A stretch of DNA of 64,000 nucleotides from Bacillus amyloliquefaciens DSM 7 = ATCC 23350 (GTDB taxonomy: Bacteria > Bacillota > Bacilli > Bacillales > Bacillaceae): assembly GCF_000196735.1 (NCBI RefSeq), contig NC_014551.1, forward strand, positions 562,501 through 626,500, written 5' to 3'. The first letter of the stretch is position 1. The number at the start of each line of letters is the position of its first letter. Below the pieces are notes generated by a model that saw nothing but the letters and a program-made list of their open reading frames with translations, did not search any database and had not been told where the DNA came from. A program made the translations under genes and the position numbers. Positions 1-64,000 of this stretch are shown piece by piece.

Positions 1-373
<373 letters not shown>

Positions 374-426
374 TAATTTGAATGTATGCTTCCTGTTATC
401 TAGTTTTGAGAGAACACTCTCAATGG

Positions 427-542
<116 letters not shown>

Positions 543-561
543 TTTTCTAAAATTTTATCAT

Positions 562-639
<78 letters not shown>

Positions 640-649
640 AAATAAAAAT

Positions 650-726
650 GGTCCGGTAGTTCAGTTGGTTAGAATGCCTGCCTGTCACGCAGGAGGTCGC
701 GGGTTCGAGTCCCGTCCGGACCGCCA
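650..726 (+). tRNA. tRNA-Asp, anticodon GTC
   Basis: A 77-nt cloverleaf with encoded CCA. The anticodon loop is CTGTCAC in a CCTG../..CAGG stem, and the acceptor arms GGTCCGG/CCGGACC pair fully. It is the last gene of the rRNA-tRNA operon. Confidence 0.96.
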
Positions 727-735
727 TTTTCATTG

Positions 736-767
736 TAAACGAAACGATCATGTTTTCGTTTTTTTTG
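736..767 (+). terminator. Rho-independent terminator of the rRNA-tRNA operon
   Basis: The inverted repeat AAACGAAA / TTTCGTTT is followed by a run of eight T, directly after tRNA-Asp. A second hairpin, AGCTTGGT / ACCAAGCT at 790-811 followed by TTCTTTT, may back it up. Confidence 0.85.
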
Positions 768-830
768 TGTTTTCTTTTAAATGCTGGCAGCTTGGTATCT
801 AACCAAGCTTTCTTTTATATCGTTAAAGTC

Positions 831-859
831 TTGGATATTGAAACATAATCCGATACACT
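831..859 (+). promoter_or_regulatory. Putative sigma-A promoter for thiL-tsaEB-rimI-tsaD
   Basis: TTGGAT at 831-836 and TACACT at 854-859 are separated by 17 nt. They lie about 47 nt upstream of the thiL start and after the rRNA operon terminators. The match to consensus is moderate. Confidence 0.5.
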
Positions 860-905
860 AGAAAGAGCTGTTCACAAGAGCGTCAGAAAGGGAGACGGGA
901 GAAAC

Positions 906-1881
906 ATGGACGAGTTTGATTTGATTCACAGTATTACGCCGCATACGCATTATCATCCTTCCGTCAATGTAGGGATCGGTGATGATGGTGCAGTTTATAC
1001 AGCATCATCTCATATGCAGCAAATTGTCTGCCTTGATACGATGGTGGAGGATGTCCATTTTAAATCAGAGTATTCCTCTCCTCAAGATATCGGTTATAAG
1101 GCGCTTGCTGTTAACATTAGTGATGTGGCGGCGATGGGAGGCATTCCGAAGTTTTATCTGGTATCTCTTGCGGTTCCTTCTTGCTGGCAGAAAGCTGATG
1201 TCCAGGCAATGTATGAAGGGATGGCGGAACTGGCGAAACTATACCGGATGGATTTGATCGGAGGAGATACCGTCTCCGCTTCCGGTCAAGCCGTTATTAC
1301 TGTTACTGTCATCGGAGAAGTCGAAAAGGATCGCGCTTGTCTGCGAAGCTCGGCAAGGCCCGGGGATGTTGTTTTTGTTACGGGAGATATCGGTTCGTCC
1401 GCAGCTGGGCTGTCTCTTTTATTGGGAGAAACACCTCCCTCTGCTTTTCACACGAGTGATTATTTTATCAAAAAACATAAACGGCCCGTTCCGAGGGTCC
1501 AGGTCGGCCGCTTTTGCTCCCAGCTTCAGCGAGCGGCTCTGAATGATATCAGTGACGGATTGGCCAGTGAGCTGCATGAAATAGCTGAGTCAAGTTCAGT
1601 TACGATAGAAATTGAAGAACAGCTTCTGCCCGTGCATCCGGATTTACCTGAGGCGGATCCTCAGTGGGAGAAATGGGTGTTATTCGGCGGTGAAGATTTT
1701 GAATTGGTTGGAACGGTATCAGCAAGAGTGGACTTCTTTGCTTGATTACTGCACTCAATCAGGCATTCCGATTGCTAAGATTGGAGCAGTTTCTGAACGG
1801 AAGGAAGCAAGTGTTCTTATGACAGCCAATGATCAGAGACAAATCGTCCTTGAGAAAAAAGGATACAATCATTTTAAATAA
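906..1881 (+). pseudogene. thiL: Thiamine-monophosphate kinase ThiL, frameshifted near the 3' end
   Basis: ThiL phosphorylates thiamine monophosphate to thiamine diphosphate, the last step of TPP synthesis. From 906 the frame reads GIGDDGAV near residue 22, VEDVHF near 49, LIGGDTV near 117, NDISDGLASELHEIAE near 213 and LFGGEDFELVGTVS near 259. These are the AIR-synthase/ThiL nucleotide and Mg sites. The frame then stops at 1743-1745. The expected C-terminus (QEWTSLLDY ... LEKKGYNHFK) continues in the next frame to 1881, so the break falls around 1710-1720. A 2-nt loss or 1-nt gain would explain it, and the joined product would be about 325 aa, normal for the family. All core motifs precede the break. 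Either the gene is truncated (279 aa plus a wrong tail) or the sequence has an indel error. It heads the tsa operon. Confidence 0.85.
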
Positions 1882-1896
1882 GACGGGTGACTCACT

Positions 1897-2373
1897 TTGA
1901 AGACATTACAATGGAGAACGAAAAACCCCGAAGAAACAAAAGCCGTTGCCAAGCTTGCCGCTTCTTTGGCAAAGCCGGGAGATATTCTGACACTGGAAGG
2001 CGACTTAGGCGCGGGAAAAACGACTTTTACAAAGGGTTTTGCCGAAGGTCTGGGGATCACGAGAGTGGTAAACAGCCCGACTTTCACAATTATAAAAGAA
2101 TACCATGACGGTTCGCTTCCTCTATATCATATGGATGTTTATCGCATGGAGGATGAAAGCGAAGACTTGGGACTTGAAGAATACTTTGAGGGACAAGGCG
2201 TCTGTTTAATTGAATGGGCTCATTTAATTCAGGAGCAGCTGCCTGTCGAACGGCTGCAGATCGTCATCAAGAGAGCCGGTGATGAGGAAAGGGACATTAC
2301 CTTTACGGCTTGCGGAACACGGTATGAAACGCTTTGTGAGGAGATAAGTAAACATGACAATACTGGCAATTGA
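1897..2373 (+). CDS. tsaE: tRNA threonylcarbamoyladenosine biosynthesis ATPase TsaE
   Basis: A 158-aa P-loop ATPase of the TsaE/YjeE/YdiB family. With TsaB and TsaD it makes the t6A37 modification on ANN-decoding tRNAs in the cytoplasm. Walker A is GDLGAGKTT around residues 35-43, followed by the family signature NSPTFTIIKEY near 78 and the acidic LIEWAHL near 124. The start is TTG at 1897, after a weak GGTGA ribosome site; no ATG fits the conserved N-terminus. It overlaps tsaB by 20 nt, which suggests translational coupling. It is ydiB of B. subtilis. Confidence 0.95.
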   Translation: MKTLQWRTKNPEETKAVAKLAASLAKPGDILTLEGDLGAGKTTFTKGFAEGLGITRVVNSPTFTIIKEYHDGSLPLYHMDVYRMEDESEDLGLEEYFEGQGVCLIEWAHLIQEQLPVERLQIVIKRAGDEERDITFTACGTRYETLCEEISKHDNTGN

Positions 2374-3043
2374 TACGTCAAATTACACGCTGGGTGCCGC
2401 GCTCGTTCGTGAAAAAACGGTGATGGCGGAGTATATTACATATTTAAAAAAGAATCATTCCGTGCGGGCGATGCCTGCTGTCAATTCATTGCTGGCGGAT
2501 TGCGGTTTAACACCGCAGGACCTTACGAAAATAGTAGTGGCGAAAGGGCCGGGATCGTACACAGGTGTCAGAATCGGTGTGACGCTGGCGAAGACATTGG
2601 CCTGGTCGCTGAAGCTTCCGATTTCCGCTGTATCGAGCCTGGAGGTGCTGGCGGCTAACGGACGGCACTTTCAAGGGCTGATCTGCCCGTTATTTGACGC
2701 CCGTCGCGGACAAGTGTATACGGGTCTTTATGAATATCAGGACGGCCGATTACAATCCGTTCTTCCTGACCAGAATGTGCTTTTGACTGATTGGCTTGGC
2801 ATGCTGAGAGAAAAAGCGTCTCCGGTTTTATTTTTAGGGCACGATACAGCCATTCATGAAGAAACCATTAAACATGAATTGGCTTCTCAAGCAGTGATAG
2901 GAACGGCTGCGCAGCATAATCCGCGGCCGTCAGAGCTGGCGTTTTTAGGCTTGGAAAAAGAAGAAGCGGATGTCCACAGCCTTGTTCCGGATTATTTGCG
3001 TCTGGCAGAGGCTGAAGCGAAATGGATGGAATCTCAAAAATAG
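2354..3043 (+). CDS. tsaB: t6A biosynthesis protein TsaB
   Basis: A 229-aa inactive ASKHA-fold partner of TsaD in t6A synthesis (YdiC). The N-terminus MTILAIDTSN, the segment AKGPGSYTGVRIGV near residues 63-76 and LCPLFDARRGQVYTGLY-like text near 109-124 are family hallmarks. It overlaps tsaE upstream. The downstream rimI begins 10 nt after the stop, so expression is probably coupled. Confidence 0.95.
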   Translation: MTILAIDTSNYTLGAALVREKTVMAEYITYLKKNHSVRAMPAVNSLLADCGLTPQDLTKIVVAKGPGSYTGVRIGVTLAKTLAWSLKLPISAVSSLEVLAANGRHFQGLICPLFDARRGQVYTGLYEYQDGRLQSVLPDQNVLLTDWLGMLREKASPVLFLGHDTAIHEETIKHELASQAVIGTAAQHNPRPSELAFLGLEKEEADVHSLVPDYLRLAEAEAKWMESQK

Positions 3044-3053
3044 GGTGATGGGG

Positions 3054-3509
3054 ATGAAAACGAAAACGGCGATTCGAAGCATGCGGCCGGAAGATATTGA
3101 TCAAATTTATGAAATTGAAACAGCATCCTTCACTTCTCCGTGGACGAAGGATTCATTTTATCATGAGCTTTTGGAAAATCCGTATGCGCACTACCTTGTC
3201 ATTGAAAAGGACGGCTGTCTGGCAGGTTATTGCGGAATCTGGATTATTATAGATGACGCGCAGATTACGAACATAGCCATTAAGCCGGAATACCGGGGCC
3301 AATCATTGGGAGAAGCGCTGTTTGGCTCTGCGATAGAATTGTGCAGAGAAAAAAAGGCAAGAAGGCTCTCTCTCGAAGTCAGGGTCTCAAATCATCCCGC
3401 CCAATCCTTATATAAAAAATTCGGTCTTCAGGCCGGAGGAATCAGAAAACAATACTATACAGATAACGGGGAAGATGCGTTATTAATGTGGGTGACATTA
3501 CATGAGTGA
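3054..3509 (+). CDS. rimI: Ribosomal protein alanine N-acetyltransferase RimI
   Basis: A GNAT-family N-acetyltransferase of 151 aa (YdiD), which acetylates the N-terminus of ribosomal protein S18. The start at 3054 ([10 protein letters not shown]) matches the usual family N-terminus; longer in-frame starts lie inside tsaB and are rejected. The acetyl-CoA loop is visible as [12 protein letters not shown] near residues 80-91, and [16 protein letters not shown] near 109-124 is the GNAT motif B. The last codons overlap the tsaD start by 8 nt. Its place between tsaB and tsaD is conserved in Firmicutes. Confidence 0.94.
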
Positions 3510-4542
3510 AAAACAAGATATATATGTATTAGGAATCGAAACAAGCTGTGATGAAACAGCGGCTTCAGTCGTGAAAAACGGGAAAGACATCATTTCAAAC
3601 GTTGTCGCTTCTCAAATTGAAAGCCATAAACGGTTCGGCGGGGTCGTACCTGAAATTGCGTCCAGACATCATGTGGAACAGATTACCCTTGTGATTGAGG
3701 AAGCTCTTTTACAAGCGGAGTTGGGCTTAGATGACCTTGACGCGATTGCCGTAACGGAAGGACCGGGTCTTGTCGGGGCTCTTTTAATCGGCGTCAATGC
3801 GGCAAAGGCGTTAAGCTTCGCCCATCAAATTCCGTTAGTCGGCGTTCATCATATTGCCGGCCATATTTATGCAAACAGGCTGATAGGAGAGCTTCAGTTC
3901 CCGGCGCTTGCTTTGGTTGTGTCGGGCGGACATACGGAATTGGTCTATATGAAAGAGCACGGTTCCTTCGATGTTATCGGTGAAACGCTGGACGATGCAG
4001 CAGGTGAAGCATACGACAAAGTGGCAAGAACGATGGGGCTTCCTTATCCGGGAGGACCGCAGATTGATAAGCTGGCTGCTGTGGGAACGGACTCCATTCC
4101 GCTTCCGCGCGCGTGGCTGGAAGAAGGGTCTTACAATTTCAGCTTCAGCGGCTTGAAGTCAGCCGTGATTAACACGCTTCATAACGCCTCGCAAAAAAAT
4201 GAGGTGATTCCTCCGGAGGATCTTGCCGCGAGCTTTCAGCAGAGTGTCATTGATGTACTGACGGCAAAAACCTCTAAGGCCGCGAAAGAATACGGGGTTA
4301 AACAAGTGCTGCTTGCAGGGGGCGTAGCCGCGAACAAGGGCTTGAGAGCCGCGCTGCAGCAGGAATTCAGCCATGCGGGAGATCCTGAACTTATCATCCC
4401 GCCGCTTTCTTTATGCACGGACAATGCAGCGATGATTGCGGCTGCCGGAACTGTTGCTTTTGAAAAGGGGATTCGGGGTTCATACGATATGAACGGACAG
4501 CCTGGTTTGGAATTAATGTCTTTTGATCGTCTCACGTTGTAA
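3502..4542 (+). CDS. tsaD: tRNA N6-adenosine threonylcarbamoyltransferase TsaD
   Basis: The catalytic subunit (346 aa; Gcp/YdiE) that transfers the threonylcarbamoyl group from TC-AMP to A37 of tRNA. The N-terminal [12 protein letters not shown] near residues 13-24 is the ASKHA phosphate loop. The metal-binding HHIAGH is near 115-120, and SGGHTELVY and GGPQIDKLA follow. The C-terminal [12 protein letters not shown] near 304-315 completes the family set. The start overlaps rimI, and the TAA stop lies inside the loop of the terminator. It is the last gene of the operon. Confidence 0.97.
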
Positions 4543-4560
4543 AACGTGAGGCTTTTTTTT
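4531..4560 (+). terminator. Terminator of the thiL-tsaD operon
   Basis: CTCACGTT / AACGTGAG stem with the tsaD stop codon in the loop, followed by GC and eight T. A clear intrinsic terminator. Confidence 0.9.
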
Positions 4561-4584
4561 GACTTATTAACAGATAATTCAAAC

Positions 4585-4733
4585 ATATCCACAGGATTGT
4601 GTATATATTCAGAAATCCATACTGGATAAGGGGCTGCGAGTTGTGAGTAAAGTGGATAAAATCAGAAAATTTTGTGGATAGTGTGTATAAAGCGCTTACT
4701 TAAATGGCTGACAAGGAAGAAAGCTGTGGATAA
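4585..4733. promoter_or_regulatory. DnaA-box cluster between tsaD and ydiF
   Basis: The 224-bp gap between convergent tsaD and ydiF holds a group of matches to the DnaA box TTATCCACA or its complement TGTGGATAA. There is an exact box at 4725-4733. One-mismatch boxes lie at 4585-4593, 4651-4659, 4673-4681 and 4682-4690, the last two abutting. B. subtilis is known to carry DnaA-box clusters outside oriC, one of them in the gcp (tsaD) region, that titrate DnaA and restrain initiation. The boxes are seen directly; the role is inferred from that precedent. Confidence 0.75.
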
Positions 4734-4760
4734 AAAAGCACCCCTTAAAGAGGTGCTTGA
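4731..4760 (-). terminator. Terminator of ydiF
   Basis: Read on the minus strand, AAGCACCTCTTTAAGGGGTGCTTTTTT forms a stem (AGCACC/GGTGCT) followed by a T-run, just downstream of the ydiF stop. Confidence 0.85.
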
Positions 4761-4766
4761 CTTTTA

Positions 4767-6695
4767 CTATTCTTCTGATGAGAGTTCTTCCCATTCCGCT
4801 AATAATTGTTCCAGCTCTTGATTCAGAGCTTCGTTCTCAGCGTGAATGGTCTGTACTTTTTCATGATCCTGATACACCTCAGGGTCGCACAGCAGCTCCT
4901 CATTGGCGCTGATTTTCTCTTCGGCGGATGAGACGGCCGCTTCGATTTCTTCAATGCGTCTCAGGCGCTGCCGCTCTTTCTTCTTCCATTCTTTTTCTTC
5001 TTCATATGTTCTTTTCGTGTCTTGTTTGACCTTGCCGGCAGGCTGTGCTTGCTCCTTTTCCTGCCGCTTCATTTCTTCCAGTTCCAGCTGCTGGGCTTTT
5101 TTCTCGGTGTAATAGTCATAGTCTCCCAAATATTCTTCTGCATGGTCTTGAGACAGCTCCAGCACTCTTGTGGCGATCCTGTTAATAAAGTAGCGGTCAT
5201 GCGATACAAATAACAGTGTGCCCGGATAGTCGATCAGGGCGTTTTCCAGCACTTCTTTACTGTCCAGGTCAAGGTGGTTTGTCGGTTCATCAAGGATGAG
5301 AAAGTTTGCTTTTTGAAGCATCAGCTTGGCAAGCGCGACTCTTGCTTTCTCACCGCCGCTTAAAGAACGGACCGGTTTCAGGACATCGTCTCCGCTGAAC
5401 AGAAAATTGCCGAGGCATGTCCTGATCTCTTTTTCCGGCATGTCCGGATATTCATCCCACAGCTCGTCCAAAACGCGTTTGGACGAGGTCAGTTCGGCCT
5501 GCTCCTGATCGTAGTAGCCGATTGTGACATTGGAACCGTACGAGATCGACCCGGATTCGGGACTGAGCGTGTTCATAATGGTTTTCAGCAAGGTTGACTT
5601 GCCGATTCCGTTGGGTCCGACAAGGGCGGCGCTTTCGCCTCTTGTAACGCCGAAGGTCAGGTTTTTCAAGAGCGGAGGCTGGCCGTCGTAGCTGATGGAG
5701 ACATCCTGTACGCGAAGCACGTCGTTGCCGCTCTGTTTTGTAATTTCAAAACGGAAGGCCGCTGATTTTTCATCACCGAGCGGCTTTGCCATGACATCCA
5801 TCCGTTCAAGCTGTTTTCGTCTGCTCTGGGCTCTTTTCGTTGTTGATGCTCTGGCCAGATTGCGGTCGACAAAATCTTGAAGCTTGGCGATTTCGTCCTG
5901 CTGTTTTTCATACAGCTTCAGGTCTTTCTCGTACTGCTCGGCTTTTTGTTCTAAATAGGCGCTGTAGTTGCCGAGGTATTTTTTGCTTTCTGTCCGTGAG
6001 ACCTCGTACACTTGGCTGACGACTTTATCAAGAAAGTATCTGTCGTGGGAGACGATCAGGATGGCGCCAGAATATCCCTGTAAATAATGCTCAAGCCATG
6101 TGAGCGTGTCGATGTCGAGATGGTTCGTCGGTTCATCCAAAATAAGCAGATCAGGCTGGGTCAAAAGGAGCTTTCCGAGAGCAAGCCTTGTTTTCTGACC
6201 GCCGCTCAGGCTTTGCACTATCACGGAATCGTCAAATTTGCCGAAGCCGAGGCCGTGAAGGACAGACCGGACATCCGCTTCATATTGATAGCCGCCTTTA
6301 TTCTTGAAGTCCTGCTGAAGCCTGTCATAGGTTTTCATCAGCGTCTCAAGCTCCGCCGGGGCGGCAGTGGCCATCTTTTCTTCAATAGAGCGCATTTCTT
6401 TTTCCATTGCTTTCAGGAAATCAAAAACACTCAGCAATTCTTCTTTTATGGTAAGCTGAGATTCCATGCCTGTGTGCTGGGCAAGGTATCCCATCGTTAA
6501 TTCTTTCGGTTTGATTAATTCACCCTTTTCATATGAAAGGTGACCTGCGATAATTTTAAGGAGAGTTGATTTGCCGGCTCCGTTTCTGCCTACAATGGCG
6601 ATGCGATCCCGGGATCTGACTTCAAGCTTTATATTGTTTAAAATAGGATCAGCGCCAAAAGATTTGGATAGCTGATTAATTTGTAAGATCATCAT
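4767..6695 (-). CDS. ydiF: ABC-F family ATPase YdiF
   Basis: A 642-aa ABC-F protein: two ABC ATPase domains in one chain and no membrane segments. Such proteins act on the ribosome as translation factors or in antibiotic resistance. Domain 1 has Walker A GRNGAGKST near residues 37-45, signature LSGGQKTRLA near 164 and Walker B LLILDEPTNHLD near 183. A charged linker (about 240-310) precedes domain 2, with GPNGIGKST near 360, LSGGEKARVA near 446 and FLILDEPTNHLD near 466. The C-terminal ~100 residues are a Glu/Lys-rich coiled coil, typical of the Uup/YdiF branch. The start is either of two adjacent ATGs after a GAGGTG ribosome site. It is convergent with tsaD and divergent from moaC. Confidence 0.95.
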   Translation of the reverse strand: MMILQINQLSKSFGADPILNNIKLEVRSRDRIAIVGRNGAGKSTLLKIIAGHLSYEKGELIKPKELTMGYLAQHTGMESQLTIKEELLSVFDFLKAMEKEMRSIEEKMATAAPAELETLMKTYDRLQQDFKNKGGYQYEADVRSVLHGLGFGKFDDSVIVQSLSGGQKTRLALGKLLLTQPDLLILDEPTNHLDIDTLTWLEHYLQGYSGAILIVSHDRYFLDKVVSQVYEVSRTESKKYLGNYSAYLEQKAEQYEKDLKLYEKQQDEIAKLQDFVDRNLARASTTKRAQSRRKQLERMDVMAKPLGDEKSAAFRFEITKQSGNDVLRVQDVSISYDGQPPLLKNLTFGVTRGESAALVGPNGIGKSTLLKTIMNTLSPESGSISYGSNVTIGYYDQEQAELTSSKRVLDELWDEYPDMPEKEIRTCLGNFLFSGDDVLKPVRSLSGGEKARVALAKLMLQKANFLILDEPTNHLDLDSKEVLENALIDYPGTLLFVSHDRYFINRIATRVLELSQDHAEEYLGDYDYYTEKKAQQLELEEMKRQEKEQAQPAGKVKQDTKRTYEEEKEWKKKERQRLRRIEEIEAAVSSAEEKISANEELLCDPEVYQDHEKVQTIHAENEALNQELEQLLAEWEELSSEE

Positions 6696-6709
6696 ATTAT
6701 TTCACCTCT

Positions 6710-6738
6710 GTTATAATAAGTTAAGTGTAGCTTATCAA
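6710..6738 (-). promoter_or_regulatory. Sigma-A promoter of ydiF
   Basis: On the minus strand TTGATA and TATAAC are separated by 17 nt, 15-43 nt upstream of the ydiF start and ahead of the AGAGGTGA ribosome site. Confidence 0.65.
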
Positions 6739-6834
6739 CCTGCTGTCAGCAAACAATACATCAGAATTGGAACATTATAGGATAAGACATCAGGGAGAAA
6801 ATAGTGTATGATCAGAAGTAAGGAGAGTTTAAAT

Positions 6835-7347
6835 ATGAATGGATTTTCTCATTTTAATGAAGAAGGCCGTGCCCGCATGGTGGATATAAGCGATAAATCT
6901 TCAACAGTCCGTACTGCCGCTGCGATATCGAGCGTACACATGAAGCATGACGTGTACAGCAGAATCAAAAACCGGGAGATCGGAAAAGGAGACGTGCTGG
7001 CTGTCGCACAGGTGGCCGGAATCATGGCTGCAAAGCAGACGTCAGCGATTATCCCGATGTGCCACCCGCTTTCTTTAAGCAGCGTCGACATTTCATTCGG
7101 CTGGGAGGAAAAGGATTCCGAAGCCGTTCTTCATATACAGGCAAGCGTAAAAACGAAAGGGAGTACAGGTGTGGAAATGGAAGCGCTAACTTCCGCTTCA
7201 GTCTGCGCATTGACCGTTTATGACATGTGCAAGGCGCTGGATAAAGGAATGGTCATCGGCCCGACCTGCCTCATGGAAAAAACGGGCGGCAAAAACGGTG
7301 ATTTTAAAAGAGATGCATCTGAGTATAAAGTGGAGGACCAATCATGA
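6835..7347 (+). CDS. moaC: Cyclic pyranopterin monophosphate synthase MoaC
   Basis: A 170-aa MoaC, which converts 3',8-cyclo-GTP to cyclic pyranopterin monophosphate in molybdenum cofactor synthesis. Hallmarks are [19 protein letters not shown] near residues 49-67, [10 protein letters not shown] near 71-80, [20 protein letters not shown] near 113-132 and KTGGKNGDF near the end. The start at 6835 follows AAGGAG at 6819; an in-frame ATG at 6808 lies upstream of that ribosome site. The stop overlaps rex by 4 nt (ATGA), so the two are likely co-expressed. Confidence 0.95.
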
Positions 7348-7991
7348 ACAAGGATCAATCAAAAATTCCGCAGGCGACGGCAAAACGGCTGCCGCTTTAT
7401 TATCGCTTTTTAAAGAATTTACACGCGTCAGGAAAGCAGCGTGTTTCCTCAGCTGAACTGAGCGATGCGGTAAAAGTCGATTCGGCCACGATCCGCCGGG
7501 ATTTTTCCTATTTTGGGGCGCTCGGCAAAAAAGGATACGGCTATAATGTGGATTACCTGCTGTCATTTTTCAGAAAAACACTGGATCAGGATGAAACGAC
7601 AAATGTCATTTTGATCGGTGTCGGGAATTTAGGGACAGCGTTTCTTCACTATAATTTCACAAAAAATAATAACACAAAAATATCTATGGCTTTTGATGTG
7701 AATCAGAGTAAAATAGGAACTGAGGTAGGCGGTGTGCCTGTCTTTGATCTTGATGATTTAGAGCTTCACATTAAGGATGAACCCGTGGCGATTCTCACCG
7801 TTCCGGCGGTTGCCGCTCAGTCAATCACCGACCGGCTCGTGGCGCTCGGAATCAAGGGAATCCTTAACTTTACGCCGGCCCGTTTGAATGTGCCGGATCA
7901 CATTCGAATTCATCATATAGATTTAGCTGTAGAGCTTCAATCATTGGTTTATTTCTTAAAGCATTATTCTGTTTTGGAAGAAATTGAATAA
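7344..7991 (+). CDS. rex: Redox-sensing transcriptional repressor Rex
   Basis: A 215-aa Rex (YdiH), which senses the NADH/NAD+ ratio and represses fermentation and respiration genes. The N-terminal winged helix contains [14 protein letters not shown] near residues 48-61. The Rossmann dinucleotide loop [13 protein letters not shown] is near 88-100, and the C-terminus forms the swapped helix of the dimer. It is joined to moaC by a 4-nt overlap and followed 18 nt later by tatAy. Confidence 0.96.
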
Positions 7992-8009
7992 CGAAAGGAG
8001 GAGCTGCAC

Positions 8010-8180
8010 ATGATCGGTCCTGGAAGCCTGGCGGTTATCGGTGTGGTGGCGGTGATTATTTTCGGTCCGAAGAAGCTTCCCGAATTAGGAAAAGCTGCGG
8101 GGGACACGCTTCGAGAATTTAAGAACGCTACTAAAGGATTAGCCGGTGAAGAAGAGGAAAAAAAGAAAGAAGAACAGTAA
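8010..8180 (+). CDS. tatAy: Twin-arginine translocase subunit TatAy
   Basis: A 56-aa TatA-type protein. It has an N-terminal membrane helix ([19 protein letters not shown], about residues 5-23) with the conserved [11 protein letters not shown] hinge, an amphipathic helix ([13 protein letters not shown]) and a Glu/Lys-rich tail. It forms the pore oligomer with TatCy for folded, twin-arginine substrates. The start at 8010 follows AAAGGAGGAG. The downstream tatCy starts 6 nt after the stop. In B. subtilis TatAyCy is the constitutive system and exports YwbN. Confidence 0.95.
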
Positions 8181-8186
8181 GATAGG

Positions 8187-8948
8187 ATGACACGTATGAG
8201 AGTGAATCAAATGACGCTTGTGGAGCATATTGCCGAACTTCGGAAACGATTGCTGATTGTGGCGTTATCCTTTGCGGTTTTCTTTATTGCCGGCTTTTTT
8301 CTGGCAAAACCTATCATTGTGTATCTTCAAAAAGCCGATGAAGTAAAAGAGCTCACCCTTAATGCTTTTAACCTGACGGATCCGCTGTTTATCTTTTTGC
8401 AGTTCGCGTTTATTATCGGCATCATTTTGACTTCGCCGATTATTCTATATCAGATTTGGGCGTTTGTCAGTCCGGGGCTGTATGAGAAGGAACGCAAAGT
8501 AACACTCAGCTATATTCCGATTTCAATCGTGCTGTTTGTCAGCGGTGTGTCATTTTCTTATTATATTTTATTTCCGCTGGTCGTTGATTTTATGAAGCGG
8601 GTTTCGAATGACTTGGATGTCAATCAGGTGATCGGAATCAGCGAGTACTTTCATTTTCTGCTGCAGCTGACAATTCCGTTCGGGCTGCTGTTTCAGATGC
8701 CGGTGCTGATCATGTTTTTGACGAGGCTCGGTGTTGTAACGCCGATGTTTTTATCGAAAATCAGGAAGTACGCGTATTTTGTGCTGCTTGTGATCGCCGC
8801 GATGATTGCGCCGCCTGAGCTGCTGTCTCACATGATGATTACGATTCCGCTTTGCATTTTATACGAGATCAGTATTCTTATTTCAAAAGCCGCATATCGG
8901 AAAAAGCAGACCGGCAGCAGCGAATCTGACCAGGATGTATCAGCATAA
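8187..8948 (+). CDS. tatCy: Sec-independent translocase subunit TatCy
   Basis: A 253-aa six-helix membrane protein, the receptor for twin-arginine signal peptides. The N-terminal VEHIAELRKRLLIVALS (about residues 11-27) is the conserved TatC cytoplasmic motif. AFVSPGLYEKERK near 93-105 and the Phe-Pro-rich helices FPLVVDFMKR and LTIPFGLLFQMPVLIMF follow. The start ATG is the first of two close codons (MTRM), as in the B. subtilis protein. It forms one unit with tatAy. Confidence 0.96.
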   Translation: MTRMRVNQMTLVEHIAELRKRLLIVALSFAVFFIAGFFLAKPIIVYLQKADEVKELTLNAFNLTDPLFIFLQFAFIIGIILTSPIILYQIWAFVSPGLYEKERKVTLSYIPISIVLFVSGVSFSYYILFPLVVDFMKRVSNDLDVNQVIGISEYFHFLLQLTIPFGLLFQMPVLIMFLTRLGVVTPMFLSKIRKYAYFVLLVIAAMIAPPELLSHMMITIPLCILYEISILISKAAYRKKQTGSSESDQDVSA

Positions 8949-8949
8949 A

Positions 8950-8985
8950 AAAAGCCATTTCTCAATGATGAGAAATGGCTTTTCT
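8950..8985. terminator. Bidirectional terminator between tatCy and ydiK
   Basis: AAAAGCCATTTCTC / GAGAAATGGCTTTT forms a perfect long stem with A-run upstream and T-run downstream, so it can serve the convergent tatCy and ydiK units. Confidence 0.9.
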
Positions 8986-8986
8986 T

Positions 8987-9178
8987 TTATTTTTGATTTT
9001 TCTTCACTTTAAATGAGAAAGCGAACATTTTAAACGAGATGCTGATATTATAAGCGGCGAAAACCATCAGCAGTATGGAATAAAAAGACCACATGCTTCC
9101 CGGCGAGCTTGCGGCCAAATACGTAAAGATACAGCCGACTGCGAAATAAATCAAGCCCCAAGTCATTGGGTTCCTCAT
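8987..9178 (-). CDS. ydiK: Small membrane protein YdiK
   Basis: A 63-aa protein with two hydrophobic segments (about residues 7-25 and 31-50) and a Lys-rich C-terminus (KVKKNQK). It matches the DUF4305 family and ydiK of B. subtilis in size and place. Its start overlaps the ydiL stop, so the two are translated together. The function is unknown. Confidence 0.85.
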   Translation of the reverse strand: MRNPMTWGLIYFAVGCIFTYLAASSPGSMWSFYSILLMVFAAYNISISFKMFAFSFKVKKNQK

Positions 9179-9909
9179 ACAAACAATCCTCCAATAATTA
9201 ATTGCATTTGCTCACTATGCTGTTCAATATATTTTTGGGCGGGGCCGAGCTGCATGACCACGACAATGGTATTCATCATGACATGGGCGAATATCGGCAC
9301 AATAATCCGTTTCGTCTGCACATACAAGAACGCAAAGGTAAAGCCCATGGCCGTGTAAAGCAGCAGGTGTGTGAGGTCCTGGTGCACAATGCCGAAAATG
9401 ACGGAACTGATCAGTCCGGCGATAAAGAAATTCGTTTTTTCATATAATACACCGAAGATGATCTTCCGGAAAATGATTTCTTCAAGAATCGGACCGACGA
9501 TAGAAGAAACGATAATCATAAGCGGCATGGCTTTGATAATGTTGAGAATGGCTTTCGTGTTTTCCGAACCGCTGTTCACGTGAAAGACATACTGCTCAAT
9601 CATCCCGGCAATTCCCTGAGAAAATAAAGCGAGCCATATTCCCGCGACCGCCCAAAGAATGGACATGCCGGCGGATGCTTTCTTCCCGTTTCTTAATGTC
9701 TGCTTCGGCGCGGTTCTCAAAATCAGGAGAACGATAATCAGGCAGATAAAAAAGCTTACGACGGAATAAATCCCCTGAGCCATGGTGAGATTCGCATTCG
9801 TAGGCTGCCCGCCCGCATAGCCGAATCTGTACATTAAAGGAATGCCGATCAATGCGGAAAGCTGCATGATAACATATGTCAAAATGATATACCAATACTG
9901 TTTTCTCAA
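9175..9909 (-). CDS. ydiL: CPBP-family intramembrane metalloprotease YdiL
   Basis: A 244-aa multi-spanning membrane protein of the CAAX protease/bacteriocin-processing (CPBP, Abi) family. The active-site motifs are EEIIFRKIIFG (EExxxR, near residue 145), FGIVHQDL (FxxxH, near 176) and HVMMNT (HxxxN, near 215). The substrate is not known in Bacillus. ydiK follows with a 4-nt overlap. The family includes self-immunity proteins for bacteriocins, but no bacteriocin gene is next to it. Confidence 0.9.
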   Translation of the reverse strand: MRKQYWYIILTYVIMQLSALIGIPLMYRFGYAGGQPTNANLTMAQGIYSVVSFFICLIIVLLILRTAPKQTLRNGKKASAGMSILWAVAGIWLALFSQGIAGMIEQYVFHVNSGSENTKAILNIIKAMPLMIIVSSIVGPILEEIIFRKIIFGVLYEKTNFFIAGLISSVIFGIVHQDLTHLLLYTAMGFTFAFLYVQTKRIIVPIFAHVMMNTIVVVMQLGPAQKYIEQHSEQMQLIIGGLFV

Positions 9910-10044
9910 ATGATATGTACTCCTTTATCCTATAAAATCAACTTATTTGTTCTTATTGTAACACAAGTGAACTTGACGTGAAAAAAGGAGAAAATCGGTG
10001 TAAGAGAGAATCATGTAAGCGTGAAAATTTTTTATTCTTATGAC

Positions 10045-10073
10045 TTGAAATTGGAAGTGAGATTCTTTATTAT
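10045..10073 (+). promoter_or_regulatory. Sigma-A promoter of groESL
   Basis: TTGAAA at 10045-10050 and TATTAT at 10068-10073 with a 17-nt spacer. The CIRCE element begins 10 nt further on, so HrcA would sit over the transcription start. Confidence 0.8.
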
Positions 10074-10083
10074 AATAAATGTG

Positions 10084-10110
10084 TTAGCACTCTTTAGAGC
10101 TGAGTGCTAA
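10084..10110 (+). promoter_or_regulatory. CIRCE operator (HrcA-binding site) of groESL
   Basis: A perfect TTAGCACTC - 9 nt - GAGTGCTAA inverted repeat. This is the consensus CIRCE element, through which HrcA represses groESL and dnaK until heat shock. Confidence 0.98.
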
Positions 10111-10145
10111 AATTACATATTCATACTATTGAGGAGGTTATTACA

Positions 10146-10430
10146 TTGTTAAAGCCATTAGGTGATCGCGTTGTCATTGAACTCGTAGAATCTGAAGAAA
10201 AAACTGCCAGCGGAATCGTATTACCGGATTCTGCAAAAGAAAAGCCGCAAGAAGGCAAAATCGTGGCAGCTGGTTCAGGTCGCGTGTTGGAAAGCGGAGA
10301 GCGCGTTGCTTTAGAAGTAAAAGAGGGCGACCGCATTATCTTCTCAAAATACGCCGGTACTGAAGTGAAATACGAAGGTGCTGAATACTTAATCTTACGT
10401 GAAAGCGACATTTTAGCTGTTATCGGCTAA
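10146..10430 (+). CDS. groES: Co-chaperonin GroES
   Basis: A 94-aa chaperonin-10 that caps the GroEL ring. The TTG start (reading [12 protein letters not shown]) follows the strong GAGGAGG site at 10131-10137, and the product length equals that of B. subtilis GroES. The mobile loop [20 protein letters not shown] is near residues 15-34. An ATG upstream at 10104 lies inside the CIRCE element and is rejected. groEL follows 41 nt later. Confidence 0.97.
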
Positions 10431-10438
10431 GCAAATAA

Positions 10439-12107
<1,669 letters not shown>

Positions 12108-12115
12108 GAATGCCG

Positions 12116-12149
12116 AAACCCCTTGATTTCAAGGGGTTTTTCTTTTTGT
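12116..12149 (+). terminator. Phage-borne terminator after groEL
   Basis: AAACCCCTT / AAGGGGTTT stem followed by a T-rich run. It lies inside attL on the phage side and replaces the host terminator, which the insertion displaced to 56167-56202. Confidence 0.88.
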
Positions 12150-12158
12150 TTTATGAAA

Positions 12159-12177
12159 TTGGTCACATTTTGGTCAC
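12159..12177 (+). repeat. Direct repeats TTGGTCAC x2 (putative integrase arm sites, left)
   Basis: Two exact copies of TTGGTCAC, start to start 11 bp, lie 52 bp inside attL, between the core and the int stop codon. The same octamer pair occurs at the right end. Such repeats near tyrosine-recombinase att cores are usually arm-type binding sites; that role is inferred. Confidence 0.6.
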
Positions 12178-12184
12178 ATAGGAG

Positions 12185-13396
12185 TCATGATAACTGTATT
12201 TTCATTGAGAGGTCACCTATGAAAGAATTGAATTTTTGCGAAGTTCTTTCTTTGGTTTTTCTAGTAGTGTGTAAATAGACTTTTTTCGTTATGTCATCAT
12301 TTTGATGGCCTAATATTTTTTGTATCTCTTCTAAAGGTACATCTGCTTCAGCAGCAAGCGAAGTGAATGTGTGCCTAAAAGTATGCTGGGTAATATGTTT
12401 GTTTATGTCCATCCGTTTTAAAATCCTTCTCATTCTGGTATCCATCTTTTTAATGTTCTCAGGGTGGCCGTCAGGACGAGCGAATATAAAATCATCATCA
12501 CTGAATGTTCGCCCATTCGCATATGCTATTTTAGCTTGTTTGAGCTTCAGTCTTTTCAACAAAGATGCTAAAAAGTCCGATAAAGGTACATCTCTAACAG
12601 CAGCTGGCGTTTTCGGTGGCAGCAGTTCATAGTCAGATGCTTTGTTTGATGGGCAATAAAGCGTTTTGGTAACTCGAAATGTTTTGAGGTCGTCTCCTTC
12701 TAAAGTTAAGTCTCTCCATTTGCCGGCCAATCGCTCCCCGGAACGAGTGCCTGTAAATGCAGCCATGCAGAAATATTCAAAGTCGAGAAAAAGGCCGTGT
12801 TTCTCTGTAAGGTCTAAAAACTCTACAAGTTCTTCTCCTTCAAGAAAGTTTTCGGCTTCTTCTTGTGATTCAATATCTTCTACTGTAAGCTTTGGACGCT
12901 GAGGTTTTACAAATTCCGTCGGGCTTTTGCTTATGATGTCCTCTTGTCTCGCATATTTGAAGATCATGCTTGCTGTAGTGTGGATACCACTTATTGTATT
13001 GAAGGAATAATTTTCCTCCCTTAGATAATCTAAAAACTTTTGATAAACACCCCTGGTTATGTCTTTAATTTTCATTTTTCCGAAGTATTCTTCCAAACTC
13101 TCTATTTCACTTTTTCGTGCTCGCAGGGTACTGACTTTGACGGTATGCTTGTATTCTTTGTACCATAGGTCTTTGATTTCCTGAAAAAGAATGTTCTCTT
13201 TCCCGACATCAATCCCTGAAATGAGCTTCGTTTTCAATTCAAGATAAGCGGCCTCCGCCGATGCTTTTGATAGGAAACCACGTCTTTTTATTTGTCTGCG
13301 TTTTCCTGTTCTTGGATCGCGGCCGTTTTCCATCACAAAATACCAAGTATATCCTTTAGATGAACGCTTTGATTTCTCCTTTTTAAAGACAACCAT
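12185..13396 (-). CDS. int: Phage tyrosine integrase
   Basis: A 403-aa tyrosine recombinase that catalyses integration and excision. An AP2-like arm-binding domain occupies about residues 1-60 (SKGYTWYFVMENGRDPRTG), then a SAM-like core-binding domain (about 70-170), then the catalytic domain. The catalytic residues are visible: Arg in TGTRSGERLAGKW (near 214), HxxR in TQHTFRHTFTS (near 341), LGHQN, and the nucleophile Tyr in ITKKVYLHTT (near 374). A clear AAGGAGG site precedes the ATG. It is transcribed toward attL with the ImmA-type gene upstream. Confidence 0.96.
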   Translation of the reverse strand: MVVFKKEKSKRSSKGYTWYFVMENGRDPRTGKRRQIKRRGFLSKASAEAAYLELKTKLISGIDVGKENILFQEIKDLWYKEYKHTVKVSTLRARKSEIESLEEYFGKMKIKDITRGVYQKFLDYLREENYSFNTISGIHTTASMIFKYARQEDIISKSPTEFVKPQRPKLTVEDIESQEEAENFLEGEELVEFLDLTEKHGLFLDFEYFCMAAFTGTRSGERLAGKWRDLTLEGDDLKTFRVTKTLYCPSNKASDYELLPPKTPAAVRDVPLSDFLASLLKRLKLKQAKIAYANGRTFSDDDFIFARPDGHPENIKKMDTRMRRILKRMDINKHITQHTFRHTFTSLAAEADVPLEEIQKILGHQNDDITKKVYLHTTRKTKERTSQKFNSFIGDLSMKIQLS

Positions 13397-13407
13397 TTTA
13401 ATCCTCC

Positions 13408-13881
13408 TTAACGATAGTTTAATTTATTAAAGTAAATTCTTAGTCTCTTTTTTGCAAAATCAAAAGTTACCTTAAAAGTATCTGATACCAACCGTGCAGC
13501 GGCTTCCTCATCTGCAGGTAAGTTCATCTGTCGCAGCATGAATGTTGGGACACAAAAGTGATATGAAAAATAACCTGCTTTTGATTCTTGATACTGTTTC
13601 CAGTGGGGCGGCATAAGCTCGTTGTCGCCGCCCTCTAATAAGATGTGCCATAATTCGTGAGCTAAATCCGATCGTTGCTGTTGATAGCTTAATCGGTTGT
13701 TTATGCCTACGATATGAACCCCCGCAATATCTAACATATAACTTTCTCGATCATCAAAAAGTACAAATACATTGAGCTTCCTGCATAATTTAACAAGTTT
13801 AAGTTCTGAAGGCGTTGTTATTTTGTGTTCCCTGAGAAAACTTTCGATCCAATCCTCTAAGTGACTTTGCGTATACCCCAT
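13408..13881 (-). CDS. ImmA/IrrE-family metallopeptidase
   Basis: A 157-aa protein with the zinc-protease signature HELWH (near residue 90) in the context DLAHELWHILLEGG, typical of ImmA/IrrE (DUF955). In ICEBs1 and skin such proteins cleave the phage repressor after DNA damage and so switch the element to lytic or transfer genes. Here it lies 11 nt upstream of int and 1.3 kb from the repressor gene. Its likely target is the repressor at 15223-15603; this is inferred. Confidence 0.9.
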   Translation of the reverse strand: MGYTQSHLEDWIESFLREHKITTPSELKLVKLCRKLNVFVLFDDRESYMLDIAGVHIVGINNRLSYQQQRSDLAHELWHILLEGGDNELMPPHWKQYQESKAGYFSYHFCVPTFMLRQMNLPADEEAAARLVSDTFKVTFDFAKKRLRIYFNKLNYR

Positions 13882-14045
13882 GTTGTAATTGACCCCCTCA
13901 TTACCTTGTCAATGCTTAAATTGTGGAAAATCTGTTTGATTGTATGTAATTATAGGGGAAAAATGTACCATTTTACACCGGTAAATGCGTCCATAAATAG
14001 ATTAAAGTGGCATTATAAAGAACGTTTGTTCTGTATTTACTGGAA

Positions 14046-14070
14046 AAGAAAAGCCCTTTCAAGGGCCTTT
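14046..14070 (-). terminator. Terminator of the lipoprotein / membrane-protein pair
   Basis: Read on the minus strand, AAGGCCCTTGAAAGGGCTTTTC: stem AGGCCCTT/AAGGGCTT with a T-rich end, directly after the stop of the gene at 14073-14420. It separates that pair from ImmA and int. Confidence 0.75.
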
Positions 14071-14072
14071 CT

Positions 14073-14420
14073 TTAAGCTGCTGTCGTTACTGTTTTATCT
14101 TTTCTGACAAGTCCCATGATACCAGGGATAATAAGAAGAACAGCAGGTAGTAAATAGAAGAGGGATATACAAATCAATCCACCGATTCCTGAAATGAGAA
14201 GTAATACTCCACCGACTTTAGGTTTCTTCTTAACTACAACTGAAGCAACGATGCCTAAGATTGATAAGAAAACAGCGCCCCAGCCCAAACCAATTATATC
14301 GCTTGTGCCACTTGAATTAAAAGAGGCATCGAGTCCACCGATAATTAATGCCATAATTGCTCCAATAAAACCGAAAATTCCGCCCAATAAGCCTAAAACA
14401 AATTCTGTTGTTCTTTTCAT
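14073..14420 (-). CDS. Small membrane protein, DUF4064-like
   Basis: A 115-aa protein with three to four hydrophobic segments (about residues 7-28, 45-62, 71-88 and 89-104), short Lys-rich loops and a charged tail. It resembles the DUF4064 family of Firmicutes. It is co-oriented with the lipoprotein gene 13 nt upstream. Both lie in the lysogeny region, where genes are often expressed in the lysogen, so a role in superinfection exclusion or host-surface change is possible but not shown. Confidence 0.7.
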   Translation of the reverse strand: MKRTTEFVLGLLGGIFGFIGAIMALIIGGLDASFNSSGTSDIIGLGWGAVFLSILGIVASVVVKKKPKVGGVLLLISGIGGLICISLFYLLPAVLLIIPGIMGLVRKDKTVTTAA

Positions 14421-14433
14421 TGTTAACTCTCCC

Positions 14434-14955
14434 TTACTTAACTGGTACAGTGATTGTTACTGCTTTAGTTTTCATGAAGTCATCTGTGACCACATCACCG
14501 AAATTTAATTTGATTTCTTTGACTTTATCAACATCAATTTCTTTTCCGTCCGGCGCTGAAAACTCAAGTACACCTTCCTGTTTCACTCCGCCTTGAACGT
14601 CTCCGCCGACTTCTCCGTCAGTCAGGAACATATTTGCCGATAATTGCATGCTGCCAATGACTGCATTACCTTGATCGGGATAAAAAGTAAGGACTTTTCC
14701 TGTAGTGTTTTCAATGTTAAGCCCAACATTTATTTTATCTTTCATAATCTTGACGTCGCCTAGGTTAACTTTCATTCCTAGTGCTTCTGTAGATTGCTTA
14801 CTAGCGTCAATCTTTTTGGAGCTGTCGTCTTTCTTCTCTTCAGTTTTTTTGTCTTTTGAATCACTGCTGCCAGTAGAGACATCGTCTGTCGACCCGCATG
14901 CTGCTAAAGCTAGAGCCAAGCCCAGAGACATGAATAAAACTAACCACTTTTTCAA
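14434..14955 (-). CDS. Phage-encoded lipoprotein, DUF4352/Ig-like
   Basis: A 173-aa secreted lipoprotein with an N-terminal signal (KKWLVLFMSLGLALALAAC), lipobox LAAC near residue 20, and a Ser/Asp/Lys-rich linker to about residue 55. A beta-rich domain follows with the pattern of DUF4352 (INVGLNIENTTGKVLTFYPD). It would be anchored on the outer face of the membrane of the lysogen. Together with the next gene it forms a two-gene unit. Lipoproteins in phage immunity regions often block superinfection, as known for other phages; no direct evidence here. Confidence 0.8.
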   Translation of the reverse strand: MKKWLVLFMSLGLALALAACGSTDDVSTGSSDSKDKKTEEKKDDSSKKIDASKQSTEALGMKVNLGDVKIMKDKINVGLNIENTTGKVLTFYPDQGNAVIGSMQLSANMFLTDGEVGGDVQGGVKQEGVLEFSAPDGKEIDVDKVKEIKLNFGDVVTDDFMKTKAVTITVPVK

Positions 14956-15119
14956 CCTGATTCCCCCAGTTCATATAATAGAATACCTATATATAATCGA
15001 CTATAATTGTTGAAAGTTCAAGGGGTAATTACCAATTTTGCTAATAATTTCATGAGGCGTGCTAAAAAAGCTAAGTTCATTTGAAAGGAAAATAACTGAA
15101 GGTTTCATTACAAGCTTCG

Positions 15120-15176
15120 CTTTAAAAATTAAAGTTGAACATCAGTCAACTTAACACTAAACTTTAAAAATTAAAG
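15120..15176. repeat. Paired palindromes CTTTAAAAATTAAAG upstream of the lipoprotein gene
   Basis: The 15-bp near-palindrome occurs at 15120-15134 and again exactly at 15162-15176, 42 bp apart (about four helical turns). An inverted repeat GTTGA/TCAAC lies between them at 15135-15151. The 267-bp gap between the lipoprotein start (14955) and the repressor stop (15223) holds nothing else I recognise. Paired operators are the simplest reading. Confidence 0.45.
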
Positions 15177-15222
15177 CGATCTGTTCAGCATTATTTAAAC
15201 TAAACAAAACAATAATAAATAA

Positions 15223-15603
15223 TTAATTCTTATCTTCATTCTTCTTTTTGAATCTCTCTTCAATAATTTTTTCGATTCCGTCAATGCGCCTTAATGCGTC
15301 AGCAAGAATCTCCTCTTTTTCACTATCAGAGAACTCCCGACCATCGACAGCGGCAAAACGAACGTCATTATGTTTACGGAGTTCTCTGGCCTTATCTCTA
15401 TAATGATCTTCGCCTCTGAGCAAAAAATCTATAGAAACATCAAAGAAATCCGCAATTTTAACAAGTGTCTCATGGTCCGGTTCTCTTTTGCCCTGTTCGT
15501 ATGATGCGTATGTTGTGCGGGCAATGCCTAAATTATCTGCAACCTCTTGTTGATTTAATTTTCTCCCCACTCGGAGCTCTTTAAGTCTAAATGAAAAATT
15601 CAT
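15223..15603 (-). CDS. XRE-family phage repressor
   Basis: A 126-aa helix-turn-helix protein with an XRE domain at residues 5-62 (QQEVADNLGIARTTYASYEQG). The C-terminal helix is Lys/Glu-rich. It resembles the SknR/ImmR class of repressors, which lack the LexA-type autoprotease and rely on an ImmA protease for induction. It is divergent from the Cro-like gene at 15773, with the operator region between. Likely the CI-type master repressor. Confidence 0.88.
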   Translation of the reverse strand: MNFSFRLKELRVGRKLNQQEVADNLGIARTTYASYEQGKREPDHETLVKIADFFDVSIDFLLRGEDHYRDKARELRKHNDVRFAAVDGREFSDSEKEEILADALRRIDGIEKIIEERFKKKNEDKN

Positions 15604-15704
15604 AGTATCGCCTCATCACGTTTTTAGAACTACCTACATTATAACTACACAATAAGCGTAGTAATATAGATTACTCGAAAAGAGTCATTTTTTTAAAAAA
15701 GGGG

Positions 15705-15733
15705 TTTACAAGACTCGAATTGCGTAGTATATT
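15705..15733 (+). promoter_or_regulatory. Rightward early promoter (PR-like) with flanking operator-like repeats
   Basis: TTTACA at 15705-15710 and TATATT at 15728-15733 with a 17-nt spacer, 40 nt before the Cro-like start. Nearby inverted repeats AACTCA/TGAGTT (15734-15756) and ACTC/GAGT (15673-15685), plus the repeated word GCGTAGT (15656-15662 and 15722-15728), are candidate operators for the divergent repressor. On the minus strand a TATAAT lies near 15639-15644 for the repressor gene. Confidence 0.55.
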
Positions 15734-15772
15734 TAACTCAACGACACGAAATGAGTTATGGAGGTGAACAAC

Positions 15773-16015
15773 ATGCCTGCAATTGTAAGGGATTGGTTAA
15801 AGCAAATACGATTATCCCAAAATCTTACCCAAAAACAAGTTGCTGATAGAGCGGGCATCGCAAGAACAACATACGCATCTATTGAGCAAGGCGAAAGAAA
15901 TGCTGGTGTCTCAACAGCTAAGGCTATCGCGCAGGTTCTTGGATTCCATTGGACCCTTTTTTTTGACGAGGAACTACGCGTTTCGAGTAGTGAACTCAAA
16001 TTCAACACAGCATAG
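15773..16015 (+). CDS. Cro-like XRE transcriptional regulator
   Basis: An 80-aa helix-turn-helix protein (QKQVADRAGIARTTYASIEQG, residues 20-40). The recognition helix is nearly the same as in the divergent repressor (GIARTTYAS), so both probably bind the same operators. The ATG at 15773 follows GGAGGTGAACAAC; the ATG at 15758 precedes that site and is rejected. It is the first gene of the rightward early operon. Confidence 0.85.
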   Translation: MPAIVRDWLKQIRLSQNLTQKQVADRAGIARTTYASIEQGERNAGVSTAKAIAQVLGFHWTLFFDEELRVSSSELKFNTA

Positions 16016-16027
16016 GAGGTTAAAAGC

Positions 16028-16342
16028 ATGTTCACTATGCAATACGACGACAAATTCATTGATCAGATCGCTGCCAAAATTGCTGATAGAGCAACAGAGA
16101 TGTTGGTAGAGCGGCTCAGCTCTTTGAACGAGCTTCCTCACATCTTGACGAGAACTGAAGCGATGGAGGTGCTGCGGTGCGGTCCCACTAAAATGTCGGA
16201 ACTGATGGCCCGTCCGGATTTTCCGGTTAACGAAGAATGTGGCAAAAAAATCCCTACGACTTTGCTTTTTAAATGGATTGAGAGCAACACGCGTTGGGTT
16301 GCTGAGAACACCGCATACTATCAGAAAGGAGCTTCGGCATGA
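16028..16342 (+). CDS. Excisionase-like DNA-binding protein
   Basis: A 104-aa protein. The C-terminal half reads ILTRTEAMEVLRCGPTKMSELMARPDFPV, a MerR/excisionase-like winged helix that usually binds phage regulatory or att DNA. The start may be either of two ATGs (MFTM) after AGGAGGTT. It overlaps the antirepressor gene by 4 nt. It could be Xis or an early regulator; the sequence does not decide. Confidence 0.6.
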   Translation: MFTMQYDDKFIDQIAAKIADRATEMLVERLSSLNELPHILTRTEAMEVLRCGPTKMSELMARPDFPVNEECGKKIPTTLLFKWIESNTRWVAENTAYYQKGASA

Positions 16343-17109
16343 ATAATTTACAAACATTCAAAAATGAAATTTTCGAAGTTGCAGCCAAAATTGAGAATGA
16401 TCAAATCCTTTTTGATGCCGAGCAAGTTGCTCGGAACTTAGGCCTCACTACCGTTGCCAAAAGTGGCAACGTGACAATCCGATGGAGCCGTGTGAATACT
16501 TACCTTCCGGATAACTTTCCAGAAGTAGAGAAAGGTGATTTTATTCCTGAACCATTGGTGTACAAGCTGGCTTTTAGAGCATCTAATCAAATTGCCGAAC
16601 AATTTCAAGATTGGTTAGCCTTTGAAGTTATACCCACAATCAGAAAAACCGGGGGATATGTCGCAAATGATGAACAGTTCATTCAGACGTATTTGTCCAA
16701 CGCAGACGAAAATACCAAATTATTTTTCAAAACAACTCTTCACGCACTAAAGGAGCAAAATAAGCAAATTGAATCTATGAAGCCAAAAGCTCTTTTCGCC
16801 GAATCCGTGGAAGCATCTGAATCATCTGTGCTTGTTGGCGAGTTAGCGAAAATCATTCAACAGAACGGCGTAAAGATTGGACCTAACAAGTTATTTCAAT
16901 GGCTCCGTGATAATGGTTATTTAATTCGTAAGACAGGCGAGTCTTTCAATCTACCAACACAGCGAAGTATGGATTTGGGTCTCTTTGAAATTAAGAAGAG
17001 AACAATGAATAACCCTGATGGTTCAATTAGAACTACCCGAACGCCAAAGGTTACGGGAAAAGGTCAGATTTATTTTGTGAATAAATTCATTTCATCAGAA
17101 ACAGCTTGA
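16339..17109 (+). CDS. Phage antirepressor (BRO-N and KilA-C domains)
   Basis: A 256-aa protein with an N-terminal BRO-type domain (about residues 1-110: ILFDAEQVARNLGL, FRASNQIAEQFQDWLAFEVIPTIRKTGGY). The C-terminal domain is of KilAC type (about 150-250: IGPNKLFQWLRDNGYLI, TPKVTGKGQIYFVNKF). Such antirepressors bind DNA or inactivate repressor to favour lysis. A short hairpin (AATCTCC/GGGGAGATT, 17112-17136) follows without a T-run. Confidence 0.9.
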   Translation: MNNLQTFKNEIFEVAAKIENDQILFDAEQVARNLGLTTVAKSGNVTIRWSRVNTYLPDNFPEVEKGDFIPEPLVYKLAFRASNQIAEQFQDWLAFEVIPTIRKTGGYVANDEQFIQTYLSNADENTKLFFKTTLHALKEQNKQIESMKPKALFAESVEASESSVLVGELAKIIQQNGVKIGPNKLFQWLRDNGYLIRKTGESFNLPTQRSMDLGLFEIKKRTMNNPDGSIRTTRTPKVTGKGQIYFVNKFISSETA

Positions 17110-17218
17110 AACAATCTCCACAAATTTGGGGAGATTAATGTTCGAGAAAAGGACAAGCTTGTCCCTTCATTAATTAAATTTTACCAGTGAATAACTGGAT
17201 ATATCAGGAGGCAAACAT

Positions 17219-17791
17219 ATGGAGAACAACCCATACAATTTGCATAATCTACCCCGGATCATGCGTAGTGTCCGCAAAGCGGCAGGACTTGCACAGTATC
17301 AGATTGGTAATTTGATAGGGGGGAAAGATCAGCGGTATGTTTCGGACGTTGAAAATGGATTCAGTAAGCTTACTCCGGAATTATGCATCAAGTGGTTTGA
17401 GGCGTGCGAGGCGTACGAACATATTGATCTGGTACATTACCTTTTCAAACTTCACCCGACGACGGCGGCACCAATTGATCCAGCACTTAACGAGAGCGCA
17501 AGCGCGGCGGTAATCAATATGATTCATCAGCTTGAAGAAGCATTGCAAGCAACAAGGCATTTAGCGCGCTGGCTGGCAAACGATAGGCCAGGCCGACAAC
17601 CTGAAGAACTGCCCATGGCCGATATTAAGCAGATTTTTGATCTAATTCCGGCAAACAAAACGCTGATATATTCGCTGGCCCGTAGTCATGGACTGAACAT
17701 GAAGGAACTGGCTGAAAGGTGGACACGGAAAGCGCTAATGAGTCAGGTTGCAATGGCGAAAACAGAAGAAAGGCAGGCGGTGCTGGTATGA
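17219..17791 (+). CDS. XRE-type early regulator, YqaG-like
   Basis: A 190-aa protein with an N-terminal helix-turn-helix ([21 protein letters not shown] ... RYVSDVENG, about residues 14-60) and a helical C-terminus. In size and place (before the YqaH- and YqaI-like genes) it corresponds to YqaG of the skin element. The start follows CAGGAGG. It overlaps the next gene by 4 nt. Confidence 0.65.
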
Positions 17792-18045
17792 AGATCAATC
17801 AGTTTCTTAAATCGGATGCAGATTCAGCAAAAAGAAAAATCGAGTCGGCGGAAGAGCTCTCTATCATGCTATCGGAGGCGTTACGGGATGGCGATTATGA
17901 AGAAGCTATCAGTCTTGCAGGGAGCATCAAGGTTCTTACAGAGGATATCAGCCGACTGGCGAATAAAGGGCGCTTACATCAAACCGTTTTAAATATGGCG
18001 GCCCGAGGGATTCACCTGAGTGTTGTAAGTAGGTGTTCACAATGA
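17788..18045 (+). CDS. Small early protein, positional match to YqaH
   Basis: An 85-aa, mostly helical protein ([20 protein letters not shown]...). It starts at ATG 17788 (ATGA overlap with the upstream stop) and ends in an ATGA overlap with the YqaI-like gene. YqaH of skin has the same length and place, and is known to bind DnaA and block replication initiation. The match rests on order, length and general character only. Confidence 0.6.
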
Positions 18046-18239
18046 ATATTGAAAATCCAATGGTCTTGAACAACTGGCATGACAAGGCGACTGAACCGGA
18101 AACAAAAAAGGACTTTTTCGGGGATGAAGTAACGTCAGCAGATAATTATGTAATCGACAGCGGCGAGATGATTTTACAAGACAATCTTAAACGCTATTTA
18201 AAGGAACAACTCGGATTTAGGTTTCATTCAGCGCAATAA
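18042..18239 (+). CDS. YqaI-like phage protein
   Basis: A 65-aa protein. NPMVLNNWHDK and YVIDSGEMILQDNLKRYL closely follow the YqaI protein of the skin element, whose function is unknown. The start overlaps the upstream stop (ATGA). It is the last gene before a strong inverted repeat. Confidence 0.75.
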   Translation: MNIENPMVLNNWHDKATEPETKKDFFGDEVTSADNYVIDSGEMILQDNLKRYLKEQLGFRFHSAQ

Positions 18240-18270
18240 AAAAGCCCACTTGGCAGAGTGGACTAGGTAA

Positions 18271-18313
18271 GGCGTTTTGGTAATTGATTGTATTCCTATT
18301 ATACCAAAACGCC
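18271..18313. repeat. Perfect 12-bp inverted repeat around a possible promoter
   Basis: GGCGTTTTGGTA (18271-18282) and TACCAAAACGCC (18302-18313) are exact complements around a 19-nt loop. The arms end in TTGGTA and begin with TATACC, 17 nt apart, so each arm covers one half of a weak promoter. It precedes the gene at 18341 and follows a smaller hairpin (CCACT/AGTGG) at 18246-18262. Confidence 0.55.
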
Positions 18314-18340
18314 CCATAAAAAACAATGGAGGTTTTATAC

Positions 18341-18526
18341 ATGGCTAAACGAATAACAGCATCTTTCAGTGACCGGGCGGACGATCAACAGCGCCTGAGA
18401 GAAGTCGGCGGCTCAATCATGTTCAGTAAAGGCAAACCCATATTTTCCTTCCCGTCAATGGACGCATACCGAGAATGGCAGCGGCTTGGTGCGGAAGCAT
18501 ACAAAAGAAAGGCAGGGATTATTTAA
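18341..18526 (+). CDS. Hypothetical early phage protein
   Basis: A 61-aa basic protein (MAKRITASFSDRADDQQRLREVGG...). The ATG at 18341 follows GGAGG with good spacing; an upstream ATG at 18326 overlaps that site. It overlaps the YqaJ start (TAATG). No family recognised. It belongs to the recombination operon. Confidence 0.7.
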   Translation: MAKRITASFSDRADDQQRLREVGGSIMFSKGKPIFSFPSMDAYREWQRLGAEAYKRKAGII

Positions 18527-19465
18527 TGCAAGCAGAGGTTTTCGCTTCGACAGCGGACATGAGTCGGGACGAATGGCTTCTTGAGCGACGGAAGGGCATC
18601 GGTGGTTCAGATGCCTCCGTAATCTTGGGGTTAAACAAATGGAGAACCGCATTTGAATTATGGCTGGACAAAACGGGACAAGTCCCGGTCAGTGAGTCAG
18701 CCAGTGAGGCGGCTTACTTCGGCTCAATCCTTGAGGACATTGTCGCAAAAGAATTTGAAGTGCGGAGCGGGAAAAAAGTTAGGCGTAAAAGGTCCATGCT
18801 GAAGCATCCTGAACATGATTTCATTTTGGCGAATATTGACCGAATGATCGTTGGAGAAAAGGCCATTCTGGAATGTAAGACCACATCGGAATACAACTTG
18901 AAAGAATGGGAAAATGACGAGATCCCTGCTGACTATATTGTTCAGGTCCAGCACTATCTTGGAGTGCTTGGTCCCGAGTATAAAAAAGCATACTTTGCTG
19001 TTCTGATCGGCGGCAATAAATTCAATTGAGCGGGATGATGAATTAATCGAAATGATATTCACTGCCGAAGTCGAGTTTTGGAATACTGCGGTGTTGGGTG
19101 GGGTTGCTCCCGCATTGGACGGATCAAGCGCAGCAGAAGAATATCTGAAAAAAAGGTATGCGGAAACGGAAAGCAACAAGGTTATTGATCTTACAGCGGT
19201 AAACCGTGAACGGATAAAGCAGTATTTGCAATTAAAGGAAAGCATCGCTGAATTGCAATTGCAGGCGAAAGAATTAGAAAACCAAATCAAGCACGAAATG
19301 AAGGAAGCAGAATACGGATTCATTGGAAACTATCAGACCAGCTGGAAACCGGTTATAACTAACCGGATCGACACTAATAAACTGAAAGAGCAGTTTCCAG
19401 ATGTATATGAGAAAGTCACAAAAGAAGTTCAATACAGACGCTTTGGAATTAAGGAGGTTAGCTAA
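18526..19465 (+). pseudogene. YqaJ-type viral recombinase/exonuclease, split by a frameshift
   Basis: YqaJ nucleases (PD-(D/E)XK fold) resect DNA ends and work with RecT. The first part (18526-19029) has GIGGSDASVILGLNKW near residue 25, HDFILANIDRMI near 104 and ILECKTTS near 120, which carry the catalytic Asp, Glu and Lys. The frame stops at 19027-19029 after VLIGGNKFN. The family's next segment (IERDDELIEMIFTAEVEFWN) continues in the +1 frame from about 19024 to 19465, with the C-terminal RIDTNKLKEQFPDVY helices. A few bases seem to be missing at 19020-19026. The joined protein would be about 310 aa. Catalytic residues all lie in the first piece. RecT follows in 2 nt. Confidence 0.85.
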
Positions 19466-19467
19466 AT

Positions 19468-20307
19468 ATGGCTACAAATGAATCACTTAAAAATAACATT
19501 CAAAAACAGAATAACGCGCCAGGGCAGCCGCAGGGAACAACGATGAAAGGCCTGCTTTCTTCTCCGGCAGTCATGAACCGGTTTGAAGAAGTTCTGGGGA
19601 AAAGGGCGTCTCAATTCACAGCATCAATTTTAAGTCTGTACAACAGTGAAAATACTCTTCAAAAAGCAGAACCTATGAGTGTAATTTCATCGGCTATGGT
19701 GGCGGCAACGCTTGATCTGCCAGTGGATAAGAACTTGGGTTATGCCTGGATCGTTCCGTATAAAGGGCGCGCGCAATTTCAGCTTGGTTACAAAGGATAC
19801 ATTCAGCTTGCTTTGCGGACAGGCCAATATAAATCTATCAATTGCATACCTGTCCATAAAGGAGAATTGCAAAAGTGGAACCCACTAACCGAGGAAATAG
19901 AGATTGATTTTGAAAAACGGGAATCAGATGCGGTTATTGGCTACGCTGCTTACTTTGAGCTTTTAAACGGTTTCCGGAAAACAGTGTATTGGACAAAGAC
20001 GCAAGTAGAGAAACACAAAAAGAAGTTTAGTAAGTCGGACTTTGGCTGGGGCAAGGACTGGGACGCAATGGCGCTTAAAACCGTTCTTAAATCCATGCTT
20101 AGTAAATGGGGGATTCTCTCCGTTGAAATGCAAAAGGCAGTCATCGAGGATAACGAGGAACGTGAGCGGATTGACATTACTGACGCAATGGCAGAGCCAG
20201 AGATTATTGATGCTGAAGCACCGGAAGAAAAGCCAAGCGCGCAGAATGCTGATCCTTTTGATGGTAAGCCTGTTGATATTAGTGAAAATGACCTGCCATT
20301 TGATTAA
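19468..20307 (+). CDS. recT: RecT-family single-strand annealing protein
   Basis: A 279-aa RecT/YqaK recombinase that anneals single strands in phage recombination. The core includes NLGYAWIVPYKGRAQFQLGYKG-like text near residues 88-110 and FGWGKDWDAMALKTVLKSML near 190-210. An acidic C-terminal tail ends in DISENDLPFD, the motif seen at the ends of SSB-interacting proteins. It is directly downstream of the YqaJ nuclease and forms the usual exonuclease-annealase pair. Confidence 0.94.
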   Translation: MATNESLKNNIQKQNNAPGQPQGTTMKGLLSSPAVMNRFEEVLGKRASQFTASILSLYNSENTLQKAEPMSVISSAMVAATLDLPVDKNLGYAWIVPYKGRAQFQLGYKGYIQLALRTGQYKSINCIPVHKGELQKWNPLTEEIEIDFEKRESDAVIGYAAYFELLNGFRKTVYWTKTQVEKHKKKFSKSDFGWGKDWDAMALKTVLKSMLSKWGILSVEMQKAVIEDNEERERIDITDAMAEPEIIDAEAPEEKPSAQNADPFDGKPVDISENDLPFD

Positions 20308-20464
20308 GGTTGGCATCCCTTTCTGTTACAAGTGGATGACGGAAGGGGCACCAAATCGCGCCCAGCTGTTCCGTGATTATGTCGAAGGCTATCTCAGAAC
20401 AAATGAACCTGGCTTACGTTTAGTCCGCATCAGCGGCATGACAGCACTGTGTGAAAGGAAGTAG
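20288..20464 (+). CDS. Hypothetical small protein overlapping recT
   Basis: 58 aa (MTCHLIKVGIPFCYKWMTEG...). It begins at ATG 20288 inside the end of recT and ends 7 nt before the DnaD-like gene. Three Cys residues, mixed alpha/beta character. No family recognised; real by spacing and lack of alternatives, but modest support. Confidence 0.55.
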   Translation: MTCHLIKVGIPFCYKWMTEGAPNRAQLFRDYVEGYLRTNEPGLRLVRISGMTALCERK

Positions 20465-20471
20465 GTGAGCC

Positions 20472-21188
20472 ATGAACTACCTGAAAGAAATGAACGGCTT
20501 CATGAATTGGTTAGAAACGAATCCGTTGTCTGCAACAACACAAGCGTTATGGTTCCATCTGATGCACATCAACAATAAAACCGGGTGGCGGGAGTGGTTC
20601 ACCACTTCAAATACCACTCTTCAAGCCAAAATAGAAATCACAGAAGCAACACTAATAAAGCATCGAAAAATTCTAATCGAGCTCAAACGAATAGAATATG
20701 AGCCGCAGGGGAGAAAGGCCGGGAAATACAAACTGATCTCTTTTGAAAATCCAGTGCGTAATGAGGAAACAGAGAACGGTAAAGCAGATATACCAGACGC
20801 AGCATCGCCAAAAGAATCAGCGCCAAAAGCACAGCAGGAGGTTGACGAAAAAATGAAAAACGCATTTGAACTATTCGAAAACAAAACAGCCCGCACAATT
20901 GGCACAATGGAGGTTCAGCGGCTCGGGTATATGGTGGATGATTACGGCGAAGAGAAAGTCATGGAAGCAATGAAACAGGCTTTCAGAAGCAAGGGCAACA
21001 ACGTCAATCTGAATTACATTGAAGCAATCCTCTCAAACCCATTCAGCCAGAGACGAAAGGAGAAACAGCAGTATGGAAGCTCGCAAAACGCAAGATATGG
21101 ACGCGGCAATGAAGGCCATTCTAACCAAGCTCCGGGATCGGTCAGCAGCATCTTCAACGGGACAGGCCGCCTCAGAAGAAAAGGCTGA
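20472..21188 (+). CDS. DnaD-domain replication initiation protein, YqaL-like
   Basis: A 238-aa replication initiator. The N-terminal winged-helix region (about residues 10-75: [37 protein letters not shown]) resembles the DnaD-like N domain of phage initiators. The C-terminal DnaD domain (about 125-190) contains [21 protein letters not shown] and YIEAIL. The final part is Gly/Ser/Arg-rich. It overlaps the helicase-loader gene. Together they would load the host DnaC helicase at the phage origin. Confidence 0.88.
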
Positions 21189-22044
21189 ATACGAGTGCTC
21201 TGACTGCAAGGATAAGGGCATTATTGTTTACCGTATTCACCAAGACACAGAGCGCCAACTGAGGAAAGATCATAAGACAATGGAGAGCCTGGCCCCCGAT
21301 CAAATGGTCAGGGAAGAGGATTATCTTGCAGGGAAAGTATGCTTGCCGGATAAGGCCCGGGAATGGAAAACCACATTTTCAAAGCAATGCGAGTGTGTAA
21401 AACGGAAAAAGATCGCCCGGCTTATGAAGGCCAGCGGCATCACGGAGGAATTCGAAAAGCTCCTTTTTGGAAACTTCATTAAGGACGGGAAGCCGGACAT
21501 GATCAAGGACGCTTATGAGTGCGCGGTGGAATACTATAAGGATTTTCAGAGCATTAGGGGAAATCGTTCAAACAGCATCGCTTTGCTCGGGCAACCGGGC
21601 AGCGGAAAAACGCACTTGTTAACGGCGATCATGAACAATTTGATCAAGAAAAAATCAATTTACTGCATGTATTTCCCGTACGTTGAGGGAATGGGCGATC
21701 TGCGAAATGATTTTGACCAGCTGGAAACAAAGCTCGACGCCATGCGAAAAGCTGAGGTTCTGTTCATTGATGATTTATTCAAGCCAGTTTTTGCAACGAC
21801 CATGGAGGGGCGAATCAAAAAGCCTCGTGCTACCGAATGGCAGATTGAGCAAATTCAATCGGTTGTGAATTACCGGTACTTGAATCACAAGCCTCTGCTA
21901 ATCTCTTCCGAACTCGACACGGGTGAACTTTTGGATATTGACGAGGCGCTGGGCTCCCGGATTCATCAAATGTGCAGAGATTACACGGTGATCATTAAGG
22001 GCGACCGGATGCAATTAAATCATAGGTTAGGAGATTGGGAATGA
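21073..22044 (+). CDS. DnaC/DnaI-type helicase loader ATPase, YqaM-like
   Basis: A 323-aa AAA+ loader. The N-terminal part has a Cys-rich stretch (CSDCKDKG near residue 40, CECVKRKK near 104) that may bind zinc, as in DnaI. Walker A is [11 protein letters not shown] near 174-184, Walker [10 protein letters not shown] near 230. Sensor and arginine-finger regions follow ([20 protein letters not shown]). The ATG at 21073 follows AAGGAG by 10 nt; longer starts lie deep in the upstream gene. Confidence 0.9.
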
Positions 22045-22184
22045 CGGAAAAAGCGAACTTCACAGCAACCGGCGGCATGTATCTGTTCGGGCCCGCCGAG
22101 CAAACGGCCGGCCAGGACCTTACTCCGGCGATCCGGGTGCTTGAGGAAAAAATCAAACAAATGGAGCTGATGCACAGTGCTTAA
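22041..22184 (+). CDS. Hypothetical 47-aa phage protein
   Basis: Starts in an ATGA overlap with the helicase loader stop and ends in a short helix (AIRVLEEKIKQMELMHSA). No family recognised. Coupled translation supports it as a real gene. Confidence 0.55.
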   Translation: MTEKANFTATGGMYLFGPAEQTAGQDLTPAIRVLEEKIKQMELMHSA

Positions 22185-22272
22185 AGCGGTTATCCTGCTG
22201 CCAGCCATCATCCTCACAGCGCCGTACAAGGAAAAGCAAATTCAGCACTGGGAACAAATTGACGGGAGGTAA
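22177..22272 (+). CDS. Hypothetical 31-aa peptide
   Basis: A GTG start overlapping the upstream stop; one hydrophobic stretch (LKAVILLPAIILTAPY), then a polar tail. Too short to assign. The following 57 nt to the YopX gene carry only its ribosome site. Confidence 0.35.
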   Translation: MLKAVILLPAIILTAPYKEKQIQHWEQIDGR

Positions 22273-22329
22273 CGACGGCACGCGGGAACGGGCCGATAAG
22301 GAAATAGTCAGAGATATGGAGGCGGAAGA

Positions 22330-22782
22330 ATGAGAGAAGTTAAGTTTCGAGGAATGGGCATCAACGGAGAATGGTATTGCGGGAACCTATCAATCATTAA
22401 ACAAAGAATTAAGAGCATGGGCATTGATCCTGGTTCTTATATCTCTAATAAAGCTGGGGTTCCATTCGCTTACAGTGTGAGGCAGGAAACAGTTGGGCAA
22501 TTCACTGGATTAAAGGACAAAAACGGCCGGGAGATTTATGAGGGAGACATTGTAAGGAACCACCGTGATAATTCAAATGAGCTATTAGAAGTTTTATGGC
22601 AGGAAGAAGTGGCTGAACATGCTTCAGACGGGATCTATTGGACAAAAGAGGTGCCAGGTTTTAGATTCAAGCGAATAAAGCGAGGCTTGACTACTGTATT
22701 TGTAGCTCATGTTGATTTAGAAGTCATCGGCAATATTCACCAAAATCCTGAGCTTTTGGAGGCATCGCATGCCAGCAAATAA
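22330..22782 (+). CDS. YopX-family phage protein
   Basis: A 150-aa protein with the YopX pattern: N-terminal REVKFRGMGINGEWYCG, central VGQFTGLKDKNGREIYEGDIVRN (residues 57-79) and C-terminal IGNIHQNPELLE. The role of the family is unknown. A second, shorter YopX-like gene lies at 27351. It overlaps the next gene by 14 nt. Confidence 0.9.
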   Translation: MREVKFRGMGINGEWYCGNLSIIKQRIKSMGIDPGSYISNKAGVPFAYSVRQETVGQFTGLKDKNGREIYEGDIVRNHRDNSNELLEVLWQEEVAEHASDGIYWTKEVPGFRFKRIKRGLTTVFVAHVDLEVIGNIHQNPELLEASHASK

Positions 22783-23227
22783 GTACGGCGCCAGAAAAAC
22801 GCAGATGGACGGCATCACGTTCGATAGCCGGGCCGAAGCCAAATACTATGAACAGCTGAAATGGCTCAAGATGAGCAAGCAGATCAAAGATTTTAAGCTG
22901 CAGCCGCGGTTCCTGCTTCAAGAGGCATTCAAAAAGAACGGCAAGACTTTTCGGAAGATTGAATATATTGCAGACTTTGAGGTTCATAACCTTGACGGCA
23001 GTATCGAGATCATTGATATCAAGGGCGTGGAAACAAAGGAATTTGCCATCAAACGCAAGCTGTATGAGCGGCTTTACGAGACGCCACTCAAGGTGCTGGC
23101 GCTGGATAAGGCACTCGGCTTCATTGAGCTGGACGAGCTGAAAAAACTCAAAAGAAAGGCGGGGAAGACCACTGCGAAACGTGGTAATCGTAGACGATCG
23201 GCCGTTGTGGGTGCAGGAAGAAGATAA
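22769..23227 (+). CDS. DUF1064 endonuclease-like protein, YqaN position
   Basis: A 152-aa protein of the DUF1064 family, which has a PD-(D/E)XK-like nuclease fold. Visible are KYGARKTQMDGITFDSRAEAKYYEQL (residues 5-30), IEYIADFEVHN (near 69, with the Asp) and IEIIDIKGVETK (near 82, D-x-K). Such proteins are thought to act as Holliday-junction resolvases in phages. The Arg-rich end overlaps the next gene by 47 nt. Confidence 0.82.
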   Translation: MPANKYGARKTQMDGITFDSRAEAKYYEQLKWLKMSKQIKDFKLQPRFLLQEAFKKNGKTFRKIEYIADFEVHNLDGSIEIIDIKGVETKEFAIKRKLYERLYETPLKVLALDKALGFIELDELKKLKRKAGKTTAKRGNRRRSAVVGAGRR

Positions 23228-23387
23228 GCTCATGGCCTGCATGATGCTCTGTTCCGATTACAAACGATGCGCCAGCCGCATGGGAGCGGATTGCAAAAAG
23301 CTTGGAGGTTCAGAAATTCCCAAAATCAATTCAGGAGGTTATCGCTATGCAAGAAAAAATCGATCCATACAAGCCTGGTCCAGTTAA
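23181..23387 (+). CDS. Cys-rich small phage protein, YqaO position
   Basis: A 68-aa protein from GTG 23181, or about 51 aa from ATG 23232, which has a better site (AGGAAGAAG). The Cys pattern C-x(5)-C-x(6)-C-x(7)-C (MACMMLCSDYKRCASRMGADCKKLGG) suggests a small metal-binding fold. Length and order agree with YqaO of skin. Its last 41 nt overlap the gene at 23347. Confidence 0.5.
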   Translation: MVIVDDRPLWVQEEDKLMACMMLCSDYKRCASRMGADCKKLGGSEIPKINSGGYRYARKNRSIQAWSS

Positions 23388-23499
23388 GGAGTGGAAAATG
23401 ACGGCGGAGCAGTTGGCGGCATACGTCGAAAAGCATCCAATCATCTACCGTGAGGAATTAAAGCCATCTGCCGGCTTAACGATGCGGCTGCCGTCGTAA
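23347..23499 (+). CDS. Hypothetical 50-aa phage protein
   Basis: ATG at 23347 follows CAGGAGG with 7-nt spacing. The product (MQEKIDPYKPGPVKEWKMTA...) is short and has no recognised family. A hairpin at 23506-23534 (GCAC..GTGC) follows. Confidence 0.55.
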   Translation: MQEKIDPYKPGPVKEWKMTAEQLAAYVEKHPIIYREELKPSAGLTMRLPS

Positions 23500-23580
23500 A
23501 ACGTAAAAAAGCACCGAAGCTGCGCCTCAGTGCCTTTGATATGAACTGGTACTTCTATCATAGCACAGGGGGCGGCCAGA

Positions 23581-23784
23581 GTGAACAAGCCAACAGAAAT
23601 AAAAAATCATGAAACAACTATTCAGCAAAGCATCGAGCCGGGGAAAGTTCGCATCATCGTTTTAGATGGCACTGAAGGGACTGCTCATTTAATGGACGCC
23701 CCGGAACACGGTAAAACAATCATTCAAACAATAAAAGGCGGCCTGGCTCGTTGTGATTACGAGATCGGCCACAAATTCAAATAG
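23581..23784 (+). CDS. XtrA-like phage protein
   Basis: A 67-aa protein from a GTG start. The pattern GKVRIIVLDGTEGTAHLMDAPEHG followed by TIIQTIKGGLARCDYEIGHKF resembles XtrA of PBSX, a small protein of unknown function encoded in the early region. The family call is from memory of its pattern only. Confidence 0.55.
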   Translation: MNKPTEIKNHETTIQQSIEPGKVRIIVLDGTEGTAHLMDAPEHGKTIIQTIKGGLARCDYEIGHKFK

Positions 23785-23815
23785 CAGGGGTTTCCCCTGC
23801 GGGGGAGGAACGGGC

Positions 23816-24157
23816 ATGGATAAATTACAGGAAATTAAAGCGCGTATTTCAAAATTAAAAGGCTATGAAAATGCTAAGTCAACAGATCAATACTGGATGA
23901 CTAAAGAACATGTTGATTTTCTGATTGATAGAACTGAACTGTCTGTTAAGCAGCAGGCAATCATTGAGGAACACCAACGCCAGCAGGAAGTCACGGTCAA
24001 TCAGTTTCGGCAGGCGCGGGAAGAGATTCAGCGGCTTACTAAGGAAAAAGAACACTATCGAAAATCTCTCGATATAATAGCCGGAAATCCTAAAGTTGAT
24101 TCTCTTGAAATAGCTGAACATATTGCAACTCAGGCACTGGAGGGGGCTGCGGAATGA
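23816..24157 (+). CDS. Hypothetical coiled-coil phage protein
   Basis: A 113-aa, mostly helical protein with a heptad-rich stretch (about residues 45-88: QQAIIEEHQRQQEVTVNQFR, REEIQRLTKEKEHYRKSL). ATG 23816 follows GGGGGAGGAAC. Its stop overlaps the next start (ATGATG). Family not recognised. Confidence 0.65.
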   Translation: MDKLQEIKARISKLKGYENAKSTDQYWMTKEHVDFLIDRTELSVKQQAIIEEHQRQQEVTVNQFRQAREEIQRLTKEKEHYRKSLDIIAGNPKVDSLEIAEHIATQALEGAAE

Positions 24158-24408
24158 TGCCATTACAAGTAGAACTGCAACGGAACGTGAAGGCCACGAA
24201 GGACGAAGCAATGACCGTCGAGCAGGCGGCCGAGCTTTTAAAGGTTCACCCGGACTACATCCCGACGCTTGTCGCTCGTTCTGACGATCTCAAAATGATC
24301 GGCGATACCATTATCGCTAAACGGGATAAAACAAGTATCTGGCTGGTCGGGGCATGCGTGGGGCTTTTCTTCTTCGCTGTCGCTGTCCTGCCGGGATTGA
24401 TGGGGTGA
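24154..24408 (+). CDS. Small membrane-anchored phage protein
   Basis: An 84-aa protein. Residues 20-55 resemble an excisionase-type helix-turn-helix (MTVEQAAELLKVHPDYIPTLV), and the C-terminus is one membrane helix (IWLVGACVGLFFFAVAVLPGL). The mix of a DNA-binding-like region and a membrane anchor is unusual. It lies 4 nt before the methyltransferase gene. Confidence 0.6.
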   Translation: MMPLQVELQRNVKATKDEAMTVEQAAELLKVHPDYIPTLVARSDDLKMIGDTIIAKRDKTSIWLVGACVGLFFFAVAVLPGLMG

Positions 24409-24412
24409 CGGG

Positions 24413-25789
24413 ATGATCAAGCAACAACTGGGACTTTTCAGAGAAATCATTGTCGATAACTTCGCGGGCGGAGGCGGAGCCAGTACCGGAATTGAATTGG
24501 CTACCGGGCTTTCGGTGGACATTGCGATTAACCATGATCCGGCGGCCATTGCCATGCACCAGGTAAACCACCCGGATACAGAACATTATTGTGAGTCTGT
24601 TTGGGAAGTAGACCCAAGGGAAGCAGCCAAGGGGCGGCCGATTGGTTTAGCCTGGTTCTCCCCGGACTGCAAGCATTTTTCGAAAGCCAAGGGCGGCAAA
24701 CCCGTTGAGAAGAGCATCCGGGGGCTTGCATGGGTAGCGGTCAGGTGGGCGGCAACGGTAAGTCCGCGGGTAATCATTCTTGAAAACGTCGAAGAATTTA
24801 AGACGTGGGGGCCTCTTGGGAAAGATGGAAGGCCGGACCCGGACAAAAAAGGATATACGTTCCGTTCCTTTGTCAGAGCGTTAAACAGACACGGATATAA
24901 AGTCGAATGGAAAGAGCTGAAGGCGTGCGACTACGGCGCCCCGACAATACGGAAAAGGCTGTTCTTAATCGCTCGGCGTGACGGGCGGCCGATCATATGG
25001 CCCGAGCCGACACATGGCGATCCAAAAAGTGCGACAGTGAAGTCCGGAAAGCTTAAACCGTGGCGGACTGCCTCCGAGATTATGGACTGGTCACTGGAAA
25101 CGCCGTCAATTTTCAACAGGAAAAAGCCTCTTTCAGAAAATACAATGCGGCGCATCGCTCGAGGTATACAACGTTTTGTCATTGACAGTAAAAAACCTTT
25201 TGTTATAGGGGAGCGCGGTAATTCACTCATTCAAATGGGATACGGCGATCCGGAAGGCCGGCGGGTGCTCGATCTGAAAAAACCACTCGGCACCATAACG
25301 GCCGGCGGCAATAAATTCGCTCTTGCTACAAGTCACTTGATCAAGCTCCGCGGCACTTGTAGAGACGGCCAAACGGTGACGAACCCAATGCCTACGATAA
25401 CCGCGGGCGGCCTGCACGTTGGCGAAGTCAGGGCTTTCCTGACGAAATATTACGGGTCAGACACGGGGCAGGCTCTCAGTGACCCTCTGCATACAGTCAC
25501 CACAAAAGACAGGTTCGGCCTGGTCACGATTAAAGGCGAAAACTATCAGATCGTAGACATCGGGATGCGGATGCTTCAGCCTCATGAATTATTTGCGGCG
25601 CAGGGATTCCCGACTAATTACGTGATTGATAGGGATATAAACGGCGTAGCGTATTCGAAAAAGAAGCAGATTGAGCGATGTGGCAACGCAGTTCCGCCGC
25701 CCTTCGCCGAGCAGCTTGTCAGGGCAAACCTTCCTGAATTCTGCGTAAGTGAACATATGACCAAGTTTACAAGGCTAAAGGCTAATTAG
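24413..25789 (+). CDS. DNA (cytosine-5) methyltransferase
   Basis: A 458-aa C5-methyltransferase. Motif I is DNFAGGGGASTGIELA (residues 15-30), and motif IV reads FSPDCKHFSKAKGG (near 82) with the catalytic Cys preceded by Asp rather than the usual Pro-Pro. Motif VI is LENVEEF near 123 and motif VIII RKRLFLIARR near 180. A long target-recognition region (about 200-360) has repeated TITAGG/TVTTKDR elements. Motif X is ERCGNAVPPPFAEQL near 422. It probably methylates phage DNA against host restriction; no cognate restriction enzyme is nearby. The target site cannot be read. Confidence 0.93.
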   Translation: MIKQQLGLFREIIVDNFAGGGGASTGIELATGLSVDIAINHDPAAIAMHQVNHPDTEHYCESVWEVDPREAAKGRPIGLAWFSPDCKHFSKAKGGKPVEKSIRGLAWVAVRWAATVSPRVIILENVEEFKTWGPLGKDGRPDPDKKGYTFRSFVRALNRHGYKVEWKELKACDYGAPTIRKRLFLIARRDGRPIIWPEPTHGDPKSATVKSGKLKPWRTASEIMDWSLETPSIFNRKKPLSENTMRRIARGIQRFVIDSKKPFVIGERGNSLIQMGYGDPEGRRVLDLKKPLGTITAGGNKFALATSHLIKLRGTCRDGQTVTNPMPTITAGGLHVGEVRAFLTKYYGSDTGQALSDPLHTVTTKDRFGLVTIKGENYQIVDIGMRMLQPHELFAAQGFPTNYVIDRDINGVAYSKKKQIERCGNAVPPPFAEQLVRANLPEFCVSEHMTKFTRLKAN

Positions 25790-25800
25790 GAGGGAATAGT

Positions 25801-26124
25801 GTGACTTTACTTGATGATATCGGCTTCACAGAAAAGCAATATCGAGAGCTTCGTGAAATCGGTTTGTCTGACACGGAAATAGCGAGAGAGGAACTCCATT
25901 GCTCTCCATCTACTCTTTCCGTCTGGAAAAAGGCTAACGGGATAGTAATCCAGAAACCGTATCGCCTGTTCACTCTGGAAGAATGGACGGAGCTTCGTAA
26001 CCAGAATTGGACACACTTCCAAATTGCACAGCATTTCGGTTTCGAATGTATTGATACTTATTTCTATCATGCAAGAAAAATAGGCGTTCCGCGTAAACGG
26101 AGAAGGGAGAAAGTTGAATCATGA
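25801..26124 (+). CDS. Helix-turn-helix phage protein
   Basis: A 107-aa protein from a GTG start. It has two helix-turn-helix-like segments: LSDTEIAREELHCSPSTLSVWKK (about residues 21-43) and WTHFQIAQHFGFECIDTYFYHARK (about 70-93). The basic C-terminus (PRKRRREK) fits DNA contact. Family not recognised. It overlaps the dUTPase gene by 4 nt. Confidence 0.65.
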   Translation: MTLLDDIGFTEKQYRELREIGLSDTEIAREELHCSPSTLSVWKKANGIVIQKPYRLFTLEEWTELRNQNWTHFQIAQHFGFECIDTYFYHARKIGVPRKRRREKVES

Positions 26125-26720
26125 ATCTACAAAAAATGTTTGAAATGCAAAAGGTGCTTGACGATCGGATCATCAAAGAAAAGGGGCTTGAGGGGCAGGA
26201 CTTGCTCCCAAACACTTATGTTGCTCTGGATACTGAATTAGCTGAATTTGCAAATGAAGGACGCTGGTTCAAGCATTGGAGTAATAACCAGCTGCCGAAA
26301 AAACCGGAGTATAACTGGAAACCATCTGAGGACGGAGGCGCCCTTGAATGGAAACCTGAATATGGCTACAAATCGTATTCTTTGCTTGAAGAATTTGTCG
26401 ACTGCCTACACTTTTTCCTTTCAATAGCCATTAAAAAAGGCTGGGAAGATGCTATGAGTCTACCGGAAGAAGGGTTTGTCGAAATGAAGAAAAAGGGATT
26501 TGAAGGCGGTTTAACAGGTGTGTTCCTAGAAATGAAATGGATGCTATTAAATTCTTACATGTCCAAAGATCAGAGCACTAAAAAGACCAGTTTCAGTTTG
26601 GCTTGGGCCTTGTTCTTGAGCATTGGAACTATCGGTTTCGGATTTACTTTGGAACAGATCGAAGCGGCTTACATGGACAAAAACGCCGTCAATTATCAGC
26701 GGCAGCAGGAGGGGTATTGA
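26121..26720 (+). CDS. dUTPase (dimeric, all-alpha MazG-like)
   Basis: A 199-aa protein of the dUTPase_2 family, which hydrolyses dUTP to dUMP and keeps uracil out of phage DNA. Metal-binding acidic motifs are visible: ALDTELAEFANEGRWFKHW (residues 35-53) and LLEEFVDCLHFFLSIAI (near 89-105, E-x-x-D type). The family also includes MazG-like enzymes for other nucleotides, so the substrate is likely but not certain. Its stop overlaps the next start (TGATG). Confidence 0.85.
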   Translation: MNLQKMFEMQKVLDDRIIKEKGLEGQDLLPNTYVALDTELAEFANEGRWFKHWSNNQLPKKPEYNWKPSEDGGALEWKPEYGYKSYSLLEEFVDCLHFFLSIAIKKGWEDAMSLPEEGFVEMKKKGFEGGLTGVFLEMKWMLLNSYMSKDQSTKKTSFSLAWALFLSIGTIGFGFTLEQIEAAYMDKNAVNYQRQQEGY

Positions 26721-27082
26721 TGAACCACACCGACAACCCGATCATTTCAGCCGTCATCAGCAAATTAAACGCACAACAGGAAAAGGGGCTTGCCAAGTAC
26801 GGCCAGCCCGTCCAAGTTAATGCCTATGATCTGCGCGGCTGGTTGCAGCACGCACTTGAAGAAACTCTTGACCAGGCAGTCTATCTGGAAGCGGCTATCC
26901 AAACGCTGTACGACAATCAAAATATCAAAGAAGTCATCAAAGGGTTCAATGAAATGGAAGCAGGTAGGGAAGACATCAAGAGACTAAATCGTCCCTGTCA
27001 TTACGACGGTTGGGACCATGCAATGTCACATTTTAAACAGATTCTCAAATCAGCTCAATTATTGAAGGGGGAAGAACAATGA
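26720..27082 (+). CDS. Putative nucleotide-metabolism protein, MazG-like
   Basis: A 120-aa protein. RQQEKGLAKYGQPV-type text followed by WLQHALEETLDQAVYLEAAI (residues 39-58) resembles small MazG-like pyrophosphohydrolases of phages, which would fit beside a dUTPase. The start at ATG 26720 is coupled to the dUTPase stop. The family call is tentative. Confidence 0.55.
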   Translation: MNHTDNPIISAVISKLNAQQEKGLAKYGQPVQVNAYDLRGWLQHALEETLDQAVYLEAAIQTLYDNQNIKEVIKGFNEMEAGREDIKRLNRPCHYDGWDHAMSHFKQILKSAQLLKGEEQ

Positions 27083-27354
27083 AATTCTATGAAATCCATG
27101 ATCCATATTACGCGCTTCTCAAAGCGAAAGACGAGGCGGATGCTGAAAGGATTTACAACGAGTATATTTCTGACACGGACGATTACGAAAATTTTCAAGA
27201 CGATGAAATCCGAGAAGTGGAACGAGACTATGCGCTCATTATGTATTCGCAAGTAAAGGGTGAAGATGGAGAGTTGATGTCTTACACCTATATTTCAGGG
27301 ACTTTCAACGATCCGGACATTAAAGTCCTTATCATGGACGGTTCGCTCCTATGA
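27079..27354 (+). CDS. Hypothetical acidic phage protein
   Basis: A 91-aa acidic protein (many Asp, Glu and Tyr), coupled by 4-nt overlaps to both neighbours. Not recognised. Strong acidity is shared by DNA-mimic inhibitors, but nothing more specific is visible. Confidence 0.6.
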   Translation: MKFYEIHDPYYALLKAKDEADAERIYNEYISDTDDYENFQDDEIREVERDYALIMYSQVKGEDGELMSYTYISGTFNDPDIKVLIMDGSLL

Positions 27355-27764
27355 ACACGGCATACAGAGTGTGGGACGGCGAGCAGATGCATTATTGGGA
27401 TGATGAAGGGTTGAGCCTTGAACTCAAAGGGGGAAAATGGATTTTATGGCGTGATGGTTGCAGAGTTATTGTTGCGTCCAGTGATGACTGGGATGCGGCT
27501 CTCATGTGGGGAACAGATCGAGCGGAAATATGCAACCATCAAGTTATTACTGTCTATGAAGGTCATGTTATCGAGCAGGAGGAAACGGAACTAGGGAGTC
27601 CATATGAGGGTGTAATCATTGGGTCGGTTAATATGTTGGACGGCCAATGGTGCATCGTTAACGAGAAAAAGGGAGAAGTGCGTCCGGTATTTTCGGAAAC
27701 AGCGAAAAACAAAATTCTAGGGGATGTATTTCAGAATCCTGAGTTATTGGAGGGCGCGGAGTGA
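27351..27764 (+). CDS. Second YopX-like phage protein
   Basis: A 137-aa protein with YopX-like ends: YRVWDGEQMHYWDDEGLSLEL at the N-terminus and GDVFQNPELLEGAE at the C-terminus. The central EGDIV signature of the family is missing, so it is a diverged relative of the gene at 22330. Coupled to its neighbours by 4-nt overlaps. Confidence 0.7.
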   Translation: MNTAYRVWDGEQMHYWDDEGLSLELKGGKWILWRDGCRVIVASSDDWDAALMWGTDRAEICNHQVITVYEGHVIEQEETELGSPYEGVIIGSVNMLDGQWCIVNEKKGEVRPVFSETAKNKILGDVFQNPELLEGAE

Positions 27765-28315
27765 AGACTACATTATTCCCGGAGCCATACAGCTCAATGA
27801 TGGCTATAACAGCGAAAAAGCCGAATAATGAACATTTAACGGCTGCTGCTCTTTTTAAATCAAAGGATCAAGTATTTGCGGAAATAGAACCTGAAGCGCA
27901 ACCGGAAATATTTTTCGACCCAATAACTCAGAGGGAGTACGAAAGAAAAATGAGCAAAGACATTAAAATCTGGCGCGGCTCGGAAATATTATGGGCTTTT
28001 GACAGAAAGGATATAGCGGCCATCAAAGAAATTCCGGAAGGTTCTCGGGTTGAATTGAAAAACGGCGACTGGTTCAATAGCGGACATTCGGTTGAAGAAA
28101 TGAAGAATATTCTTGGATTGACACCAGACAAACAGCTAGAAATATTAAAGAAAAATATCAAAGTCCTTTCCTTGACGCACGGTTCTTTGTTGCGTGAAAC
28201 GCAGTTCACACAAGGTGTCCGTCATGCTATTGACGAAATTCTGAAGCATACCGGGATGACAATAGAAACATTGCTAGAGGAACAAAGAGAAAAGGAGAAA
28301 AAGCAAAATGATTGA
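27761..28315 (+). CDS. Hypothetical phage protein
   Basis: A 184-aa protein from a GTG start that overlaps the upstream stop. The C-terminal third is a charged helix (LLEEQREKEKKQND). No family recognised. It overlaps the next start by 8 nt. Confidence 0.6.
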   Translation: MKTTLFPEPYSSMMAITAKKPNNEHLTAAALFKSKDQVFAEIEPEAQPEIFFDPITQREYERKMSKDIKIWRGSEILWAFDRKDIAAIKEIPEGSRVELKNGDWFNSGHSVEEMKNILGLTPDKQLEILKKNIKVLSLTHGSLLRETQFTQGVRHAIDEILKHTGMTIETLLEEQREKEKKQND

Positions 28316-28688
28316 ATTTACAAGGCCTATACCTATGAAGAAAACATGCACGATGCATCCGGGGAGCAAAGCAGTGAGATCAGTTTCGTTTACTGATGAC
28401 AACGACCATTCCACAACCATTACACTTTGTGCATTATGCTTAACCGAATTGGAATTCAAAGCCACAGATACCATGAGAAAATACATTGAGGAAACAGCAG
28501 ATATTAACCGGGGAAGCAAAATAGAATTTATGATCGGTGATTACGTTTTTCTTTCAATATCGCAGAAGGTTTCAAGAATAGAATCTTCCACGCAAGCAAA
28601 CCTTGCTAATCAAATGCATTTTATACGGCCTGCTACCGGAGAAGAAATCATGAAATATATTGAAAACAATAAGGAGGAACAATCGTGA
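28308..28688 (+). CDS. Hypothetical phage protein with one CxxC
   Basis: A 126-aa protein. CTMHPGSKAVRSVSFTDDND and TLCALCLTEL give a spaced Cys/His set that may bind zinc. Not recognised. Part of a run of coupled small genes. Confidence 0.6.
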   Translation: MIEFTRPIPMKKTCTMHPGSKAVRSVSFTDDNDHSTTITLCALCLTELEFKATDTMRKYIEETADINRGSKIEFMIGDYVFLSISQKVSRIESSTQANLANQMHFIRPATGEEIMKYIENNKEEQS

Positions 28689-28876
28689 ACGCACTTACAA
28701 TGGCACAGGCTTACCATAGAGAAAAACAAGAGTGGAAGACGCTTGAAGAGGCTTTGTTGATCGTCGATGACCCTGATACAAAACAGGGTATCTTTAAAGA
28801 GATTTACAAAAGAAGGAAGAAAATCATGGAAATCAGGGAAGAGCTTGAACAATTGGAGAAGAAGAGCGCGGAATGA
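28685..28876 (+). CDS. Hypothetical helical phage protein
   Basis: A 63-aa protein from a GTG start, almost wholly charged helix (KRRKKIMEIREELEQLEKKS). Coupled to the upstream gene by a 4-nt overlap. Function unknown. Confidence 0.55.
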   Translation: MNALTMAQAYHREKQEWKTLEEALLIVDDPDTKQGIFKEIYKRRKKIMEIREELEQLEKKSAE

Positions 28877-28921
28877 ATGTTGTAGTCCGTGGATGGTTCA
28901 AAGGAAAAGGAGGGGAATAAA

Positions 28922-29140
28922 TTGACGAAAAATGAATCAGTTTCAGTGATTGACGCAATCAAATGCCCGCATTGCGAGTATTTAATGGAATTTTACGATT
29001 ACATTGAGGGAGGCGATATGTCGGGTGAATTTGAAATGAATTGCGAGAAGTGCCGCAAGCCTTTCCATGTGGATTTTAACACTACATTTCATTTCACTTC
29101 TAAAAAACTAAATGGAGTATCCGAAAGGACGGAGGATTAA
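28922..29140 (+). CDS. Small zinc-ribbon phage protein
   Basis: A 72-aa protein with two CxxC knuckles (CPHC near residue 13, CEKC near 40), a likely zinc ribbon. TTG 28922 is chosen because AAAGGAGGGG precedes it; an in-frame ATG at 28889 lies before that site. The stop overlaps the next start. Confidence 0.65.
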   Translation: MTKNESVSVIDAIKCPHCEYLMEFYDYIEGGDMSGEFEMNCEKCRKPFHVDFNTTFHFTSKKLNGVSERTED

Positions 29141-29580
29141 TGACTATGAAAAAATTATTCAAATCAATCATTCTATCAGCAGTATTACTTACGGGAGCCG
29201 CGGCCGTTGCGCCGTCTGCTTCCGCCGCATGGTCAGGCTGGCAAAACGAATCCGGGTACAGTGGCCGGGTGTTTACGGATGCCACGACTTACACGGCCGG
29301 CGCCTCAACGGTGGACTGGAAAGCCGAGAAAAAAGGCTCAAGAACACTTTATTACACGGCCGGCGTATACAAGAAGCGCAGCGGCGGCGGGCTGACTGAT
29401 ACGAATTTAGTACAGCGGGGCAGCTTCAAAACGGCAACGCCTCTGAAATCATTCAACGTGAAAACGATCCGGAATAAGACCGGAAAGGGAACCTATGTCA
29501 TCCAGCTTGACTGCTACTCTGATTCCGGCAAGCGGAACTACATCGGAACATTTGAATCAGCTAAATTCTATGTGAAGTAA
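29140..29580 (+). CDS. Secreted small protein, phage accessory gene
   Basis: 146 aa with a Sec signal peptide (KKLFKSIILSAVLLTGAAAV, cleavage near PSASA-AW around residue 29). The mature part is about 117 aa of beta-rich sequence (TTYTAGASTVDWKAEKKGSR, YVIQLDCYSDSG). Ribosome site GGACGGAGG. It follows the early genes directly but does not look like a phage structural protein. It may be a lysogenic-conversion gene. No family recognised. Confidence 0.75.
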   Translation: MTMKKLFKSIILSAVLLTGAAAVAPSASAAWSGWQNESGYSGRVFTDATTYTAGASTVDWKAEKKGSRTLYYTAGVYKKRSGGGLTDTNLVQRGSFKTATPLKSFNVKTIRNKTGKGTYVIQLDCYSDSGKRNYIGTFESAKFYVK

Positions 29581-29669
29581 TCAAAAATCAATAAGCCCAA
29601 TTGTTGCGAGTAAAATGAATCATTTCCCTAAACGATTTTACAAATTTATTGATAATTTTACAAATTCAG

Positions 29670-29697
29670 TTGATTTTTTCGGGACGAATGTTACAAT
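29670..29697 (+). promoter_or_regulatory. Promoter of the accessory secreted-protein/VanZ genes
   Basis: TTGATT at 29670-29675 and TACAAT at 29692-29697 with a 16-nt spacer, 29 nt before the next ATG. It lies in an AT-rich stretch after the previous stop and gives these genes their own expression. Confidence 0.55.
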
Positions 29698-29725
29698 AAT
29701 ATGGAAAATGAAAGGGGAGATTTAT

Positions 29726-30103
29726 ATGTTGAAAGTAAGAAAAAGTATTTTTGCTGTAGTCTTTAGTGCTATTCTATTGATTCCAATTGGGGCATTAGCT
29801 GCAAGCTATAGTCCGAAGTTCGATTTTTATCATCAATTTACTACACCAAATTATAGTATGGGTGGTTCTAATATTAAGTTGACAGCACATGCCCATACAG
29901 ATGGAAAAGCAATTAAATTTAACATTAATGTTCGAAGGGTTACAGGTTGGTTTAGTGATGAATCAATTGGTACAAAGTCTTTCCCCGGGAATGCTACATC
30001 AACTGAAACTTATAAAAACAACAAAAGTGGAAAGTATTTTTTGAAATTCACAAAAACCAATAATGGAATCCCTACACAAGGTTGGGTAGATATGAGAAAC
30101 TAA
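29726..30103 (+). CDS. Secreted small protein, phage accessory gene
   Basis: 125 aa from ATG 29726 (site AAAGGGGAG). Signal peptide KKSIFAVVFSAILLIPIGALA-like, cleavage near ALA-AS at about residue 25. The mature ~100 aa are beta-rich (SNIKLTAHAHTDGKAIKFNI). Base composition is AT-richer than the surrounding phage genes, suggesting later acquisition. Followed by the VanZ-like gene after 31 nt, so probably one unit. Function unknown. Confidence 0.75.
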   Translation: MLKVRKSIFAVVFSAILLIPIGALAASYSPKFDFYHQFTTPNYSMGGSNIKLTAHAHTDGKAIKFNINVRRVTGWFSDESIGTKSFPGNATSTETYKNNKSGKYFLKFTKTNNGIPTQGWVDMRN

Positions 30104-30134
30104 GAACAAATAATTTGAAAAGTGGGGATTATTT

Positions 30135-30722
30135 GTGATTCGTGGAACCTTACCTTTATTTTTGTCGGTCGTTGCTTATTTGCTCTTTCTCATTTACAGA
30201 GTAATAGCTCGTCTAGTCTTGAAAAAAAATAAGTGGGATTTTGAAAAGCATATCATTGTTTTCGCGACATTCATTTATTTTGGAGCATTAATAGCTGTTA
30301 CATTGTTCCCTTTGCCAATCAGTAGTGTTGATATACAAGAAACTAAAAACATGGGTGAACATAATAACTTTGTTCCTTTCAAAAGCATGGCTTCAACTTT
30401 TAGTCTTGGAAGTTTATTTATAATTACTCGTACACTCGGTGGAAACTTAATTCTTTTGTCGCCGCTAGGAGTATTTCTACCTGTTTTATCAAAGAAATTT
30501 TGTAAATTAAAACGTTTGATAATAGTAGGATTTTGTGTGTCTCTTCTTATTGAAATATCACAATTAACAATCTCAAGTATAATTGGGGCTACATATCGAA
30601 CTTTTGATGTTGATGATCTAATATTAAATACTTTAGGTATTGCCGTGGGATATGCCTTTTACAAACTTATATATCCAATGTTGCGAAAAGAGTTATTTGA
30701 ATTTGAGAAAGAATCAATATAA
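30135..30722 (+). CDS. VanZ-like membrane protein
   Basis: A 195-aa protein from a GTG start with four to five membrane helices. The VanZ family pattern is clear: NFVPFKSM (near residue 75), GNLILLSPLGVFLPVL (about 103-118), ISQLTISSIIGATYRTFDVDDLILNTLG (about 137-164). VanZ itself gives low-level teicoplanin resistance; most relatives are of unknown role. It is AT-rich like the gene before it and followed by a terminator. A host-derived accessory gene carried by the phage. Confidence 0.88.
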   Translation: MIRGTLPLFLSVVAYLLFLIYRVIARLVLKKNKWDFEKHIIVFATFIYFGALIAVTLFPLPISSVDIQETKNMGEHNNFVPFKSMASTFSLGSLFIITRTLGGNLILLSPLGVFLPVLSKKFCKLKRLIIVGFCVSLLIEISQLTISSIIGATYRTFDVDDLILNTLGIAVGYAFYKLIYPMLRKELFEFEKESI

Positions 30723-30770
30723 CCAGCAATATTTTCTTGAAAATTGAACTATGTCCAAGACGGAGAGCCT

Positions 30771-30826
30771 GCGGACACTGATCATTGCACAGAATCACTG
30801 TGCTCTGATTGGTGTCCGTTTTTTAT
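30771..30826 (+). terminator. Terminator after the VanZ-like gene
   Basis: Long hairpin: CGGACAC / GTGTCCG outer stem, with an inner GCACAG/CTGTGC stem, followed by TTTTTTATTT. It isolates the accessory genes from the downstream late regulator. Confidence 0.8.
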
Positions 30827-30843
30827 TTGAGCGGAGGGATGAC

Positions 30844-30972
30844 ATGAAGCAGAAAAAGAAAAAGCCCAATAAAAACGCGCAGGAGCGATCTGAACGCTTT
30901 TGGCGGCAAATGATGGGACAAGACATGCAAAGGCTTAAACGAGGCAAGGGCGGCGCATTTAAGCGCAAATAA
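30844..30972 (+). CDS. Hypothetical 42-aa basic protein
   Basis: ATG 30844 follows GGAGGGATGAC. The product is very basic (MKQKKKKPNKNAQERSERF...), which suggests nucleic-acid contact. It precedes the late regulator. The longer frame from 30751 runs through the terminator stem and is rejected. Confidence 0.55.
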   Translation: MKQKKKKPNKNAQERSERFWRQMMGQDMQRLKRGKGGAFKRK

Positions 30973-30986
30973 GGGGAGGAATCAGA

Positions 30987-31502
30987 ATGCAAGATTTAAT
31001 CATTGAATACAAACGGGCTTTAAGAGAAACGAGAAAAATGTATCGGCTCTACAAAGATACAGCTGAAGTCAATCTGACAGCTGAACAGATCAACGACAAA
31101 AAGATTATCAGTAGCATGATCAGCGATATTGAATTCACTCTTGAATGGCTGCAGAACGGAAGACAGCCGGGCGCTCGCCGAGGTGCTGACAGAAGAGATG
31201 CATACCAAAGGACGATTCTTGCTGATCCGCGCTTAATTGATGCGCTGCCGGGAGAATATGCAATCGTTCAAGAGGCTGAGGGAGAGGTAAGTGACTGGGA
31301 TAAGGAAAGAATCGCTGATGCCCTATCCGTGCTTACCGAAAGAGAAAAAGACATATTCATGATGCATGCTGTGCAAAACATGTCATTCGAAGAGATAGCG
31401 CAGTTATTGGGGATTAAAAAAGGAACCGTACAAAAGAACATTGAACGTTCCCGCCTGAAAATGAAAAATAGAGCAGATCACAGCCTATTCTGTTTAGCGT
31501 GA
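30987..31502 (+). CDS. Sigma-70 region 4-type late gene regulator (Xpf-like)
   Basis: A 171-aa protein. The C-terminal part (about residues 108-162) is a sigma region 4 helix-turn-helix: LSVLTEREKDIFMMHAVQNM ... FEEIAQLLGIKKGTVQKNIERS. The N-terminal half is helical and lacks sigma region 2. Xpf of PBSX, with the same domain and the same place before the terminase, switches on late genes. Likely the late-gene activator here. Confidence 0.85.
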   Translation: MQDLIIEYKRALRETRKMYRLYKDTAEVNLTAEQINDKKIISSMISDIEFTLEWLQNGRQPGARRGADRRDAYQRTILADPRLIDALPGEYAIVQEAEGEVSDWDKERIADALSVLTEREKDIFMMHAVQNMSFEEIAQLLGIKKGTVQKNIERSRLKMKNRADHSLFCLA

Positions 31503-31516
31503 ATAGGCTCTTTTTT
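31482..31516 (+). terminator. Terminator of the late regulator gene
   Basis: AGCCTATTC / GAATAGGCT stem and six T. The stop codon of the regulator lies within it. Confidence 0.85.
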
Positions 31517-31551
31517 ATTGGAGAAATAATGAAAAAAGCCCACGATATTAC

Positions 31552-31580
31552 TTGACGTGAGTAAATAAAAGAGGTATAAT
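31552..31580 (+). promoter_or_regulatory. Strong sigma-A promoter before the 45-aa hydrophobic peptide
   Basis: TTGACG at 31552-31557 and consensus TATAAT at 31575-31580 with a 17-nt spacer. It lies just after a terminator, so it drives a separate short transcript. Confidence 0.85.
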
Positions 31581-31606
31581 TAAAGTATAGAAAGGAGGGA
31601 AAGAAA

Positions 31607-31744
31607 GTGGCTGAAATCGCATTGTTACTGGGGATTATCCTCACAACTCTCACAGTTGTTGAGAAAGTCCTCATCATCAGGGAAAAGCTTAAAACAAAAA
31701 AGCCCAAAATCAAAAAACGCAGACGTCCAAGAAAGCGCAGATGA
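31607..31744 (+). CDS. Putative type I toxin: hydrophobic/basic 45-aa peptide
   Basis: GTG start at 31607 behind a very strong site (AAAGGAGGG). The peptide has one membrane helix (IALLLGIILTTLTVV, residues 4-18), then a short hinge and a Lys/Arg-rich tail (KKRRRPRKRR). Size, layout, strong promoter and following hairpin are those of Bacillus prophage type I toxins (TxpA, BsrG, YonT). On the minus strand an extended -10 (TGCTATACT, 31788-31796) faces the 3' end and could start an antisense RNA. It could instead be a small holin-like or regulatory peptide. No family match is claimed. Confidence 0.6.
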   Translation: MAEIALLLGIILTTLTVVEKVLIIREKLKTKKPKIKKRRRPRKRR

Positions 31745-31749
31745 TTTTG

Positions 31750-31776
31750 AGCCGAGGGAGAAGGTAGCGCTTCTCC
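31750..31776 (+). terminator. Hairpin after the 45-aa peptide gene
   Basis: GAGCCGAGGGAGAAG / CTTCTCCCTTGCTC: the stem AGGGAGAAG/CTTCTCCCT is perfect, with a GTAGCG loop. There is no T-run after it, so it may act as an RNA-stability or interaction element rather than a simple terminator. It would lie in both the sense RNA and the proposed antisense RNA. Confidence 0.6.
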
Positions 31777-31842
31777 CTTGCTCCAAGTATAGCAAATGCG
31801 GCGACTAAAGAAAAATACCTGAAAGCCAGCCACTTTCAAAAA

Positions 31843-32034
31843 ATGAAAAGTGTACAGTCCACCACCGATATTGTTGTTCTTCTCGCCCTGGCGTATATGC
31901 TGTTTTTCCGTCAGGATGTGGCAGCGGGACCATTGAAAACGGCTCTCGACATTAGCCTGATCATTTTATTTGTTGTTTCGATCATCGAGAAAGCATTTTC
32001 CCTTTACTTGAAATATCGCGAGAAAAAAGGATGA
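31843..32034 (+). CDS. Small two-helix membrane protein
   Basis: A 63-aa protein with two hydrophobic segments (TDIVVLLALAYMLFF, about residues 7-22, and TALDISLIILFVVSII, about 33-48) and a charged C-terminus. No good ribosome site is visible upstream. Function unknown; a holin-like role is possible but the lysis cassette is elsewhere. Confidence 0.5.
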   Translation: MKSVQSTTDIVVLLALAYMLFFRQDVAAGPLKTALDISLIILFVVSIIEKAFSLYLKYREKKG

Positions 32035-32041
32035 TTCAAAA

Positions 32042-32254
32042 ATGTACAAGCCTAAAGAGCGTGACGCAATCAAGAAATTCCTGAATGAAGAGATACTCAA
32101 TACAAGTGAAGCGCTTGAGATTTTGGGGTTCACCCGTCAGTATCTGAACCAGTTAGTAAAGACCGGGGAATTGGAGCCGATGAAAGAAATGCCCCGGGAC
32201 AGGCTTTTTCTGAAAGAGGATATTTTGGATTTCCAAAAGCATAGGCGGAAATGA
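32042..32254 (+). CDS. Small helix-turn-helix protein
   Basis: A 70-aa protein with an excisionase-type domain: LNTSEALEILGFTRQYLNQLVKTGEL (residues 19-44), followed by a wing-like PRDRLFLKEDI. Small DNA-binding protein of unknown target. It is followed directly by a terminator. Confidence 0.7.
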   Translation: MYKPKERDAIKKFLNEEILNTSEALEILGFTRQYLNQLVKTGELEPMKEMPRDRLFLKEDILDFQKHRRK

Positions 32255-32279
32255 GCACCCTGTCAAAAGGGTGTTTTTT
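32255..32279 (+). terminator. Terminator after the helix-turn-helix gene
   Basis: GCACCCT / AGGGTGT stem with six T, directly at the stop codon. Confidence 0.85.
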
Positions 32280-32387
32280 CGTCTTACGGTTGCCACCTAT
32301 TTATGAAGGGCGCTTTCGTTCGACAAATTTTGCAAATAGTTCCTTTGTCATACTCCTTAACCGATAATAAGGTGGGAGGTGAGAATT

Positions 32388-32576
32388 ATGATAGTTAGTG
32401 GTGTGAAGGTAAAGCAATTTTATCAACATGTCTTCGAACCTAAAGAAGATTGGGCGGAATTCCTTGGAGAGTTTAGCAGAGAATTGGGTGAAGAGCATAA
32501 AGCAACAAATGTGAGACTTACTCAATTTGTTAAACTTAATGACAAAGAAACACTGATTGTTTGGGAGATAAGCTAA
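32388..32576 (+). CDS. Hypothetical protein, Cse60-like in pattern
   Basis: A 62-aa protein from ATG 32388 (site GGGAGGTGAGAATT). VKVKQFYQHVFEPKEDWAEFLGE and the C-terminal TLIVWEIS recall small sporulation-linked Cse60 proteins in layout. The similarity is weak and the function unknown. Confidence 0.5.
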   Translation: MIVSGVKVKQFYQHVFEPKEDWAEFLGEFSRELGEEHKATNVRLTQFVKLNDKETLIVWEIS

Positions 32577-32581
32577 TGTGA

Positions 32582-32607
32582 TGAACACCCTTCGGGGTGT
32601 TTTTTTA
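32582..32607 (+). terminator. Terminator before the packaging genes
   Basis: AACACCC / GGGGTGTT stem, TTC loop and seven T. The 100 nt after it up to 32711 have no gene. As the stretch ahead of the terminases it is a candidate for the packaging site, but no repeat supports this. Confidence 0.85.
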
Positions 32608-32711
32608 TGTTCTCTGTAAACCGGGTCCAGTGAATCTCAGATAAAACAATTGGCGGCTGACAGCCTCTGAGTGTGGGCTTGGTTTAGAGAGAATATGAAG
32701 GGGATGATCCG

Positions 32712-32942
32712 ATGAGTAAAGTGAAAAGAGTTTTTCCCGGCCCTACAAACGGACTTATTAACTGGATGGAAAAGAATTTTCATGAGATTGATGGCTATGT
32801 CGCTACTTTCAACATGAAAGACGGCACCACGATGACTGTATACGACGCAGAATCATATTTGCAGGCTGTTGGACTCGTAGAAATAGGGAAAGACACTATC
32901 CATCAGCTTGCACACGATGACGAGTTTAGTCCGAGAAAATAA
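32712..32942 (+). CDS. Hypothetical protein before terminase
   Basis: A 76-aa protein (MSKVKRVFPGPTNGLINWME...). Site GGGGATGATCC is mediocre. Not recognised; its place suggests a packaging-related or late regulatory role. Confidence 0.55.
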   Translation: MSKVKRVFPGPTNGLINWMEKNFHEIDGYVATFNMKDGTTMTVYDAESYLQAVGLVEIGKDTIHQLAHDDEFSPRK

Positions 32943-32986
32943 TCTCCAAAACAACTCAATTCAAAAGGAGGCGGCGGTGAATGTAG

Positions 32987-33742
32987 ATGGCTGAAAAGCA
33001 CATTCAGGCGTATAAGGATTACGCCAAAGGCATGAAATACAAGGACCTTGCCGAAAAATACGGGGTGTCAATGAACACCATTAAATCGTGGAAGCAGCGG
33101 CATGGTTGGGAACGAAAAAAGGGTGCACCCTCTGAAAAAAGTGTGCACACAAAAAAGGCAGGCGCCCCACCCGGTAATAAAAATGCATTGGGAAACAACG
33201 GCGGCGCCCCGGAGAGAAATCGAAACGCGGTTTCGCATGGATTTTTCTCAAAGTATCTGCCAGAGGAAACGCTGTCCATTATGGAAGAGATTCAGGAACG
33301 TTCCCCTGCTGATATGATATGGGATCAGATTCAGATACAATATGCAGCCATTCTACGAGCGCAACGCATTATGTTTGTGCAGAATAAAGATGATACGGCA
33401 AAAGAGCTTAAAAAGGCAAAATACGCTTATCATCAAGATGAGGACGAAGAAGGCAATTTAACATATGAAAAAAACATTGTAGAAGAAGAACTTGAGATAC
33501 AATTCGCATGGGATCGTCATGCAACATTCCTGAACGCTCAATCTCGGGCAATGGGTGAGCTCCGGAGTCTGATCAAGCAGTTCGACCAGCTGGCGCATGA
33601 GCAAGATGAACGGCGCCTTAAATTGGAACAAATGCGCTTAAATATCGAGAAAACACGGAACGAAGTCGAGAAAGACGCTCCAAAAGACAGCGGCGTGACG
33701 ATCATTGATGATATAGGAAGTGAAGACGTTGACGAAGGTTAA
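32987..33742 (+). CDS. terS: Terminase small subunit, YqaS-like
   Basis: A 251-aa terminase small subunit that recognises phage DNA for packaging. The N-terminal helix-turn-helix is [30 protein letters not shown] (about residues 11-40). The basic [23 protein letters not shown] stretch near 59-80 is typical of the YqaS group. A coiled oligomerisation helix follows ([19 protein letters not shown]). It overlaps terL by 23 nt. Confidence 0.92.
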
Positions 33743-35003
33743 GCGAATATCGGACATCGTAACGCCGAAATTCCGTTCGTTCTGGGCGGCAGCCAACAGT
33801 CACAAATATCTTCGGTATGTCTTAAAGGGAGGCCGTGGCTCTTCGAAATCGACGCATATTGGCACCCGAATAGTAAACGACATGATGAAATACCCGGTCA
33901 GTACACTTGTGGTGCGGAAAGTCGCCAACACATTAGGGGAATCGGTTTTCGAGCAGCTTAAAGAGGCAATTGATCTGCTGGGCGTGGGTGAATACTGGCA
34001 TGTCAATAAATCGCCGATGAGGCTCACGTACAAACCCAGGGGAAACAGCATCATTTTCAGGGGTGCGGACGATCCGGCAAAAATCAAGTCACTCAAGATC
34101 GCAAAATTTCCGGTTGCCTTCCTGTGGGTCGAAGAGCTGGCCGAATTTAAACTTGAAGAAGAAATTTCAATGATCGAAAATTCCGTCCTGCGGGCTGAAC
34201 TCCCGGACGGTCTTTTTTATGCTTTTTATTATTCATACAATCCGCCGAAAAGAAAGCAATCGTGGGTTAACAAAAAATATGAATCTTCATTCGTACCAAA
34301 GAACACATATATCCATCATTCAACATATCTCGAAAATCCTTATATCTCAAAAGCCTTTAAGGAAGAGGCTGAGATCGTTAAGGAACGGAACCCACTAAAG
34401 TACAGATGGGAATATCTCGGCGAAGCGTTAGGGAGTGGTGTTGTGCCATTTGATAATTTGAAAATCGAGAACGGCTGCATTACTGATGAAATGGTTCGTT
34501 CATTCGACAACATCCGGCAGGGCGTTGACTTTGGATATGGTCCTGATCCTCTCGCTTACGTCAGGTGGCACTATGACAAGAAGCGGAACAGTATCTATGC
34601 GATTGATGAGCTTTATGATCAAAAGGTTTCCAATAGAGAGCTGGCAAAATGGATCAGGTCAAAAGGATATGAGAGTCAGGAAATTACTGCTGACAGTGCC
34701 GAGCCTAAGAGTATTGATGAACTGAAAATCGATCACGGTATCCGACGCATAACAGGCGCGAAAAAAGGACCTGACTCGGTTCAATATGGCGAGGAATGGC
34801 TTGATGATTTAGACGCCATTATCATTGATCCGTTGAGAACTCCTAATATCGCCCGGGAATTCGAGAATATCGACTATCAGACTGATAGAGATGGCAATCC
34901 GAAGGCGCGGCTTGAGGACGCTGACAACCACACTATAGATGCCACTCGTTATGCTTTTGAACGGGATATGAAGCGGCCGGGCGTACGGGTCATGACGAGA
35001 TAA
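33720..35003 (+). CDS. terL: Terminase large subunit, YqaT-like
   Basis: A 427-aa packaging motor. The ATPase has Walker [15 protein letters not shown] (residues 35-48) and Walker [15 protein letters not shown] (near 128-141). The C-terminal RNase H-like nuclease has [14 protein letters not shown] (near 265), [12 protein letters not shown] (near 320) and [15 protein letters not shown] (near 400), with the catalytic Asp residues. The start is a GTG that overlaps terS. Together with TerS it makes a headful-type (SPP1-like) packaging machine, as far as family suggests. Confidence 0.95.
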
Positions 35004-35024
35004 AAAGAAAGGAGCTGATTTCTA

Positions 35025-36476
35025 TTGTATCCAATAACCCCAACACACACAGAAGAGCTGTTGAAAATCATTGAGGACAGTGCAGAAACATCAGATACTC
35101 TGCCGGACACTACGGTTATTCAAAAGATGATTGATAAACACGAATTAGATCGTGACCGAATGCTTGAGGGCGTCGCATATTACATGAATCAGGCCGACAT
35201 AAAAAAAAGACTGCGCTATTTCTATGAGGATGGCGTACGCAAAATAGATACGGAAAAGCCCAATAACCGTATTTCTCATAACTGGCACAAGCTGCTGGTC
35301 CAACAGAAAGTGCAATATCTGGTCGGGAAACCAATCACTTTTAATGCTGAAGATTCAAAGTTCTTGGAGCTGGTCAACGACTTTGTAAACGAAGATTTTG
35401 ATGACGTAATGAATGAGCTTTTGAAAAACGCCAGTAATAAGGGCAGTGAATGGCTCCACCCGTTTGTTGATGAAGACGGGAAATTTGATTTTATCCGGAT
35501 TCCTGCTGAAGAAGTCATTGCGGTATACGATACAACGAAAAAGAGGAAGCTTCTGTATGCAATCAGGTATTATGATGTGAAAAACATTGATGATGAATAC
35601 ACTCGTAAGGTCGAATTGTATACGGATGAGCAGATATTCTACTACGTAATGCACGATGGCACTCTCGTTCTTGATTTTGACTACGAACGAAACCCGGAGA
35701 GTCATTTTTATTTAGGTAATGCCGGGTATGGATGGGGAAAAGTCCCCTTAATCGAGTTCAAGAACAATGAAGAAGGCGTCAGCGATCTTGTTTTTTACAA
35801 GGATTTAATTGATCAATACAACAGCAACATTTCAAATAACGCAAATACTTTTGATGAAATGCAAGACTTCATTTACATCCTTAAAAACTTCGGCGGTCAA
35901 AATTTGAGCGAGTTCATGACAAATCTACGTTATTACAAGGCCGTTGAAGTCGGTTCGGATGGCGGAATGGATATGAAAACTGCTGAAGTACCGATTGACA
36001 GCGCGAACACCCACCTTGACCGACTTGAAGAAAATATATACCGGTTCGGGCAGGGAGTTAACAATAATCCTGACAAAGTGGGAAATTCACCGACGAACGT
36101 TGCAATTAAAAACCTATATTCTTTACTTGATCTGAAGGCAAATGAAGCTGAGAGGAAATTCCGTCCGGCTTTGCATGCCTTCTTTTGGTTTTTTACTGAA
36201 TATTTGCGGATGACCGGCCAAGGGGAATACGATCACACTCTCTTACAAATGACATTCAATCGTTCACGTATGACCAATGAACTTGAAGAGGTGCAGATGG
36301 GTAATCAAAGCACTGATTTAAGCAAAGAAACCCGTCTCGCTCATCATCCATGGGTTGACGATGTAGAAGCTGAAATGAAGCGAATTGAATCTGAAGAAAT
36401 CGAATACAGGAACAGCATGCCGCCGTTAACGGATGTGGAAACAGACGCGGGCGGTGATGAAGATGAACCAGAATGA
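35025..36476 (+). CDS. Portal protein, SPP1 gp6-like
   Basis: A 483-aa portal that forms the dodecameric DNA entry ring. TTG start after AAAGGAGC. The order YYMNQADIKKR, NRISHNWHKLLVQQKVQYLVG (about residues 80-100), LIDQYNSNISNNANTFDEMQDFIYIL (about 262-287) and NVAIKNLYSLLDLKANE (about 360-376) is typical of the SPP1 gp6/YqbA group. The acidic C-terminus overlaps the next gene. Confidence 0.94.
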   Translation: MYPITPTHTEELLKIIEDSAETSDTLPDTTVIQKMIDKHELDRDRMLEGVAYYMNQADIKKRLRYFYEDGVRKIDTEKPNNRISHNWHKLLVQQKVQYLVGKPITFNAEDSKFLELVNDFVNEDFDDVMNELLKNASNKGSEWLHPFVDEDGKFDFIRIPAEEVIAVYDTTKKRKLLYAIRYYDVKNIDDEYTRKVELYTDEQIFYYVMHDGTLVLDFDYERNPESHFYLGNAGYGWGKVPLIEFKNNEEGVSDLVFYKDLIDQYNSNISNNANTFDEMQDFIYILKNFGGQNLSEFMTNLRYYKAVEVGSDGGMDMKTAEVPIDSANTHLDRLEENIYRFGQGVNNNPDKVGNSPTNVAIKNLYSLLDLKANEAERKFRPALHAFFWFFTEYLRMTGQGEYDHTLLQMTFNRSRMTNELEEVQMGNQSTDLSKETRLAHHPWVDDVEAEMKRIESEEIEYRNSMPPLTDVETDAGGDEDEPE

Positions 36477-37386
36477 TATTGATAAGTACCTGGACGACAT
36501 GATCACTGAGGATGCTCAGAAGATTGATGTCGTTTTTGCGTCTCGCTTAAAGGAGATCAATGCACAAATTGCCCGGCTGTATGCGAAGTACAGCAAGGAC
36601 GGCCAGCTTACTTTTGCCGATGCCAACAAATACAATCGTCTGAACAAGGAAATGGAGAGGATGGCCGAGGAATCTCACAAGGCTTTCAAAACCATTCTGA
36701 CAATTGTTGAGGCATTAGCAGCCAAGCAGTTTTTAGAGAATTACATGCGTTCTGCTTATCTATTTGAATTGGAATCTGTGGTAAACTTGGGTTTTAGCAT
36801 CCCGACAGCCGAAGTCATTCGGCAGGCCATTCTAAACCCTATAGCCGAATTGACTTTGTCAGCGATATACAGGCGACATCGAGACGATTATGTCCGACAG
36901 ATTCAAATTTCCGTCGCTCAGGGCCTGCAAGCGGGGGAGGATTATTCAAAGATCGCCCGCCGCATTGAAAGAGCGACGGAATTCGCGCGCAGAAAAGCCC
37001 GTGACGTAGCGAGAACAGAAGCTCATAGGGTACAAGTGTCGGCGAGGATGGAAAGCGCTGAGAAGGCCTCAAAACGGAGCAATCTTGAAAAAATGTGGAA
37101 TGCTACCCTTGATCTTAAAACACGAGCCGGGCACAGGAAGCTGGACGGGAAGACAATAGAGCGCAATGGGCTCTTCAAATCAATTTACGGCGGCGTCGGG
37201 CCGGCTCCGGGGCACATGAATAATGCCAAGGATGATATTAACTGCCGTTGCACGATTACTTTCAAAGTAAACGGCGTGCTGCCGGATACAAGAAGGGCCC
37301 GTAAGCGCGGGAATGGAGCTGGCGAGACCATCCCATACCAAACCTATGAAGAGTGGTACAAATCCATTGAGGAAAGGGGGAAATGA
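36463..37386 (+). CDS. Minor head protein, SPP1 gp7-like
   Basis: About 307 aa. The C-terminal MuF-like region has the classic pattern ARTEAHRVQVSARMESAEKA, TRAGHRKLDGKTI and GPAPGHMNNAKDDINCRCTI. Gp7-type proteins ride inside the head and help early DNA delivery. The start is probably ATG 36463 (or 36457), both inside the portal end; the longer frame from 36433 has no ribosome site. Confidence 0.92.
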   Translation: MNQNDIDKYLDDMITEDAQKIDVVFASRLKEINAQIARLYAKYSKDGQLTFADANKYNRLNKEMERMAEESHKAFKTILTIVEALAAKQFLENYMRSAYLFELESVVNLGFSIPTAEVIRQAILNPIAELTLSAIYRRHRDDYVRQIQISVAQGLQAGEDYSKIARRIERATEFARRKARDVARTEAHRVQVSARMESAEKASKRSNLEKMWNATLDLKTRAGHRKLDGKTIERNGLFKSIYGGVGPAPGHMNNAKDDINCRCTITFKVNGVLPDTRRARKRGNGAGETIPYQTYEEWYKSIEERGK

Positions 37387-37389
37387 TTC

Positions 37390-37659
37390 ATGAAAGAGAA
37401 CGAACGTATTAAATACCTCCTAGAAATGTTGAATAGTGCAATTCAATATAATGACTCTGATAGCTACAACGAGATTATCAGTGAGTTGAAGCAATCACTG
37501 TTTACTCCTAAAGCATTTGATACAAAGACTGCTGAAAAAATGGTTGAATTACAGAAAGAGTACAGAGCGAAAGACAATCACTCTAGTCAATTTAATGGAT
37601 GGGGCATTGTTGCTCCTAAGCTAACAAACATTTTCGATAACAAAATAGGTAAGCTTTAA
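37390..37659 (+). CDS. Hypothetical protein with its own terminator
   Basis: An 89-aa soluble protein (MKENERIKYLLEMLNSAIQYND...). It starts 3 nt after gp7 and is followed by a terminator at 37660-37688, so it looks like an inserted accessory gene between gp7 and the scaffold. Family not recognised. Confidence 0.6.
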   Translation: MKENERIKYLLEMLNSAIQYNDSDSYNEIISELKQSLFTPKAFDTKTAEKMVELQKEYRAKDNHSSQFNGWGIVAPKLTNIFDNKIGKL

Positions 37660-37688
37660 AGCTGGTTACTCATGTGACAGCTTTTTTC
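37660..37688 (+). terminator. Terminator between gp7 region and scaffold
   Basis: AAAGCTG / CAGCTTT stem with a T-rich run. It would lower read-through into the scaffold and capsid genes, which may have their own promoter in the following ~100 nt. Confidence 0.75.
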
Positions 37689-37812
37689 TTTTGTCCTGAG
37701 CATGACGTTAAAAGGCTCTTTTGTCTGCTCGTTTTAAAGGTTTAGAGCAAAAACAAACGTAAATCCTGCGCGTGAGGTGGACACGCAAAAAAACATCAAA
37801 GGAGAGAATGAA

Positions 37813-38478
37813 ATGAGTTTAAAAGAATTGCTCGGTGATGATTTATATGCTCAGGTGATCGAAAAAGCCGGAGATCAAAAGATTGATATTGTCAGTAACG
37901 GCCAATGGTTCCCAAAGGAGCGTTTTGATGCAGTCAACAATGAGAAGAAGGACTTGAAAAGCCAGCTTGACGAGCGGGACCAGCAATTGACTGCCTTGCA
38001 GAAACAGGCTAAAGGAAACGAAGAGCTTCAGGCGGCAATTGAACAATTGCAAGAAGACAACAAAAAAACTGCTGAGGAGTATCAGCAAAAATTAGATCAG
38101 CAGGCTTTTGACTTCGCGATTGAATCAGCATTGCGGGATGCGAAGTCAAAAAACATCAAGGCTGTTAAAGCCAATTTAAATCTTGATGGTTTGAAATTAG
38201 CTGACGGCAAGGTGATTGGTCTTGACGAACAGCTAACGGCTCTCAGGGAAAGCGACAGCTATCTTTTTGAGGAAGACCAAAAAGGCGCTCCGTCTTTAGC
38301 AGGTAGGCAGCCACACGACACAGCAAATTCAGGTGTTCATTCACCAACAGGCAAGAATCCATTTAGTCAGGACCATTTAAACCTGACTGAGCAAGGTCAC
38401 ATTTTGAAAAGTGATCCAGAACAAGCAAGAAAATTAATTATCCAAGCAGGCGGAAATCCTGCAATCTATGGATTATAA
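37813..38478 (+). CDS. Capsid scaffolding protein (gp20/DUF4355-like)
   Basis: A 221-aa protein, rich in Glu, Lys and Gln, with a long coiled coil (about residues 50-105: KDLKSQLDERDQQLTALQKQ). It precedes the capsid gene. Such scaffolds guide shell assembly and then leave. ATG 37813 follows AAAGGAGAG; an upstream in-frame ATG at 37777 has no site. Confidence 0.88.
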   Translation: MSLKELLGDDLYAQVIEKAGDQKIDIVSNGQWFPKERFDAVNNEKKDLKSQLDERDQQLTALQKQAKGNEELQAAIEQLQEDNKKTAEEYQQKLDQQAFDFAIESALRDAKSKNIKAVKANLNLDGLKLADGKVIGLDEQLTALRESDSYLFEEDQKGAPSLAGRQPHDTANSGVHSPTGKNPFSQDHLNLTEQGHILKSDPEQARKLIIQAGGNPAIYGL

Positions 38479-38490
38479 AGGAGAATTTAA

Positions 38491-39477
38491 ATGACAGTAA
38501 CTAGAGTTCAGGATGTTATCATCCCAGAAATTTTTAACCAATACACAATGAACAATACTGTTGAACAAACAGCGGTATATCGAAGTGGAATTATTCAGCC
38601 TGTACCGGGCTTAATTGTTCCGAGTGGTGGGGATACAGTCAATATGCCTTTTTGGAACGATCTTGAAGGAGATCCAGAGGCGATTCAATCAAACTTTGCA
38701 TTGACTCCAGAAAAAATCAAAGCAGGGAAAGACGTTGCTCGGGTATTCGAATATGGTAAGGCTTGGAGCGCAGAAGATTTAGCGGGAGAGCTTGCGGGAT
38801 CAGATCCAATGAGAGCAATTGGGGATCGTGTCAATTACTATTGGGAAAGACAGTTTCAAAAAATGATCTTCCTTATGTTGGATGGTGTCTTTGGTAGCAA
38901 CATCACTAATAATGATGGCGATCTTGTATTAGATATTTCGAGCGGTGACGGGAAAAAGTACACAACTTACCTATTTGCTGGAGGTGCCGTTGGTTATGCC
39001 CCAGGTATGCCGAAAACACCAACCGAAACAGATCGAAACTCACTAAAAGGTGAGGACATTTTGATCAATCGTAAGAAGTTCATTATGCATCCTCGTGGTT
39101 TCAAATGGACCGAAGCTGATGTTGCTGCTGAAATGCCTACATTCAAAGAATTGGCAAGCGCAAAGAACTATGAACGTGTTTATGACAAAAAGAAAGTCCG
39201 AATTGTGAAGATCATTTCCAATGAAGGACCAGAAGCAGCAACTAAATCAAAATTAAGCGGTGAAGTGATTCTTGATGCAGCTCAATTACTCGGGGATGCT
39301 AAAGGGAAATTCACTTCAATTGCAATGCATTCAGTAACGCATACAAATTTACAGAAACAAAACTTGATTGAGTTCATTCCTAACAACAGGGCTGATGTAG
39401 GTTTTGGAACATACCTTCAAAAGTCCATTATTGTTGATGATTCACTTCCAGTAGATGAGCCTACTCCTACGCCCTAA
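38491..39477 (+). CDS. Major capsid protein
   Basis: A 328-aa shell protein (HK97-fold class by position and pattern). Key segments are MTVTRVQDVIIPEIFNQYTM, GDTVNMPFWNDLEGD (near residue 49), SAEDLAGELAGSDPMRAIGDRVNYYW (near 92-117) and FIMHPRGFKWTE (near 195). The zero frame ends in PTPTP with the sequence ACG-CCC-TAA. A +1 slip on CCC would add the FN3-like domain encoded at 39476-39739. The scaffold precedes it by 12 nt. Confidence 0.93.
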   Translation: MTVTRVQDVIIPEIFNQYTMNNTVEQTAVYRSGIIQPVPGLIVPSGGDTVNMPFWNDLEGDPEAIQSNFALTPEKIKAGKDVARVFEYGKAWSAEDLAGELAGSDPMRAIGDRVNYYWERQFQKMIFLMLDGVFGSNITNNDGDLVLDISSGDGKKYTTYLFAGGAVGYAPGMPKTPTETDRNSLKGEDILINRKKFIMHPRGFKWTEADVAAEMPTFKELASAKNYERVYDKKKVRIVKIISNEGPEAATKSKLSGEVILDAAQLLGDAKGKFTSIAMHSVTHTNLQKQNLIEFIPNNRADVGFGTYLQKSIIVDDSLPVDEPTPTP

Positions 39478-39739
39478 TGCGCCCCAAAATCTACGGTTTA
39501 CAAGCACGAGTAATTCTGTGACTGTCAATTGGGATGCCGTAGCTGGGGCGGATTCATACAATGTTTATCGGGGAGCAGACAAACGTCTTGATAAGAATGT
39601 AACCAAGCCTGAATACAGCACGGACGGTCTAACGCCTGATACTAAGTTAACAATCAATGTCACTTCTGTTAATGAGAGCGGCGAATCTGCAATGTCGGAA
39701 ATCGCAACTAAAACCAATGCAGAGGGAGGCAGCGAATAA
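39476..39739 (+). CDS. FN3/Ig-like extension of the capsid protein, reached by +1 frameshift
   Basis: 87 codons in the +1 frame directly after the capsid stop, reading NAPQNLRFTSTSNSVTVNWD..., an FN3-type fold (VTVNWDAVAGADSYNVYRG; KLTINVTSVNESGES). The frame is open from 39455 and has no start codon with a ribosome site. It begins exactly at CCC-TAA (39472-39477), the motif known for +1 frameshifting in SPP1 gene 17.1. The fusion would be 415 aa and expose the domain on some capsid subunits. Confidence 0.85.
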   Translation, partial: NAPQNLRFTSTSNSVTVNWDAVAGADSYNVYRGADKRLDKNVTKPEYSTDGLTPDTKLTINVTSVNESGESAMSEIATKTNAEGGSE

Positions 39740-39931
39740 ATGGGAGCAACAACCTTTTGGCTCTTGGAACAAGAATTGAAAAGGCGTGCAAACATCGATA
39801 AGGCAGCTCAAGAAAAACTGTCTTATGACGAAATGACTGTCGAGCAACTCAAGCAGGTAGCAAAGGATAAAGGGATCTCAGGTTATTACAACATGAAACG
39901 AGAAACACTTCTCGAAAAATTGAAAGGGTGA
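39740..39931 (+). CDS. Small head protein with Rho-N/SAP-like motif
   Basis: 63 aa. The C-terminal half, TVEQLKQVAKDKGISGYYNMKRETLLEKL, is the helix-extended-helix of Rho N-terminal/SAP-like domains, seen in small YqbF-like proteins between capsid and connector genes. It starts immediately after the FN3 extension stop. Confidence 0.75.
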   Translation: MGATTFWLLEQELKRRANIDKAAQEKLSYDEMTVEQLKQVAKDKGISGYYNMKRETLLEKLKG

Positions 39932-39935
39932 TCCA

Positions 39936-40232
39936 ATGGACATCCAACAAGTGAAACGAATGATAGGGATAACAACCGATAAGCATGACGCTTATTTGTC
40001 TGAGGTTGTCCCTATTTTAATTGAGGTTGCCGCAGACGAATGCAAAAATACTTTTGATCCAAAAGCGCTGCCCGCTGGTGTAAAAATATTTGTTGCGAAA
40101 GCGGCTGAATACAATATGACGCCGTCTGGTCTGTCTGGGAGAAGTATGGGGGATGTGTCATATTCGTATAACACGGAATTCCCGCAACACATTATGAAGA
40201 ATCTGTACCCATACAGAAAGGCATTCCGATGA
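39936..40232 (+). CDS. Head-tail connector (SPP1 gp15-like adaptor)
   Basis: A 98-aa helical protein (MDIQQVKRMIGITTDKHDAYLSEVVPILIEVAADEC...). Its helices and its place directly after the capsid block fit the gp15/gp6 family of adaptors that bind the portal. Overlaps the next gene by 4 nt. Confidence 0.82.
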   Translation: MDIQQVKRMIGITTDKHDAYLSEVVPILIEVAADECKNTFDPKALPAGVKIFVAKAAEYNMTPSGLSGRSMGDVSYSYNTEFPQHIMKNLYPYRKAFR

Positions 40233-40567
40233 TCTATGAAGAATTCCCGCATGTCATAACGTTTCAGCGGTGGGAAGAGGTGCCGGACGGCGGCGGGGGC
40301 TATGTTGAAAAATTCACTGATTATCTCACAACAGAGGCCTTTGTCGGTGGGATTACGTCCCGGGAATATTATCAGGCTCAACAGCTTCAGAATCCGGTTG
40401 ATTGCAATGTGTATTTCCCGTACCGCAATGATATTGAGAAGACAATGCGGATCATCTACGAAAACAAGGTGCTGACTCTCAAATCAGATCCGATCGACCA
40501 GGGCGGCATGCATGAGATTATGAATTTGAAATGTCAGGTAACGGGGGTACTGAAGGGCAATGGCTGA
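40229..40567 (+). CDS. Head closure protein (SPP1 gp16-like stopper)
   Basis: A 112-aa beta-rich protein (FPHVITFQRWEEVPDGGGGYVEKF). The pattern fits head-completion proteins that plug the portal after packaging. Coupled on both sides by short overlaps. Confidence 0.8.
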   Translation: MIYEEFPHVITFQRWEEVPDGGGGYVEKFTDYLTTEAFVGGITSREYYQAQQLQNPVDCNVYFPYRNDIEKTMRIIYENKVLTLKSDPIDQGGMHEIMNLKCQVTGVLKGNG

Positions 40568-40976
40568 GGTGAGCGGAAGATGGGTCAGGCAGATGCAAAG
40601 AGCCACGAGCGAATTCAGAAGCCGGGTCATAGATGATATTAAGCAACTGGTCACAGACACGGCCGAGCTGATTTACAGCCATGCTGTTCTGAATGCTCCG
40701 ACCGCCGCAATAGACGGGGGGAACCTGAAAAATTCAATTGAAATCGACTACCAAGAGGGCGGCTTACGGGCCGTTATTTCTGTTGGTGCCGATTATGCCG
40801 TATATGTGGAATACGGAACAGGGATTTACGCAGAGGAAGGCGGCGGCCGGCAAACGCCGTGGGTTTATTACGACACCAAGCTAAATAGATGGGTAGTCAC
40901 CCGGGGAATGCGGGCGCAGCCGTTCTGGAATCCAGCTGTGGACGAAGGCATGCGGTATTTTGCCAGTCAAATGTGA
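40560..40976 (+). CDS. HK97 gp10-like minor tail/connector protein
   Basis: 138 aa with the HK97-gp10 pattern: ISVGADYAVYVEYGTGIYAEEGGG (about residues 77-100) and GMRAQPFWNPAVDEG (about 119-133). Proteins of this family (SPP1 gp16.1 position) join the head-tail interface. Confidence 0.85.
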   Translation: MAEVSGRWVRQMQRATSEFRSRVIDDIKQLVTDTAELIYSHAVLNAPTAAIDGGNLKNSIEIDYQEGGLRAVISVGADYAVYVEYGTGIYAEEGGGRQTPWVYYDTKLNRWVVTRGMRAQPFWNPAVDEGMRYFASQM

Positions 40977-40994
40977 TAGAAAGGAGCTGTCATC

Positions 40995-41393
40995 ATGCGA
41001 TCTGCCCTGTGGCCGTTGCAGGCTGCTCTATTTAAGAGGTTATCAACAGACGAAGAGCTGGACGGGCGCGTCACGGGCGTCTTTGATGCAGTCCCGAAAG
41101 ATCAGCAAAAGCCTTATGTGACAATGGGCGATGATGATGTATCCCCATTTAAAACCAAGACATCCAGCGGTGAAGAAATCAATGTGGTTTTACACTGCTG
41201 GTCAGGTTACAACGGAAAAAAAGAAGCAATGGAGATTCTGAGCCTCATGCTTCAAGCGTTAACAAGCAGGCCCCTAACAATAGAGGGCTTTTCTTTATGC
41301 CGTTCTGAGATGCGCAGCATGCAGGTGATCACCGATATTGACGGGTACACGCGTCACGGCATTCTCAGAATGCGCTTCACAATAAACAATTGA
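40995..41393 (+). CDS. Tail terminator / tail completion protein (DUF3168)
   Basis: 132 aa: RSALWPLQAALFKRLSTDEEL, VFDAVPKDQQKPYVTMGDD and HCWSGYNGKKEAMEILSLML are typical of the DUF3168/SPP1 gp17 family, which caps the tail tube. Site AAAGGAGC. The tail tube gene follows in 4 nt. Confidence 0.87.
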   Translation: MRSALWPLQAALFKRLSTDEELDGRVTGVFDAVPKDQQKPYVTMGDDDVSPFKTKTSSGEEINVVLHCWSGYNGKKEAMEILSLMLQALTSRPLTIEGFSLCRSEMRSMQVITDIDGYTRHGILRMRFTINN

Positions 41394-41397
41394 GAGG

Positions 41398-41919
41398 ATG
41401 AAAGAAATGCCAGATTTATTAAACGGTAAAGATGAGATTTATTTTGTGCAGCCGATGGATGCAAAAGGGGCAGACGGGCTGTTCATCGCCTTTCAAACAG
41501 AAGGGTCACACACGAAAGAACAGGACACGCTGGATGAGTCCACAAAATCAGGCCGTATTGTCGGTTATGGTACAAAAAATGAAAGCTTTGAGCTGACTTA
41601 TTATGCTGCTGTGACCGATCCGGGGCAGGAAGCGATTGAAAGTGCTTATGATAACGAAAAGGCAATTAAGGTCTGGAAAGTCAATAAAAACAAAAACAAA
41701 AATGATAAGCATGATTCTGTCTTTGGACATGCAATTATTGAAAGTTTGGAATTCAGTCAGCCGCAGGATGGGTTTGTTGAGGTTTCAATAACTCTGCCTG
41801 TGCTCGGGAAAACATTCAAAGGCGAATTGCCGCCACTATCAGATGAAATTTTAGCGATGATTGAATCCTCTGCCGGCGCGACTAAGTTTGAGGAATTCGG
41901 CGGCACGACTACGCCCTAA
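41398..41919 (+). CDS. Major tail (tube) protein
   Basis: A 173-aa tube protein of the SPP1 gp17.1/TP901-1 group: MPDLLNGKDEIYFVQPMDAK, GTKNESFELTYYAAV and LEFSQPQDGFVEVSITLPVLG. The zero frame ends in ACG-CCC-TAA (41911-41919). A +1 slip gives a 258-aa form with one FN3-like domain, and a second slip 85 codons later gives a 343-aa form with two. Confidence 0.92.
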   Translation: MKEMPDLLNGKDEIYFVQPMDAKGADGLFIAFQTEGSHTKEQDTLDESTKSGRIVGYGTKNESFELTYYAAVTDPGQEAIESAYDNEKAIKVWKVNKNKNKNDKHDSVFGHAIIESLEFSQPQDGFVEVSITLPVLGKTFKGELPPLSDEILAMIESSAGATKFEEFGGTTTP

Positions 41920-42175
41920 TGCGCCCCAAAATCTATCGTTCACGGCTACGACTGACAGCGTGACCGTGAAATGGGATGCGGTAGATGGGGCAACTTCATA
42001 TAAGGTATACAGGGGAGCGAGCAAGCAACTGGACGCAAATGTCACAGGCACATCCCACACCTTGACAGGAATTGCGGCCGACACGAAACTGACGGTCAAC
42101 GTCTCTGCTGTGAACGATGCGGGCGAGTCCTCAATGTCTGAGATTGTTACGCAAACACAAGCGGTTACGCCCTAA
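41918..42175 (+). CDS. First FN3/Ig-like extension of the tail tube protein (+1 frame)
   Basis: 85 codons in the +1 frame from CCC-TAA: NAPQNLSFTATTDSVTVKWD..., with VTVKWDAVDGATSYKVYRGA and KLTVNVSAVNDAGES. It is a close relative of the capsid extension at 39476. It ends in a new ACG-CCC-TAA (42167-42175), where a second +1 slip can occur. No start codon with ribosome site is present. Confidence 0.85.
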   Translation, partial: NAPQNLSFTATTDSVTVKWDAVDGATSYKVYRGASKQLDANVTGTSHTLTGIAADTKLTVNVSAVNDAGESSMSEIVTQTQAVTP

Positions 42176-42431
42176 CGTACCCCGCAATATAACTGCGAAA
42201 AGCGCCACTTCAAATCAGGTGAGTTTTTCATGGGATGCGGTGAAAGGGGCGACATCTTACAACATTTACAGATTTTACGCAAAAATAGCGACTGTCTCAA
42301 CGAACTCGTACACGTCGAATCCTAACCTGAAGCCGGATACCGCCTACATTTTTAACGTGTCGGCAGTGAACTCGGCCGGGGAATCGGAACGATCGGCCAA
42401 TTTTACGATACGAACAGAAAAGGAATCATAG
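42174..42431 (+). CDS. Second FN3/Ig-like extension of the tail tube protein (second +1 frame)
   Basis: 85 codons in the third frame, reading NVPRNITAKSATSNQVSFSWD..., with VSFSWDAVKGATSYNIYRF and YIFNVSAVNSAGESERSA. It follows the second CCC-TAA and ends at a TAG at 42429. It is more diverged than the other two cassettes. A hairpin (GGGTCCGGG..CCCGGGCTC, 42430-42452) with six T follows. Confidence 0.8.
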   Translation, partial: NVPRNITAKSATSNQVSFSWDAVKGATSYNIYRFYAKIATVSTNSYTSNPNLKPDTAYIFNVSAVNSAGESERSANFTIRTEKES

Positions 42432-42459
42432 GGTCCGGGCTTCCCGGGCTCTTTTTTAA
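42430..42459 (+). terminator. Hairpin after the tail tube cassette
   Basis: GGGTCCGGGCTTCCCGGGCTCTTTTTT: a GC-rich stem (GTCCGGG/CCCGGGC) with a T-run. It may reduce transcription from the abundant tail tube gene into the chaperone and tape measure genes. Confidence 0.65.
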
Positions 42460-42487
42460 CATACAAAAATAATCGGAGGTTTTATAA

Positions 42488-42994
42488 ATGGCTTACTTAA
42501 CTATCGGAGATAAAGAATACAAATCACGTTGCGACTTTGCTTTTGACAGATTGGCAAACGAAAAATACTCCACTGAGGACGAAAAGGGCAAAGGCGGCAC
42601 AATGAATATTTACATGAGTCTGCTGAATGAAGAGGCTTCCTACCTTTCTGCTTTTTGGGATTGCGCACTTGCTTACTTGAAGAAAGAAAAGCCTTCAACT
42701 GAGGCTATTGAAGAAGCAATCATGAAAATCATTGATGAAGACGAGACAGGCGAGGCAATTGACAAGATGATCAATGAAGCATTCACGACACTGGACTCAG
42801 CGGGTTTTTTCAAAGGTGTGATCCGTCAGCGTTGGAAGATGATGGAGAAGATGAACAAAGGGAAGAAACCGGCTCCGAACGAAACACCGGAAATGGAAGC
42901 GAAACGGTTGGAGGACGAAGAGAACGGCAAGGAAGTCTTGAAGATGATGAAAGAGGCATACAAAGAGAGAACGGGATCGACTACGACCAAATAA
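42488..42994 (+). CDS. Tail assembly chaperone G
   Basis: A 168-aa protein in the gpG position of long-tailed siphoviruses. It is acidic and helical (SLLNEEASYLSAFWDCALAYLKK). The frame that follows in -1 encodes a T-type domain, so a G-T fusion is expected, as in lambda and SPP1. Site ATCGGAGG. Confidence 0.82.
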   Translation: MAYLTIGDKEYKSRCDFAFDRLANEKYSTEDEKGKGGTMNIYMSLLNEEASYLSAFWDCALAYLKKEKPSTEAIEEAIMKIIDEDETGEAIDKMINEAFTTLDSAGFFKGVIRQRWKMMEKMNKGKKPAPNETPEMEAKRLEDEENGKEVLKMMKEAYKERTGSTTTK

Positions 42995-43350
42995 TTACGA
43001 ACTCCGCACATTGGCTCGGGGTTTATGATGTGGATTTAATCATGTCATGGACTCCTAACGAGTACAAGCTTCTGCTCAAAGGGGCCAAGTTGCGAAAAAT
43101 AGATGAATTGGAGCTTATGGCAAGAAACGCCATGTTTCACCGTTACGCCATGAATGAGAAGCGCCCCAAAGAAACGAAAATGTTTGATGCAAAGAAGGCC
43201 AGACGTCAATTGGAGCGCAATATCACTGGCGATAACGACAAATGGCGCAAGTCAGATGTAAACGAGCTTGGCAAACGAGCCAAAGGGGTTCAGCGGTTTA
43301 ATGATGCAATCCGCAACCACTTTTCAAAATCCGGACAAGGAATGGGGTGA
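42958..43350 (+). CDS. Tail assembly chaperone T domain (-1 frame of G)
   Basis: About 130 codons in the -1 frame relative to G, with DYDQIITNSAHWLGVYDVDLIMSWTPNEYKLLL as the conserved T region. There is no suitable start with a ribosome site, so it is probably read by -1 (or +2) frameshift near the G stop. I see no canonical X-XXY-YYZ heptamer there. The left boundary given is approximate. Confidence 0.72.
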   Translation: MQRENGIDYDQIITNSAHWLGVYDVDLIMSWTPNEYKLLLKGAKLRKIDELELMARNAMFHRYAMNEKRPKETKMFDAKKARRQLERNITGDNDKWRKSDVNELGKRAKGVQRFNDAIRNHFSKSGQGMG

Positions 43351-43354
43351 GGGA

Positions 43355-46300
43355 ATGATCGAAAGACTGACAGCGATAGTTGAAGCACAGACACGAAAAT
43401 TTAATCGCAGTATGGATCGTGTCAACGATATAATGCGCCGGATGGCTGATCATCACACTGTCGAGATTGACGCCGAAATTGCCAGCTTTCAAGCAAGAGT
43501 ACGGCAGGCGGCGCAACAAATAGATAATTTTGTTCATCGACATGAACGAACGCGGGTTGATTTAGATGCGGATTCAGACCCTTTAACACGGGCCATCAAT
43601 TGGGCGAAGCAAAGATTAAGACAGATTCCCCAAACTGTCACCACGCAATTAATGGGGAATGTGCGGCCGTTATCTTCCGCATTGGCACGCGCTAAAGCAG
43701 GGCTATCGGCGGTGGCGAACAGAATCACAACGACGATAGACGGAAATCCCACTCCTTTAGGGCGTGCTGTCGCTGTTGCGCGGTCAGCCATAGCATCAGT
43801 ATCTCATAACGTAACTACCACTTTTAATGCGGCCACGTCGCCTATCATGCGCGGGGTTTCGGCAGTCCGTTCAGCTTTGGCTTCACTGCCAAACAGAATT
43901 ACCACGGTCATAAACGGAAACACAGCTGCGCTTATGCGCTCTGTAGCAACGGCACGCGCTGCTCTGGCGTCCTTGCCGAGAAAAGTATGGATTAGTATAG
44001 AAGCTCGAATTGATCGGTTTGAAACGTCAATGAACAGGCTTGCCAAGATCACAAACTCAGTTTCAACGGTCATCGGTCATTCAATTGCCGGGGCACTAAC
44101 GTCCCTACTCCCTGCAATCTCGCCAGCCCTTGCAAGTATTGTCGGGGTAATCGGCTCATTGGGTCCTATGCTCGGGGTGGCAGCCGGCGGAGTAATGGGG
44201 TTAACCAGTGCATTTGCAACAGCGGGAACAGGCGCGGCGGCATTCGGCGCCCTTGCTATTACTTCGATAAGCGGTGTATTCAAAGCATCCGAAGACCTTT
44301 CCAAGCTGCAGGAGAAGCTGGACAATGCAACAAGCGCGAAAGAGCGCGCTAAAATCATGAAACAGATCAATAATCTGCAAAAATCTCTTGGAAAAGAAGA
44401 GAGAGAGGCATTAAAGAACCTCGAAGACTTTAAAGACAATTGGCGGGACATCGGTACGATGGTTCAAAAGCCGATCTTAAAAACATTCGGTATGTCTCTA
44501 AATACGTTTAAACTCGCGCTTAACTCACTCATTCCAATGTTTGATGGACTGGCAAAAGAGGGCGTGGGACTGGCTAAAAGCATGGACAAGGCTTTTAAAG
44601 CTCCGGACATGCAGAGATTCATTTCCTATCTGAACAAAGAAGCTCCGGGGGCGTTTGCTTCATTCGGCCGATCTGCCGGGAATGTCTTACGGACAGTTTT
44701 TAATCTGATCGTAGCATTCGGACCGACCGGAAAGAGCATGACAAAATCCATCGAAGGAATGACCCAATCATGGGTGAAGTGGTCAGCGAACTTGGGCTCC
44801 TCAAAGAAATTTCAGGCTTTCGTGGAGTATACAAAAACCAACGGCCCGAAACTGCTGCAGATCATCAGAAACTTTTCGGGCGGTCTGACTAAGCTGTTTA
44901 CTGGATTCGCTCCTATGTCTCAAGACATGATGACATCGCTGGTAGGTATGACAAAGCGGTTCAATGAGTGGGCTGGCAGCGTTACGAAAACAAAAGAATT
45001 TCAATCGTTCATTGACTATATCAAAACTAACGGCCCTACAGTATGGAGCACATTGGGGCAGATCGCGAAGACTATCATCAACTTGCTTGTTGGCATGGCT
45101 CCACTCGGCAAAACGATCTTGGAGAATGTAAACGGGTTTTTGAAATTTACTAATGCGGCGATGGAAGCAAACCCGGCAATTGGGAAGTTCATTGCAGCGG
45201 GCATTTCATTAATCGGTGCTTTAAGAGCTATTGTTCCGGCGATAGTAGCAGTCAGTGCTGTTACCAACGGTCTTAAAGATTTTAAAGATGCAGCTGAATA
45301 TCTACGAACCTTCAAAACCACAGCTGCGGGTATAAAGCTGGCCGGCCTGATTGGTCAATTAAAATCAGCGATAGCAACTATGGGACAATTCATTGCGAAG
45401 TATACAGCGATGGCAGCAAGAGCAACAGCTAATGCTGTTAAAATGGCGGCGTCATGGACTGCGATGAAAATCAGCTCTTTCATAACAATGCTGAAAAACG
45501 GCATTAAGCAGATGGGGCTTTTCATTGCCAGAATAACTGTTTTAGCGGCAAAATCAGCAGCCCAAGCAACACGAATGGCAGCGGCGTGGACTGCGGCAAA
45601 AATCAGTTCATTTGTGTCAATGTTGGCGGCAGGTATTAAACAAATGATCTTATTTGGTAAACGCTTGGTCATTTTGGCAGCTCAAGCAGCGGCAAATGCG
45701 GCGCGCATGGCAGCGTCATGGATCATCGCAATGGGGCCTATCGGTTGGATTACAGCGGCGGTTATAGCCTTAGTTGTTCTCATTATTGCCAATTGGGATA
45801 AAGTCAAGAAGTACACCCTTCAAGTTTGGGGCGTCATATCTCAGTGGCTCCAATCTGTATGGGAAGGCATTAAAACAGCGGCAACATCAACATGGAACGC
45901 AATAACGTCGTTTTTCTCCACTGTTTGGAATGGAATTGTTTCGGCAGCTAAAACCATTTGGAACGGGCTATCTGCTTTCTTTAAATGGGAATTCAATTTG
46001 TACAAAACCATTTTCACAACAGTTTGGAATGCTATAAAATCGTTTGCCTCTTCTGTCTGGAATGGTATTAAAAAGACTGCGACTTCAGTATGGAACGGCA
46101 TTAAGAACACTATTACCTCAATTTGGTCGGGGCTTAAATCGGCGGCCGTCACAGCCTTTACGTATATGCGGGCGCAGATCGTTAACAGGATCATTGCGAC
46201 GAGAGATAAAATGATCAGCATCTGGAATGCAATTAAGAGTAAAGTATCGTCCATATGGAATGCCCTGAAAAGTGCTGCAGTGACTGCTTTTACCTATATG

Positions 46301-48430
46301 CGCGCACAAATTGTGAATCGCATTATTGCAACCAGAGACAAAATGGTCAGTTTGTGGAACTCGATAAAAAGCAAAGTGACATCTGTCTGGAATGCTTTAA
46401 AAAGTGCAGCTGTAACAGCCTTCAACTACATGCGGGCGCAAATCGTCAATAGAATTGTAGCGACGAGAGACAGAGTAATAAGCCTCTGGAATACAGTGAA
46501 AAGCAAAGTGATGTCCATTTGGAACGGCATTAAAAGCGCAGCTTCTACAGCGTTCAGCTATATGAAAGCGCAAATCGTAAACCGTATCCAAGCAACGAAA
46601 GAACGCATTGTCAGCATTTGGAATGGTGTCATGAAATTTTTTAGAGGCATCAACCTCAAGTCCATTGGCCGCAACATCATACAAGGCTTAATAAATGGTA
46701 TCAGCGGCATGGCGGGTGCATTAGCGAGCAAAGTTAAATCAATGGCAAACGCAATTCCTAACGGCATGAAAAAGCTTCTGGGAATCCATTCACCGTCAAG
46801 GGTAATGCGTGACCAGGTCGGATATCACGTCGGCACCGGTATGGCGGCTGGTATTGATAAATCGCAGGGCAAAGTAAAAGCGGCCGCGGCAAAAGCAGCG
46901 AAAGCGGCTCAGAAGGCGGCTGAGGTAAAGGTTTCCAATAAAATTAAGAACGCTGAAGTGAAGTATGACACCAAGAAAATGGGCGCCGATACGTATATCA
47001 AAACATTGCAGAAGATTCAGAAGCAAAACAAGCTTACCAGCGAGCAAAACCGAAAAATCCAACGCGAGATATATCAGGCATCCAAAAGCGCCTCTGATAA
47101 GCAGAAGAAGCTTCTGAAAGAGCAGCAGCGCAAGGAAGCGAAGGCGAAGCTGGCGCATACCAAGAAAGTATCAGATCAGATTAAGAAAGCTGAGGCAAAA
47201 TACGATACAGGAAAAATCAGCGGGAATACGTATATCAAAACACTTGAGAAAATCAAGAAGAAGAACAAGCTGAATTCTGACCAGCAAATAAAGGTTCAAC
47301 GGGAAATCTATCAGACTCAAAAAACGATGGCTGATAAGGCCAGAAAGCAGAAGGAAGCCGAAAAGAAAGCGGCTGATAAGCTTAACAAGGGCATTCTTTC
47401 CGCAAACAATACTTATCTCTCAAAATTCAAAAGTGTGAATGATAAACTGACTGCTGATACCAAGGCGGCCAACGATGCCTATAAAAAGGAGCTGCAAGAC
47501 CGAACTAACGCGATTTATAACGCCATCGGTCTATTTGATGATGTCTCAAGTGAAAAAGTGAACGGCTCCAAGCTGACTGCAAATCTTAAAAAGCAGCTGG
47601 ACAAGATCAAAACGTTCAACAATGACATTTCAAAAATAGCAAGCCGGGCACCGAAGGCGTTCACAGACGAATTGAAAGAAATGGGTATCGGGTCAGCTGA
47701 TCAGATTAATGCGATTTCACGCATGACAGATTCCGAGTTAAATGAGTATGTCAAGCTGTGGCAGGAAAAGCATAAGCTGGCGAGCACTCAGGCGGAACAA
47801 GAATTAACCGGACTGAAGAACGAGACAACCAAGAAAATAGTTGAATTACGATCTGCCGCAAATAAAGAACTGGCACTTTTGAAAAATGACTATCTCCGCA
47901 AAATTGGGGAGCTTACAGTGGATGTAAAACAGCTTGGTTCTCTCAAGAAAAGCGGAAAAGCCATCGGTTCAAATACAATGGCTGGCATTATTTCTGGAAT
48001 GAAGAATATGCAAGGCGAGCTGGCGAAAGAAGCAAATTCCATCGCCTCGACAATTGAGAAAACCATTAAGAAAAAATTGAAAATCCACTCCCCATCCAGA
48101 TTGATGCGGGATCAGGTGGGGATCATGGTTCCTGCTGGTATCGCTGTGGGGATTCAGAATGGTATCGGCACTGTTCAAAAAGCTATGGGAGCCGTCAGTG
48201 AAGCTATGACTATTCAGCAAGAGGATATGAATTTTGCATATGACACATCCATTTCTAGCAGCGAACTCGGCACGGTTAGAAAAGAATTAAGCGCGGACAT
48301 CCGGAACCTTGAATTGCCTGACAGAATGATTGTTGTTGAGCTGGACAGCAAGAAGGTCGGTCAAGGCGTAGAAAAACCTGTCACAGACGCTCAGAAAAGG
48401 TCGAACGCAAGGAGGACGAGAATTAATTGA
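43355..48430 (+). CDS. Tail tape measure protein
   Basis: A 1691-aa tape measure. The start ATG 43355 follows GGGGTGAGGG; the longer frame from 43268 overlaps gpGT. The N-terminal 250 residues have four loose repeats of about 33 aa (ARSAIASVSHNVTTTFNA-type). Hydrophobic segments occur around residues 245-330 and 810-840. Tandem 44-aa repeats (SAAVTAFTYMRAQIVNRIIA...) occur at 46134-46660. The LGIHSPSRVMRDQVG motif occurs twice (near 46784 and 48082), and a Lys-rich coiled region lies between. Tail length in this family scales with the protein, so a tail of roughly 250 nm is expected (about 0.15 nm per residue; estimate). Confidence 0.94.
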   Translation: MIERLTAIVEAQTRKFNRSMDRVNDIMRRMADHHTVEIDAEIASFQARVRQAAQQIDNFVHRHERTRVDLDADSDPLTRAINWAKQRLRQIPQTVTTQLMGNVRPLSSALARAKAGLSAVANRITTTIDGNPTPLGRAVAVARSAIASVSHNVTTTFNAATSPIMRGVSAVRSALASLPNRITTVINGNTAALMRSVATARAALASLPRKVWISIEARIDRFETSMNRLAKITNSVSTVIGHSIAGALTSLLPAISPALASIVGVIGSLGPMLGVAAGGVMGLTSAFATAGTGAAAFGALAITSISGVFKASEDLSKLQEKLDNATSAKERAKIMKQINNLQKSLGKEEREALKNLEDFKDNWRDIGTMVQKPILKTFGMSLNTFKLALNSLIPMFDGLAKEGVGLAKSMDKAFKAPDMQRFISYLNKEAPGAFASFGRSAGNVLRTVFNLIVAFGPTGKSMTKSIEGMTQSWVKWSANLGSSKKFQAFVEYTKTNGPKLLQIIRNFSGGLTKLFTGFAPMSQDMMTSLVGMTKRFNEWAGSVTKTKEFQSFIDYIKTNGPTVWSTLGQIAKTIINLLVGMAPLGKTILENVNGFLKFTNAAMEANPAIGKFIAAGISLIGALRAIVPAIVAVSAVTNGLKDFKDAAEYLRTFKTTAAGIKLAGLIGQLKSAIATMGQFIAKYTAMAARATANAVKMAASWTAMKISSFITMLKNGIKQMGLFIARITVLAAKSAAQATRMAAAWTAAKISSFVSMLAAGIKQMILFGKRLVILAAQAAANAARMAASWIIAMGPIGWITAAVIALVVLIIANWDKVKKYTLQVWGVISQWLQSVWEGIKTAATSTWNAITSFFSTVWNGIVSAAKTIWNGLSAFFKWEFNLYKTIFTTVWNAIKSFASSVWNGIKKTATSVWNGIKNTITSIWSGLKSAAVTAFTYMRAQIVNRIIATRDKMISIWNAIKSKVSSIWNALKSAAVTAFTYMRAQIVNRIIATRDKMVSLWNSIKSKVTSVWNALKSAAVTAFNYMRAQIVNRIVATRDRVISLWNTVKSKVMSIWNGIKSAASTAFSYMKAQIVNRIQATKERIVSIWNGVMKFFRGINLKSIGRNIIQGLINGISGMAGALASKVKSMANAIPNGMKKLLGIHSPSRVMRDQVGYHVGTGMAAGIDKSQGKVKAAAAKAAKAAQKAAEVKVSNKIKNAEVKYDTKKMGADTYIKTLQKIQKQNKLTSEQNRKIQREIYQASKSASDKQKKLLKEQQRKEAKAKLAHTKKVSDQIKKAEAKYDTGKISGNTYIKTLEKIKKKNKLNSDQQIKVQREIYQTQKTMADKARKQKEAEKKAADKLNKGILSANNTYLSKFKSVNDKLTADTKAANDAYKKELQDRTNAIYNAIGLFDDVSSEKVNGSKLTANLKKQLDKIKTFNNDISKIASRAPKAFTDELKEMGIGSADQINAISRMTDSELNEYVKLWQEKHKLASTQAEQELTGLKNETTKKIVELRSAANKELALLKNDYLRKIGELTVDVKQLGSLKKSGKAIGSNTMAGIISGMKNMQGELAKEANSIASTIEKTIKKKLKIHSPSRLMRDQVGIMVPAGIAVGIQNGIGTVQKAMGAVSEAMTIQQEDMNFAYDTSISSSELGTVRKELSADIRNLELPDRMIVVELDSKKVGQGVEKPVTDAQKRSNARRTRIN
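46134..46661 (+). repeat. Four tandem 132-bp repeats in the tape measure gene
   Basis: Four copies of a 44-codon unit, starting near 46134, 46266, 46398 and 46530. Each contains SAAVTAF-YMRAQIVNRI-ATRD and a W-N-KSK segment. Copies differ at many synonymous sites, so they are not recent. They fit the length-setting role of the protein. Confidence 0.85.
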
Positions 48431-49191
48431 TCAATTATCAGGAACTACTGCCTAACCAATGGAAAATCACGTTTGATGGTATTGATATATCACCCTTCTT
48501 TTATGTGAAGACCACGGGCGGCCGGGGAGTGACAGGAAGAGAAGTGAATACAGCCACTATCGGGAATCGCCCCGGCGGTTTCCTGCGGAACACAAGAATC
48601 CCTGTAAGAGTCATAACCATTGAGGTTCTTTTTGCCTTCAGCAGTGAAGAAGAGTTGAAGAAAAAGCAGGAGGAATTGACTTTTATTCTGCACACTGAAG
48701 AGCCTAAACCGTTAATTTTTCATGATGAGCCCGACAGATTCTATAACGCTGTCTTTGAAAGCATTTCAGAAGGCGAAGAACAGGGAGGCTTTCAGACTGC
48801 AACATTGACTTTTATCTGTCCTGACCCAAAAAAATACGGCCCGGCGAAGGATTTTGAATTTAATTCAGGTATTCAGACTATCATTAATCCGGGATATGCG
48901 GCCGTAGACCCGACAATCGAATGCGTCTTTGAAGAGAAAGCCACTTCATATGAGGTGGCTCTTCTTAATGATGATGGGTCTGTATCGAAAACGATCAAGC
49001 TGCTGTACGATTTCATCGCTGGTGACACACTTGTAATTGATTCAGCAAAAAGAAAGGTCACTTGCAGCGGTAATTTAATCATGACAGCACTTCAAATTCA
49101 ATCAGATTGGTTTCTGCTGCCGCCCAGGACGCCAGTTAAAATCAAGTTCAGTCATAAGAGCAGTATCAAATTTAATGAGGCATATTTGTAA
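48427..49191 (+). CDS. Distal tail protein (Dit, SPP1 gp19.1-like)
   Basis: A 254-aa hub protein at the tail tip. TTG start overlapping the tape measure stop, with AAGGAGG upstream. Segments ISPFFYVKTTGGRGVTGREVNT, PGGFLRNTRIPVRVITIEV and KPLIFHDEPDRFYNAVFESI are typical of the Siphovirus Dit family. The C-terminal beta domain (about residues 150-254) is the galectin-like part. Confidence 0.92.
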   Translation: MINYQELLPNQWKITFDGIDISPFFYVKTTGGRGVTGREVNTATIGNRPGGFLRNTRIPVRVITIEVLFAFSSEEELKKKQEELTFILHTEEPKPLIFHDEPDRFYNAVFESISEGEEQGGFQTATLTFICPDPKKYGPAKDFEFNSGIQTIINPGYAAVDPTIECVFEEKATSYEVALLNDDGSVSKTIKLLYDFIAGDTLVIDSAKRKVTCSGNLIMTALQIQSDWFLLPPRTPVKIKFSHKSSIKFNEAYL

Positions 49192-49203
49192 GGAGGTCCG
49201 ATC

Positions 49204-52200
49204 ATGGCTGACATTTATATACTTTCACCAGATGATAAATTATTGACAGTGCTGTCCAGCCACGGACGAGAAACCTGTACGTTCTGGGATGCAAAATACA
49301 AGGAAGAGCTCAACAAGGGCTCTTCTTTTTCTTTTGTAGCCGATGCCTCCCACCCTGACGCGCGCTTCCTATTCGAAGAGAATCAAGTGGTATTCAACGA
49401 TAAGGACGGTGTAATGCGTCTGTTTGTCATCAAGGAACTGGATGATACAAGTGAAGAAGGAGAGATTAACACTCAGGTTACCTGTGAAGCTGCCATGATG
49501 GAGCTTGCTGAAACCTTTGTAAAAGATTTTCGCCCTACCAATAAAACTGCTCAGTTTGTACTGGATAATGTTCTTTCTCGGTCAAGATGGGTGGCGGAAG
49601 TAACGGCGGAGCTTGGAGTGAATTCGACTACCTTCTATAAAAAAACAGCGTTGGATTGTATCGCTGATGTGATCAATATATGGGGCGGAGAGCTTCAGGA
49701 CACTATAGAATTTGATGGAAATAAGGTCGTTAAACGAATCATAAAAATACTTCCTCGTCGCGGTAAAGACAGCGGGAAGCGCTTTGAGAGTGATAAGGAT
49801 ACAACGAATATCCGGCGGACCGTTATCAGTTACCCGGTGACAGCCCTTTGGGGTTACGGGGCATCCATAGCGTCTACGGATGAGGAAGGAGAGGAAACGG
49901 GCGGTTATTCCCGTTTTATTGATTTCTCTGAAGTAGAATGGAAAAAATCAAAAGGCGACCCGGTCGATAAGCCTTTAGGCCAGGAATGGGTTGGCGATCC
50001 GGATTTATTAGAACGATTGGGGCGCCTTAAAGATGGAAAGCTGATCCATCGGGAAGGCCAGTTCAATAATGAAGACATAACGGAGCCGGAAGAGCTCTTA
50101 AAGGCCACATATGATCATTTGATTACGACTGCATGTAAGACAGAAATCAATTACGAACTGTCCGTGCAACTGCTCGAGAGCGTGCCGGGACACGAACACG
50201 AACATGTGGAATTGGGAGATACAACGATCGCAATTGATCGAAATTTCGCTATCCCAATTGAGACATCACAGCGCGTTATTTCAATGGAATACGATATTAC
50301 CGATCCTGAAAATACTTGCGTTGTTGAGATCGGGCAATTTTTATCGGCATTACAAAAAGACGGTAGGCTTGAGCAGATTGAAAGTGTGATCGAAAAGAAC
50401 CGTGGCACTTGGGAAAGCAAACCGGACGCCGGAGAGGTTACGGATGGCAGTTTCCCTGATAAAGCCCCGCCTGTTCCGTCGAATGTAGTGATCAAGCCAA
50501 TGTTTCAGAATGTGGCCCTGACATGGGATTATGATCCGTCCAGTTATATCGCAGCTTATGAGGTATATGCTTCACAAGTAAATGGATTCACCCCATTAAA
50601 AGAGAATCGTATTTTCAGAGGCAAAACAGGCGGATACGAGCATTTTACGGGAGTAAATGAAGTTTGGTATTATCGCTTGCGCTCAATCAACACACGGGGC
50701 ACTGCGAGCGAATTCACGGATCAGTTTTCCGCGACCACTCAGCGCATTCTGACTGATGACATTGTTTTCGGAGCGATCACGAAAGAAAAACTGGCCGACC
50801 TGGCCGTTGATGCTGATAAGCTTTCCAGAAATTTTGATGATGCCAATATTTTGCCGGGTTCATTGTTGGATAGCAACTGGTGGTATGCCTATTCAGGCGC
50901 CAAGTACACGATAGACAAAAAAGAATTCAATGAAATGACAATTTCTCAGGATGGCACCAAGGCTTTTGGTGTTTGTCAACTCTCTGTAAAACAGACGATG
51001 GCGCTTGTGAAAGATCAAGTATATACTTTGTCTTTTGAAGTGAAACGAAATAATACAACAGATATATCTTGGAATCATCTAAAAAAAGGAAGCACATTCA
51101 TTTCATTGGATGCAAGCGGGCTCACTGACATAAGCAATTACCCGGCTGATGAATTCGTGAGAGTGAATATTCAATTCACGGCACCAGAAACCGGTAATAA
51201 TTACACAATTGGTTTGGGCGGCCGTGGTTCGGATGATAACAGTAATTGCAGTTATGTCGTAAGAAAAATTCAAGTCAGAAAAGGAGCGGTAATTAAAGAA
51301 TATGGCTACAGTCCCTATGACGTAGCCCTGGTTGATGGGGTCATCACGAATAACTATCTTGCAAACCTTGCGGTCGGTTCAGCCAATATTCAATCAGCCG
51401 CGATAACATCAGCAAAAATTGCAGATGCGGCGGTAGGGTCTGCTGCTATTGCGAACGCCGCAATTAAAAAGGCACACCTTGGAACGGCCATAATTGACAC
51501 CGCACATATTATTGATGGAGCAATTACAAACGCAAAAATCGCCAATCTGTCTGCTGATAAAATAACCGCCGGCACGATCAAGGGGATCACGATAGAAGGT
51601 TCTTTGATAAAAGGAGCCCGGTTTGAGCCAATCTCAAACTCGGATTCACTGACTGCTTATATTGAAGCGGGTACAATATATCAAAGAAAAAGAGCAAGTG
51701 AAGGGTTAAACTATGATGTTTTAGAATTGACAGCTTCATCATTCTCACAAAGAAGGCAGGCTGAAGATACAAGTGGGAATGTTAAATATGACATAAACCG
51801 TGTGTTAATCGAGAATGGCACAATTACGATAGACGGAGGCAAAACATTTCCGGAAGAAACTTATACTTCGGCCCTGAAAATCTATTCACAAAATCAAATT
51901 GATACTCGTGATTCAGCTGGCACATATTTTGATTTTTCGCTGAACAATGAGGTTGTTATGCAGTTGAAAAACACAGTAAATTACGACGGCTTAGTTGGAG
52001 ATAGATATGAAGCGGTTTTGGAGCACAAAAAATCAAGATTTGTGATAAGAAATAAAGACAGTGGGTGGGAATTCTTGCAGGTTATGAGTCCTTTCGCAAG
52101 TAAAGGAGGCTCTTTTGGTCCGGTTAAATATCGAATTAATGAAAGCGGCGATGTAATGTTGCGGGGCTTTTTGAGGAAAATGGGTGCTGGGGAACTGCGT

Positions 52201-52401
52201 GATTATGTAATTTGCAGTCTGCCTGAAGAAGTTGCACCGGAGTATCAGCAGATCTTTCCTGCTTACGTTTGGAACGGAACCGGAAAGGAACGTTTTACTG
52301 TGTATCCGAGCGGCGATATAAAGCTATTTTATGGACCGACTGACGGACGAGAATATGAAGTATCAATAAGTAACATCCATTTTAGACCAAAAGATAAATA
52401 G
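49204..52401 (+). CDS. Tail-associated protein (Tal) with FN3 and fibre-like regions
   Basis: A 1065-aa tail-tip protein. The N-terminal ~390 residues are the conserved Tal/gp27-like hub (ILSPDDKLLTVLSSHGRETC; LDNVLSRSRWVAEV). Residues ~418-515 form an FN3 domain (PPVPSNVVIKPMFQNVALTWD; WYYRLRSINTRGTASEF). Residues ~700-800 hold Ala/Ile-rich short repeats (SAKIADAAVGSAAIANAAIK), a fibre shaft. The C-terminus looks receptor-binding. No peptidase motif was recognised. Site AAGGAGG. Confidence 0.9.
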   Translation: MADIYILSPDDKLLTVLSSHGRETCTFWDAKYKEELNKGSSFSFVADASHPDARFLFEENQVVFNDKDGVMRLFVIKELDDTSEEGEINTQVTCEAAMMELAETFVKDFRPTNKTAQFVLDNVLSRSRWVAEVTAELGVNSTTFYKKTALDCIADVINIWGGELQDTIEFDGNKVVKRIIKILPRRGKDSGKRFESDKDTTNIRRTVISYPVTALWGYGASIASTDEEGEETGGYSRFIDFSEVEWKKSKGDPVDKPLGQEWVGDPDLLERLGRLKDGKLIHREGQFNNEDITEPEELLKATYDHLITTACKTEINYELSVQLLESVPGHEHEHVELGDTTIAIDRNFAIPIETSQRVISMEYDITDPENTCVVEIGQFLSALQKDGRLEQIESVIEKNRGTWESKPDAGEVTDGSFPDKAPPVPSNVVIKPMFQNVALTWDYDPSSYIAAYEVYASQVNGFTPLKENRIFRGKTGGYEHFTGVNEVWYYRLRSINTRGTASEFTDQFSATTQRILTDDIVFGAITKEKLADLAVDADKLSRNFDDANILPGSLLDSNWWYAYSGAKYTIDKKEFNEMTISQDGTKAFGVCQLSVKQTMALVKDQVYTLSFEVKRNNTTDISWNHLKKGSTFISLDASGLTDISNYPADEFVRVNIQFTAPETGNNYTIGLGGRGSDDNSNCSYVVRKIQVRKGAVIKEYGYSPYDVALVDGVITNNYLANLAVGSANIQSAAITSAKIADAAVGSAAIANAAIKKAHLGTAIIDTAHIIDGAITNAKIANLSADKITAGTIKGITIEGSLIKGARFEPISNSDSLTAYIEAGTIYQRKRASEGLNYDVLELTASSFSQRRQAEDTSGNVKYDINRVLIENGTITIDGGKTFPEETYTSALKIYSQNQIDTRDSAGTYFDFSLNNEVVMQLKNTVNYDGLVGDRYEAVLEHKKSRFVIRNKDSGWEFLQVMSPFASKGGSFGPVKYRINESGDVMLRGFLRKMGAGELRDYVICSLPEEVAPEYQQIFPAYVWNGTGKERFTVYPSGDIKLFYGPTDGREYEVSISNIHFRPKDK

Positions 52402-52412
52402 GTGGGATTGCC

Positions 52413-52700
52413 ATGAAAACTTTTTTAGGAGTTGATAAAGAAGGTTTTGTAAACGGCGTGTTTTATCAGAATTCTGAAGATCGTGAGCCACCTGAAGGTT
52501 TTTATGAAGCTCCGGCCGAACAGTTTTTTATGGTTAAAAGAGATTTTGAAAATAACTGCTGGACTGAGGGCTTATCAACGGAAGATATTGAACGTATTAA
52601 AGAAGAAAGCGAAGGTTCTCAAACTGATGAAGAGGAAAATTTGAAAGCTAGAACTCTTGATCTTCAGCGTGTTTGCAATCTCTTAATGAATCAATCATAA
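52413..52700 (+). CDS. Small tail-fibre-associated protein
   Basis: 95 aa (MKTFLGVDKEGFVNGVFYQNSED...), acidic with a helical C-terminus. Proteins like this usually follow fibre genes and may be chaperones or fibre ends. Family not fixed. Confidence 0.65.
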   Translation: MKTFLGVDKEGFVNGVFYQNSEDREPPEGFYEAPAEQFFMVKRDFENNCWTEGLSTEDIERIKEESEGSQTDEEENLKARTLDLQRVCNLLMNQS

Positions 52701-52718
52701 GAAGCGGAGGAAATTTCA

Positions 52719-52886
52719 TTGGAGAATCGAAGCGTTCTCTTCGGTTTTTTTGAAGACTGCTGGAAAAATGGAACTGTTTTGACCGTTGAAATGAGAAAAG
52801 CCGTTGAGAAAGGCCGCATCACACAAGCGGAATATGATGAAATTACAGAAAACGAACGCGGTAATGCGTATCCGGATCAAGAATAG
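52719..52886 (+). CDS. XkdX-family small phage protein
   Basis: 55 aa from TTG 52719 (site GCGGAGG). The pattern W-x-G-x-V/L-T-x-E-M-x-x-A-V-E-K-G-x-I-T-Q-A-E-Y-D-E-I-T is that of XkdX proteins, found between tail and lysis genes in PBSX and SPP1-like phages. Function unknown. Confidence 0.85.
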   Translation: MENRSVLFGFFEDCWKNGTVLTVEMRKAVEKGRITQAEYDEITENERGNAYPDQE

Positions 52887-52899
52887 GGAGGGGAACAGG

Positions 52900-53121
52900 G
52901 TGCAAGAAATGACAAAAGAGCAGCTTCAGGAACAGCTGCAGATTGAAATCTATAAATCTATTTCACTGCAAGAAGAATTGGATCAAAAGAATAAGGAACG
53001 CGCCGAATACAAAGCTTTATATACATTTGCTCAAAAGAAGCGCGAGGAACTTCAAGAACAATTAAATGCTGCACTGTCAGCAAATGAAGGCCGTAGTGAA
53101 CCAGCACCTGTAACCGAATAG
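52900..53121 (+). CDS. Coiled-coil protein before lysis genes
   Basis: 73 aa from GTG 52900 (site GGGAGGGG); nearly all heptad-like helix (KEQLQEQLQIEIYKSISLQEEL). It sits between XkdX and XhlA. Function unknown. Confidence 0.6.
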   Translation: MQEMTKEQLQEQLQIEIYKSISLQEELDQKNKERAEYKALYTFAQKKREELQEQLNAALSANEGRSEPAPVTE

Positions 53122-53183
53122 GTGTTTTTATTTTGCCTCGAAGGAGGTGAAGCGTATGAGATAGATAAAAGGGGGGCGTACTA

Positions 53184-53462
53184 ATGTCACAAATGACGGA
53201 GGTACCGGAAGTGAATGCTTTACAAAAAGAAATTACAGAGGTTAAAGCCGGGCAAAAGACTCTTGAACAACGAGTGAGTGTCCTTGAGCGTTCTTCAGAC
53301 AGGCATGATCAGCAAATCATTTCATTAAATGAAAAGCTGAACAAAATTGATGAAAATACGACTTGGATCAAACGGACCATCACAGGGGCCATAATAACAG
53401 CAGTCAGCACCGGTTTTATCGGCGGGGCTATCGCGATCATGTATAACCTGCTGCAAAAATAA
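53184..53462 (+). CDS. xhlA: XhlA-type lysis-associated protein
   Basis: 92 aa with a coiled N-terminal part (QKEITEVKAGQKTLEQRVSV), then WIKRTITGAIITAVSTGFIGG as a single membrane helix near the C-terminus. This is the XhlA/haemolysin layout. With the holin it aids lysis in PBSX. Site AAAGGGGGG. Confidence 0.9.
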   Translation: MSQMTEVPEVNALQKEITEVKAGQKTLEQRVSVLERSSDRHDQQIISLNEKLNKIDENTTWIKRTITGAIITAVSTGFIGGAIAIMYNLLQK

Positions 53463-53477
53463 GGAGGAAAACAACAT

Positions 53478-53741
53478 ATGAAAAAATTCGACAAAGGTAC
53501 AGTCGTCCGGACTGTGCTTCTTTTTATTGCTCTCGTAAACCAAGTTTTAGTGATGTTTGGTAAGGATGTGCTACCGATTGCAGATGATCAAGTGAATGAC
53601 CTTGCGGACGCGGTTTATTTAGGCGGCTCCATCGGATTTACGATCATCATGTCACTGGTAGCATGGTTCAAAAACAACTATGTGACTGAAAAAGGCCATA
53701 AGCAAAAAGCCGTTTTAAAACAGAACGATTTAACCAAGTAA
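53478..53741 (+). CDS. xhlB: Holin, SPP1/XhlB family
   Basis: 87 aa with two membrane helices ([20 protein letters not shown], about residues 9-28, and [16 protein letters not shown], about 50-65) and a Lys-rich tail. [15 protein letters not shown] is the family signature. It makes membrane holes for the amidase. A hairpin (GGCTGCC..GGCGGCC) follows at 53743-53764. Confidence 0.92.
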
Positions 53742-53796
53742 GGGCTGCCGTTCGGCGGCCTTTTTATATTTCAAAACAGAATAGGAGAGATTTTTC

Positions 53797-54768
53797 ATGA
53801 CAATTGCAGTCAAAAAAAGATTAGTTCCAAGTGAAAAATACGCCCTGAAATGCCCGAACCCAATGACGCCAGAGTATATTACTATTCATAACACGGCAAA
53901 CGATGCATCAGCCGCCAATGAAATCAGTTATATGACCGGTAACAGCGAATCGACAAGCTATCATTTTGCCGTCGATGATATAGAGGTAATTCAGGGAATT
54001 CCCCTGGATCGGAACGCTTGGCACTCTGGCGACGGCACAAACGGAACCGGGAACCGTAAGTCTATCGCGGTAGAAATCTGCTACAGTAAGTCAGGTGGCG
54101 CGCGGTACCGAGCAGCAGAGGCGCAAGCTATCAAGTTTGTGGCGCAACTTCTTAAAGAACGCGGATGGGGCGTTGACAAAATCAGAAAGCATCAGGACTG
54201 GAACGGAAAATACTGTCCGCATCTTATTCTTTCTGAGGGGCGCTGGGATCAAGTGAAAGCGGCCATTGCTGCAGAATTAGAACGTCTTGGGGGTGAAAAA
54301 GCATCCAAACCACAAAAAACAGATTCAAAGACCAGCGGGGCGACGTACACCGTCAAGAAAGGCGATGTCCTTTCTGTAATTGCAGAGAAAACAGGAGTAA
54401 GCATGAAAACCCTGCAAAGCTTGAACGGCATCAAGAATCCAAATCTAATCAAAGTCGGACAGGTAATAAAGCTGACGGATTCGGCCGGCTCACCATCCAG
54501 CAGCAAAAAATCATCTTTCCGCCTGCCAGCGGGTATTTTTAAAGTCACAAGCCCGTTGACCCGAGGGGAGGCCGTAAAACAGATTCAAACGGCGCTGGCG
54601 GCTCTTCATTACTACCCGGATAAGAGCGCAAAGAATTTCGGAATCGACAGCGCATATGGCGCGAAAACAGCAAACGCGGTCAAACGATTCCAATCTATGT
54701 ATGGTCTTCCTGCTGACGGGATTTATGGGCCGAAGACAAAAGCGAAACTGGAGGATATTTTGCATTAA
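53797..54768 (+). CDS. N-acetylmuramoyl-L-alanine amidase (endolysin, XlyA/CwlA-like)
   Basis: 323 aa. The Amidase_2 catalytic domain (residues ~20-155) has zinc ligands in ITIHNTAND (His near 28) and KYCPHLILS (near 136), with SYHFAVDD and WHSGDGT between. A LysM domain follows at ~185-230 ([20 protein letters not shown]), and a PG-binding domain at ~255-320 ([20 protein letters not shown]). It cuts the amide between MurNAc and L-Ala to lyse the host. A strong terminator follows. Confidence 0.94.
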
Positions 54769-54806
54769 ACTGAATATTAATATGTAGATGTTCACAAATC
54801 ACAAAA

Positions 54807-54836
54807 AACAGCCCTTTGGTCGGGGTTGTTTTTTGT
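54807..54836 (+). terminator. Terminator of the late/lysis operon
   Basis: AACAGCCC / GGGGTTGTT stem with six T after the amidase gene. Confidence 0.85.
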
Positions 54837-54871
54837 TAAAATGAGGATAAATCATAAAGGGAGGATTAGAT

Positions 54872-55051
54872 ATGATTTTACTGAGGTTTATAAGCTTAAT
54901 GGCACTTACTGTGCTTGGCTTGGTTTTAGTAGCAAATTATGCTTCGTTTTTGGCTCTCCCGATCTATATAATTGCACTTGCACTATTGATACTTTTAGTT
55001 ATTTATCTGATTTATCATTATTCCCGAAAAATAATTGGAAGGGAAAAGTAA
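54872..55051 (+). CDS. Small membrane protein near attR
   Basis: 59 aa with two hydrophobic helices (ISLMALTVLGLVLVANYASF and LPIYIIALALLILLVIYLIY) and a basic end (RKIIGREK). ATG 54872 follows AGGGAGG. A longer frame on the same strand (54826-55071) has no ribosome site and is a shadow. It may be expressed with the secreted protein downstream. Confidence 0.65.
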   Translation: MILLRFISLMALTVLGLVLVANYASFLALPIYIIALALLILLVIYLIYHYSRKIIGREK

Positions 55052-55103
55052 AAATGTATAGAAATGTATAACAAGCGGGGTGAATATAAACGGAGGTAAT
55101 AAA

Positions 55104-55964
55104 ATGAAAAAGATTCTATTCTTTTTACTTAGTATTTCGCTTGTTACCAGTATTTACGGAGGGACGGCAAGTGCGGTCGAACCAAAAGACTCTCAGAGGG
55201 ACAAAGAACAGATTAAAAATTACGTTGAAAATGCTGTGCCATTATTACAAGACAGCATAGAATTTCTGCCAAAAGACTCTTCTTTAGAAAAAATTGAAAA
55301 AACAATTTCCAAACACTACAAAAATCATCCTACACCAAGTGCATTTAACAATCCCAACTTATCAACAAATAATGTTTTTCCTGAAATGAAATCCCAACTG
55401 GATAAATATAAAGGGAAGGCATTGAATATTAACGATTTTATTTTTGAACAAGATAAAACAGAATCATTAGGAAAAGTCTTCACGTTTAAAAATGAAAACA
55501 GCACTGTGAAAGTCTTCGTGGGCGATATTGGAGATATTCAAATTATTGAGAGAAAAACTGTCTCTGCACCTAAAGATTCCGACGATCAAGCAAGTGCAAA
55601 ACTTAGTACAAGAACAGAAAGAACTACTGGAATCGGTTACGGTACTAATGGAGCAAAATTGTTTACATTATGGGCTGAAGGCCGATTTGAATATAACGGA
55701 AAAAAAGTCTCTGTTGCACAAAAGGACGGAGATTATAACAAACATTTCGGTGGTTCGGGCCTCGACATATCAGTACGAAAATTAGGTGCTGAAAGAGACG
55801 CGAGTTATGGGGGATATGCATATAGAGAAGTTTACTCCCGGATTTATGTAGAGTCTGTTGTCGGCTTCAAATGGCTTGGAGTTATTATAAATTCCAAAAC
55901 GGTGGAAGCTTACATTGGAGCCGGAGCAAATGGAGCAGTTTACGGAGGACTTAAAAAAATATAA
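55104..55964 (+). CDS. Secreted protein of unknown function, lysogenic-conversion candidate
   Basis: 286 aa with a Sec signal peptide (KKILFFLLSISLVTSIYGGT, cleavage near ASA around residue 25). The central region is Lys/Asp-rich. The C-terminal ~110 residues are Gly/Tyr-rich beta sequence ending in hydrophobic GVIINSKTVEAYIGAGANGA. Site GGAGGT. It is the last gene before attR, a usual place for genes that act in the lysogen. I do not recognise a family. The C-terminal end could fold like a pore-former or bacteriocin-like domain, but that is only an impression. Confidence 0.75.
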   Translation: MKKILFFLLSISLVTSIYGGTASAVEPKDSQRDKEQIKNYVENAVPLLQDSIEFLPKDSSLEKIEKTISKHYKNHPTPSAFNNPNLSTNNVFPEMKSQLDKYKGKALNINDFIFEQDKTESLGKVFTFKNENSTVKVFVGDIGDIQIIERKTVSAPKDSDDQASAKLSTRTERTTGIGYGTNGAKLFTLWAEGRFEYNGKKVSVAQKDGDYNKHFGGSGLDISVRKLGAERDASYGGYAYREVYSRIYVESVVGFKWLGVIINSKTVEAYIGAGANGAVYGGLKKI

Positions 55965-56011
55965 TTTTTACCATCCCGCTTAATTGCATCACAATAAAAA
56001 AGGGTTCAATT

Positions 56012-56031
56012 TTGGTCACACAATTGGTCAC
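56012..56031 (+). repeat. Direct repeats TTGGTCAC x2 (putative integrase arm sites, right)
   Basis: Two exact TTGGTCAC octamers, 12 bp start to start, 115 bp inside attR. They mirror the pair at 12159-12177, in the same orientation. The surrounding 180 bp to attR hold no gene. Confidence 0.6.
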
Positions 56032-56145
56032 GATTTATAAATTCAAATATGAATATCAATGAGAGATATGAGGGCAATCGAGCGAAAAAACAAATATCGA
56101 ATTGCTCAAATGAATAGGAATGTATGTTCTTGAAAGAGATTGATC

Positions 56146-56165
56146 TATGGGCGGAATGATGTAAA
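56146..56165 (+). other. attR core (prophage right attachment site)
   Basis: Exact 20-bp copy of 12088-12107, here a remnant of the original groEL 3' end (final codons and TAA). The groEL frame upstream of it is phage sequence, so nothing is translated from it. Confidence 0.92.
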
Positions 56166-56166
56166 A

Positions 56167-56202
56167 CCGACAAAAAACCCTTGATTTACAAGGGTTTGTC
56201 GG
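56167..56202 (+). terminator. Displaced host groEL terminator
   Basis: CCGACAAAAAACCCTTG / CAAGGGTTTGTCGG: a long stem just after the attR stop codon. In the uninserted chromosome it would follow groEL directly. A second terminator (GGCTTCTCACAA / TTGTGAGAGGCC, T-run) follows at 56250-56293. The rest of the gap to 56507 holds no gene. Confidence 0.8.
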
Positions 56203-56507
56203 CAACGGACGTCATTTTGATGCCCCTTTGATCTATTTATGAATGTTCGAGGCTTCTCACAAGTTCAATGAATTTGTGAGAGGCCTTTTTTTATTTCTAT
56301 CATTAATCTCAAATTACGAATAAATTAGAATAATTTATTCAATTGCATCAAGGTATATGACTTTGTTACAAATCTTGTAGAAGGATTTGTGTTCATAGGT
56401 TTTATTCTTTACATCTTTTGAAGTAAGAGTAGATACTCTTAATTTGTCATACGTTTGCCACCTTTAAATGAAAGTACCATACTAACAAAAAATAAGGAGT
56501 GGGAAAA

Positions 56508-58793
56508 ATGGATGAAATGGTAAAAAAAGTTCAACAATGGGTAAATCTTGTTTACTTAAACAGGCCAGGTTATGTAAAAATTGATGAAAATGGAAAAACA
56601 GGGTGGCCTGTGATTGAGGCTTTGATTACAGGATTACAAATTGAAGAAGGAATTACGTCAACTACTGGAACATTTGGACCGGCTACTATGGCAAAATGTC
56701 CTACATTATCAACTAAATCTGATTCTTCGAATGAAAAAACAAGAAATCAAATTATGATTCTTCAAGGTGCATTGTATTGCAAGGGATATAATCCAACTGG
56801 TTTTACAGGAACCTATGGTGATGGTACAAAGGCTGCTATAAAAAAATTTCAAACTGATGCAGGGTTGTCTAATCAAGATGGAATTGCAACTCCTATAATC
56901 TTTAAAGCGCTATTAAATATGGACGCTTTTGTAAATGTAGGAGATGCCAAAATTCGTAATATTCAACAAGAGCTGAATCGGAAATATTATAAGGTCACTG
57001 GCCTTAATCCATGTGACGGTAGATACTCCCGACAAACTAATGAGGCTTTAATTTACGCACTCCAGGTCGAAGAAGGAATAGCAGAACCAACTGGAACATT
57101 TGGACCTGCTACAAAATCAAAATGCCCGACAATCTCAATGGGTAGCACAAAAGCTAATTTTGTAAAGCTCTTACAATATGCTTTGTACTGTAATAATCGT
57201 AATCCAGGAAGATTTGATGGTATCTTCGATGAAAATATGAGAACAGCACTTATTGATTTTCAAAGGTTTTCAGCATTACCTGCCGATGGAGTGGCTGGAA
57301 TGCAGACCTGGGCATCTCTTTTAGTAAGCAAAGGTGACGAAGATAGGAAAGGAACAGCTTGTGATTGTGCGACACCAATTAATGCTGCCAGAGCAGCAAC
57401 TTTGAAATCCAACGGGTATAAAACGGTTGGGAGATACCTTACTGGATCGCATCAGATGACGTTGCCTGAATTAGAGACTATATTTGCTGCAGGTCTTAGC
57501 GTATTTCCAATTTACGAGAGAAAATCAACTGAAGCTTCTTATTTTACAGAAACTCAAGGGGTATTCGATGCAAGAGCAGCTATTGGTGCGGCTAAGGGAT
57601 ATGGTTTTAAAGAAAATACTATTATTTATTTTACTGTAGATTACGACGCTGTTGACGGTGAGGTTACCAGTCGTATACTCCCTTATTTTAAAGCAATTAA
57701 AAGGACATTTGCCCAACTCAATAGTGGTTATCAAATTGGTATTTATGGCGCGAGAAATGTTTGTAGCCGCGTGGCCGCAGCAGGTTACTCAGTCAGTAGT
57801 TTTGTATGTGATATGTCTTCAGGATTTAGCGGTAACCGCGGCTATTCACTTCCCACCGATTGGGCATTTGACCAAATTAAAACAAGGAGTATAGGGGATG
57901 GGCTTGGGAAAATAGAGATTGATAATAATATCTCATCGGGCAAGGATAAAGGCGTTAATTCTATAGTTTATAATAAAGAAAATAGTAACGATTATGTTTC
58001 GACGACAAATAATAAGTTCTTAAATCAATTAAAAGTTTTATATAATACAGCAGTAGATTATGTTACTAAAAAGGAAGGAAATAAACCTAATCCGGTCGGG
58101 AATATTACTCAACAGGCAAATGAATTAGTTGCCCAGTATCTAAGAAAAGATGAATATGATGGTTTATTGTGGATTTTAACAGCGGATTTTATTGACTCAG
58201 ATTTTGTTAAAATAGCTGATGATGTATTGAAGGGACAAGAAAAGAGAATCCTGATAGATCCAATTTCTAAACTGACACTAGATGACGCACATATGATGGC
58301 CACTTTTAATGCAATAATTCATAGTTCTGTAGGAATGATACAAGATCTTGCAGGATGGGCAGGTGATTTAATTACAGTAGGGGGAGACACTGTCAAATAT
58401 AATGCTAATTATAAAACAACTTATGATGCTGCAATAGATTTAATAGGAGGTCAAATTGGTACATTTGGACTTCCGGATTTATTAGGAGATGTAGACGCTG
58501 TTAACCTTGCTATGAATACAAGAACAGGGATTGCCTCACAACCAGTTTACAAGGTATTTGAAGAATACTATACTACCGGCTATAGTACAAGATACTCTCA
58601 ATTTTTCAAAAACAGATTTAATAATTCATTTGAAGCAGTTACTAAGGATGCAGAGTACTATTTAAACACCAACAATCCTGTCTGTTTGGAATTTAAACAG
58701 CATTTTAGTGTTAATAATTATACCCAAGAGGATGGTCAAGCAATTGCACAAGCATTTGCAGATTGCCTTAAAGAAAAAATAAAATCTGAATAA
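56508..58793 (+). CDS. Peptidoglycan-binding / DUF1906 protein with unassigned C-terminal domain
   Basis: 761 aa, no signal peptide. Residues 1-265 hold four peptidoglycan-binding-type modules in two alternating pairs; modules 1 and 3 share a (QIEEGITS/VEEGIAEP)TGTFGPAT motif and a KCP end. Residues ~280-475 are a DUF1906 glycosidase-like TIM barrel (CDCATPINAARAATLKSNGY, TIIYFTVDYDAVDGEV, YQIGIYGARNVC, AFDQIK). The last ~250 residues (from about 510) are not recognised; they are helical with a Gly-rich middle (GWAGDLITVGGDTVKYNANY). ATG 56508 follows AAGGAG; an in-frame GTG at 56499 overlaps it. The gene is AT-rich compared with the host core. The next gene has its own promoter. A cell-wall-acting toxin is possible. 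Confidence 0.8.
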   Translation: MDEMVKKVQQWVNLVYLNRPGYVKIDENGKTGWPVIEALITGLQIEEGITSTTGTFGPATMAKCPTLSTKSDSSNEKTRNQIMILQGALYCKGYNPTGFTGTYGDGTKAAIKKFQTDAGLSNQDGIATPIIFKALLNMDAFVNVGDAKIRNIQQELNRKYYKVTGLNPCDGRYSRQTNEALIYALQVEEGIAEPTGTFGPATKSKCPTISMGSTKANFVKLLQYALYCNNRNPGRFDGIFDENMRTALIDFQRFSALPADGVAGMQTWASLLVSKGDEDRKGTACDCATPINAARAATLKSNGYKTVGRYLTGSHQMTLPELETIFAAGLSVFPIYERKSTEASYFTETQGVFDARAAIGAAKGYGFKENTIIYFTVDYDAVDGEVTSRILPYFKAIKRTFAQLNSGYQIGIYGARNVCSRVAAAGYSVSSFVCDMSSGFSGNRGYSLPTDWAFDQIKTRSIGDGLGKIEIDNNISSGKDKGVNSIVYNKENSNDYVSTTNNKFLNQLKVLYNTAVDYVTKKEGNKPNPVGNITQQANELVAQYLRKDEYDGLLWILTADFIDSDFVKIADDVLKGQEKRILIDPISKLTLDDAHMMATFNAIIHSSVGMIQDLAGWAGDLITVGGDTVKYNANYKTTYDAAIDLIGGQIGTFGLPDLLGDVDAVNLAMNTRTGIASQPVYKVFEEYYTTGYSTRYSQFFKNRFNNSFEAVTKDAEYYLNTNNPVCLEFKQHFSVNNYTQEDGQAIAQAFADCLKEKIKSE

Positions 58794-58800
58794 TTAATTC

Positions 58801-58840
58801 TTCCCAAAAGTAAATCGCTGTTTTGATTTACTTTTGGGAA
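58801..58840. terminator. Perfect 16-bp inverted repeat between the DUF1906 gene and the next gene
   Basis: TTCCCAAAAGTAAATC / GATTTACTTTTGGGAA with an 8-nt loop, 7 nt after the stop. There is no T-run, but the stem is strong. Its right arm contains the -35 of the next promoter. Confidence 0.7.
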
Positions 58841-58852
58841 AAGCGTTATAAT
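58823..58852 (+). promoter_or_regulatory. Promoter of the membrane-protein gene
   Basis: TTGATT at 58823-58828 and consensus TATAAT at 58847-58852 with an 18-nt spacer, about 28 nt before the GTG start. The -35 lies in the arm of the inverted repeat. Confidence 0.6.
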
Positions 58853-58880
58853 GCATATTATGAGGGGGGCGCATATCATT

Positions 58881-59453
58881 GTGATACAGTTAAAGATTAT
58901 ATATAAGGCAGTATTAGTAATTTTAATAAGTGCCTGTTTTTTATTGTTTAATGGATGGTATTTTCATAAATGTATTATTGATCCGCATTACTACCAATTA
59001 ACAGATTTTTCGGAAGAAGATATTCAAATTTTTGAGCATTTTTATAATATTGATCTACCTTCAAACACGAAGTTTATTAAAGCAGAGCAATTTGAAACAG
59101 GGATAGGTAATTATTCTGCGATTTTGTACGTATCATTACCTGCCAAAAAGGTAAAGCCTTTAGTTTCTGACTATTCTTATATGCCTATCTTTTATAACAA
59201 TAGGTATACAGTATTTTATGGTGTTAATATTACAAGCAACAATAAGGAAACAGCACAAATTACATTTGGAGCAGACGATAGTTCGCTGAATGGTTCTTTA
59301 TGGAGTAAGCAAGTAAGGAATCTCTTAGAATCGAAAGGGAAGTATATTGGCGTTTCAGATGAAACTTATGTTATTTCTGCGTTTATAATTAACATCGTTT
59401 TTATTGCATTAATTGTTTGGATCTTGAAAAAGAGCAGAAGAACTAGAGTTTGA
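58881..59453 (+). CDS. Membrane protein, possible immunity partner
   Basis: 190 aa from GTG 58881, which follows GAGGGGGG by about 10 nt; the ATG at 58851 overlaps the -10 and is rejected. One membrane helix at each end (AVLVILISACFLLFNGWYF, about residues 8-26, and YVISAFIINIVFIALIVWIL, about 162-182) and a ~135-aa domain between them, probably outside the cell. It follows the large DUF1906 protein and has its own promoter. That layout suits an immunity protein that must persist, but no family match supports it. Confidence 0.65.
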   Translation: MIQLKIIYKAVLVILISACFLLFNGWYFHKCIIDPHYYQLTDFSEEDIQIFEHFYNIDLPSNTKFIKAEQFETGIGNYSAILYVSLPAKKVKPLVSDYSYMPIFYNNRYTVFYGVNITSNNKETAQITFGADDSSLNGSLWSKQVRNLLESKGKYIGVSDETYVISAFIINIVFIALIVWILKKSRRTRV

Positions 59454-60601
59454 ATGAAGAAATATTTGAACTCACCAGCATAATGTTGATTAGGAATACT
59501 TAAGGGTATATCGGACAGAAAGAGTTTTCATTGCACAGATCTTTATTAAATAATAACACTAAGCCAATTTTAAATGCAGATCAAGAGTATTATAATAGTC
59601 TTGTTTTCTCAAGATATAAGCTATTATAAAAATAAATTTAATAGTATGGAAGGAAAGAGAAAGGGGGAAACATGAGGAGATATTTAGGGATAGTGTCACT
59701 TATCATGCTGTTATTCACATTGTGTTTTCTACCCATATCCATTGGGCGCTTGGAATTCTAGGAATAGTTGTGTGGGAGGGGCGTAACATATGGTTTCTTG
59801 GATTGAATATCAACGATATAATATTCTGCACCACTCATTATAGACTAGAAGAAATGCACTAACTTTATGAAAATACAACCGACTTACAAGGTGTTTTTGA
59901 TAAAATTGTACTTCAGGCTATCAATCATAATAGCCGGACGTGTCTTCACTTATTTTAAAGCCAATGTCCAACAAGAGTAAATGCACAAGAAAACAATCGA
60001 AAAGATATACAAAAATTCACATACACAATAACTGACTGAAAAGGCTTTGATGATATAGATCAATTCTTAAATGTGTTCATCATACCCTCTGCTTTAGAAC
60101 TGCACAAAATCAAAGATCCGTTGAAAAGTCATCACCCTGCATGTATGGGAAAACCATAAGAAAAGAAGAGGTTGGAAAAAACACTTAAAGTTTCAGGAAA
60201 AATTCTATGAAAAAATAGAACGCGATTCTGCAGATGAAAATAATAACTGATTCGTTATTTCGAGCAGGCAAATAAAATGCGCGCGAACAAATTCTCCTCA
60301 CATCCGCCTACTAGAATTGAAAAAAATAAAATTTTTTGTAAAAGTGTATTTGTTTAACACTTTGTAATTTTTTATTCGAGTATATGGGTTTATTGGCCAC
60401 CTTGGCAAAGGTTTTATAGATGATACTTCAAATTTTAAGATTCATTTCACAAGAAACTCAAATTTGCATTAATATTAATAAATTTCTATCATACTTATTC
60501 ATTTCTCAGAAGAAGGATATGGAAAAACCTCTTTTTTTTAGGGGGATATGTTATTATAATTGTGGATTTAAAATATTAAAAAGAAAAGGGGAATTTTAAA
60601 G
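59454..60601. other. 1.15-kb AT-rich region of decayed sequence without an intact gene
   Basis: No frame longer than about 60 codons with a ribosome site. Coding traces remain, such as the broken membrane-protein gene at 59672-59862 and a stretch near 59890-60250 with several in-frame stops (fragments like LQGVFDKIVLQAINHN). The 3' 350 bp to 60601 are very AT-rich and hold only the leader of the next gene. It reads like the wreck of two or more accessory genes. Confidence 0.6.
59672..59862 (+). pseudogene. Broken small membrane-protein gene
   Basis: ATG 59672 follows AAGGGGG and starts a signal-like helix (MRRYLGIVSLIMLLFTLCFLP), but stops at 59758-59760. A shifted frame continues HWALGILGIVVWEG ... 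FCTTHYRLEEMH to 59862. Together they would give one ~60-aa protein with two hydrophobic segments. Not identified. Confidence 0.5.
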
Positions 60602-60991
60602 ATGAAAAAGTTAGTAATGACACTGTTTACAGCAGCACTTTTGGGAGTTATCATTTTCGCAGGTGGGTCAGAAGCATTTGCTATGGATTCGAAAGGTACA
60701 ATCAAATTTAAAACAGATGCTAATACATATACGAAAAGAGCTACTTCCATTGTGGTTACTGGTACTTTGGCTAGGGATTTAGATAATGGCTTTTCAGTAA
60801 TTATATTAAATAATAAAGGTAAAGTAATTGCCAGAAAAGATATTTTGCATAGTATTGGTTCACGTAATTTTCGTGTGAGTTTTTCAACGAAAAATCTTCC
60901 TGCAGGTAAGTATGATGTGCAAGTTGGACAGGAGTGGGGAGGAAGATATTGGTCAGGTGAACTAAAACATTATATTACAGTACAGCATTAA
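60602..60991 (+). CDS. Secreted small beta-rich protein
   Basis: 129 aa with a Sec signal peptide (KKLVMTLFTAALLGVIIFAG, cleavage near AFA-MD around residue 27). The mature ~100 aa look like one Ig-type sandwich (TYTKRATSIVVTGTLARDL; NLPAGKYDVQVGQEWGGRYW; HYITVQH). Site AAAAGGGG. AT-rich. It resembles in size and layout the secreted proteins at 29140 and 29726 in the prophage, without clear sequence identity. Function unknown. Confidence 0.75.
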   Translation: MKKLVMTLFTAALLGVIIFAGGSEAFAMDSKGTIKFKTDANTYTKRATSIVVTGTLARDLDNGFSVIILNNKGKVIARKDILHSIGSRNFRVSFSTKNLPAGKYDVQVGQEWGGRYWSGELKHYITVQH

Positions 60992-61075
60992 TACGGCTGT
61001 ATAAGTATTAACCTCTTCTTGTTAAAAAGTTTAACTTTAGAAATTTGTTTTCTGTGAAATATTAATTTTTCAATC

Positions 61076-61121
61076 AAGGTATCTTAATCAATTTACTGTA
61101 CTGATAAAGATACCTTTTTAT
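61076..61121 (+). terminator. Terminator after the secreted-protein gene
   Basis: AAGGTATCTT / AAGATACCTT stem with a 21-nt loop and a T-run. It may also serve gutR from the other side. Confidence 0.75.
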
Positions 61122-61188
61122 CTTTAAAAACAACAAGGTTATGAGTGTTTTTCAAAGCTCGTACCGCTAGCCGCAATGTAGTTGTCTT

Positions 61189-63666
61189 TTAAATGAGAAT
61201 GTCCATTTGCTCCACCTCACCCCGAATCCCAATCCCAGGCTCCCACGAATCAATCAGACGAATCGCCTTCTGATTCGATTCGATCGCTTTCGGTTTCTCT
61301 CCTTTACGGTACAACAGCTGTGCCATTCCGTAATAGTAATAGATCAGCTCAACTTGATTGGCGTTATGTTTGTCATAGAGCATCTGTTCAAAGGCTTTTT
61401 CCGCTTTTTCGAGCTGATTACACTTCACGTAAGCCATGCCCAAATTGAAATAGGCTTCTATCGTTTTTTCGCCGCCGTATGCGGCGCTGGTTGTGTTTGC
61501 CGCTTCGTATAATGTGATGGCTTCTTCGTAGTGAGAATGGGCGAAACTCAGGTCGCCGCGGACCAGAAGAACCCTGTGCCGGATAATGGGCGAGACGGGC
61601 TGATCTTTTATGTCGTCCAGCATTGCTGCCGCTTTTTCCGGGTCTCCGGTTTTTAACAGCAGCCTCGATTGCAGGGCGAGCCCCCATACTTTCAAGTCGT
61701 CGTGATCCGGCGCTCCTGATTGTTCCAGAATCTTCAGGCCGGTTTCTACCTGCTGCAAAGCTCCGTCTAAATCATTGACTTCCATGAGCGCCCAGCCTGC
61801 CGTGTCGATCCTGAAGTAAGCTTCCCGCGTGTGTTCGCCTGATTGACGGGCGGCATCGGCGGATTTTAATCCGTATTCGATTCGCAGGGGCAGGTTGATT
61901 CTGCTTAGAAAATGACTGATACGGGTGATGAGTTCGATCAGGGTTTCATGTTGTCCGGTTTCGCTTGACCATTCGATGACCTTTAGGATATTCGGCCATT
62001 CCTTTTTCATTTGCTCTAAATTCCGTCCCAGCAGATAGCTCCAATAGACAGAATTGGGCTGTTCCCGTTTTATATGGGTTTCCGCATAATCAATATAATA
62101 ATGCGCCCAGCGGCTGCGGGCTTCTTTTTCAAATTCCTGATGTTCGGATAAGTGCTGTTCTCCGTAAGCAACAACGGTTTGATGCGCTGAGTACTGTGTT
62201 CTTCCTTCGTTTCGTTCCGGCTGAATCAGGGCATATGACCGCATTTGTTCAATAGCGAAATGAAAACGGCGGGCGTCTAATCCGGCCGCTGCCGCTAAAC
62301 TTTTCTCATCAGGGGGCTTAGCGAAAAAGCAAAGCGTCTGCCATAGTTTCCGTGTGTCTTCATGACATCTGTCCCATGTGCGGCCAAAGAGAACCTCAAA
62401 CAATTCCAATAATGAGTAGCCCGCTTGTTTAAGTTCTTGAATGAGCTGCGGAGCGGGGATGTCGTCGTCCGACATGTAAGCGATACTGAGTGCCATGGCC
62501 TTCGGGTTGCCGGCGGCTGCCGAGATGAATTCATTCTTAAGGTCAGGCGATAGCTTCAACAGCTGCTCCAGCTTCTCCCGTTTATGCGGGAGGTTGCATG
62601 TTTTCAGACAGCGGTGCACTTCTTGCTGAAAAAATTCAAGGGCATCCGTTTGCTCAAGGCCGCTCAGCTGGATGGCCTCCATTTCTCCGAGGCCGTCCCG
62701 GTATGTTTGTTTTACGTTTTCCCGCGCCGTAAGGAGGACTTTTACACCTTGCGGAAGGCTGATGATAAATTCGTGAATGTCACGTTCCGCCATATCGATG
62801 CTGTCAATAATCAGCAGTACGGGTTTTTCGTTTGAATGAGCGGCTAATGCATTGCGGACGACGAACCGTTTCTCGTTGATTGATTTGTCGATTTGTTCGG
62901 TGCGTCCGAGGTGATAGGCGATCGTGTTTAAAAAATCGCTGAAGCTCAATCCTTTCCAGTCAGCACTGATCCAGATGATGCTGCAAAATGCCGTCCAATC
63001 TGAAGAACCGCCGATACACGAATAGGCCGCTTCAAGGGCGATTGTCGTTTTTCCCATGCCGGCCCAGCCGGTGATTAAACAGACCGGTGACGGAGACAGC
63101 ATCCATTGCCGGATCGCTTCCATGTCAAAGCCGCGGCCGATAAAGTTCCCCGTCCGGCGTGACGGCAGGTTATGTGTCACAGGCTGTTCTGTAAGCGCAT
63201 TCGTTTCAAGGCCGGGTCTGTCGTGAAACAGCCGCTTCACTGCCTTTTCAACGTCTTCATCACTCGGCGCTCCGAATGATCCGTCTTTCCGGAGTATTTT
63301 TGCTTTTTTTAGACAGGACGCTGTCCAAGCGGGCAATGCGGGTTTGATGACGGGAATGGTGGTGGTTTCCAGAAGGCCGGTCAGCCATTCAGGACCCATG
63401 TCAGTCTTTTCTATAATGATCCAGATCATTCCGAACAGTTTTCCGTCGTCCATTCGTCCGGGGATATAGTTTGCGCCCATCTGTCCGATCCAGCTTTTGA
63501 TCGTGTTAGAGGAAACGCCTAATCTGAGTGCAATTTTGTCTATATAAGTCTGTCCTGCTTTTACGTTTTTTGTCCTTTTGACTTTGTAATCAGGATGAAG
63601 TTTCAGCGATTTGACAGCAGGTGCCAGCAGTTCTGCAAATTGTATCCGGTTTTCTAGTTCAGCCAT
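61189..63666 (-). CDS. gutR: Glucitol operon activator GutR (STAND ATPase)
   Basis: An 825-aa STAND-type regulator that activates gutB-gutP on glucitol. The N-terminal ~75 residues form a helix-turn-helix region (DKIALRLGVSSNTIKSWIGQMG). The NB-ARC ATPase (about residues 165-420) has the P-loop ITGWAGMGKTTIALE near 199-213 and Walker B PVLLIIDSIDMAE near 280. The C-terminal half is TPR-like (GLKILEQSGAPDHDDLKVWG; YFNLGMAYVKCNQLEKAEKAF). Length and divergent placement from gutB match B. subtilis GutR. In-frame start ATG 63666 with GGAGGTGC. Confidence 0.93.
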   Translation of the reverse strand: MAELENRIQFAELLAPAVKSLKLHPDYKVKRTKNVKAGQTYIDKIALRLGVSSNTIKSWIGQMGANYIPGRMDDGKLFGMIWIIIEKTDMGPEWLTGLLETTTIPVIKPALPAWTASCLKKAKILRKDGSFGAPSDEDVEKAVKRLFHDRPGLETNALTEQPVTHNLPSRRTGNFIGRGFDMEAIRQWMLSPSPVCLITGWAGMGKTTIALEAAYSCIGGSSDWTAFCSIIWISADWKGLSFSDFLNTIAYHLGRTEQIDKSINEKRFVVRNALAAHSNEKPVLLIIDSIDMAERDIHEFIISLPQGVKVLLTARENVKQTYRDGLGEMEAIQLSGLEQTDALEFFQQEVHRCLKTCNLPHKREKLEQLLKLSPDLKNEFISAAAGNPKAMALSIAYMSDDDIPAPQLIQELKQAGYSLLELFEVLFGRTWDRCHEDTRKLWQTLCFFAKPPDEKSLAAAAGLDARRFHFAIEQMRSYALIQPERNEGRTQYSAHQTVVAYGEQHLSEHQEFEKEARSRWAHYYIDYAETHIKREQPNSVYWSYLLGRNLEQMKKEWPNILKVIEWSSETGQHETLIELITRISHFLSRINLPLRIEYGLKSADAARQSGEHTREAYFRIDTAGWALMEVNDLDGALQQVETGLKILEQSGAPDHDDLKVWGLALQSRLLLKTGDPEKAAAMLDDIKDQPVSPIIRHRVLLVRGDLSFAHSHYEEAITLYEAANTTSAAYGGEKTIEAYFNLGMAYVKCNQLEKAEKAFEQMLYDKHNANQVELIYYYYGMAQLLYRKGEKPKAIESNQKAIRLIDSWEPGIGIRGEVEQMDILI

Positions 63667-63772
63667 TTAGCCTGCACCTCCTATTAGTACTATTTTATCA
63701 ATTCAGTGTTTTTTGTATATGAAAAAATAAAAAGTACAGTGCGGCTGTCCTTTTATACAGCAGGAAAGGCTG

Positions 63773-63799
63773 TTGAACGTCTTGAAAAGAAGTTAAAAT
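63773..63799 (+). promoter_or_regulatory. gutB promoter with a 15-nt spacer
   Basis: TTGAAC at 63773-63778 and TAAAAT at 63794-63799 with only 15 nt between. A short spacer suits a promoter that needs an activator. Just upstream, CTGT-8-ACAG (63745-63760) and repeated GGCTGT words are candidate GutR-binding elements. Confidence 0.6.
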
Positions 63800-63867
63800 G
63801 GTGGCAGTAACAGAGAAAACAAAAATGTATGCACTTACATTTCAGAGCAGAGAAAGGAATTTGCCAA

Positions 63868-64000
63868 ATGACTCACAAAGTGCCTCAAAACATGAAAGCG
63901 GCAGTTATGCATAACACGAGAGAAATCAAAATCGAAACATTGCCCGTCCCTGACATCAATCATGATGAAGTGCTGATAAAGGTGATGGCTGTCGGAATTT
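63868..64000 (+). CDS. gutB: Glucitol (sorbitol) dehydrogenase GutB, 5' part
   Basis: The first 44 codons of a zinc-dependent medium-chain dehydrogenase (MTHKVPQNMKAAVMHNTREI ... INHDEVLIKVMAVGI). It oxidises glucitol to fructose with NAD. The gene runs off the right edge. Site AAAGGAATTTG. Divergent from gutR, as in B. subtilis, which fixes the assignment. Confidence 0.9.
   Translation, partial: MTHKVPQNMKAAVMHNTREIKIETLPVPDINHDEVLIKVMAVGI

Follow-up and report, generated by a model that had tools for sequence, protein, structure and literature searches.

A prophage tail tube gene of Bacillus amyloliquefaciens followed by two chained CCC-stop/FN3 cassettes that are very probably entered by serial +1 frameshifting

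Single shifts at a CCC-stop that add an Ig-like domain are already known. According to the accessible part of PMC6316719, tails of phage SPP1 contain gp17.1 and gp17.1* in a ratio of about 3:1, and gp17.1* carries an 87-amino acid extension with similarity to FN3, which is reached by a +1 shift at CCCUAA; this shift is described as P-site slippage of tRNA-Pro from CCC to CCU, and no downstream stem is mentioned for SPP1 in that part of the paper. The SPP1 FN3 domain is dispensable, and weak binding of cell-wall carbohydrate has been proposed for it (PMC8718954, in part). In the Listeria phages PSA and A118, a +1 shift takes place at CCC-UGA in the tail gene, and PSA also shifts +1 in its capsid gene, where a stimulatory pseudoknot is found (PMC5009743, in the sections available). 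The same sections describe eukaryotic antizyme, in which the slip occurs before a stop codon and many mRNAs have a pseudoknot 3 nt past the shift site, as well as retroviruses with two -1 frameshifts in series along one translation path. Furthermore, TpeX, the tube protein of 936 lactococcal phages, bears an Ig-like adhesin and gains a second module by frameshifting (PMC6669499), and according to a review the tube proteins of siphophages may carry one Ig-like domain at the C terminus (PMC9022992), both sources again in part. The initial annotation of the DNA studied here named SPP1 and PSA as precedents and knew of no serial case. SPP1 stands as a precedent, with a related tube protein, a CCC-UAA site and one +1 FN3 extension (PMC6316719), and +1 shifting of PSA in both capsid and tail genes is documented (PMC5009743). 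Our literature search agrees on the third point: no serial +1 tube case is described in the literature searched, and the review allows for a single Ig-like domain (PMC9022992, in part).

The window is the whole stretch of DNA analysed, 64,000 nucleotides of the B. amyloliquefaciens DSM 7 chromosome (NC_014551.1), and the locus described here is located in a prophage head-tail gene block within a 3.98-Mb single-contig genome (Table 1). The tube ORF matches the SPP1 gp17.1 chains in PDB entries 5a20, 6yeg and 6yq5 by sequence search (3.5e-37). The arrangement originally read from the letters, in which the tube gene ends in ACG-CCC-TAA, an 85-codon domain follows in the +1 frame and ends in ACG-CCC-TAA, and the +1 frame of that domain in turn holds a second one of 85 codons, is exact in all coordinates and frames, and the FN3/Ig-like nature of both extensions is confirmed by Pfam fn3 matches over the cut-off for each. 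With one more on the capsid gene, the prophage has three CCC-TAA/FN3 cassettes, two tail and one capsid, whose FN3 domains score 47.8, 45.6 and 44.3 bits with PF00041 (cut-off 25). Judged by eye, the likelier tube start is ATG 41407, 9 nt after GAGAGG, rather than ATG 41398. The forms of 173, 258 and 343 amino acid residues proposed at the outset are right in their frames and extensions and have to be corrected at the tube start, giving 170, 255 and 340 residues from ATG 41407; the predicted masses, counted from ATG 41398, are 19.0, 27.8 and 37.1 kDa.

Table 1. Position of the tube gene, the capsid gene and their cassettes in the window.
Feature	Position	Strand	Remarks
Major capsid protein ORF, ending ACG-CCC-TAA (third shift site 39472-39477)	38491..39477	+	Gp13-like Pfam match below cut-off
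Capsid shift site and RNA stem	39472..39550	+	R1 87.4 bits; 14/15 pairs
Capsid-cassette FN3, 87 codons and stop	39476..39739	+	+1 frame; Pfam fn3
Tail tube protein ORF	41398..41919	+	Phage_tail_2 match 2.8e-19; SPP1 gp17.1 relative
Shift site 1, ACG-CCC-TAA	41911..41919	+	CCC in 31/31 distinct cassette pairs
FN3 domain 1, 85 codons (41918-42172) and stop 42173-42175	41918..42175	+	+1 frame of tube; Pfam fn3 E 1.6e-12
RNA stem 1, 5' arms 41922-41928 (first base unpaired here) and 41932-41939	41922..41992	+	14/15 pairs
RNA stem 1, 3' arms 41978-41985 and 41986-41992	41922..41992	+	R1 match 41914-41992, 92.1 bits
Shift site 2, ACG-CCC-TAA	42167..42175	+	Ends domain 1
FN3 domain 2, 85 codons (42174-42428) and TAG 42429-42431	42174..42431	+	+1 frame of domain 1; Pfam fn3 E 8e-12
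Diverged weak stem 2, CCCC/GGGG kept	42178..42251	+	9/15 site-1-structure pairs; R1 42170-42251, 30.9 bits
Terminator-like hairpin, directly after domain 2	42430..42452	+	2 in region vs 1.4 expected: weak

A terminator is likewise annotated in PSA and A118, at the position equivalent to the hairpin behind domain 2. A TAC_12 tail assembly chaperone ORF (42488-43350) is overlapped by a longer ORF in the -1 frame; the overlap is probably the usual G/GT-type frameshift, and relatives annotate the joined product.

The frame of FN3 is +1 at both sites. Stop readthrough, which gives 11 codons at stop 1 and 49 at stop 2, and a -1 shift, which gives 15 codons at site 1 and 6 at site 2, do not reach the FN3 frame and were rejected. 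The hexamer CCCTAA itself is no rarity (14 matches in the window versus 21.8 expected), and the non-random aspect of these sites is their position, frame and conservation. Both extensions had been said to lack a start codon with a ribosome site, and no start codon with a good Shine-Dalgarno common to the chains was found at either cassette boundary in 37 rows (32 distinct chains), a negative without a working positive control: the control of the scan, ATG 41398 and its equivalents and not the likelier 41407, gave no match at 33 of 37, and its remaining matches were of 3 nt, at places that are partly not start codons. A single Pro tRNA, with anticodon UGG, was found among the 150 of 195 tRNA candidates scored, and a targeted pattern for a GGG-anticodon tRNA-Pro gave the UGG tRNA and one place that ARAGORN does not call a tRNA; as far as seen, CCC is decoded by tRNA-Pro(UGG) alone. 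In 13 structural ORFs, 20 of 210 Pro codons are CCC, a count that includes the codons of both sites.

Relatives were taken from genome contigs, viral contigs (80 of 90 viral loci retained by the tube search) and phage records, 157 loci in all, of which 146 had a tube match; these gave 99 rows and, after merging repeats, 92 distinct sequences. Within the genus, the tube was found in 14 of 44 genomes and the double chain in six of them, the window's genome included. The 92 distinct tube loci comprise 32 with two cassettes, 38 with one and 22 with none; the 38 include two loci with a broken domain 2 and L155, whose '+1 extension' of 62 codons was judged spurious and counted as no cassette. Related phages with the same chained CCC-stop cassettes, sought as a check on the initial annotation, were thus found as 32 distinct chains, the window included, which hold 31 distinct cassette pairs; among the named hosts of those on genome contigs are Bacillus nakamurai, B. 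atrophaeus and Bacillus sp. ISL-51. All 32 chains show CCC-stop at both sites, part of them having been found by a scan that requires it; site 1 is always CCC-TAA, whereas 18 chains have CCC-TAA and 14 have CCC-TGA at site 2. An intact domain 2 in the doubly shifted frame was confirmed by homology in 37 of 37 rows. CCC-TAG is found at four single-cassette relatives (L250, L251, L293 and L297), and thus all three stops occur. In addition, closely similar FN3 cassette pairs (L048 and L035) sit behind tubes about 73% identical to that of the window, which suggests that the two-cassette block moves as a unit.

The association of CCC with a cassette was counted without the loci found solely by the CCC-stop pattern scan and without the cut-off locus L149, and rests on related sequences that are not independent. 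At site 1, CCC and a cassette are present in 68 distinct loci, neither in 22, and there are no mixed cases. At site 2 of those 68 loci, CCC and domain 2 are present in 31, neither in 35, domain 2 without CCC in none, and CCC with a broken domain 2 in two, L050 by an internal stop and L103 by a frame break. Six distinct relatives have the 85-codon domain 1 without domain 2, and their site 2 is GCC, TCC, TCT or ACC; in four of them a short remnant of the domain-2 end, RTNKE, survives out of frame. The remaining 29 'neither' loci, each with one cassette of a different type, are less informative. L129, one of the 22 loci with neither at site 1, was misfiled there because a break in the tube frame ends its ORF early; L055 is the same contig, which further on has CCC-TAA and both cassettes, so that a broken tube frame stands ahead of intact cassettes. 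The broken domain 2 in two relatives and the broken tube frame of L129/L055 are as expected for dispensable parts or decaying prophages.

In the phage collection, domain 2 is matched by 17 records at one place each, the best being 035JT001 at 63% and the rest below 50%, and the chain is not annotated in the eight phage records inspected around domain-2-like matches. Phage 035JT001 (L019:4991-5252) shows a single domain-2-like FN3 in +1 after GCT-TAA, without CCC, and its match to R1, a covariance model of the RNA stem described below, is just 12 bits. FN3 entry was classified at 143 distinct places, gathered by searches with these domains and hence no unbiased census: 138 are at a CCC-stop, two are in frame and three are otherwise. 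A further +1 extension after CCC is found at 30 of the 143 places, filed as chains of tube domain 1 and domain 2, and at seven more FN3 places a long +1 frame opens behind a codon other than CCC. Six pattern matches (L025, L029, L041, L044, L049 and L053) with a spacing other than 270 and no tube were discarded as chance-like. The capsid-side CCC-stop cassette occurs in four of the 30 double-chain rows with enough upstream sequence (the window included, and the rows including repeats), so that the three-cassette layout is a minority; the double-chain genome G036, whose stretch is too short for that count, also has a capsid-side cassette.

In the predicted frames, pooled pairwise counts over the 31 cassette pairs put dN/dS at 0.127 (domain 1) and 0.125 (domain 2), versus 1.39, 2.76, 2.42 and 2.03 in the other frames; the value for the tube was set aside, the stretch having been taken without alignment across indels. 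Variable columns at codon positions 1, 2 and 3 number 20, 8 and 51 in domain 1, and 24, 20 and 67 in domain 2. The low dN/dS in the predicted frames indicates that both domains are, or until lately were, translated there, and a pseudogene reading was rejected on the values of both domains. The proposal of two +1 shifts in series is supported by frame-specific purifying selection, by the CCC-stop in 32 of 32 chains and by the non-CCC codons in the six relatives without domain 2. Since 32 distinct chains keep it and both frames are under selection, the double chain is, as judged by comparing sequences, real and conserved and not an artefact.

Downstream of the stop lies an RNA stem made up of a GCCCC/GGGGC helix and, next to it, a second one, TCTAYNG/CNGTAGA. 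It begins 2-3 nt past the stop in first-tail and capsid cassettes. Synonymous variation across the 31 cassette pairs is 0.01 in the first ten codons of domain 1 versus 0.07 to 0.38 in later bins, and 0.26 in the first bin of domain 2. Folding of the 70 nt past the site, compared with mononucleotide shuffles in 15 of the 31 pairs, gave a mean z of -4.4 at site 1 and -0.6 at site 2. The stem was surveyed in 127 distinct CCC-stop FN3 cassettes: 73 belong to the first tail, 32 to the second and 22 to the capsid class, filed by upstream ORF length, by which cut stretches may be misfiled (the L129 row looks capsid). The Pro codon near the start is CCC in 124 of 124 motif-bearing cassettes, compared with 25 of 265 other Pro codons, and the Gly codon of the VxGA motif is GGG in all 124, compared with 74 of 423 other Gly codons. 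GGG is not exclusive to these cassettes: L019 and L242, with FN3s not entered at a CCC-stop, have Gly GGG, and Pro CCG and CCA.

Thinning retained 36 of the 92 non-second-cassette regions, 26 of which are in alignment A5. In A5, 89.7% of the pair cells are standard pairs, versus 85.4% when shuffled and 35 to 57% in slid versions, and the covariation score of 0.147 (0.072 shuffled) was reached by none of 500 shuffles. Four pairs are changed on both sides, a weak excess that was equalled in 36 of 500 shuffles, and further pair types are not above shuffles in A5 (424 of 500). The 36 sequences form on average 13.56 of the 15 pairs versus 8.56 in protein-preserving recodings (sd 0.28; the top of 400 sets was 9.33), and the second cassettes (n=32) form 8-9 of 15. 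Compared with synonymous recoding, folding-energy z has a mean of -2.75 in first-tail cassettes (21 of 27 below -2), -2.33 in capsid cassettes (four of eight below -2) and -1.42 in second cassettes (one of eight below -2), with mid-cassette controls at 0.16, -0.32 and 0.12. Of all pairs, the most informative is that between codon 7, at its middle base, where a change alters the amino acid, and an Ala wobble base 43 nt off: among 70 cassettes, it is C-G in 45, G-C in 15, A-T in eight and of another state in two, although these states sit in few lineages and the independent changes are therefore fewer than the counts. The first-tail and capsid stems are paired beyond what the protein requires.

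Seven loci were listed as in-frame controls, and three of them gave a match (L121, at its tail cassette and not at the in-frame one, L019 and L242); the in-frame controls for the stem finally number just two. One is the capsid FN3 of L121, entered at ACT-ATA-CCT-AAC without a stop (L121:2235-2354), which forms 10 of 15 pairs and whose motif Gly codon is no longer GGG, and the other is phage SIOphi, with 7 of 15 pairs. L154, a one-cassette relative that we take to be SPP1, partly from its tube, forms 12 of 15 pairs.

R1 was built without second cassettes, and its matches in the window, starting at 41914, 39472 and 42170, decrease in score in that order (Table 1). At E 0.001 it matches three places in the whole 3.98-Mb chromosome, all of them CCC-TAA/FN3 sites, in a search that scored 11 of 637 first-look candidates; the capsid place is a training row, the site-1 place is a near-copy of one, and the site-2 match is independent of training, yet shares FN3 coding similarity. 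Under stricter filters, six of 397 genomes match across the order, in three of 135 genera, and three of 398 across the class, all in this genus. The two of these six that lie outside the genus (L369:1501-1582 and L370:1501-1585) show a CCC-stop, an open FN3-like +1 frame and a related stem, and one of these cassettes follows a gene open for 413 codons upstream. The Rfam 15 families give no match up to E 1 in 39300-42600, and the PSA and A118 records, searched over their first 14 kb, contain no match to the R1 stem. No comparable stem is described in the literature searched, whose scope stops short of the primary SPP1 and PSA papers, and within it the RNA element appears undescribed.

Taken together, we consider it very probable, from comparative sequence evidence, that two recoding cassettes lie behind the tube gene and are used by serial SPP1-type +1 frameshifting. 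At each site, the ribosome would pause while peptidyl-tRNA-Pro(UGG) sits on CCC and the A site holds a stop codon that is read slowly; some of the time, this tRNA would re-pair one base downstream on CCU, and translation would resume at AAN in the +1 frame, adding an FN3 domain. The 3' stem may stimulate the shift, by analogy with the 3' pseudoknot of antizyme. Site 2 probably shifts less often than site 1, because its stem is eroded. Virions would then carry tube subunits of about 19, 28 and 37 kDa, with FN3 domains that may stick out from the tail and contribute to weak attachment to the cell surface. Graded amounts of the three forms, and the rule that the last is set by the product of the shift rates, would follow from such a scheme: as illustrative arithmetic, a shift of 25% at both sites, the rate suggested by the 3:1 ratio of SPP1, would give about 75, 19 and 6% of the zero-, one- and two-domain forms, and the eroded site-2 stem suggests less of the two-domain form than 6%. 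With somewhat more confidence than doubt, we also propose that CCC and stop, a stem within the first 25 FN3 codons and the FN3 domain make up a portable, stackable cassette.

Among the other readings of the chain, the one in which just the first shift is used and domain 2 is an untranslated relic kept alongside draws on the weak site-2 stem and on the loss or breakage of domain 2 in several relatives. Purifying selection on domain 2 is, however, as strong as on domain 1 and frame-specific, and the site-2 CCC-stop is kept in 32 of 32 intact chains versus none of the six relatives in which the 85-codon domain 1 stands without domain 2, which leaves this reading improbable. Still less probable is that the FN3 domains are separate proteins made from internal starts or by re-initiation past the stop. 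Annotators called such ORFs genes in Ray17, 035JT001 and A118, and an ATG overlaps stop 1 in the window (TAATG), but this ATG is in the wrong frame; the in-frame starts common to all 37 rows lie inside the FN3 fold, with a Shine-Dalgarno match of at most 3 nt, no start has a match longer than 5 nt, a length reached in one row, and a free FN3 would be without a part for tail attachment. As for an error of sequencing or assembly, or an in-frame fusion that has decayed, which a single genome by itself could not exclude, the retention of both stops in 32 distinct chains and the selection on the frames make it scarcely credible.

A different objection concerns the stem and not the frames. The conserved nucleotides past the stop might be a block of homology for recombination between cassettes rather than a frameshift stimulator, since they are common to tail and capsid cassettes and the closely similar pairs behind diverged tubes show that exchange happens. 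On the other hand, the distant 3' arm is conserved as a complement, with compensatory changes, the silent Ala wobble base follows the middle base of codon 7, and fewer pairs are formed by the FN3s of L121 and SIOphi, which are in frame. We regard the homology block as unlikely, though less so than any of the alternatives to serial shifting.

If true, this would be, within the literature searched, the first serial programmed +1 frameshifting that grades repeated surface domains on one virion protein, kept moreover in many phages, and tail and capsid of one virion would bear set fractions of zero-, one- and two-domain subunits. A cassette could follow a capsid or a tube gene and be chained, each addition dividing the product amounts again. 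With the RNA stem there is a concrete candidate explanation for why shifting at CCC-stop might be efficient in these phages, the two unequal sites of a single gene amount to a natural experiment on the determinants of +1 efficiency in bacteria, and the module could serve protein display at set ratios.

Compared with the known systems, antizyme resembles the window in its slip codon before a stop and in a 3' structure that is similarly placed. It belongs to other genes and hosts, with one shift per gene and regulation by polyamines. Retroviruses share two serial shifts with the window but use the -1 direction, and their products are enzymes and not repeated surface domains. In TpeX of the 936 phages, unlike the window, the first module is in frame and there is just one frameshift. 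The Listeria phages PSA and A118 differ from the window in that no series is described for them in the available sections of PMC5009743 and that their first 14 kb show no match to the R1 stem. SPP1 is like the window in its related tube protein, in the CCC-stop that ends the tube gene and in the FN3 in +1; it has one cassette, whereas the window has two in series and one on the capsid gene. With two extensions in series in 32 distinct chains, the locus is thus a variant of the SPP1 type and not a plain member of it.
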